A stretch of DNA of 33,903 nucleotides, from assembly GCA_903913355.1 (NCBI GenBank), contig CAIWKU010000226.1, positions 1 through 33,903 of the forward strand. The letters are read 5' to 3'. Position numbers and translations under genes: made by a program. The notes under the pieces are model-generated. The model was not told the origin of the DNA and did no database searches. It saw only the letters and a program-made list of their open reading frames with translations. This DNA is from an uncultured Bacteroidota bacterium (lineage in GTDB: Bacteria > Bacteroidota > Bacteroidia > Chitinophagales > Chitinophagaceae). Below are positions 1 to 33,903 of the stretch, piece by piece. Positions within the stretch are counted from its first letter, which is position 1, and each line of letters starts with the position of its first letter.

Positions 1-470
1 GGCAAATCATATTGGGTGCGGTATACAATCCATTTATCAATGAACTGTATTTTGCACAACATGGTTTTGGTGCCACGCTGAACGATAAAATGATACAGGT
101 AAGCCAGAAAACAGATGTTTTCAGTAGTTGTCTCGTAACCGGTTTCCCTTATACCTACATCGACTCACCCAATGGTCCTTTACAAGTGTTTGAAAAATTA
201 ATTCGCAAAGGTGTACCTGTAAGAAGGTTAGGCAGTGCCGCTATTGATCTTTGTTGGGTAGCAGCCGGTCGTTTTGATGGTTTTTACGAACACAAATTAC
301 AGGCTTGGGATAGTGCTGCAGGCTTTTTAATTGTGGAAGAAGCAGGTGGAAAAGTAACTGATTTCTCAGGCAACCGGTATTCGCCTTATCAGCCACATAT
401 TATTGCTACCAATGGAAAAATACATGATGAGCTGGTGGCCATTGTGAATGGTGGAGAAGTAGCGGGATAA
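1..470 (+). CDS. Inositol monophosphatase family protein (5'-truncated by window edge)
   Basis: Frame stays open upstream of the listed TTG start (…QIILGAVYNPF). IMPase C-terminal signatures are present: RRLGSAAIDLCWVAAGRFDGFYEHKLQAWDSAAGFLIVEEAGG. Confidence 0.92.
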   Translation, partial: QIILGAVYNPFINELYFAQHGFGATLNDKMIQVSQKTDVFSSCLVTGFPYTYIDSPNGPLQVFEKLIRKGVPVRRLGSAAIDLCWVAAGRFDGFYEHKLQAWDSAAGFLIVEEAGGKVTDFSGNRYSPYQPHIIATNGKIHDELVAIVNGGEVAG

Positions 471-493
471 TTTATAAACCCTAGAATAACCAA

Positions 494-1525
494 ATGGAAA
501 ACAGAACAGAAATAGCAGAATTAGGTGAGTTTGGTTTAATCGAACACCTGACCAAAAATTTTGAGATACAGAACGCTTCTACTGTTTTAAGTGTAGGAGA
601 TGATGCGGCTATTATTGATCATTTTGGAAAACAAACCGTATTGAGTACCGACTTATTAATTGAGGGTATTCATTTTGACCTGATGTATACGCCCTTAAAA
701 CACCTGGGCTATAAATCAGTAATGGTAAACCTTAGTGATATCTATGCAATGAATGCGTATCCTACGCAAATCACCATGAGTATCGGTATCAGCAATCGTT
801 TTAGTCTGGAGGCCTTGAACGAATTTTATGACGGTGTATACCTGGCCTGTGAAAAGCATGGCGTTGATCTGGTAGGTGGAGATACTTCATCTTCCAACAA
901 AGGCTTTATTATTTCTGTTACGGCTATCGGAGAAGTGGCCCCAAATCAATTTGTAAAACGCAGCACCGCACAAAAAGGAGACCTTATTTGTGTTAGCGGC
1001 GATTTAGGCGGGGCTTTCTTAGCACTGACCCTTATGGAAAGAGAAAAAAAGATTTATCTCGAAAATCCGCAGATTCAACCCGATCTTGAGAATGAAAGTT
1101 ATATCGTCAGTCGTTTATTAAAACCCGAAGCCAGAAAAGAAATCATTGATTTTTTTGAAAAAGAAAATATTGTACCGACTTCCATGATGGATGTAAGTGA
1201 TGGGATCAGCAGCGAGGTCTTACACCTTTGCAAACAAAGTAATCTGGGTTGTGTTTTATATGAAGAAAAAATTCCGATTGCGGAGGAAAGCAGAAAAGCT
1301 GCTTATAAATTCGGCCTGGACCCAACTGTTTGCGCATTAAACGGGGGGGAAGATTATGAATTGATTTTTACCCTAAAACAGGAAGATCATGATAAAATTG
1401 TTTTAAATGAAGATATCAGCGTGATTGGGTATATGACCGATATTTCGGAGGGCTGCCATTTATTAACGAAGGGTGGCAATCGCTTTCCGGTTACAGCACA
1501 GGGTTGGAACGCTTTTCAGCAATAA
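494..1525 (+). CDS. thiL: Thiamine-monophosphate kinase
   Basis: GDDAAII, STDLLIEGIHF, NLSDIYAM, GGDTSSS, MMDVSDGISSEV and NGGEDYELIFT motifs of ThiL (AIRS/PurM-like). Confidence 0.95.
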   Translation: MENRTEIAELGEFGLIEHLTKNFEIQNASTVLSVGDDAAIIDHFGKQTVLSTDLLIEGIHFDLMYTPLKHLGYKSVMVNLSDIYAMNAYPTQITMSIGISNRFSLEALNEFYDGVYLACEKHGVDLVGGDTSSSNKGFIISVTAIGEVAPNQFVKRSTAQKGDLICVSGDLGGAFLALTLMEREKKIYLENPQIQPDLENESYIVSRLLKPEARKEIIDFFEKENIVPTSMMDVSDGISSEVLHLCKQSNLGCVLYEEKIPIAEESRKAAYKFGLDPTVCALNGGEDYELIFTLKQEDHDKIVLNEDISVIGYMTDISEGCHLLTKGGNRFPVTAQGWNAFQQ

Positions 1526-1534
1526 ACAGCAGGC

Positions 1535-3028
1535 ATGAAAATTGTGAGGCATTTCATTTATGGCATAGCAATATTTATTTCTGTTCCATTTATTTCTATT
1601 GCACAAAAAATTCCGCCACCACTTCCTAAAATTGCTCCCGATCTTCTCAGGCAGGATTTCTCTCTACTGCAAAAAATATTGGAAGCTAACCACCCCAGCT
1701 TATATTGGTACGTATCCAAACAAGAGCTGGATAGTAGTTTTCAAAATGGTATCAATAGTATCACCGATTCTCTCGATGAGTGGCAATTTAAAAACCGGGT
1801 AGCTTCGGTGATTAGTCAAATTCGCTGCGGACATACAACGGTCCGCTTTTCGAAAGCCTATTCAAAAAAAGCGGCACAGTATCGGTATCCTCAATTTCCT
1901 CTTTTACTAAAAGCCTGGGGTGATAGCCTGGTGGTTTTGAATAGTGCTATTCCTAGAGATAGCATATTTAAAAGAGGTGCCATCATAACAAGTATCAATG
2001 GTAGAACGAACCGACAGATTTTGGATACACTATTTCAATTCATCAGTACTGACGGGTATTCGGATAATTACAAAAACCAGGTAGTGAGCGGCAATTTTCC
2101 TGCCTGGTACAAAACCATTTTTGGATTAGACAGTAGCTACCAGATAAAATATATTAACCCAAAAGGGGACGAATCTATTGCGGTAGTTAAAAATGTAAAT
2201 CCATTACTGGATACCGGGAAAAGGCAAATTCGTATTCCTGTACTGGCTGCCAAAAAGCCTACGCGTAAAGAACTAAGAAAAGCGGCTTTATTGGCAAAAA
2301 GATCTTTAACAATTGATACGGCACTGCATACCGCATTCATGAATCTGAGCACATTTGGTGGTTCGGGTCTGCGTTCTTTTTTTCGCCGATCCTTCAAAAA
2401 AATTCAGGAACAAAATATTCCAAACCTGGTAATTGATCTTAGAACAAACGGTGGCGGCAAAGTGAGTAATAGTATTTTATTAACCAAATACCTCGCTGAT
2501 CATCCGTTTAAAGTGGGCGATAGTGTGGTAGCCATAAGTAGAAAATTTGCTTACGGGCGATATATTCATCCTTCTCTTATTTATTGGCTCGCCATGAATT
2601 TCGGGGCGCATAAAATGGAAGACGGGCTCATTCATTTTCGCTATTTTGAGAAAAAATATTTTCAACCGAAAGAAAAACTGCATTTCAACGGAAGTATTTA
2701 TTTGGTAGAAGGCGGCTATAGTTTTTCTGCTACTACTATGTTTCTCTCACAAATGAAGGGGCAGTCAAATGTAAAAATACTGGGAGAGGAATCTGGCGGT
2801 GGATATTATGGTAATTCGGCCATGCATATTCCAAACATCATTTTACCCAATAGTGGTTTACAGATAAGTCTACCTATGTATAAATTAGTTATCAACGCCC
2901 AACACCCCAAGGGCCATGGTGTAATGCCGGATATTCCGATCCCGCCTTCATCAGAAGCAATTAAAAAAGGGATTGATCTAAAAATGGTTATAATAAAAGA
3001 ATTGTTACAGCATAAAGCAACCGGGTAA
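1535..3028 (+). CDS. S41 (C-terminal-processing/tail-specific) family peptidase-like secreted protein
   Basis: N-terminal signal peptide; LVIDLRTNGGG and LVEGGYSFSATTMF (Ser nucleophile region) typical of S41 proteases. Confidence 0.8.
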   Translation: MKIVRHFIYGIAIFISVPFISIAQKIPPPLPKIAPDLLRQDFSLLQKILEANHPSLYWYVSKQELDSSFQNGINSITDSLDEWQFKNRVASVISQIRCGHTTVRFSKAYSKKAAQYRYPQFPLLLKAWGDSLVVLNSAIPRDSIFKRGAIITSINGRTNRQILDTLFQFISTDGYSDNYKNQVVSGNFPAWYKTIFGLDSSYQIKYINPKGDESIAVVKNVNPLLDTGKRQIRIPVLAAKKPTRKELRKAALLAKRSLTIDTALHTAFMNLSTFGGSGLRSFFRRSFKKIQEQNIPNLVIDLRTNGGGKVSNSILLTKYLADHPFKVGDSVVAISRKFAYGRYIHPSLIYWLAMNFGAHKMEDGLIHFRYFEKKYFQPKEKLHFNGSIYLVEGGYSFSATTMFLSQMKGQSNVKILGEESGGGYYGNSAMHIPNIILPNSGLQISLPMYKLVINAQHPKGHGVMPDIPIPPSSEAIKKGIDLKMVIIKELLQHKATG

Positions 3029-3044
3029 ATAATCGGGCCAGGCT

Positions 3045-4136
3045 TTATTCAAAAGACACCACCTGTGTAACCTGTAATTCGTTGTTCAGGAAAACCAGAT
3101 TGGCTTCTTTTCCTTTTTCAATACAGCCTAACTTATTCGAAAGATTGATTGCCCGGGCGGGATATAGGCTAACCATACGCAATGCCTCTTCTAAAGGAAT
3201 CTGCACCTTGTTTACAAGATTGCGTAAACACAACCCCATATCCAACGCCGAGCCGCTCAAAATTCCATTCGATTCATATTTATCCCCTACCAGATGATGC
3301 GGGTAAGCCCCTTCGCGGGTTTCGGTTACAGCATCAGTGATCGCAAATAATCTTTCGCCCATCATTTGTTTGGCAATTTTTATAGCCGCAAAATCCACAT
3401 GATATCCATCCGGTACAATACTGGATAAAACTGTGGGGTGTAAAAAAACCGCTCCCACCATTCCCGGTGCACGATGTTGTAATGCACTCATGGCATTATA
3501 TAAATGGGTTACTGTTTGTATTCCTGCATTAAAAGCTTCGGTAGCTTCTTCAAAACTGGCATTGCTATGTCCTGCAGAAATGATCACACCATAAGAACGA
3601 ATCAGCTCCAATACGGCAACAGAACAAATTTCCGGTGCAAGGGTAATCATAGAAATCGCAGCTTTTCCATATTCCAGCAATTCCCTTACTTCTGCAAGCG
3701 AAGGGGCATGAATATAGGATTCCAGGTGGGCTCCTTTTTTTGCAGGATGTATCCAGGGGCCTTCTATATGTAACCCTATGCAGCCTCTTCCTCCTTCTTT
3801 CCAATAATCTCTGACAGCGTCAATGGCTTTATAAAATATAGCAACATCATTCGTAGCCACCGTGGGTTGAAAATGAGAAGCACCTCCGGCTACACTGTAA
3901 GCGTATAATTTATGTAAAGCATCTGTATCTGGGTAAACAGATAAAAGCTTTCCAAATGCACCATATATCTGTATATCGATAAATGCAGGGGCTATTATTT
4001 CTGTTATATTATTTGCCTCTGTACTTGTGGGTATGATTTCTGCAATCATCCCATCCTGTACTACCAGGGTATGGTTCGATAACCAACTATACCCGGTAAA
4101 AATTCTTTTGGCACTGTATTTTTTTATCTCACTCAT
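3045..4136 (-). CDS. nagA: N-acetylglucosamine-6-phosphate deacetylase
   Basis: HIEGPWIHPAKKGAH, SAGHSNASFEEA, VTHLYNAMSALQHRAPGMVGA motifs. The likely start is the internal ATG at 4136 (MSEIKKYSAKRIFTG), overlapping the upstream stop; the ORF extends to 4175. Confidence 0.9.
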   Translation of the reverse strand: MSEIKKYSAKRIFTGYSWLSNHTLVVQDGMIAEIIPTSTEANNITEIIAPAFIDIQIYGAFGKLLSVYPDTDALHKLYAYSVAGGASHFQPTVATNDVAIFYKAIDAVRDYWKEGGRGCIGLHIEGPWIHPAKKGAHLESYIHAPSLAEVRELLEYGKAAISMITLAPEICSVAVLELIRSYGVIISAGHSNASFEEATEAFNAGIQTVTHLYNAMSALQHRAPGMVGAVFLHPTVLSSIVPDGYHVDFAAIKIAKQMMGERLFAITDAVTETREGAYPHHLVGDKYESNGILSGSALDMGLCLRNLVNKVQIPLEEALRMVSLYPARAINLSNKLGCIEKGKEANLVFLNNELQVTQVVSFE

Positions 4137-4935
4137 CTGTATCCCTGTCTTGCAAAATTTGAAAGCTGTCTGCATCTTTCCAGAAAGGAAATTTGCTTCT
4201 TATGTTTTCCAAAGGTTCTTTTTCCAATACAATGGTATGAACATCTTCTTCCCCATTTTTGTGATAGATAATGGTACCCAGGGCATCAATCACCATACTA
4301 TCCCCGCTATGATAAATTCCATTTCCATCATTACCCACCCTGTTTACACCTATCACATAACATTGATTTTCGATAGCCCTTGCTGTTAACAGGGTTTTCC
4401 ATGCATGGCTCCTTCTTTCAGGCCAATTGGCCACATACAATAAGATATCATACTCCGGTGTTTCTTCCGTTTGTTGTCTTGCCCAAACAGGAAAGCGAAG
4501 ATCATAACAAACCTGCAGGTTGATTTTCCAGCCTTTAACGCGGGCAATTAATCGCTTATTACCGGGTGTATATTTTTCATCTTCCCCGGCAAAGGCAAAT
4601 CGGTGTCGTTTATCATAATATCCGAAACTGCCATCGGGTAATACCCATACTAATCGGTTAAAATACTGACCACCCTCTGTAATAATCAGGCTGCCCGTTA
4701 GAATTATTTTTTTAGTAGCCGCCACTTTCTTCATCCAGGCAAACGTTTCACCTTCCATCTCTTCAGCCAGAGATTCCGGCTGCATGCTAAACCCGGTACT
4801 GAACATTTCGGGCAACACCACCAATTCTGTTTTTTCGGTAATGGCATAAATCTTTTTTTCCAGCATCGCCAGATTGGCTGCCTTATCTTCCCAGAATAAT
4901 GGGGTTTGTATGAGGGTAATGGTAAGTGAGGGCAT
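4129..4935 (-). CDS. Nitrilase/omega-amidase (YafV-like) carbon-nitrogen hydrolase
   Basis: Catalytic Glu (VVLPEMFSTGFSM), Lys (YYDKRHRF) and Cys (LQVCYDLRFPVWAR) of the nitrilase superfamily. Confidence 0.9.
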   Translation of the reverse strand: MPSLTITLIQTPLFWEDKAANLAMLEKKIYAITEKTELVVLPEMFSTGFSMQPESLAEEMEGETFAWMKKVAATKKIILTGSLIITEGGQYFNRLVWVLPDGSFGYYDKRHRFAFAGEDEKYTPGNKRLIARVKGWKINLQVCYDLRFPVWARQQTEETPEYDILLYVANWPERRSHAWKTLLTARAIENQCYVIGVNRVGNDGNGIYHSGDSMVIDALGTIIYHKNGEEDVHTIVLEKEPLENIRSKFPFWKDADSFQILQDRDTDE

Positions 4936-4952
4936 AAGTTCTTACTGCTAAG

Positions 4953-5891
4953 TTAATGCATCCGATAACCCAATTGTATAGAACCATAACGCTGCGGGTT
5001 TTTTTGTGCCTCTGCCTCCCGGCTTTGATAAATGATTGCTAAACGGGTAGTCCAGCGCCCTTTTGCAAAACATAATCCCCAGGCCTGCTGAAACATCCAT
5101 CTTTTTGTTTTACCCAATACGGCAGAATCTCCTTTGCTAAAAAGCCCGCCTTCCACCGTTGCATTATATGCCTGAAGAATCATTTGTGGATACCAGTAAA
5201 AAAACAATTCTGTTTTCCCTTCTCCCGGTTTATTATCCACCCTGGCATTCCATAATGCGCTATTGGCGTTTTCATTAAACTCTCCCAGGCTGGTATAGGC
5301 CCCAAGACTGGCATTGGTAAATGTACTGCCCAGTTTTGCCTCTCCTGCCGGCATCACCTTAAGCCAATGATTATATTCCAGCAATGTTCGGCTATACATA
5401 AGATTTAGGTCTATTCCCGCCGCATCCCTTACCTGGGTGTTCCAACCGGCAAACCTGCTATACCCTAATAATTTATGATACCCGTTCTGTACGTCCTCAC
5501 CAAAAGAAGCCGGCCCAACAATACCCAATGAAGCGCCATATTGAAGAACACTACCCGCTTCAGGAAAAGAAGTCTGGTCAAGTTTCGCAAAAAGATACCC
5601 GCAATAAGGCCTGTCAATATCTTTTGCACTGGTATACGCTTCTTTCAACGGAGTATAGATCATTTGCCCGAATTCAAAAGATCGGATCGTTTTCCTATCC
5701 TTGCTTTCCAATGCGCGGGTTTCCTTAACAAAAAAACCATTGGTATAATAGGCATCTGCTTTTCTAAGCAAATAAGCATCGTTTTCCGTTGTAAAAGAGA
5801 GTTCTTTATTGTACAGATCTCTGCCCGACTGGGCAAATACGTCCATGGTCAAAATCAAGCAACCCAATATGATCAACCCTTGTTTTTTCAT
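4953..5891 (-). CDS. Lipid A deacylase LpxR-family-like (DUF2219) outer-membrane protein
   Basis: Signal peptide then ELSFTTENDAYLLRKADAYYTNGFF, resembling the LpxR/DUF2219 N-terminus (…NDxYxxxDxYYTNG); beta-barrel-like remainder. Confidence 0.72.
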   Translation of the reverse strand: MKKQGLIILGCLILTMDVFAQSGRDLYNKELSFTTENDAYLLRKADAYYTNGFFVKETRALESKDRKTIRSFEFGQMIYTPLKEAYTSAKDIDRPYCGYLFAKLDQTSFPEAGSVLQYGASLGIVGPASFGEDVQNGYHKLLGYSRFAGWNTQVRDAAGIDLNLMYSRTLLEYNHWLKVMPAGEAKLGSTFTNASLGAYTSLGEFNENANSALWNARVDNKPGEGKTELFFYWYPQMILQAYNATVEGGLFSKGDSAVLGKTKRWMFQQAWGLCFAKGRWTTRLAIIYQSREAEAQKNPQRYGSIQLGYRMH

Positions 5892-5900
5892 GATATGGCC

Positions 5901-6527
5901 CTACTTATCCACTTTATTTTTCTCGATCACCCTGATCCTGGCAATCGCTTGTTGTACTTTTTGTGCCTCGTACCCCTTTTGAAGCAAAAAAGCGGTTGTT
6001 TTTGCCTGTCGGCTTACCGGGGCTTCTTTTACAAGAATCTCCCATTTTTTGATCGCCAGTTTTTGAAGGGTTTGCTCATAATCCTCTGATTCTATTTCCT
6101 TAATTGCCCGTTTAATATTGGGTTCACTTATCCGTTTTTGTCTTAATGCGTACTCAATCTTCTTTTTCCCCCATTTTTTAACCCTAAAATGGCTGCCGGC
6201 AAACTGTATGCTGTAGCGCTCCTCGTTCAGAAAATCCTCTTCAATCAACCTGACCACCAGCTGATCAACCTCGGTTTTCGGTAAGCCCATCCCAAACAGT
6301 TTTTCCCTTACCTCATAATGGCATCTTTCCCGGTAAGCACAGAAATATTTTATTTTGGGAAAAGCCTGTTCGGCAGTTACTCGGTTTTTCACTGGCTGTA
6401 ATTGATGCGCTTTTGTTTCTATAATCCTGGATTGGGGGCCCTTTTGGTCGTTTCTGATATAACCTATACGGCTCCAAATAATTGAACATAAAGTAAAACA
6501 ATATTTTACACAGTCCTCTAATGACAC
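5901..6527 (-). CDS. recX: Regulatory protein RecX (start uncertain)
   Basis: ALxKIKYFCAYRERCHYEVREKL, LIEEDFLNEERYSIQFAGSHFRVKKWGKKKIEYALRQKRIS typical of RecX. The N-terminal ~40 aa look unlike RecX and may not be translated. Confidence 0.85.
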   Translation of the reverse strand: MSLEDCVKYCFTLCSIIWSRIGYIRNDQKGPQSRIIETKAHQLQPVKNRVTAEQAFPKIKYFCAYRERCHYEVREKLFGMGLPKTEVDQLVVRLIEEDFLNEERYSIQFAGSHFRVKKWGKKKIEYALRQKRISEPNIKRAIKEIESEDYEQTLQKLAIKKWEILVKEAPVSRQAKTTAFLLQKGYEAQKVQQAIARIRVIEKNKVDK

Positions 6528-6707
6528 CGGAATGGGTTGATTTGCTGTCTTACTTACCTACGTAAATATTGCCAAAAGGGTGAATCTTCACTAAAAATCC
6601 TTTCGCAGGTCAGCGCTGTTCTATTCAAATAACTTCAACAAGAATTCCTGATCGAATTCACATCTGATTCACATTCTGTTTTTTAACTGTCCGGACATGG
6701 ATTTCTG

Positions 6708-6751
6708 TTGTGGAATATTAACAAATTACGTTAGGTTTGTTGCGAACCTAA
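6708..6751 (+). promoter_or_regulatory. Candidate dnaN promoter (TTG-N21-TAGGTTTG) overlapped by inverted repeat TTAGGTTTG-TTG-CGAACCTAA
   Basis: TTG at 6708-6710, TAGGTTTG at 6732-6739 (Bacteroidota TAnnTTTG -7 element), inverted repeat 6731-6751, immediately upstream of the dnaN ATG (6762). Confidence 0.5.
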
Positions 6752-6761
6752 ATTCTGGAGA

Positions 6762-7877
6762 ATGAAATTTATTGTTTCTTCGTCTTCCCTGTTAAAACAC
6801 CTGCAGCAAATCAGCGGTGTAATCAATGCCAATACGGTTTTGCCGATTCTGGAAGACTTTTTGTTTGAGATTGAAGATAAAAAATTGAACGTTGTTGCTA
6901 CCGACCTCGAAACCGTTATGCGTGTGCAGATGGATGTGGAAAGTAAAACCAATGGTAAAGTGTGTATCCCGGCCAAAATACTGCTGGATTCTTTAAAAAA
7001 TATTGCTGACCAGCCCCTTACTTTTAATATTGATAAGAATTTTGCGGTTGAGATCACCAGCGATAATGGTAAATACAAGGTAATGGGTGAAAATCCGGAT
7101 AATTTTCCTAAAGAACCGGCTGCCGATGATACCACCGGATTCAATATGAGCAGCAGTGCCTTATTGACCGCAATTAATAAAACCCTTTTTGCAGTAAGTA
7201 ATGATGATTTGCGTCCGGCTATGACGGGTGTATTCTTTGAATTAACCAAAGACAGTGTTCAGTTTGTAGCCACCGATGCGCATAGACTGGTGAGGTATAA
7301 AAGAATAGACACAAAAGCTTCTAAAACAGATTCCTTTATTGTGCCTAAAAAACCTTTGAACCTGTTGAAAAATGCGCTGCCAGATAATGAGGATGAGCTG
7401 ACCATCAGTTATAACAATAACCATCTTTTTGTAAACCACGGATCTACACAAATGATCTGTCGTTTAATCGATGCCCGTTTCCCTGATTATAAAGTGGTAA
7501 TTCCGGCCGACAACCCTTATAAATTAATCGTTAACAAAGCTGATTTTCAAAATGCATTGCGTCGCGTAAATGTATTCAGTAATAAAAGCACTAACCAGGT
7601 AGCATTAAGCATCACTGGTAGTGAATTACAGATGGCTGCACAGGATGTTGATTTTAGTTTCGAAGGGAATGAGCGGATGAATTGTCAGTATGATGGGGAA
7701 GATCTGCAGATTGCATTTAATGCCAAGTTTTTAATCGAAATGCTGAATGCGGCAGATACCGATGATGTAAAAATGGAGCTGTCTACACCTACCAAAGCCG
7801 GCCTGATTAAGCCAACAGAACAGGCTGAGGGAGAAGATTTACTCATGCTGGTAATGCCCTTGATGTTGAATAATTAA
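6762..7877 (+). CDS. dnaN: DNA polymerase III beta subunit (sliding clamp)
   Basis: MKFIVSSSSLLKHLQQISGVINANTVLPILEDFLFE, FVATDAHRLVRYK and C-terminal LLMLVMPLML, typical of DnaN. Confidence 0.97.
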   Translation: MKFIVSSSSLLKHLQQISGVINANTVLPILEDFLFEIEDKKLNVVATDLETVMRVQMDVESKTNGKVCIPAKILLDSLKNIADQPLTFNIDKNFAVEITSDNGKYKVMGENPDNFPKEPAADDTTGFNMSSSALLTAINKTLFAVSNDDLRPAMTGVFFELTKDSVQFVATDAHRLVRYKRIDTKASKTDSFIVPKKPLNLLKNALPDNEDELTISYNNNHLFVNHGSTQMICRLIDARFPDYKVVIPADNPYKLIVNKADFQNALRRVNVFSNKSTNQVALSITGSELQMAAQDVDFSFEGNERMNCQYDGEDLQIAFNAKFLIEMLNAADTDDVKMELSTPTKAGLIKPTEQAEGEDLLMLVMPLMLNN

Positions 7878-7900
7878 TACATAATTTATATAAATAATCG

Positions 7901-7933
7901 CCCTCTTACCAATCGGTAAGGGGGTTTTCTTTT
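7901..7933 (+). terminator. Rho-independent terminator of dnaN
   Basis: CCCTCTTACC-aatc-GGTAAGGGGG stem-loop (one G.T pair) followed by TTTTCTTTT. Confidence 0.85.
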
Positions 7934-7982
7934 AGCGAATACAGTATTTGTTAGTAAATTGACGCACTAAATTCGATCTGCC

Positions 7983-8804
7983 ATGTTGGACGGTATTATT
8001 CATTATTTTGAACATATTCCCAGTCTTCACCGCGCCCTGATTCTGGCTGGCGGTATTAGTTTTTTCTGGATGGTAGAAAGTGCCGCTCCTTTATTTTCTT
8101 TTCGCTACCATAAATGGAAACACGCTTCGGTAAATCTCTTTTTTACCCTTACTACCATCATAGTAAATTTTGCTTTTGCTTTATTGATTGTGAAAACCAG
8201 CGACTGGACCATCGCTCATCATTTCGGAATTGTGCAATGGCTGTCATTGCCAACGGGATTATCCCTGATTGTAGGGTTGGTATTGCTTGATTTCGTAGGG
8301 GCCTGGTTGATTCATTATATTGAACACAAGGTAAAATGGATGTGGAAGTTTCATATGGTGCACCATGCAGATACACATGTTGATACCACTACCGCCAACA
8401 GACACCATCCGGGCGAAAGTGTGCTCAGGGCAATTTTTACCCTTATTGGTGTTTTTGTTTGTGGGGTTCCGATGTGGCTGGTAATGATATACCAAAGCCT
8501 AAGTGTGGTACTTACCCAATTCAATCACGCCAATATCCGTTTGCCTTTATGGCTGGATACCTCATTAAGCTGGGTGATTGTTTCTCCGGATATGCATAAA
8601 GTGCATCATCATTATATGCGGCCACAAACGGATAGTAATTATGGAAATATTTTTTCCTTTTGGGACCGACTCTTTGGAACTTATAATCATACGCCTGTAG
8701 ATCAGGTACAATATGGACTGGATGTACTGGATGGAAATCAGGATGAAAATATTCCCTTTCAACTGGGCGTTCCCTTTAACAAAAAAATTAAGACAGATTA
8801 TTGA
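7983..8804 (+). CDS. Sterol desaturase / fatty acid hydroxylase superfamily protein
   Basis: Multiple TM segments and His-rich motifs: HYIEHKVKWMWKFHMVHHADTHVD, NRHHPGE, MHKVHHHY. Confidence 0.92.
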   Translation: MLDGIIHYFEHIPSLHRALILAGGISFFWMVESAAPLFSFRYHKWKHASVNLFFTLTTIIVNFAFALLIVKTSDWTIAHHFGIVQWLSLPTGLSLIVGLVLLDFVGAWLIHYIEHKVKWMWKFHMVHHADTHVDTTTANRHHPGESVLRAIFTLIGVFVCGVPMWLVMIYQSLSVVLTQFNHANIRLPLWLDTSLSWVIVSPDMHKVHHHYMRPQTDSNYGNIFSFWDRLFGTYNHTPVDQVQYGLDVLDGNQDENIPFQLGVPFNKKIKTDY

Positions 8805-8836
8805 TCTTGTCAGCATCTTTGCAACAAATACGATAC

Positions 8837-9562
8837 ATGAAAAGAATCGCCATGATACCTGCCCGTTATGCCGCTACGCGTTTTCCGGCTAAACTGATGC
8901 AGCTGCTTGGCAATAAAACCGTTATTCGTCATACTTATGATAATACGGCAGCCACGGGGTTGTTTGATGAGGTATATGTGGTTACTGACAGTGAAACTAT
9001 TTTTAATGAGATTACCCAACATGGTGGCAAAGCCGTGATGAGTAAAAAAACGCATGAGAGTGGTAGCGACAGGATTGCAGAAGCCGTGTGTGATATGAAC
9101 ATTGATATTGTGGTAAACGTGCAGGGTGACGAGCCTTTTGTAAAACGTGAACCGCTGGAAAAATTATTACAGGTTTTTGACGGAAAAGAGGGAGAAAAAA
9201 TCCAGGTAGCGTCTCTTATGCAGGTAATGAAAGAGCAGGCGTTTATTGATGACCCCAACTATGTGAAAGTTGCCGTTGATAAAAATATGTTCTCGCTTAT
9301 GTTTTCAAGAAGTGTGATTCCTTACCCAAGAAACAAAAACAGTGAACCCGTTTATTACGAACATATCGGTGTATATGCTTTTCGGAAAGAGGCGCTAATT
9401 CAATTCACTAAATGGGAAATGACTCCGCTGGAACAAACGGAAAAAATTGAATGCTTGCGCTATCTTGAAAATGGTATCCCCTTAAAAATGGTGGTAACCG
9501 ATTATATGGGTATTGAGATTGATACGCCGGAGGATTTACAAAGAGCGGCTTTATTATTATAG
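8837..9562 (+). CDS. kdsB: 3-deoxy-manno-octulosonate cytidylyltransferase
   Basis: IPARYAATRFPAKLMQLLGNKTVIRHTY, SGSDRIAEA, VVNVQGDEPFV, EQTEKIECLRYLENGIPLKMV, IEIDTPEDL. ATG at 8837 is preferred over the TTG at 8801. Confidence 0.95.
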   Translation: MKRIAMIPARYAATRFPAKLMQLLGNKTVIRHTYDNTAATGLFDEVYVVTDSETIFNEITQHGGKAVMSKKTHESGSDRIAEAVCDMNIDIVVNVQGDEPFVKREPLEKLLQVFDGKEGEKIQVASLMQVMKEQAFIDDPNYVKVAVDKNMFSLMFSRSVIPYPRNKNSEPVYYEHIGVYAFRKEALIQFTKWEMTPLEQTEKIECLRYLENGIPLKMVVTDYMGIEIDTPEDLQRAALLL

Positions 9563-9655
9563 TCAACCGGGCTTCTTGCTTTCACCCATAAAAATTTGCT
9601 GAACTATCTGAATTTCAGGGTCTTTGCTTATCTTACTGTTTCTAAACGATTGCAC

Positions 9656-11005
9656 ATGAACAAAAGCAAACTCCTTCGCTGGTCTATTGTTGTGGCCCTT
9701 GCCGGTTTTATTTTTGGTTTTGATACCGTGGTAATTTCAGGTGCCAATCAGCCCATCAAAGAATTATGGCATACTTCCCCTTTGTTTCATGGGTTCTTTA
9801 TCATGTCAATGGCTTTATGGGGTACTGTTTTGGGCGCTATTTTTGGGGGCGTTCCCACTGAAAAATATGGCCGGAAAACCGTTTTGCTTTGGGTGGGCAT
9901 CTTGTTTGCAGTTTCTGCTGTAGGCTCTGCTTTTGCCGGAAATCCATATATATTCTCTTTCTTCCGGTTTATCGGTGGTGTGGGTATCGGCGTTTCTTCC
10001 GTGGTGGCGCCTATTTATATTTCTGAAATCTCAACACCGGTTACCCGTGGCAGACTCGGTGCATTGTATCAATTCAATATTGTGTTTGGTATTTTGATCG
10101 CATTTCTCTCAAATTATTTTTTACAGGGCGTAGGGGGTAGTAATGACTGGCGCTGGATGTTGGGGGTATTGGCTATCCCTTCTTTTATTTATACTGCCCT
10201 GGTTTTCGGAATCTCAGAAAGCCCGAGATGGCTGATATCCAAAAAGAATGATCTGGTTTCTGCTAAAAAAATCATGTTACAAATTGGCGTTACCTACGTA
10301 GAAGCTGAAACAGCGGCTATTTTACAGAGTAATGAACACGAATCGGGAGCAGGTAAAGCTCTTCGATTTTTTAGTGCTAAACACAAAAAAATTATCGGTC
10401 TGGCATTTATGGTCGCTTTTTTTAACCAGTTATCCGGTATCAATTTCATTCTTTACTATGCCCCGGAAATCCTGGAAAAAGCCGGATTGGCTGCAAAAGA
10501 ATCGCTTTTTAATTCAATTGCCATTGGTGGCATTAACCTCGTATTCACTTTTGTGGGTTTATACCTGATTGACCGCTTGGGAAGAAAAACCTTATTGATC
10601 ATTGGCTCGTTTGGTTATATCCTGAGCCTCTCCATGGTATCCTTTGCCTTCTATTCGCATGCCGGCTCGTTGTTCTTAATGAGTTTTTTATTACTCTTTA
10701 TTGCGGCCCATGCTATTGGACAAGGCGCTGTTATCTGGGTATTTATTTCTGAGATTTTTCCTAATAAAATACGAAGTGCCGGACAATCTTTCGGCGCCAG
10801 TATTCACTGGGTATTTGCTGCCCTGATTACCCTAATCACCCCGGTATTTTTAGATAAAGACAATGGTATTTTCAAAGAAAACCCCTGGCCTATTTTTGCT
10901 TTTTTTGCCTGTATGATGGTATTACAATTAGTTTGGGTGCTTACCAGTGTTCCTGAAACCAAAGGTGTTTCTTTGGAGGCCCTGGAACAAAAGTTAAGCG
11001 CATAA
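9656..11005 (+). CDS. Sugar-porter MFS transporter (XylE/GLUT-like)
   Basis: GFIFGFDTVVISGA, EKYGRKTVLL, RFIGGVGIGVSSVVAPIYISEISTPVTRGRL, SESPRWL, IDRLGRKTLL, PETKGVSLE. ORF extends to 9596, but ATG at 9656 is preferred. Confidence 0.92.
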   Translation: MNKSKLLRWSIVVALAGFIFGFDTVVISGANQPIKELWHTSPLFHGFFIMSMALWGTVLGAIFGGVPTEKYGRKTVLLWVGILFAVSAVGSAFAGNPYIFSFFRFIGGVGIGVSSVVAPIYISEISTPVTRGRLGALYQFNIVFGILIAFLSNYFLQGVGGSNDWRWMLGVLAIPSFIYTALVFGISESPRWLISKKNDLVSAKKIMLQIGVTYVEAETAAILQSNEHESGAGKALRFFSAKHKKIIGLAFMVAFFNQLSGINFILYYAPEILEKAGLAAKESLFNSIAIGGINLVFTFVGLYLIDRLGRKTLLIIGSFGYILSLSMVSFAFYSHAGSLFLMSFLLLFIAAHAIGQGAVIWVFISEIFPNKIRSAGQSFGASIHWVFAALITLITPVFLDKDNGIFKENPWPIFAFFACMMVLQLVWVLTSVPETKGVSLEALEQKLSA

Positions 11006-11187
11006 CCCGGTCTTTCTTCGCGTGTATGCAAACAAGTCTCTTGTAATACTGTTAAAAGGGCGCATAATATCCAATAACTAATACTAAACTACATACTAGC
11101 GCTTAGTCATTATTCGTTCTAAGTTAGTAGTCATAATATCAGGTAGACGCACAGGTTTATGTAATAGTTTTAGACTGGATATTACAG

Positions 11188-11195
11188 TAAATTTG
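11188..11195 (+). promoter_or_regulatory. Candidate -7 element (TAAATTTG) of the Hpt-REC-YaiO array
   Basis: Matches the Bacteroidota TAnnTTTG consensus about 40 nt upstream of the Hpt ATG; no convincing -33 TTTG. Confidence 0.35.
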
Positions 11196-11235
11196 TATGT
11201 GGTCTGATTTTTGTCTCCAGATTACGAATTTCACT

Positions 11236-11610
11236 ATGTCTGAATATCCTAAATTATATAACCTGGTTATCCTGGAAGAGTTGGGAGACCCATCGGCTAT
11301 TCTGGAAGTGCTTTCCATGTTTTTTGACAGCGCTCCCAATGATATTCAAGAGCTGGAAAAGTTGTTTGTTGAGAAAAAAGCTATTCCGCTTAGTCAGTTA
11401 GCCCACAAAATAAAAACCGTTGTTTCGCTTTTACAATCGTTTCGTTTAATCGACCTCTTGAAAACAATTGAAACCCGCACCAAAGAAACGGGGGACGTAG
11501 CTATTGTAGCAAAAGAGGTGGCTGAAGTGGTTTCTCTTTTTGCAGAATTGGAAAAACAACTACACCAGGAATGGGAAAGATTGAAAAAAGAACAGTCAAC
11601 CCATCACTGA
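11236..11610 (+). CDS. Stand-alone Hpt (histidine phosphotransfer) domain protein
   Basis: Small all-alpha protein with LSQLAHKIKTVVSLLQSF (Hpt AHxLK-type motif; His57 from ATG at 11236). ORF extends to 11197. Confidence 0.75.
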   Translation: MSEYPKLYNLVILEELGDPSAILEVLSMFFDSAPNDIQELEKLFVEKKAIPLSQLAHKIKTVVSLLQSFRLIDLLKTIETRTKETGDVAIVAKEVAEVVSLFAELEKQLHQEWERLKKEQSTHH

Positions 11611-11647
11611 AGTGTTTATCATTCATTAAAACTGTCAGAGTCAGCGT

Positions 11648-12022
11648 ATGACAATACTTGTCGCAGAAGACGAACCTATGTTACTCAAAACCATTGAGTT
11701 AAAATTGAAGAAAGAAGGGTATGAGGTAATTGCCACCGCCGATGGTCGCGAAGCAATTGAGAAAATAGAAGCGTCTAGTCCCGATATGGTGATTACCGAT
11801 ATTATGATGCCTTTCTCTTCCGGACTTGAGATTATTTCTTTGGTACGCCAAAAAATAAAAAAGAAGATCCCGATCATTATTCTTTCTGCCATAGAGCAGG
11901 AAAAAGTTGTGCTGGAAGCTTTTGAACTAGGGGCCGATGATTATATCACAAAACCTTTTAGCCTCAACGAACTAACAATACGAGTAAAAAAATTAATGAT
12001 TCAATCTCAAAGAAATGGCTAA
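11648..12022 (+). CDS. Single-domain response regulator (CheY-like receiver, no output domain)
   Basis: TILVAEDEPMLLKT acidic pair, phosphoacceptor D51 in VITDIMMPFSSGLE, S80 (ILSA) and K102 (YITKPF); protein ends right after the REC fold (124 aa). Confidence 0.95.
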   Translation: MTILVAEDEPMLLKTIELKLKKEGYEVIATADGREAIEKIEASSPDMVITDIMMPFSSGLEIISLVRQKIKKKIPIIILSAIEQEKVVLEAFELGADDYITKPFSLNELTIRVKKLMIQSQRNG

Positions 12023-12061
12023 CACCAATTATTTATTTCCAAAATATTACCCTGCCCTGGT

Positions 12062-13327
12062 ATGACTATTTCTTTTCAAAAAAGATATTTCTGTTTATGC
12101 CTCTTGCTTACCCTTGCGCTTGGTGTTGCTGCACAGGAGCAGGATACGCTTAGCTCGGATGGATTATTACTGGCTGCCCGACACAGGGCATTTGAAAAAA
12201 ACGATTACCCAAAAGCAAAAGAATATTTATACAAAGCTTTGCTAATCAGTCCCAACTATGCCGATATCCGCATATTTCTCGGGCGAATTCATACCTGGAC
12301 AAAAAACTACGACAGTGCCAGATATTATTTTTCATCGGTCTTAGATAAAGACCCTTCATATGAAGATGCTTCTGCTGCATTGGCCGATCTGGAATACTGG
12401 ACAGATAATAATAAAGTATCGCTGGCGGTTTGTGAAACGGGATTAAAATATCATCCGGCTTCTCAAACGCTGTTGGTGAAAAAAGCACGTGTTTTGTATG
12501 AATTAAAGCAATATCCGGATGCGGAACTGACTATAGAAAAAGCTTTAAACATTAATAAAAACAATACCGAAGTAAGGGCCTGGTCAAGCAGGATCAAAGA
12601 ATCCTCTTTAAAAAACAAAATCAGCTTTGATTATGATTATGTTTATTTCGATAAGCAGTTTGCCAACCCCTGGCACCAGGCAAGTTTTGATTATACCCGA
12701 GTAACGGGTATCGGTTCAGTAACCGGCAGAATTAACTATGCAAATCGATTTACTGAAAATGGTGTTCAATACGAAATAGAAGCCTATCCGCATATATCCA
12801 AAACTTTCTATGCTTATCTGAACGCAGGATATTCTGCCAATGATGGTGTTTTTCCGGGATGGCGTGGTGGGTTTTCCCTATACGCCAATCTGCCCAAAAG
12901 TTATGAAGGAGAATTGGGGGTTCGTTATCTGCAATTTTCAGGTTCGCCTACCTGGATATATACTGGCTACCTGGGTAAATATTATAAAAGTTGGCTCTTT
13001 GGCGCCAGGGCCTATCTTACCCCTAGCACTTATACCAGCACACCCTCCGCATCTTATACAGCTTCAGCAAGATATTATTATGGCGGAGCGGATGAGTGGT
13101 TGGGCTTTACTGGCGGTTATGGCATTTCTCCGGATGACAGATTGAATTCTATTTTGTTAGATAGTAAAATACGGCTACTCACTTATAAAGTCGGCGCCTC
13201 TTATAGAAAAAAAATATCCCGCTTAAATGTATTGAGCGCCGATATTACCTGGTATAATCAGGAATACCTTCCCGGATCTTATGGAAACCAATATCAATTA
13301 AGCATTGGATGGCTACATCGCTTTTAA
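12062..13327 (+). CDS. YaiO-family outer-membrane beta-barrel protein with N-terminal TPR repeats
   Basis: Signal peptide (LCLLLTLALGVAAQEQ), TPR-like repeats (YPKAKEYLYKALLISPNYADIRIFLGRIHTWTKNYDSARYYFSSVLDKDPSYEDASAALADLEYW), then Tyr/aromatic-alternating barrel ending YQLSIGWLHRF. Confidence 0.85.
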   Translation: MTISFQKRYFCLCLLLTLALGVAAQEQDTLSSDGLLLAARHRAFEKNDYPKAKEYLYKALLISPNYADIRIFLGRIHTWTKNYDSARYYFSSVLDKDPSYEDASAALADLEYWTDNNKVSLAVCETGLKYHPASQTLLVKKARVLYELKQYPDAELTIEKALNINKNNTEVRAWSSRIKESSLKNKISFDYDYVYFDKQFANPWHQASFDYTRVTGIGSVTGRINYANRFTENGVQYEIEAYPHISKTFYAYLNAGYSANDGVFPGWRGGFSLYANLPKSYEGELGVRYLQFSGSPTWIYTGYLGKYYKSWLFGARAYLTPSTYTSTPSASYTASARYYYGGADEWLGFTGGYGISPDDRLNSILLDSKIRLLTYKVGASYRKKISRLNVLSADITWYNQEYLPGSYGNQYQLSIGWLHRF

Positions 13328-14490
13328 ACAAACCGAAGATCTCCTGGCTCCAAGCATTGATTGTTCTGGTGCTTTTACTGCCTTTATGGATGTCGTTATC
13401 CTGGTTCTTCACAAAAAAAAGAATATTAGTTGCTGCTGTAATTGATAAAACGGTACTTACACAAAATGGCCAGGAGCATATTTCTCTTACCTGGGTTTTG
13501 AACCACGAAAAATTTACAAAAAACGATCGTTCCCTATATAATAATAAGCGCGACTATTTTGGTTTCTTTCCCGAAGAAAAAGAGGAATTCAGGTTAAAAG
13601 GATTAGAGCGTTTTTCAAATGATAAACTTACCCAACTTAGTAATGATGCCGATCTGGCTTATATCACCGATTCCTATGGTATCTATAAAAACGAATGGTA
13701 CAAACAAGGTGACGCGAAAGAAAGATCAGGAATGGTATACGGGGGAATGAGTAAACAGGATTTGTTTTTATTACAAAAAATGAAAGAAAAACATAAGTTG
13801 GTGATTACCGAATTCAATTGCCTCGGATCACCAACCGATTCTTCTGTAAGAAATGGTTTTGAAAATACATTTGGTATTCATTGGTCGGGTTGGATAGGTC
13901 GCTATTTTGATTCATTTGATACAACAAAGAATAAAGAACTTCCCCGCTGGCTGATCTATAATTATAAAATAAGGCACCACGGCGAATGGCCTTTCAAAAA
14001 AAGCGGGATTGCATTTATTCATTCCGATGACCGTGTGGTGATCCTTGAAAACGATACACACTTGGTTAACGACCTTCCGCATATATATGCTTCAACAGAG
14101 GCTATTACCGAGTATGGTGTTCCCGAAAAAATCCATTATGCTTTCTGGTTTGATGTGATTTCTGTGGATACAACTATCAATAAAATAATTGCTCACTATC
14201 AAATTGATGCAAACAAACCCGGGCTGGCGGTTCTTGCAGAAAATGGAATACCCGCACAGTTTCCGGCCATTACCATTCATAGTAACAAGGATTATCGGTT
14301 CTTTTATTTTTCCGGAGATTTTTGTGATAATCCCATCGAATTAGGCAGTTCTTATTTTACTGGGGTTCATTTTTTTCGTTGGTTTATGTACAATAAACTG
14401 GACCCCCAGGAGCGTAAAAGTTTTTTCTGGACCTTCTATCGCCCCCTGGTGAGTAAGATTTTGAACGAGTATTATTCATTGAAACTTTGA
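13309..14490 (+). CDS. Uncharacterised protein with a single N-terminal membrane anchor, predicted periplasmic
   Basis: One TM (ALIVLVLLLPLWMSLSWFF) followed by a large soluble domain with DLAYITDSYGIY, LVITEFNCLGSPTDSSVRNGFENTFGIHWSGWIGRYFDSF. Starts 19 bp inside the upstream YaiO gene. Confidence 0.8.
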   Translation: MATSLLNKPKISWLQALIVLVLLLPLWMSLSWFFTKKRILVAAVIDKTVLTQNGQEHISLTWVLNHEKFTKNDRSLYNNKRDYFGFFPEEKEEFRLKGLERFSNDKLTQLSNDADLAYITDSYGIYKNEWYKQGDAKERSGMVYGGMSKQDLFLLQKMKEKHKLVITEFNCLGSPTDSSVRNGFENTFGIHWSGWIGRYFDSFDTTKNKELPRWLIYNYKIRHHGEWPFKKSGIAFIHSDDRVVILENDTHLVNDLPHIYASTEAITEYGVPEKIHYAFWFDVISVDTTINKIIAHYQIDANKPGLAVLAENGIPAQFPAITIHSNKDYRFFYFSGDFCDNPIELGSSYFTGVHFFRWFMYNKLDPQERKSFFWTFYRPLVSKILNEYYSLKL

Positions 14491-14497
14491 TTGATCC

Positions 14498-17400
14498 TTA
14501 GTGAGGTCGGAACTTTAGCAAAATACTATCGGGTACAATTTTAAGGCTTCCCTGAATCTGCCTGTTCTTTGCAAGAAAGGCATTGAAGGCTGCTGTTAAT
14601 TCATTTTGTTTGTCGGGATTCTGTTCCGGCGTTAGCTCCATATTCTGTCCTATACGAAACAGGTTATTGTTGCTTAACATAAACCCACCTTTAATAAAAT
14701 CAACCAGATCATTTTTGGTTTGCATGATTGGATAAGCATGGATATTTCTAAAACCTCTGGTAGTATCCAAGCCTGTACCCATCCAACTGGCCACAGAAGG
14801 GGTTTTTATTTTATAGGATTTCTTCAACCAGGCAAGCAGGCTTGGGGTTATATCAAAATGTGTTGAGATAGAAGAAAAACGAGCCGTTCTTTTTAGTAAT
14901 GGAGAATAGATTATCAGGGGTACATGGTACCTGTCTATTTTATTATTCATGGGTATTTCCGGCATCCGGTGATCTCCTGTGATCAGAAAAACCGTGTTGG
15001 CAAAATCCGGTCTTTTACTGTATTCATGTATAAAATTATTTATTGCATCATCCATGTACAAGATACTGGCAAATTGATATTGATAGTTTCTTCTTTGTTT
15101 TTTAACCTCCTCTGTTAATCCCAATGCAGTCATCCTGTCTTCGAATTTCTGAAGATATTTAGCCTGTTCATTAATCTTAAACGGATCATGTGTTGAAACC
15201 GTCAGGATAATATTTACCGAAGGCTTTCCCGAAGTCGGGCTTTTTTGTGTTAGCTCCATATAATGCCGAAACAACTCTTTATCACCATATCCCCAGGTAA
15301 ACCCATTTTGAGAAGGCATTTTGGTATAACCAGCCGGGAAGCTTTTTCCATCATTAATAAAACCAATAGTATTCTTCCTAAGAAACACATCCATATTATC
15401 AAACTGAGATTCGCCGCCATAATAAAAAGAACTTGTATATCCATTATGTTCAAGCACGTTTAGAAGGGAGAGGTGGGGTGGCATACGATTACCTAATTCA
15501 TTAAACCCGTTTTTTGTAAATGGTAAAGAACCTACTAAAGAAGGTAGCACCGCAAAAGTTCTACCTCCTTCACTTAGAAAATTTTGCCAATAAAGACTTT
15601 TCCCGGCCAGGGAATCTATAAAAGGAGTAAAATTTCCCAGATAAGCCCCCTCATTTGTAAATGCCCTGCCCAATCCTTCCACCAGCAGAATCACAATATT
15701 GGGAGGAGTCTGTTTATGATTAAAAAATGGCGATAGCACATCAACAGAAGTATCGACAGAATGAAGAAACGGGTAATTTTTTTCATCTATATAGCGAAAT
15801 ATAGAAGAATCGTTTTTTGTATTACCAACAGCATAATCGCCAGAATAAGCATCTGAATAAATATCCGTTTCAACAGCCGGCGGGAAAAAATATTGATAAC
15901 TCTTAGAGAAAAAATAATCTGCTTTATTAATCGACAAATTGTTACTGTATTCCTGTCCGGGTAGCCATGAATCCGTCAAGTCTGCAATACCTGATCCACT
16001 TAGAAAAATAAAAAAGATAAATAACACAAAAGAGGCCAGCCCTCTTATTTTTATCCTGGGCGGGAAGTAGATAAATGCGCCGATCGACAATGCGACCAAT
16101 ACAACAAGAATCAGGATCAAAGAAATGGGAACGCCACCCGATGCTCCAACAGTTTGCCGGATATCTGCTATCGAATATACCCAGAGATCGGCACCAAGGG
16201 GCACGAGCGTCTTAATAAAATATTGCGAAAGCAATAGCTGAATCAATACCAAAACAATGGCGCCTACAATAAATAGCGTTTTCGCGATTTTTTCCTTTAT
16301 CAGAAATAAAAAACTAAACACAAGGAATATTGGCGCAATTATTTTCAGAAAAAATGAAAAGTCTTTTGCAAAACCATACAATACCACTTTCCAAAAAAAA
16401 GCCGGAGTGCCATGTTGAGAATAATCAATAGCTAACTCAATCCCTCTGGCAAATAATAGTAATCCCAGTAAAACAAAAACAAGACTGCTATACTCCGTAA
16501 AAGATCTGGAAATAAACAGTACCGCTTTTGAAATCGCCGGAACAATGCTTCTTTCCAAAAGTGATGCTGCATGATTCTTTTTAGGTATTTCAGGAACCGT
16601 TTTTTCTTGGAGTGCTGGTGTATTTTGGGAGCCTGGAGAGATGGGTATTGGGGCCGATTCTGTTTTTTTAGCAAATCCCTGCCTGGTCATCTCACCCCAG
16701 CTTTTCTCCTTTTTGAAAAGATCAAACAGTCCCTTAATCGCACTCCAAACCACAAATGGATGATAATAGAATGGTTCGGTAAGTCCAGTAAGCATTAATC
16801 GTAGAATATCAATCCTTCGTCTGTATTGATTGAACGTGACAACCTCCATTAAAATAGCAAAACAGGAATAGAGATAGCTGAAAAAAATAATAAAGAAAAA
16901 ATAGGTTAAGAAAAATCCCCAATCCATCATTCCGAGTAATGCAAAAATCAGAAAACAGATAAACCCAAAAAATTCGATTGCGGGGGCGCACAATTCAAAA
17001 AAGAACCAATATGGATAACTCAGCATGCCCAATAGATTGTACCTGGGATTGAAGAACATGATCCGGTGAAAATATAATGTTTCAAAGGTTCCCCTTATCC
17101 ATCGGTTACGCTGCCTTCCCAAAATCTGGAATGAGGCGGGTGCTTCAGTCCAGCACAAAGGATCTGGTATATAAGTAACCACATATTCCTCTCCTCTCTC
17201 TTCCATCAGTCTCCGCATCCTTACCACCAGCTCCATATCTTCTCCTACCGTGTTGGTATTATATCCTCCGCATTGTATGGCGATCTCTTTATCAAAAGCA
17301 CCAAAAGCACCGGATATTAGCATCAGTCCATTTAATCGGGTCCAGGCCATTCTTCCTAAAATAAATGCCCGTATATATTCGAGTATCTGTATCTGTGGGA

Positions 17401-18088
17401 GATAATCATCTGCTAATTTTATTTTCACCAGTCGGCCTTCTTCAATAGTGCAGGAGTTGGCAATTCTTACGACCCCTCCACTCGCTATTACTCTTTTATC
17501 AGTCTGTTCTAAAAAGGGTTTGATCATTTTTAGAAGTGCGTCCTGCTCCAATATACAATCCACGTCTATGCAAACCAGGTAATCATTCGATGAAATATTG
17601 ATACCCACATTCAATGCATCTGCTTTCCCGCCGTTTACCTTATCTACCACTATCAGTTTATGGTAAATACTATTCCGGCTTTTATAGACTCCCCTTACTT
17701 CTTTTGTGTCAATTTGCTGCTGTATAAAAAAATCAATCTTTTCCAGGTCATAGGCTTCTATCAGCTTGTCGAGACTGTCATCTTTACTTCCATCATTAAT
17801 AATAATCACTTCCAGATTGGTATAATAAATAGATAATAGAGAACGAACATTTTCAACAATATTCAACCCCTCATTATACGCCGGCGCCAGTATACTAACC
17901 GTTGGGGCATGAACAGATGCAGCCAGCACCCGAAAATCGGTAAATGCATTTTTTCGCAAATGCTTTTGCGTTTCACCTATTGAGTATAATCCGATAAGTA
18001 CATAGGAAAGCAGCAACACAACAGAATAAATAAATATTCCATAAGTTAAAATATCAAATAATATTTTCGCCGCTATTTGTACAATCAT
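14498..18088 (-). CDS. Fusion protein: N-terminal processive GT2 glycosyltransferase + C-terminal LTA-synthase/sulfatase-type (alkaline-phosphatase superfamily) domain
   Basis: GT2: VIINDGSKDDS, VCIDVDCILEQD (DxD), VGEDMEL, RQRNRWIRGT (QxxRW) plus TM segments. Linker around aa 463-525. Then about 5 TM and IVILLVEGLGRAFTNEG…SEGGRTFAVLPSLVGSLPF…VSTHDPF…FLITGDHRMPE of LTAS/sulfatase-like enzymes. Confidence 0.93.
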   Translation of the reverse strand: MIVQIAAKILFDILTYGIFIYSVVLLLSYVLIGLYSIGETQKHLRKNAFTDFRVLAASVHAPTVSILAPAYNEGLNIVENVRSLLSIYYTNLEVIIINDGSKDDSLDKLIEAYDLEKIDFFIQQQIDTKEVRGVYKSRNSIYHKLIVVDKVNGGKADALNVGINISSNDYLVCIDVDCILEQDALLKMIKPFLEQTDKRVIASGGVVRIANSCTIEEGRLVKIKLADDYLPQIQILEYIRAFILGRMAWTRLNGLMLISGAFGAFDKEIAIQCGGYNTNTVGEDMELVVRMRRLMEERGEEYVVTYIPDPLCWTEAPASFQILGRQRNRWIRGTFETLYFHRIMFFNPRYNLLGMLSYPYWFFFELCAPAIEFFGFICFLIFALLGMMDWGFFLTYFFFIIFFSYLYSCFAILMEVVTFNQYRRRIDILRLMLTGLTEPFYYHPFVVWSAIKGLFDLFKKEKSWGEMTRQGFAKKTESAPIPISPGSQNTPALQEKTVPEIPKKNHAASLLERSIVPAISKAVLFISRSFTEYSSLVFVLLGLLLFARGIELAIDYSQHGTPAFFWKVVLYGFAKDFSFFLKIIAPIFLVFSFLFLIKEKIAKTLFIVGAIVLVLIQLLLSQYFIKTLVPLGADLWVYSIADIRQTVGASGGVPISLILILVVLVALSIGAFIYFPPRIKIRGLASFVLFIFFIFLSGSGIADLTDSWLPGQEYSNNLSINKADYFFSKSYQYFFPPAVETDIYSDAYSGDYAVGNTKNDSSIFRYIDEKNYPFLHSVDTSVDVLSPFFNHKQTPPNIVILLVEGLGRAFTNEGAYLGNFTPFIDSLAGKSLYWQNFLSEGGRTFAVLPSLVGSLPFTKNGFNELGNRMPPHLSLLNVLEHNGYTSSFYYGGESQFDNMDVFLRKNTIGFINDGKSFPAGYTKMPSQNGFTWGYGDKELFRHYMELTQKSPTSGKPSVNIILTVSTHDPFKINEQAKYLQKFEDRMTALGLTEEVKKQRRNYQYQFASILYMDDAINNFIHEYSKRPDFANTVFLITGDHRMPEIPMNNKIDRYHVPLIIYSPLLKRTARFSSISTHFDITPSLLAWLKKSYKIKTPSVASWMGTGLDTTRGFRNIHAYPIMQTKNDLVDFIKGGFMLSNNNLFRIGQNMELTPEQNPDKQNELTAAFNAFLAKNRQIQGSLKIVPDSILLKFRPH

Positions 18089-19158
18089 CTCTTCAATACA
18101 GATTGAACATGAAATAAGATGGGTTGGTAGGGTGCCGGTATTTCACTTGCTTTTTGTTCAAGTATTTCCCAGCCGTCTGCATAATTATTTGCTATAATGA
18201 TGGCCGTTTTCAATTTTATCTGGTCATTGCTATGTTCCAATAATTGAATTAGTTGAGACTTTTCGTTTTCTGATACCTGGTCCTTTAACGAGTCTAATAT
18301 CCCCAATTGATTCGCCAATGATTCATTGGGCAGATGGGCCATTAATAAAGCAGGGATCGTTTCATCGGCCAATCTCTCTAATGTTTTTAAAGCCTGGTTT
18401 CTTACTGATACCGAAGGATGATTCAGGCAATTGATCACATTTTCCCGTAAACCAAATTGCTGGTATTCTCCGGCAAGTTTTAAACCAAATACCACTACTG
18501 TATCATTTTCAGATAATAACCAGTAGGGTATCCTGTCAGAAAGGTCTTCTTTTGGGGAAGAATGCTTAAGCTGTTCCAATAGTTTTATCTGCTGCCATCC
18601 AGTTAGGGGGTAGGTAATGATATCCAGAAAACGCAAGCCGGCAAAACCCGTTAGGTTAATCACTCCTGTTTGGGCTTCCATTCGAACATATTCATTGTCA
18701 CTATTGGTGCTCTTGTATAATTCGGGTAACATATCCCGCTGGTCCATCATATATATTTCCTGAATACCTTTTGCCCGTATATGCCAGCTTCTTTTCGAAT
18801 GCATTTTTTTAATGGAATCTGCTTTCAATCCCAAATGTTCATACAGCGCTACAATATTATTTGCCGCTACTCCTGAAAAATTTCGTTTACAGGCCAGCAG
18901 CTCCTCCATAACCAATTTCCGGGCCCAGGGGTTTTTCATCATCCGGTAAAACTTCTTAGGTAGAACAACAGATTCGAAAGAATCTTCCATAATAATCGCA
19001 CTAATCCAAACCTGCAGGTTCTTTGAAACACCGCCATTATATAAAAACACCCTTTTTTTATAATACAGATAGGCATAAATGACTACCACAATCAGCAGAA
19101 TGGCAAGGCCCAGTATTTTTATCCCTAAATACAGGTATTCCGGACTAATGTATTTCAT
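18085..19158 (-). CDS. Membrane-anchored HEAT-repeat protein
   Basis: N-terminal TM (LGIKILGLAILLIVVVIYAYLYY), then HEAT-like repeats (EYVRMEAQTGVINLTGFAGL…PSVSVRNQALKTLERLADETIPALL…SNDQIKLKTAIIIANNYA). ATG overlaps the GT2 gene by 4 bp at its 3' end. ORF extends to 19230. Confidence 0.78.
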   Translation of the reverse strand: MKYISPEYLYLGIKILGLAILLIVVVIYAYLYYKKRVFLYNGGVSKNLQVWISAIIMEDSFESVVLPKKFYRMMKNPWARKLVMEELLACKRNFSGVAANNIVALYEHLGLKADSIKKMHSKRSWHIRAKGIQEIYMMDQRDMLPELYKSTNSDNEYVRMEAQTGVINLTGFAGLRFLDIITYPLTGWQQIKLLEQLKHSSPKEDLSDRIPYWLLSENDTVVVFGLKLAGEYQQFGLRENVINCLNHPSVSVRNQALKTLERLADETIPALLMAHLPNESLANQLGILDSLKDQVSENEKSQLIQLLEHSNDQIKLKTAIIIANNYADGWEILEQKASEIPAPYQPILFHVQSVLKR

Positions 19159-19347
19159 TACCGTATTGGTAAAGAAGTTATCTAACAGGCAGGATTTTAC
19201 ACTAGTATGACTGATTCTAATCATTGGCATCCAACTAAAACGATTTCTCCGGACATTTATAGATTTGTCTTTCTTTCATTAAAAAAACGAACTTCATTAA
19301 AGTTAAGAAAACAATCCCTTTGTTCGGGTTTGCCGGAATAAAACTAA

Positions 19348-19378
19348 TTTGTAATTAGCCCTTTCTCAACTAGGTTTG
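19348..19378 (+). promoter_or_regulatory. Candidate promoter of the kdnB-like gene (TTTG-N19-TAGGTTTG)
   Basis: TTTG at 19348-19351 and TAGGTTTG at 19371-19378, separated by 19 nt; fits the Bacteroidota sigma-ABfr consensus. Confidence 0.6.
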
Positions 19379-19420
19379 CATAATAATTGATGCGCTTTTA
19401 ATCGCTTAAAAAAGAGTAAC

Positions 19421-20494
19421 ATGAGTTTTCGCAATTTTAAAATGGTTAGTTATGTCGTTTACGGACGCGGTAGCTTTAACCAACTCGATGAAATATTAGC
19501 ACCCCAAAGAAAAGGAGACGCTCCCATGGTTTTTTTGGTTGATCATTTTTTTGATGGGAAACCCTTTCTCAACAGGATTCCCCTGCGTGGAAAAGATAAG
19601 ATCGTGATCGTTGATGTAACACAGGAACCCAAAACCAAACAGGTTGATGCATTAGCTGATCAGCTAAAAGAAGAATTTGGTACCATTAGCGGAGTAATTG
19701 GTATTGGTGGGGGTTCTGCTATGGATCTGGCAAAAGCGGTTTCGCTCATGATGACCAATCCCGGCTCTTCTGCCGATTATCAGGGCTGGGACCTGGTAAA
19801 ACATCCCGGTGTATATAAAGCCGGCATCCCAACATTAAGCGGTACGGGTGCAGAAGTTAGCCGAACCACCGTATTAACCGGTCCAACCCGTAAACTGGGT
19901 ATGAACAGCGATTTCACTCCCTTTGATCAAATTGTTCTGGATCCGGATTTGACCAAAGATGCGCCGGTTAACCAGCGTTTCTATACAGGCATGGATTGTT
20001 ATATCCATTGTATTGAAAGTCTGGAGGGAACTTTTCTAAATGAATTCAGCAAAAGCTATGGTGAGAAAGCATTACAATTATGCCAGAAAGTATTTGTTGA
20101 AAAAAATCATTGGGATGAGGAATCTGATGAACAACTAATGATGGCATCTTATGCAGGCGGAATGAGTATTGCCTATTCGCAGGTTGGGGTAGCGCACGCT
20201 GTAAGTTATGGATTAAGTTATCTGCTGGGAACCAAGCATGGTATTGGAAACTGTATTGTAATGAACCATATCGAAGAATTTTATCCTGCCGGAGTAAAAG
20301 AATTCAAACACATGGTTGCTAAAAATAATATTGAGATTCCTGCCGGCATTTGTAAAGGATTAACAGATGAACAATTTGATACAATGATCAATGTATCCCT
20401 GGGTATGAAACCTTTATGGGAAAATGCATTGGGTAAGAACTGGGAATCTATTATGACAAGAGATAAACTTCGTGCACTCTACGAAAAATTATAA
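19421..20494 (+). CDS. kdnB: Iron-containing alcohol dehydrogenase, 3-deoxy-alpha-D-manno-octulosonate 8-oxidase-like
   Basis: MSFRNFKMVSYVVYGRGSFNQLDEILAPQRK, GIGGGSAMDLAKAVSLMMTNPGSSADYQGWDLVK, IPTLSGTGAEVSRT, MDCYIHCIESLEGTFLNEFSKSYGEKA, GMSIAYSQVGVAHAVSYGLSYLLG closely resemble the remembered Shewanella KdnB sequence. Confidence 0.88.
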   Translation: MSFRNFKMVSYVVYGRGSFNQLDEILAPQRKGDAPMVFLVDHFFDGKPFLNRIPLRGKDKIVIVDVTQEPKTKQVDALADQLKEEFGTISGVIGIGGGSAMDLAKAVSLMMTNPGSSADYQGWDLVKHPGVYKAGIPTLSGTGAEVSRTTVLTGPTRKLGMNSDFTPFDQIVLDPDLTKDAPVNQRFYTGMDCYIHCIESLEGTFLNEFSKSYGEKALQLCQKVFVEKNHWDEESDEQLMMASYAGGMSIAYSQVGVAHAVSYGLSYLLGTKHGIGNCIVMNHIEEFYPAGVKEFKHMVAKNNIEIPAGICKGLTDEQFDTMINVSLGMKPLWENALGKNWESIMTRDKLRALYEKL

Positions 20495-20506
20495 AACCCT
20501 TTAGTA

Positions 20507-20532
20507 ACGCAGCCCTCTGGCTGCGTTTTTTT
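20507..20532 (+). terminator. Rho-independent terminator downstream of the kdnB-like gene
   Basis: Perfect ACGCAGCC-ctct-GGCTGCGT stem-loop followed by a T-tract. Confidence 0.9.
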
Positions 20533-20703
20533 ATTCCATACTCTGCATAAACGGAATAACTTCAAGCACCTTCCACCCTTGTAAAAAGGAATCAGATTTC
20601 CTCCCCTCATTATTTATTACCAGTAAAGTATCGGTATTTCTTTACTCGTATTCATTAATCCAGTAATTTACTACTCAGTTTTTACCACCCCAACCAGCTA
20701 TTT

Positions 20704-23700
20704 ATGAAAAAATCAGTCCTGCTAAGTTTTTGCTTATTGGCAACAATGTTTATCGCTAATGCACAAGGGTATTCCCCCTCGCTTTTTAATAGTATGCAAT
20801 GGAGAATGATTGGGCCACATCGTGGTGGCCGAACAGTAGGTGCTGTGGGTGTGGTGCAACAGCCGGGTGTATTTTATATTGGTGTAAATAACGGCGGTGT
20901 ATGGAAAACCAATGATTATGGCAGAACCTGGAACCCCATCTTCGACCAGCAATCTACCGGCTCCGTAGGTGATGTGGCTGTGGCTGAATCCAATCCCAAC
21001 GTAGTATATGTTGGTTGTGGTGAAGGTATCCAAAGACCCGATTTGTCAATCGGCGATGGTGTATATAAATCAACCGATGCCGGTAAAACCTGGCAAAATA
21101 TGGGACTGAAAGATGGTCAGCAGATTGGCGATATTGTTATCGACCCAAAAAACGAAAATCGCGTTTTTGTTGCTGTCCTGGGTCACCCTTATGGCCCTAA
21201 TACCGAAAGAGGCGTTTACCGTTCATTGGATGGTGGCAAAACATGGGAGCGTGTATTATATAAAGACGAGAATACAGGTGCTATACAAGTTAGTTTCGAT
21301 CCCAATAATTCAGAGATCCTGTATGCGGATCTATGGGCTGGCAGACAGGGGCCCTGGGAAAATGGCGCCTGGAACGGAAAAGAAAGTGGTCTATACAAAT
21401 CTACCGATGGCGGAACTACCTGGAAAAAATTGACAAAGGGGTTGCCTACTGTTGAACAGGGTTTGGGAAGAATTGGATTTTGTACGGCACCCTCCAATAG
21501 CAACCGTATGTATGCAACCGTTGATGCGGGCAGATATGGCGGTGTGTATAGAAGTGATGATGCTGGAGAAAGTTGGATCAATATCAATAGCGATGGCCGG
21601 TTCTGGGGTAGGGGAAGCGATTTTGCAGAAATCAAAGCAGATCCTATCAATGCAGATATTGTATATAGCGCCAATGTAGTTACCTGGAAATCGATTGATG
21701 GTGGAAAAACATGGACAGGTTTTCGGGGTGCTCCAGGTGGAGATGATTACCACCGTATCTGGATCAACCCAACCAATCCAAAAATAATGCTGATCGCGCT
21801 GGATCAGGGTGCAATCATCACTACCAATGGAGGAGAAACCTTTTCTTCCTGGTATAATCAACCCACCGCTCAGTTCTATCATGTAAATACTGATAATGCG
21901 TTCCCTTATAATGTATACGGCGGACAACAGGAAAGTGGTTCCGTAGGAATTGCTTCACGCGGAAATGATGGCCAGATTACTTTACGCGAATGGCATCCTG
22001 TGGGTGTGGAAGAATATGGATATGTTGCACCTGATCCTCTAGACCCCAATATTATTTACGGCGGCAAACTCACCAAATACGATAAAAGAACCGGCCAGGT
22101 ACAAAATATTTCTCCTGAAATTGGTCGTAGTGGAAAATATCGTTTCCTAAGAACCGCACCAGTTTTGTTTTCACCGATTGATCCGAAAACACTGTATTAT
22201 GCCGGCAATGTACTTTTCAAAACACAGAATGGAGGCAATACCTGGCAGGTAATCAGTCCCGATCTAACCCGCGAAAGTTGGGATATCCCCGCCAGTGTAG
22301 GTATTTACAGTTCAGATGATCTGAAAAAAATGCCTCGTCGGGGTGTGATCTATACCATTGCACCTTCATTTAAAGATATCAATACCATCTGGGTGGGTAC
22401 CGATGATGGTTTTATTCAGGTAACCAAAGACGGTGGTAAAACATGGAAAAATGTTACGCCTCCAGAGATCAGCTCCTGGAGTAAGATCTCATTAATGGAA
22501 GCCAGTCATACAGATGTAAACACAGTTTACGCTGCTGTAAACAGAATCCGTTGTGATGATATGCATCCTTACGCTTACAAAACCAATGATGGTGGTAAAA
22601 CCTGGAAACTGATTACCAATGGACTTCCCTCCAACGAACCTATCAATGTGGTTCGGGAAGATCCTTATCGTAAGGGTTTGTTATATGCTGGTTCTGAAAA
22701 TGCAGTATATGTTTCTTTTGATGAAGGAGAACATTGGCAATCGCTTCGATTAAACATGCCACCTACTTCCGTTCGTGATTTGGTGATCAAAGATGATGAC
22801 CTGGTAATCGGAACACATGGCCGCGGATTCTGGATATTAGATGATCTGACACCTCTTCGTCAATTAAATGAAAAAACTGCCGCCAGCACTGCTATTTTAT
22901 ACAAACCACAGCAGGCGCTTCGTATCCGCTGGAATATGAATCCGGATACACCGATACCACAAGAAGAAGCTGCCGGACAAAATCCACCCGATGGAGCCGT
23001 GATAGATTATTTTTTAAAAGAGGATGTAAAAGGAGAAGTAACGCTTGAAATTCTTGATGCTGCCGGAAAATCAATACGCAAATACAGTAGTAATGATAAG
23101 CCTTATGAAGTAGGTCCCGTAAATATTCCTTTATACTGGATTCGTCCGCAACAGATTTTATCTGCCCAGGCGGGTTCGCATCGTTTTCTTTGGGATCTGC
23201 ACTATAATCCCCTGGAAGGAGAAGCACCCAACTATCCCATCTCAGCAACGTATATGAATACGGCTCCAGAACCCACGTCGCCATGGGCAATGCCTGGTAA
23301 TTATACTGCAAAATTGACCGTTAATGGAACAGTTTACTCGCAATCTTTTTCTGTTAAAATGGATCCGCGTGTAAAAACCAGTATCGCTGATTTACAAAAA
23401 CAACATGATTTATCTCTTCAATGTTATGAAGGAAGAAAATCTGCTAAACAGGCGGTAGCAGAAATTTCCGAAGCGCGCAAACAATTAAAAGCCGCGATTG
23501 CAAAAGGCGGGGCGAATAGTGCCTCCCTGACGGCGCTTGATCAAAAAGCAGGAGAACTGGAAGGAGTATCAAGAGGCAGAGGTCCGGGTGGTGGCGGCGG
23601 TGCTGCTGCAACCGGAATAAGTTTTGGTCGGGTTTCTTCTTCTTTAGGCGGTTTATTTAATGTGTTGCATGGTGCAGATATGCCACCCACTTCACAAGCC

Positions 23701-23796
23701 ATTGCCGCTGCCAATGAAAGTATTGCTCAGATAAATGAACTGAAAGCTAAATGGAGTAAAATAAAAGCAGATATACAAGTAGCTCTAAAAAATTGA
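20704..23796 (+). CDS. VPS10/sortilin-like BNR-repeat (WD40/YVTN-like propeller) secreted protein
   Basis: Signal peptide; many Asp-box repeats (STDAGKTWQNM, SLDGGKTWERV, STDGGTTWKKL, SIDGGKTWTGF, TKDGGKTWKNV, TNDGGKTWKLI). Confidence 0.92.
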   Translation: MKKSVLLSFCLLATMFIANAQGYSPSLFNSMQWRMIGPHRGGRTVGAVGVVQQPGVFYIGVNNGGVWKTNDYGRTWNPIFDQQSTGSVGDVAVAESNPNVVYVGCGEGIQRPDLSIGDGVYKSTDAGKTWQNMGLKDGQQIGDIVIDPKNENRVFVAVLGHPYGPNTERGVYRSLDGGKTWERVLYKDENTGAIQVSFDPNNSEILYADLWAGRQGPWENGAWNGKESGLYKSTDGGTTWKKLTKGLPTVEQGLGRIGFCTAPSNSNRMYATVDAGRYGGVYRSDDAGESWININSDGRFWGRGSDFAEIKADPINADIVYSANVVTWKSIDGGKTWTGFRGAPGGDDYHRIWINPTNPKIMLIALDQGAIITTNGGETFSSWYNQPTAQFYHVNTDNAFPYNVYGGQQESGSVGIASRGNDGQITLREWHPVGVEEYGYVAPDPLDPNIIYGGKLTKYDKRTGQVQNISPEIGRSGKYRFLRTAPVLFSPIDPKTLYYAGNVLFKTQNGGNTWQVISPDLTRESWDIPASVGIYSSDDLKKMPRRGVIYTIAPSFKDINTIWVGTDDGFIQVTKDGGKTWKNVTPPEISSWSKISLMEASHTDVNTVYAAVNRIRCDDMHPYAYKTNDGGKTWKLITNGLPSNEPINVVREDPYRKGLLYAGSENAVYVSFDEGEHWQSLRLNMPPTSVRDLVIKDDDLVIGTHGRGFWILDDLTPLRQLNEKTAASTAILYKPQQALRIRWNMNPDTPIPQEEAAGQNPPDGAVIDYFLKEDVKGEVTLEILDAAGKSIRKYSSNDKPYEVGPVNIPLYWIRPQQILSAQAGSHRFLWDLHYNPLEGEAPNYPISATYMNTAPEPTSPWAMPGNYTAKLTVNGTVYSQSFSVKMDPRVKTSIADLQKQHDLSLQCYEGRKSAKQAVAEISEARKQLKAAIAKGGANSASLTALDQKAGELEGVSRGRGPGGGGGAAATGISFGRVSSSLGGLFNVLHGADMPPTSQAIAAANESIAQINELKAKWSKIKADIQVALKN

Positions 23797-23821
23797 TTCA
23801 ACCAGAGAAACCCATCTATAC

Positions 23822-23854
23822 AACCACTCAATCAGAAAATCTGATTGAGTGGTT
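23822..23854 (+). terminator. Stem-loop, probable terminator after the VPS10-like gene
   Basis: Perfect 14-bp inverted repeat AACCACTCAATCAG / CTGATTGAGTGGTT separated by aaaat; only a short T-run follows. Confidence 0.6.
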
Positions 23855-23899
23855 TCTCAATAAAAATTGAGGCCGGGTATTTCTACAGATCCTGGCTAT

Positions 23900-24403
23900 A
23901 TGATTGAAACCGATCGCTTAAAAATTATCCCCCTTTCCTCGGAGCAATTGCTATTGTATGTAAACAGCGACCATGGTTTTGAAAAACAATTTGAACTTCA
24001 TTCTTTTCCCCGATTTTTTACTCCCGAGCTGATACAAACACTCGAGCATGGAATTATTCCCGCGTTAAAAAATCCTAAAAAAAATTGGCTGTTCATTACT
24101 TTATGGGTAATTATTTTAAAAAAAGAAAATCGTGTGGTGGGCGATTTATTTTTTAAAGGCGAGCCCGATGAGAAAGGAGAAATCGAAATTGGCTATAGCG
24201 TGTATGAGACACATAGAAACCGGGGTATTATGACAGAAGCCGTAAAGGGAATTATCTCCTGGGCCGTTCATCAAAAAAATATAAAAGCCATAAAAGCGGA
24301 AACGCAAAACAATAATCCCGGTTCTATGAAAGTGCTTTTCAATAATGCTTTTATGATTCAACAACAAAAGGGGAGCTCTGTCTGGCTGAAAAAAGCGCTA
24401 TAG
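23900..24403 (+). CDS. GNAT family N-acetyltransferase (RimJ/RimL-like)
   Basis: IETDRLKIIPLS…GDLFFKGEPDEKGEIEIGYSVYETHRNRGIMTEAVKGII…NNPGSMKVLFNNAF. ATG at 23900 preferred over ORF start 23867. Confidence 0.88.
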   Translation: MIETDRLKIIPLSSEQLLLYVNSDHGFEKQFELHSFPRFFTPELIQTLEHGIIPALKNPKKNWLFITLWVIILKKENRVVGDLFFKGEPDEKGEIEIGYSVYETHRNRGIMTEAVKGIISWAVHQKNIKAIKAETQNNNPGSMKVLFNNAFMIQQQKGSSVWLKKAL

Positions 24404-24419
24404 CCAACACAGTGATTTC

Positions 24420-25517
24420 TTATCTGTGTAATTTCTTCCGGGTCTCATCCACAATATCCAATAACCCATTACTAAAACTATCATCCGCCAGTTGCCAGAA
24501 CATGATTCCATTTAGTTTTTTAGAAATTGAATACTTGACTTTTGCAACAATAGAAGCACTGTCATCAAACGTGACAAACCATTTTTTGGTGGAGTTATAA
24601 AAATAGGGTTCTGAGGCTGTTTTATCCCAATGATATACAAAACCACTATCCGTTGAAAATACAGAAGAAAAGCTCCTGAAGGAGACTCCGCGTAAAAATC
24701 TTCCCTTACCATATAATCCATCATTTTCAGGAGAAACATTTTCCCAGACCCTTGCATAAAACGCGGCACCAATTAATAACTTTCTGGCTGGAACACCTTT
24801 TGCCTTTAACAGTTTTACTGCATGGTCGCAGGATTCTTTTTGGTGATCCGTTCCATACAAGGCAGTATGATGTCCGGTTACTGTATCATAACCGGTTATC
24901 AAATCATACGTCATCAGGTTAATCCTGTCAACCAATGGCGTTACCTTATCCCAATCCACGGATTCTTCTATAAATTTTGTAAATCCTCCTGCCGCAAAAC
25001 TGATCTCTTTTGTTTTACCCAGCGTATCCCTAAGTGTTTGAATCAATGCTGTAAAATGATCCCGATCTTCCAGGGAATAGGGATGTCCTGGCGGACCGGG
25101 TATCGCTGGATATTCCCAATCAAGATCAATCCCATCCGCCTGAAAATCAGTGAGCAATTTTTTGGTGGAAGAAGCAAATTCCTGTCTGCCGGCTTCTGTT
25201 GAAAAAACACCTGAACAAGTATAACAACCTGTCCATCCTCCCATTGATACAATCACTTTTAATTTTGGGTTTCTCCTTTTCAAGGCTACACAACTTACCA
25301 ATGCAGCACTATCCCGACTATTGCCCAACCACATACGGTTTCCTCGTAAATGCGTAAAACTAAAACAGAGATGGGTAAGTTTTTCTACCGGAAAACTATC
25401 GATCATCGTTGGCCTTCCTGCATAATAGCCAAACACAACAAAGTTTTTTTTCTGTGCACAAACAAAAGAAAACAAACAGGGGAGGAGCATAACGGATAAT
25501 ACCGTTATCTTTTTCAT
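24420..25517 (-). CDS. Glycoside hydrolase family 18 (chitinase-like) secreted protein
   Basis: Catalytic DxxDxDxE motif ADGIDLDWEYP; VIVSMGGW; MTYDL; C-terminal GIMFWQLADD. ORF extends to 25532. Confidence 0.92.
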   Translation of the reverse strand: MKKITVLSVMLLPCLFSFVCAQKKNFVVFGYYAGRPTMIDSFPVEKLTHLCFSFTHLRGNRMWLGNSRDSAALVSCVALKRRNPKLKVIVSMGGWTGCYTCSGVFSTEAGRQEFASSTKKLLTDFQADGIDLDWEYPAIPGPPGHPYSLEDRDHFTALIQTLRDTLGKTKEISFAAGGFTKFIEESVDWDKVTPLVDRINLMTYDLITGYDTVTGHHTALYGTDHQKESCDHAVKLLKAKGVPARKLLIGAAFYARVWENVSPENDGLYGKGRFLRGVSFRSFSSVFSTDSGFVYHWDKTASEPYFYNSTKKWFVTFDDSASIVAKVKYSISKKLNGIMFWQLADDSFSNGLLDIVDETRKKLHR

Positions 25518-25601
25518 TTTAGATAGATGCATGTATCAATGAAAATACGCATTTTTTCCTTTGCTTATTTCGCTTGTTTAAGCCGATAAGGAAACCATCG
25601 G

Positions 25602-27641
25602 CTATTTTATTTTTTCCAACTCTTTCTGCAAGCGAAACATTTCATCACGCAATCTGGCTGCTTCAATAAAATCAAGATCTCTGGCCGCTTTCTCCATTTC
25701 TTTCTTTGTTTTACCAATCGCTCTTTCAATTTGTGGAATGGTTTGATAGGTTTCCTGCTCTTCAGCTACTTTACTGGCTACCAATTCCCCGTCTTTCTGT
25801 AAAGCATAGGGGTTGGATGGGTCATATCCTTTAATATCCAATACCGATCCCTGGGCAAATACCTGCTCCTTGCTTTTGATGATTGTTTTCGGGGTTATTC
25901 CGTGTTCAATATTATAGGCAATTTGCTTTTCTCTTCTTCGGCTGGTTTCATCAATCGTTCGCTGCATGCTTTCGGTCATCTTATCTGCATAAAAAATAAC
26001 CAAGCCATCAATATTCCTTGCTGCGCGTCCCGCCGTTTGTGTCAGCGATCTTTCGTTTCTAAGAAACCCTTCTTTATCTGCATCCAGTATCGCCACCAGC
26101 GATACTTCCGGTAAATCAAGCCCCTCTCTTAATAAATTCACACCCACTAACACATCAATAATGCCCAATCTAAGTTCTCGCAAAATCTCTACCCGCTCCA
26201 ATGTGTCTACATCACTATGTATATATTTTGACTTTATATTGATACGCCCCAGGTATTTATCCATTTCTTCGGCCATTCGTTTGGTAAGCGTAGTTACTAA
26301 AACCCGGTCTCCTTTTTTTACCGTAATATCTATCTGTTCCAACAAATCATCTATCTGATTAACACTTGGTCTTATTTCAATCGGCGGATCAAGCAATCCC
26401 GTGGGTCTTACGATTTGTTCAATCACTACGCCACCCGTTTTTTCCAATTCATAATCCCCTGGCGTGGCACTTACAAAAATGGTTTGTCCAATCAGGCTTT
26501 CAAATTCATGAAAATTCAATGGTCGGTTATCCATGGCACTGGGCAGCCGAAACCCATAATCTACCAATACCAGTTTTCTGCTTCGGTCTCCTCCATACAT
26601 ACCCGCTACCTGTGGAATGGTTTGGTGACTTTCGTCAATTACACATAAAAAATCTTTTGGAAAATAATCCAGCAAACAGAAGGGTCGGGTGCCAGGTCTT
26701 CTCCGATCAAAAAACCGTGAGTAGTTTTCAATGCCATTACAATAGCCCAGTTCCCGAATCATTTCAATATCGTACTCCACTCTTTCTTTTAGTCTTTGTG
26801 CCTCAATATATTTTCCGGTTCTTTTAAAATATTCCACCTGCGCCATCATCTCGTCCTGTATCTCATGCATTACTTCTACTATCATTTCTTTGGGTGCGAG
26901 ATATAATGTAGCGGGAAAGATGGCGGCATTCTCCATCAAGCCGATTCTTTTGCTGGTGGCGGTTTCTATGCTTTCAATCTCTTCTATCTCATCTCCAAAA
27001 AATGTGACCCGGTATCCAAAATCAACATAGGGAAGGTTGATATCTACCGTATCTCCTTTTACACGAAACGTGCCTCTTCCAAATTCACCCTGTGAACGAT
27101 TGTATAATGAATTCACCAATGCGTGTAAAAATCCCTGTCGGGAAATGACCATCCCTTTATGAATCCGGATAATTCCGTTCTCATATTCAGTAGGGTTTCC
27201 CATTCCATAAATACAACTTACGCTCGCCACCACAATAATATCTCTTCTTCCACTTAGCAACTGTGAAGTTGCCTGTAGTCTTAATTTATCTAACTCTTCG
27301 TTGATACTCAAATCCTTTTCAATATAAATATCACTCACCGGCATATAAGCTTCGGGCTGATAATAATCGTAATAGCTAACAAAATAACCTACCGCATTAT
27401 CCGGAAAAAATTGTTTGAACTCGCCATACAATTGTGCCACCAGGGTTTTATTATGCGTTAAAACCAATGTGGGTCTTTGTGTATTTTGTATCAGGTTGGC
27501 AATCGTAAATGTTTTACCGCTACCTGTAACACCCAAAAGTGTTTGAAACTGCTCTCCATTGTTTACATTTTCTGTCAACTGTTGAATGGCAGATGGCTGG
27601 TCGCCTGCAGGAGAATAGGGTGAATGAAGCTGAAACGGCAT
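25602..27641 (-). CDS. uvrB: Excinuclease ABC subunit B
   Basis: FQLHSPYSPAGDQPSAIQQL, LLGVTGSGKTFTIAN (Walker A), YYDYYQPEAYMP, NLLREGLDLPEVSLVAILDADKEGFLR, C-terminal UVR motif. Confidence 0.98.
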   Translation of the reverse strand: MPFQLHSPYSPAGDQPSAIQQLTENVNNGEQFQTLLGVTGSGKTFTIANLIQNTQRPTLVLTHNKTLVAQLYGEFKQFFPDNAVGYFVSYYDYYQPEAYMPVSDIYIEKDLSINEELDKLRLQATSQLLSGRRDIIVVASVSCIYGMGNPTEYENGIIRIHKGMVISRQGFLHALVNSLYNRSQGEFGRGTFRVKGDTVDINLPYVDFGYRVTFFGDEIEEIESIETATSKRIGLMENAAIFPATLYLAPKEMIVEVMHEIQDEMMAQVEYFKRTGKYIEAQRLKERVEYDIEMIRELGYCNGIENYSRFFDRRRPGTRPFCLLDYFPKDFLCVIDESHQTIPQVAGMYGGDRSRKLVLVDYGFRLPSAMDNRPLNFHEFESLIGQTIFVSATPGDYELEKTGGVVIEQIVRPTGLLDPPIEIRPSVNQIDDLLEQIDITVKKGDRVLVTTLTKRMAEEMDKYLGRINIKSKYIHSDVDTLERVEILRELRLGIIDVLVGVNLLREGLDLPEVSLVAILDADKEGFLRNERSLTQTAGRAARNIDGLVIFYADKMTESMQRTIDETSRRREKQIAYNIEHGITPKTIIKSKEQVFAQGSVLDIKGYDPSNPYALQKDGELVASKVAEEQETYQTIPQIERAIGKTKKEMEKAARDLDFIEAARLRDEMFRLQKELEKIK

Positions 27642-27680
27642 TATCTGTTTTTATAATTCGGGTTACTAAGTTAAAAATTA

Positions 27681-27710
27681 AGCCGCAGACTCTGTTAGAA
27701 ATATGCGGCT
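27681..27710 (-). terminator. Probable terminator between the DUF4136 gene and uvrB
   Basis: AGCCGCA…TGCGGCT inverted repeat; on the - strand it is followed by TTAATTTTTAA. Confidence 0.55.
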
Positions 27711-27731
27711 CTTTGAATTATTTTAGTGAGA

Positions 27732-28307
27732 TCATTTATCCAATTTCCGGATAATGGCTTTTACATTATCATCTATCTCTTTATCCGTTAATCTTTTTCC
27801 ATTCATTTCTGCTTTTGTCCAGCCCTGCCATATTTTCTTCTCCGTTCTTGCATTCAGGATGGTAAGCGTTAGCGTACCTTCTCTTATGGTTTCAACCGAA
27901 TTATCAAAGCCCATTAATTCAGTGGGATAATACATATTGGTATAGGTTCCCCTATAAGGATTATAATACCATCGGGCCAATGGCTGACTATACACCGGAT
28001 CCGACACTGCCACATTTTCTTTTTTGATATTCATATCATACACAATCAACACATCCGGGTTTTTCTTTACGCGCTTCCATCCGTTCTCCTGAAGATTCTT
28101 GTCAACGCTTTTCCGTATGACATTTCCTGTCAGATCGCTTGAATTAAACTTGTGAGCAAGGCTGTCATTCTGGGCCCTTATCCAGGTATAGGTTTTGATT
28201 TTATCGAAATCAAAATTTTTGTCTTTTCTAAAATAAGTCTGTCGGTTACAGGCTACGAGTAGAAGAACAAGGGCTAGAAAGTAGAGAAAATTGTTTCGGC
28301 TTTTCAT
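27732..28307 (-). CDS. DUF4136 domain lipoprotein
   Basis: Lipobox LLLVAC; FDFDKIKTYTW…VRKSVDKNLQENGWKRVKKNPDVLIVYD…GTLTLTILNARTEKKIWQGWTKAEM. Confidence 0.85.
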   Translation of the reverse strand: MKSRNNFLYFLALVLLLVACNRQTYFRKDKNFDFDKIKTYTWIRAQNDSLAHKFNSSDLTGNVIRKSVDKNLQENGWKRVKKNPDVLIVYDMNIKKENVAVSDPVYSQPLARWYYNPYRGTYTNMYYPTELMGFDNSVETIREGTLTLTILNARTEKKIWQGWTKAEMNGKRLTDKEIDDNVKAIIRKLDK

Positions 28308-28444
28308 ATTGACGGATTTAGAGGATTCAGTATAACACCCTTTTTACTCAGTCAATTGGCGTGCCGTTTTTGCAAAAATTGGGTGGAATCTTTTTAGTGA
28401 GCGCCTTTCTCTATGACTATTTACATAAATCACAGGTTTTCACA

Positions 28445-29029
28445 CTATAACCTTACTATATTATAGATGGGCACGGCCGGTGTAAAATACTGGTCGTTCT
28501 CATTATGTCTGTATATTTTTTGAATGATATCCAGCCCCTTCACCACTTTCCCAAAAGCCGCATAACCTTGTCTGTCTGCCACGTTCTCTCCTCCATAATC
28601 CAGTCCCGATTGTTTACCAACACAAATAAAGAATTCTGTTGAAGCGGTTCCGGGTGCCAGCCTGGCCAATGAAATCACGCCGTCTGTATGGCGTATCCCT
28701 GTTTCTTGTGTGCTTTCATGGGGAATTCCCGGTATCTGTATAGCTTTTGTGTGATTCGTTTTCCAGATACCTCCCTGTATCAATTCCGTTTTAGGTGCAT
28801 TGGTCGGCTGGTTCTCAAGATTCAATACCCGGTAAAAATTACTATTAAAATAGAAACCCGAATCTATATACCCTAAAAATGCGGCAACCGTTTTGGGTGC
28901 CTGTTTGGGATAAAGCTCGAGTTCAATATCTCCATATTGTGTTTGTATGGCAATATGGGGGTTGACTGTTTTATTTACCTTACAACCTGCCAGCAAAAGA
29001 AAACAGATTGCATAATAAATATTCCGCAT
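28445..29029 (-). CDS. Cyclophilin-type peptidylprolyl isomerase lipoprotein
   Basis: Lipobox LLLAGC; IQTQYGDIELELYPKQAPKTVAAFLGYIDSGFY…ISLARLAPGTASTEFFICVG…GYAAFGKVVKGLDII. Confidence 0.92.
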   Translation of the reverse strand: MRNIYYAICFLLLAGCKVNKTVNPHIAIQTQYGDIELELYPKQAPKTVAAFLGYIDSGFYFNSNFYRVLNLENQPTNAPKTELIQGGIWKTNHTKAIQIPGIPHESTQETGIRHTDGVISLARLAPGTASTEFFICVGKQSGLDYGGENVADRQGYAAFGKVVKGLDIIQKIYRHNENDQYFTPAVPIYNIVRL

Positions 29030-29066
29030 ACTTTTTTTGTTGATATAGTAGTGAACGTTGCGCTGC

Positions 29067-30218
29067 TTATGATCCGGGAATTACTTCAAACAACATAAAC
29101 TGTGTTTTTTCGATCGGTAAAAAATTATTATCCGATACCAATAAAAGGGTCTTATGTCCATTGGGTAAGGTTGGGCCAAAAGTTACGCCCTCAATATTAT
29201 CAATATAGATTCCGAGATCGTCCATATTCAGCAAGAGTTTTTTGGATACCGGTTTTTCTGAAGGCTTTATTTTGAGTGAGGGGTTATTGGATATATCCGT
29301 AGCGCCTTTCATATCTGCTAAAAATATTTTAATCGTACAGGGCATTCTTCCCGTTGAAAATGATCTTTCCAATACAATCAGTTTTTGATCTCCGATAGAT
29401 AAAATATCCGGTATTCCATTAATCTTAAAACCATCAGCCGGTGAAGCCGGGTACGCAATCGGGTCAAGCTTATACGCAAACTGCGCGGTATTCTTTCGGC
29501 TCTTCACATCAAACCGATAGAAGCGTACCCATGGATTATTGTCTGAAAGATCTGCTCTTGGCCCATCTTCATATAATGGCTCTTCTACATTCACATACAG
29601 CTTTGTAAAATTGTCTGCGAAACTCAATCCTTCCAATACGCCGTTTTGTCTGGGGCCCTTTTCCGTTGCATGCATCAACAGATTGGGTGGAAGCGGAAAA
29701 GTATCTATATATTTTCCATCGGGAGAAATAATCGTAATGGCGGGGTTTTCCAATACCGTATCTTTTCCGTTAACAATCCGCTCGCCCTCGCTGCTCCAAA
29801 TCATTTGATGTGTATGCGGATTATATCGCAATGCTTCGGGGTCGGGCGTATGTGCCGGATCCTGTTTTGAATTTGGATAGGGCTTTCCGTTTTTCTGGTA
29901 CAAAGTGGTTACTGCTACAAAGACTACGCTATCTATTTTCTTCTCATTCAGAAATATTTTAGCGGTATAATACCTGGCTGGGTTTATGGCAGACCTGTCA
30001 TCGCTGATCATATAATACACGCCCTTTGTGCTATCATAATCTATCCCGGATAAACCACCAATGGTGGTTCCTTTGTATACAAGATTATGAGGAACATCAT
30101 ATTCGCTGATAAAACGAATGGAGCCAATCGATACTTTTTCATCCGGTTTTATTTTTTGCGAAAACAAAACAGTACAGCTCACCAATATGCTGATAAATAA
30201 ACAAACGCTTTTTTTCAC
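29067..30218 (-). CDS. Esterase-like activity of phytase family protein (secreted)
   Basis: GLSGIDYDSTKGVYYMISDDRSAINPARYYTAKI…DPEALRYNPHTHQMIWSSEGE…LEGLSFADN…DNIEGVTFGPTLPNGHKTLLLVSDNNF. Confidence 0.88.
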   Translation of the reverse strand: MKKSVCLFISILVSCTVLFSQKIKPDEKVSIGSIRFISEYDVPHNLVYKGTTIGGLSGIDYDSTKGVYYMISDDRSAINPARYYTAKIFLNEKKIDSVVFVAVTTLYQKNGKPYPNSKQDPAHTPDPEALRYNPHTHQMIWSSEGERIVNGKDTVLENPAITIISPDGKYIDTFPLPPNLLMHATEKGPRQNGVLEGLSFADNFTKLYVNVEEPLYEDGPRADLSDNNPWVRFYRFDVKSRKNTAQFAYKLDPIAYPASPADGFKINGIPDILSIGDQKLIVLERSFSTGRMPCTIKIFLADMKGATDISNNPSLKIKPSEKPVSKKLLLNMDDLGIYIDNIEGVTFGPTLPNGHKTLLLVSDNNFLPIEKTQFMLFEVIPGS

Positions 30219-30254
30219 AGAAATCCGTTTAGCTACTATTTAAAATGAATTCAA

Positions 30255-31055
30255 TTACCAGGTTTTACTTCCGTTCCGTTTCTTATTCGAAAATAGCCAG
30301 GGTAATAATTTAGGTTCTGCAAATGCCGAATCCCAACTATTGTGTCCGGCTTTCGGATATTCCGTATAGTTTACATTTTTCGCTCCCCTTGTCATCAGTG
30401 CTTTATACAAGTCCCTATCATATTCAGGAGTAACCGAAGCATCCAATGCGCCATGAAAAATCCATAGCGGAAGTGGCGATGCGCTGGCAAGAAATTGTGG
30501 AACACTTACTGCACCGCAAATTGGAAAGGCTGCCGCAAAATAATCCGGATAGCGTATCAGCATTTCATAGGTTCCTAATCCCCCGAGCGATAACCCTCCA
30601 ATATATACCCTTTTACTATCTGCCATTTTATTATTTACAAAACTATCCAGCAGGTCTTTTACCAATTGCTGTGGTGTTGTTGGGGCCAGGTCAGGGAAAA
30701 ACTGCCAATCATTTTTGCCCATGGTTCTTTTGAAATTTGACCAGGTAATATTTACCGGACTTTGCGGAAATAGTACAATCGCCGGAAAATATTTTCTTAC
30801 CTGTTCTTTTATAAACAGATCCCCTCCGTGTACTAATTGCTTTTCATTATCATTGCCTCTTTCTCCTGAACCATGTAGGAAGACGATTAAAGGATACGAC
30901 TTTCGTTTTTTATAATTATTTGGATATAGTATCCGGTAACGAAGCGTATCAGCGCCTTGGATAAAAAGTTTTTTCTCATACAAATTCAAGCCTTCCTGTG
31001 CGGAAGCTGTTGAACAAAATATTAGCCCTAGAACAAGGCAGCAAATCGTTTTCAT
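30255..31055 (-). CDS. Alpha/beta hydrolase (prolyl oligopeptidase/PHB-depolymerase-like esterase), secreted
   Basis: YPLIVFLHGSGERGNDNE, VYIGGLSLGGLGTYEML (GxSxGG nucleophile elbow), WIFHGALDASVTPEYD, AGHNSWDSAF. Start at internal ATG MKTICCLVLG; ORF extends to 31130. Confidence 0.88.
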   Translation of the reverse strand: MKTICCLVLGLIFCSTASAQEGLNLYEKKLFIQGADTLRYRILYPNNYKKRKSYPLIVFLHGSGERGNDNEKQLVHGGDLFIKEQVRKYFPAIVLFPQSPVNITWSNFKRTMGKNDWQFFPDLAPTTPQQLVKDLLDSFVNNKMADSKRVYIGGLSLGGLGTYEMLIRYPDYFAAAFPICGAVSVPQFLASASPLPLWIFHGALDASVTPEYDRDLYKALMTRGAKNVNYTEYPKAGHNSWDSAFAEPKLLPWLFSNKKRNGSKTW

Positions 31056-31125
31056 TTGTTTCTTTTTTCTAGTGAAACAAGGAGTGGGTGAAGAAAACAC
31101 CCTTTCTATCGTAAAGTTAGGACAT

Positions 31126-31170
31126 AACAAAGCCCGGCAAAATCTGCCGGGCTTTGTTTTTATTTATTTT
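31126..31170 (+). terminator. Strong stem-loop (14-bp perfect stem) with + strand T-tract
   Basis: AACAAAGCCCGGCA-aaatc-TGCCGGGCTTTGTT followed by TTTATTTATTTTTT on + strand. Confidence 0.75.
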
Positions 31171-31175
31171 TTCAT

Positions 31176-33404
31176 TTAGTAATTTGCTACACCATGCAAA
31201 TAGGCTGCTAAGCGCGAAATGGCGGCAGCGGCTATTACTACCTGTTCTGAAGCTTCCTTCCAGTTTCTTTGCTCAATCGCTTCACGCACTCCCGGCATTG
31301 TTTTTACACCATAGCCCGTATAAAAGCCTGGTGCATATAGTGTGTGTTTATACCATCCTCTTCTGGGTAATCCTTCTGTTGTCAGCAATTGTTGCTCTGC
31401 CTGAAACAGGGCTTTGTTTATTTTCTCTTTCGCTGCTGATCCCGCAAGCGCTTTTGTCCAGGCTTCTGATAGCTCATTGCTGCTTTTCTCTAATTCTGCC
31501 AGCGCATTTTGCAAAGGAGAAAAGTCAATATAAGGCACTTCCGCCTTTGTTTCCGGTGCTTTTAATTTCTCTGTAGGGTCATTGGCTAGTCCATAAGCGT
31601 TTGCTTTGATGACTTCATTCTCTGCCGCAGTTGTTTCACGCAACTGATCCGTTTTACTGATCAGGTCTTTTATATAGTCGCTTACTGTTTTCTCCAGACT
31701 CCTGAAATCAAAAGGAAGCAGATCAGCATCTGCCATTCTCAAAGCTGCCCGACCTGCCGTTTTTGATAATGCAACCCCATAATCAAATGTGGGGTCTTTA
31801 AATCGCTGGTAATCATCATACGAATCATAAATAGAATGATATTCCCCACCTGCATTTTCGCCACCATATCCAAAGTCAAGCGAAGGAACACCCAGGTGTT
31901 GGATAAAAGAAGAATAATCAGACCCCGATCCCATGGCACCAATGGTAAAAATGGATTTTGAGATCGCTTCTTTTTTATCCTTTGCTGATTTGGCATTGAT
32001 TTCATTTCTTGCTTTTGCCCTTTCAAAAACACTCACTTTGGTTTGTGGGTCTATTACATCTTTGCTGATTTCTGTTACCAATGTTTCCAATGCGTGCGAG
32101 CCCTCGGCACCTAAAAATCCTCTTCCGTTTCCATCTGAATTAATATAGACAACCGCTTTTTGCTGTAACTCAGATCCATGATCTTCTGCCCATTCTGTAG
32201 AACCCAATAATCCGGGTTCTTCTCCATCCCAGGCACAATACACCAAGGTTCTTTTGGGTTTCCAGCCACCTTTTACCAATTGTCCTATTGCCTGTGCCTC
32301 TTCCAATAAAGCGGCCTGACCACTAATCGGATCATCTGCTCCGTTTACCCAGGCGTCATGGTGATTACCCCTGATTACCCATTGATCAGGATAGTCTGAG
32401 CCTTTTATCATAGCCACCACATCATAAGCCGGGGTTAACTTCCAATCAAAATCTACTTTCAGGTGCACTTTGGTTTTTCCAGGACCTATATGATAGGTAA
32501 ATGGCAGGGCACCTCTCCAATCATCCGGTGCTACCGGGCCTTCCAGGGCTTCTAATAATGGTTTTGCATCGTGATAGCTGATTGGCAATACGGGTATCTT
32601 CAACAAATTGGGTGCAGAAAGACGATCCAGTCTTTTGGCATTTTCTGTAGCGCCAATATTGGGGGTTAGCGGATCGCCTGGATAAATAACCATATCCATT
32701 ATGGATCCGCGCTGAACGCCGTATTCGCTTTTAAATGCACCTTTAGGATATACATCTCCCTGGTAATACCCATCATCTTTGGGATCTGAATAAATAATAC
32801 AACCCAATGCACCATGCTCTTGTGCTACTTTGGGTTTTATTCCTCTCCAGCTTCTGCCATATTTGGCAATCACTATTTTTCCTTTTACATCTATCCCTAG
32901 TTTAGCCAGTATTTCATAATCTTCGGGTAAACCATAATTCACAAAAACCAGATCGCCGGTAACATCACCTTCTGCACTCCAGGCATTATAGGTAGGCAGT
33001 TGCCCTTCTTGTCCTGAAGTTCCATCTTCTTTCAACGCGGGCTCTTTCAACAACGCTTTATAAATACCCGGGGCAGTCATTTCCAATACCCTTGTTTTGG
33101 GTGTAGGAAACAAAACCTGGTAGGTGACAATTTTCGCATCCCATCCGAATGATTTGTATTTATTCAGAATATTTTCGGCAACCTCTTTTCCTCCGGGCGA
33201 TCCGATATGGTGTGGCCTGGCAGATAATTCTTTGATGGTTTGGCCAACCCTTTGTGCGCTCAGTTGCGCATCAAACTTTTGTTCAATCAGTCTTTCGTCT
33301 GCAGAAGTTTTTTCAGTAAATCCGGTAATCGGTTTTTGTGCCGTACCAGTTTGACAAATCATGGCCAGCACACCAATGGCGCCGGCAGCAACAAATTTTC
33401 TCAT
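31176..33404 (-). CDS. M28 family metallopeptidase with PA domain (glutamate carboxypeptidase II-like)
   Basis: Metal-site motifs GNHHDAWVNGADDPISG, AWDGEEPGLLGSTEW, YHSIYDSYDDY; PA-domain region GKIVIAKYGRSWRGIKPKVAQEHGALGCIIYSDP; signal peptide at MRKFVAAGAIGVLAMI. ORF extends to 33524. Confidence 0.93.
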   Translation of the reverse strand: MRKFVAAGAIGVLAMICQTGTAQKPITGFTEKTSADERLIEQKFDAQLSAQRVGQTIKELSARPHHIGSPGGKEVAENILNKYKSFGWDAKIVTYQVLFPTPKTRVLEMTAPGIYKALLKEPALKEDGTSGQEGQLPTYNAWSAEGDVTGDLVFVNYGLPEDYEILAKLGIDVKGKIVIAKYGRSWRGIKPKVAQEHGALGCIIYSDPKDDGYYQGDVYPKGAFKSEYGVQRGSIMDMVIYPGDPLTPNIGATENAKRLDRLSAPNLLKIPVLPISYHDAKPLLEALEGPVAPDDWRGALPFTYHIGPGKTKVHLKVDFDWKLTPAYDVVAMIKGSDYPDQWVIRGNHHDAWVNGADDPISGQAALLEEAQAIGQLVKGGWKPKRTLVYCAWDGEEPGLLGSTEWAEDHGSELQQKAVVYINSDGNGRGFLGAEGSHALETLVTEISKDVIDPQTKVSVFERAKARNEINAKSAKDKKEAISKSIFTIGAMGSGSDYSSFIQHLGVPSLDFGYGGENAGGEYHSIYDSYDDYQRFKDPTFDYGVALSKTAGRAALRMADADLLPFDFRSLEKTVSDYIKDLISKTDQLRETTAAENEVIKANAYGLANDPTEKLKAPETKAEVPYIDFSPLQNALAELEKSSNELSEAWTKALAGSAAKEKINKALFQAEQQLLTTEGLPRRGWYKHTLYAPGFYTGYGVKTMPGVREAIEQRNWKEASEQVVIAAAAISRLAAYLHGVANY

Positions 33405-33527
33405 GTTATAGGTATTGATGGAAGAAAAGCAATTTAAGAAACTACAGCCAATAAAAATGCGCTTTCTGTATTTGGTTATTCTCTTTCCAAAAACAGAAGC
33501 GCATCTTGTTAATAATTTCAGCAATTT

Positions 33528-33903
33528 TTATTTAAACATAGCCGGGTGCATATCCTCCCAGGGGGTTACATCCTGATACGCTTTTGCTACCGATAGAATT
33601 GTTGCCTCATCATACAATTTACCAATCAGGGTAATGCTGGTGGGTAAATTAAATCGTTTATCAAAGCCGGTAGGCATACACACCACGGGGTGGCCAGTAA
33701 GATTGGTGATGGCACTTTGGTTTCCGCTATTTCTTGTTGGACAAATCAACACATCAACGGTATTCATCAGCTCGTTTACTTTTTGCATCAGCAAAAACCG
33801 GTGCCGGTTGGCATTGATATATTCTACTGCCGACATTAATCGAGAGGTTCTAAACGTATTGGGCCAATCAAATTTTCCCTGGCGGGTCATTTCATCGTCA
33901 ATA
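33528..33903 (-). CDS. Amidase signature family protein, C-terminal part (truncated by window edge)
   Basis: ADVLICPTRNS…TNLTGHPVVCMPTGFD…LPTSITLIGKLYDEATILSVAKAYQ; frame stays open to the window end. Confidence 0.88.
   Translation of the reverse strand, partial: IDDEMTRQGKFDWPNTFRTSRLMSAVEYINANRHRFLLMQKVNELMNTVDVLICPTRNSGNQSAITNLTGHPVVCMPTGFDKRFNLPTSITLIGKLYDEATILSVAKAYQDVTPWEDMHPAMFK

Follow-up and report, generated by a model that had tools for sequence, protein, structure and literature searches.

Organisation of the locus

The window, which is the whole stretch of 33,903 nucleotides analysed here, carries six genes between positions 11197 and 19230, and an ORF check confirmed all of them at the coordinates and on the strands reported in an earlier note. 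The + strand array encodes a lone Hpt domain protein (11197..11610), a single-domain response regulator (hereafter named REC; 11648..12022), a TPR protein with a YaiO outer-membrane β-barrel (12062..13327) and a membrane-anchored protein of no recognised family (hereafter named UNK; 13309..14490). The - strand array encodes a HEAT-repeat protein (18085..19230) and a fusion of a GT2 glycosyltransferase with an LTAS-like domain of the alkaline-phosphatase (AP) superfamily (14498..18088). The domain calls made earlier for the six proteins are borne out by their Pfam and NCBIfam scores. Scans of the locus for promoters and terminators gave no more matches than did shuffles. Judging from its sequence, this gene set of a Chitinophagaceae-like bacterium most likely serves to synthesise a long sugar polymer, to decorate it and to export it.

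A predicted processive synthase fused to a putative phospho-transferase

The fusion ORF is 1196 residues long, and Pfam recognises both Glycos_transf_2 and Sulfatase in it. A PgaC-like GT2 synthase (residues ~1-470) is followed by a transferase of the LTAS/OpgB type with five transmembrane (TM) segments (residues ~522-1196). The GT2 half contains NDG at 98, DVD at 175, GED at 282 and QRNRW at 326; the corresponding D, DxD, ED and QxxRW positions are invariant across 12 aligned rows and TM segments flank the domain. These are the motifs of a processive synthase, as had been proposed, and GT2 very probably makes the polymer. The AF2 model of this half, built from 9 rows, is poor (pLDDT 57).

The best NCBIfam match of GT2 is PgaC_IcaA (129.2 bits). 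PgaC is also the closest of the E. coli synthases tested (27% identity, E 2e-28), YaiP (E 5e-9) and BcsA (E 4e-5) giving weaker matches. This resemblance would suit a divergent pga system making PNAG, a reading that we consider quite improbable. Indeed, the PgaC score lies under the equivalog cut-off (129.2 vs 422.3), no PgaB-like deacetylase family was recognised in the six proteins or in the scanned flanking ORFs, and sequence comparison detected no similarity of the YaiO-type barrel to PgaA. A cellulose (bcs) identity was also rejected (TIGR03030, 34.9 vs a cut-off of 699).

In the AP half, the residues E804, T844, H967, D1039-H1040 and H1055 fall in columns (E, T, H, D-H, H) that are invariant across 13 rows. 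The matches of the AP profile in the PDB include 3lxq, 2w5r and 4uop, and correspond to VP1736 (3lxq), LtaS and LtaP, with an OpgB-like protein among them. An EptA/BcsG-type transferase was rejected, no such chain being present among these matches at E 0.001. In NCBIfam, the AP half scores weakly for LtaS and OpgB and far below the equivalog cut-offs, so that identity with the LtaS equivalog was rejected too (40.6 vs 970). Hence, the suggested kinship with phospho-transferases holds, the nearest ones being phosphoglycerol transferases. We think it probable that AP puts a phospholipid head group on the polymer, with phosphoglycerol more likely than phosphoethanolamine. GT2 and AP are separate genes in most relatives, and we take the fusion to be lineage-specific.

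Both the fusion of AP to GT2 and the kinship of AP, which is closest to LtaS/LtaP and to OpgB-like proteins, could also be read as a teichoic-acid-like system. GT2 would then make a short glycolipid anchor, the LTAS-like domain would polymerise glycerol phosphate on this anchor, and YaiO and UNK would act at the cell surface. However, GT2 is PgaC-like, with QxxRW and a multi-TM C-terminus, and AP is absent from about half of the homologous loci. Since this reading also leaves the TPR-barrel exporter without explanation, it appears improbable.

YaiO and UNK as candidate exit and polymer-handling proteins

The barrel protein scores well above the cut-offs for YaiO (TIGR04390, 179.7 vs 32; PF19413, 221.4 vs 23.9) and also contains TPR. 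It is a candidate exporter, and export of the synthesised polymer through YaiO seems to us quite likely.

UNK matches no Pfam or NCBIfam family and is highly conserved. Nearly all of its 20 aligned homologues are more than 50% identical to the window protein, and 26 residues are invariant across 35 rows. As the positive flank precedes its TM segment (N-side +3.4 vs C-side +1.7), UNK is predicted to be periplasmic. The AF2 model has a pLDDT of 73.8, several conserved loops being under 50. With this model, Foldseek returned weak GATase1-like matches (TM about 0.3), including Agd3 (6nwz) and ThuA-like 4jqs, hence a GATase1/ThuA-like fold prediction. For the N-terminal carbohydrate-binding domain of Agd3 (CE18), similarity to 4JQS and binding of the exopolysaccharide are both reported (PMC7229062). 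From these matches and from this binding, our best guess, which we rate as evenly balanced, is that UNK may bind or process the polymer. Unlike Agd3, UNK is membrane-anchored and has no deacetylase domain, and the structural match is weak. An amidase function was rejected because the alignment shows no conservation of the Cys that follows EFN.

In Paenibacillus, a 1033-residue protein with an UNK domain (E 2.6e-44) precedes HEAT-GT2. Paenibacillus has no outer membrane, so the idea that UNK is only a part of outer-membrane export was discarded. The C-terminal half of this protein is unassigned, its best PDB match (E 0.049) being too weak to mark it as a glycosidase.

HEAT-GT2 as the core of a modular locus

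With UNK as query, homologues were retrieved from Chitinophaga, Mucilaginibacter, Foetidibacter, Desertivirga, Arenibacter and Puia. Their identities lie at 48-64%, except for a single near relative (95%). Among the cultivable environmental carriers are Chitinophaga sp. CF118, Mucilaginibacter sp. L3T2-6 and Desertivirga arenae. Of 396 genomes sampled evenly from the phylum, 15 genomes of 9 genera carry UNK, 39 of 20 genera carry the AP subfamily and 95 of 50 genera the GT2 subfamily. We then considered 68 GT2-bearing loci, taken from the neighbourhoods of UNK or GT2 matches. YaiO lies near GT2 in 54 of them, AP is present in 35 and UNK in 29; owing to the way the loci were picked, the figures for UNK and AP do not represent frequencies in the population.

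The HEAT gene stands directly upstream of GT2 in 66 of the 68 loci, with no more than 30 nt between the two genes in 63. It does so in 38 of the 39 loci picked by the GT2 match. One exception (L033) is cut by a contig end. The commonest arrangement is a 4-bp overlap (28 loci), which the window shares (18085-18088). By contrast, five further GT2 loci in the genome that carries the window show no HEAT, REC or YaiO within their flanks of ~1.5 kb. Taken together with the 66 loci, this indicates a linkage beyond chance.

All six families, with GT2 and AP fused or separate, occur together at 26 sampled loci, in 8 arrangements when neither kinase genes nor the GT2-AP fusion is taken into account. Co-occurrence beyond close relatives, set beforehand as a test of the proposed system, is thus observed. 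That the genes are accidental neighbours without a common function is barely credible, since the linkage survives rearrangement at many loci and in several families.

The earlier note treated the six genes as one system. The families do travel together, but AP and UNK behave as accessories of HEAT-GT2. AP and UNK, and in some cases YaiO or REC, are absent from homologous loci. The GT2 tree requires at least 9 changes for UNK and at least 11 for AP, so that both look like additions to an older core. In our reading of the sequences, the deeper core of the system is HEAT-GT2, usually with REC and YaiO, and the six genes of the window represent one form of a more widespread system. UNK and AP are associated in one direction across independent pairs, although the pairs are few (median p 0.06). 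Several loci contain DUF4838 proteins, in most cases in the absence of AP and UNK.

Pairwise distances between the families are correlated and fall into two modules, interaction being inseparable from shared inheritance in such correlations. The first module comprises HEAT, GT2 and REC (0.79-0.91; HEAT-GT2 0.91, GT2-REC 0.84) and the second UNK, AP and YaiO (0.90-0.94; UNK-AP 0.90, AP-YaiO 0.94). The lowest values are found between modules (UNK-REC 0.52, YaiO-REC 0.54), although AP-HEAT reaches 0.88, a high value too. Neither thinning nor the removal of L058 abolishes the split. This locus, with typical UNK, AP and YaiO and distant REC, HEAT and GT2, looks like a chimera of modules.

Proposed phosphosignal control and the place of HEAT

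The HEAT protein (HEAT_2, PF13646, 30.2 bits, cut-off 27.7) has an N-terminal TM segment. Its positive flank is C-terminal of this segment (+4.2 vs +0.9 on the N-side), so the repeats are predicted to be cytosolic, on the same side as REC and the GT2 catalytic domain. This topology and the pairing with GT2 make control or assembly a likelier role for HEAT than the periplasmic processing proposed before.

REC (Response_reg, PF00072, 102.9 bits) carries Asp51 and Lys102 and has no output domain. A lone REC is found at most 12 kb from GT2 in 56 of the 68 loci; the Asp is kept in 51 of these 56 and missing in five, and the Lys is kept in 53. At two loci (L100 and L109), the Asp is replaced by Glu and a GGDEF-EAL protein adjoins, hinting at an exchange of input.

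The Hpt protein (PF01627, 29.3 bits, cut-off 24.6), with His70, is homologous to the C-terminal Hpt of a ~996-residue hybrid kinase of relatives, whose architecture is CHASE3-PAS-PAS-HisKA-HATPase-REC-Hpt. It is 42% identical to residues 875-993 of the kinase at L038. At L038, L039 and L059, this kinase gene lies between a sugar porter and REC; the window keeps Hpt alone, 190 bp behind the porter. We read the window Hpt as the left-over tail of a hybrid kinase. With the kinase reduced to Hpt, the local relay is incomplete and its input must come from elsewhere. The window's genome contains two hybrid-kinase candidates, on contigs C485 and C371, and just one other Hpt was found. Of the phosphosignal control proposed before, the recurrence of two-component parts stands. 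The claim that c-di-GMP parts are lacking also stands as far as these searches reach, Pfam finding none in the locus and no match to GGDEF being present in the window's assembly (a 96%-complete genome).

On these sequences and by analogy with a known regulator, we give an even chance to phosphorylated REC acting on GT2 through HEAT, post-translationally. The regulator in question is the single-domain protein EpsW, which activates an exopolysaccharide enzyme in Myxococcus xanthus (PMC12802240).

The same machine could also be controlled indirectly, REC and Hpt relaying to a transcription factor elsewhere and HEAT being only an assembly or stability factor of GT2. Lone RECs can act as relay intermediates. 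In addition, REC of the window belongs to the array of YaiO and UNK, outside the HEAT-GT2 one, and HEAT-GT2 is found without REC nearby at L102, L103, L104, L105 and L110. However, REC is the gene immediately preceding HEAT in most loci, in Bacteroidota as well as in Haloarcula, the divergences of HEAT and REC and of GT2 and REC are correlated, and no output regulator could be recognised among the constant neighbours. Overall, indirect control seems unlikely.

Proposed mechanism and comparison with known systems

The reading that we favour, with moderate confidence, is a synthase-dependent exopolysaccharide machine under two-component control, with AP and UNK acting on the polymer and YaiO as its exit. 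The PgaC-like GT2 would polymerise a sugar chain and pass it across the inner membrane. HEAT, a membrane-anchored protein with cytosolic repeats whose translation would be coupled to that of GT2, would act as the partner of the synthase. Hybrid kinases, unlinked here and next door in relatives, would phosphorylate REC through Hpt, and phosphorylated REC would dock on HEAT, thereby switching the synthase. Outside the membrane, the LTAS/OpgB-like domain would add a head group derived from a phospholipid, the anchored UNK may bind or process the emerging polymer, and the TPR-YaiO barrel would release it.

Like pgaABCD, bcs and nfrAB, the locus combines a processive inner-membrane GT2 with a TPR/β-barrel protein of the outer membrane. 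It differs from them by a HEAT partner and a lone REC, with no recognised c-di-GMP receptor, by an LTAS-like enzyme and UNK in place of a deacetylase/hydrolase or BcsB, and by a barrel of the YaiO type. In the E. coli yaiO-yaiX-yaiP-yaiS region, YaiO also adjoins a GT2 (YaiP). However, YaiP is far less similar than PgaC to the window GT2, no HEAT, REC or AP gene is annotated in the stretch viewed, and the annotation comes without function. The AP half shares with LtaS/OpgB-like phosphoglycerol transferases the AP-superfamily domain, the conserved active-site residues and a multi-TM N-terminus; it differs in scoring far under their equivalog cut-offs and in being fused to GT2.

As for control, the closest precedent is the recently described EpsW-EpsZ, from a different pathway. 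There, a single-domain response regulator is likewise tied post-translationally to an exopolysaccharide enzyme; EpsZ is a phosphoglycosyl transferase of the Wzx/Wzy pathway, and no HEAT adaptor is mentioned in the passages considered (PMC12802240). According to the same study, post-translational control of synthase-dependent polysaccharides has been described mainly via c-di-GMP (PMC12802240). No published description of the present combination of modules was found in the open-access literature. Synthase-dependent export as such is known, and the pairing of HEAT with REC and the UNK/AP set are the new part.

HEAT-GT2 pairs beyond the phylum

Annotated plasmids were used as a sample of other phyla. 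HEAT lies directly upstream of the GT2 subfamily on plasmids of Emticicia, Bacteroides finegoldii, Mesorhizobium, Erythrobacter, Deinococcus, Planococcus and Haloarcula. The pairs thus cover Alphaproteobacteria, Deinococcus, Bacillota and an archaeon. In six of the seven genera, the HEAT gene is named as such in the record's own annotation. In the archaeon Haloarcula, the order is REC-HEAT-GT2.

The recurrence of the core in bacteria and archaea suggests a way of switching synthases without c-di-GMP. We put forward, more tentatively and at somewhat less than an even chance, that HEAT-GT2 is a polysaccharide-synthase core common to bacteria and archaea. It would often be switched post-translationally by a phosphorylated single-domain REC via HEAT, independently of c-di-GMP, and would bear swappable decoration modules (AP, UNK, DUF4838). 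Such a REC-HEAT-GT2 switch, if true, would explain the onset of matrix or surface polymers in these bacteria and possibly in haloarchaea. It would also predict phosphorylated polymers in environmental Bacteroidota and give a setting to YaiO barrels, which are named in databases without explanation.

The Mesorhizobium plasmid groups a kinase, two RECs, YaiO, HEAT, GT2 and a lone Hpt in a single cluster, much like the window. The Emticicia plasmid additionally encodes YaiO and an 'LTA synthase family protein'.

Accessory genes around the core pair

In locus L058, the genes for the alkaline-phosphatase-superfamily (AP) domain, the anchored protein without known family (UNK) and the YaiO barrel resemble those of relatives, whereas REC, HEAT and GT2 are distant; this locus is probably a module chimera. 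DUF4838 proteins adjoin YaiO and the HEAT-GT2 core pair in loci L115, L116, L092, L089, L103, L108 and L124, and are an alternative accessory there. At L060, a locus from the same genus that has no YaiO, a GH16 gene (11423-12283) adjoins the lone Hpt.

A GGDEF-EAL protein adjoins HEAT-GT2 in L100 and L109, where the REC carries Glu in place of the phosphoacceptor Asp. A homologue of this GGDEF-EAL protein also adjoins the pair in L104.

Core pair outside Bacteroidota

On a plasmid of the alphaproteobacterium Mesorhizobium, kinase, two REC, YaiO, HEAT and GT2 genes form a single cluster with a lone Hpt (L125:1-7545). An archaeal REC-HEAT-GT2 arrangement is found on a Haloarcula plasmid (L126:4295-7242), with sensor kinases adjoining, and on a Planococcus plasmid (L130:1-7239) HEAT-GT2 follows polyphosphate polymerase-domain, DUF4956 and CotH-kinase genes. 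In Paenibacillus cellulosilyticus, an organism without an outer membrane, HEAT-GT2 is directly preceded by the gene for a 1033-aa protein with an UNK domain (L127:1689-7317), to which no family other than UNK was assigned.

Further genes in the genome of the window

The same assembly (G000) holds a second AP-domain fragment, at the start of contig C192 (L114:1-1248), and another large protein with GT2 as its C-terminal half (L001:230-2824; 171 bits against the GT2 profile), whose N-terminal part, as judged by eye, appears to resemble GH18 and polysaccharide deacetylase. In the window itself, carbon-nitrogen hydrolase and amidohydrolase genes adjoin an LpxR-family gene (4953-5891).
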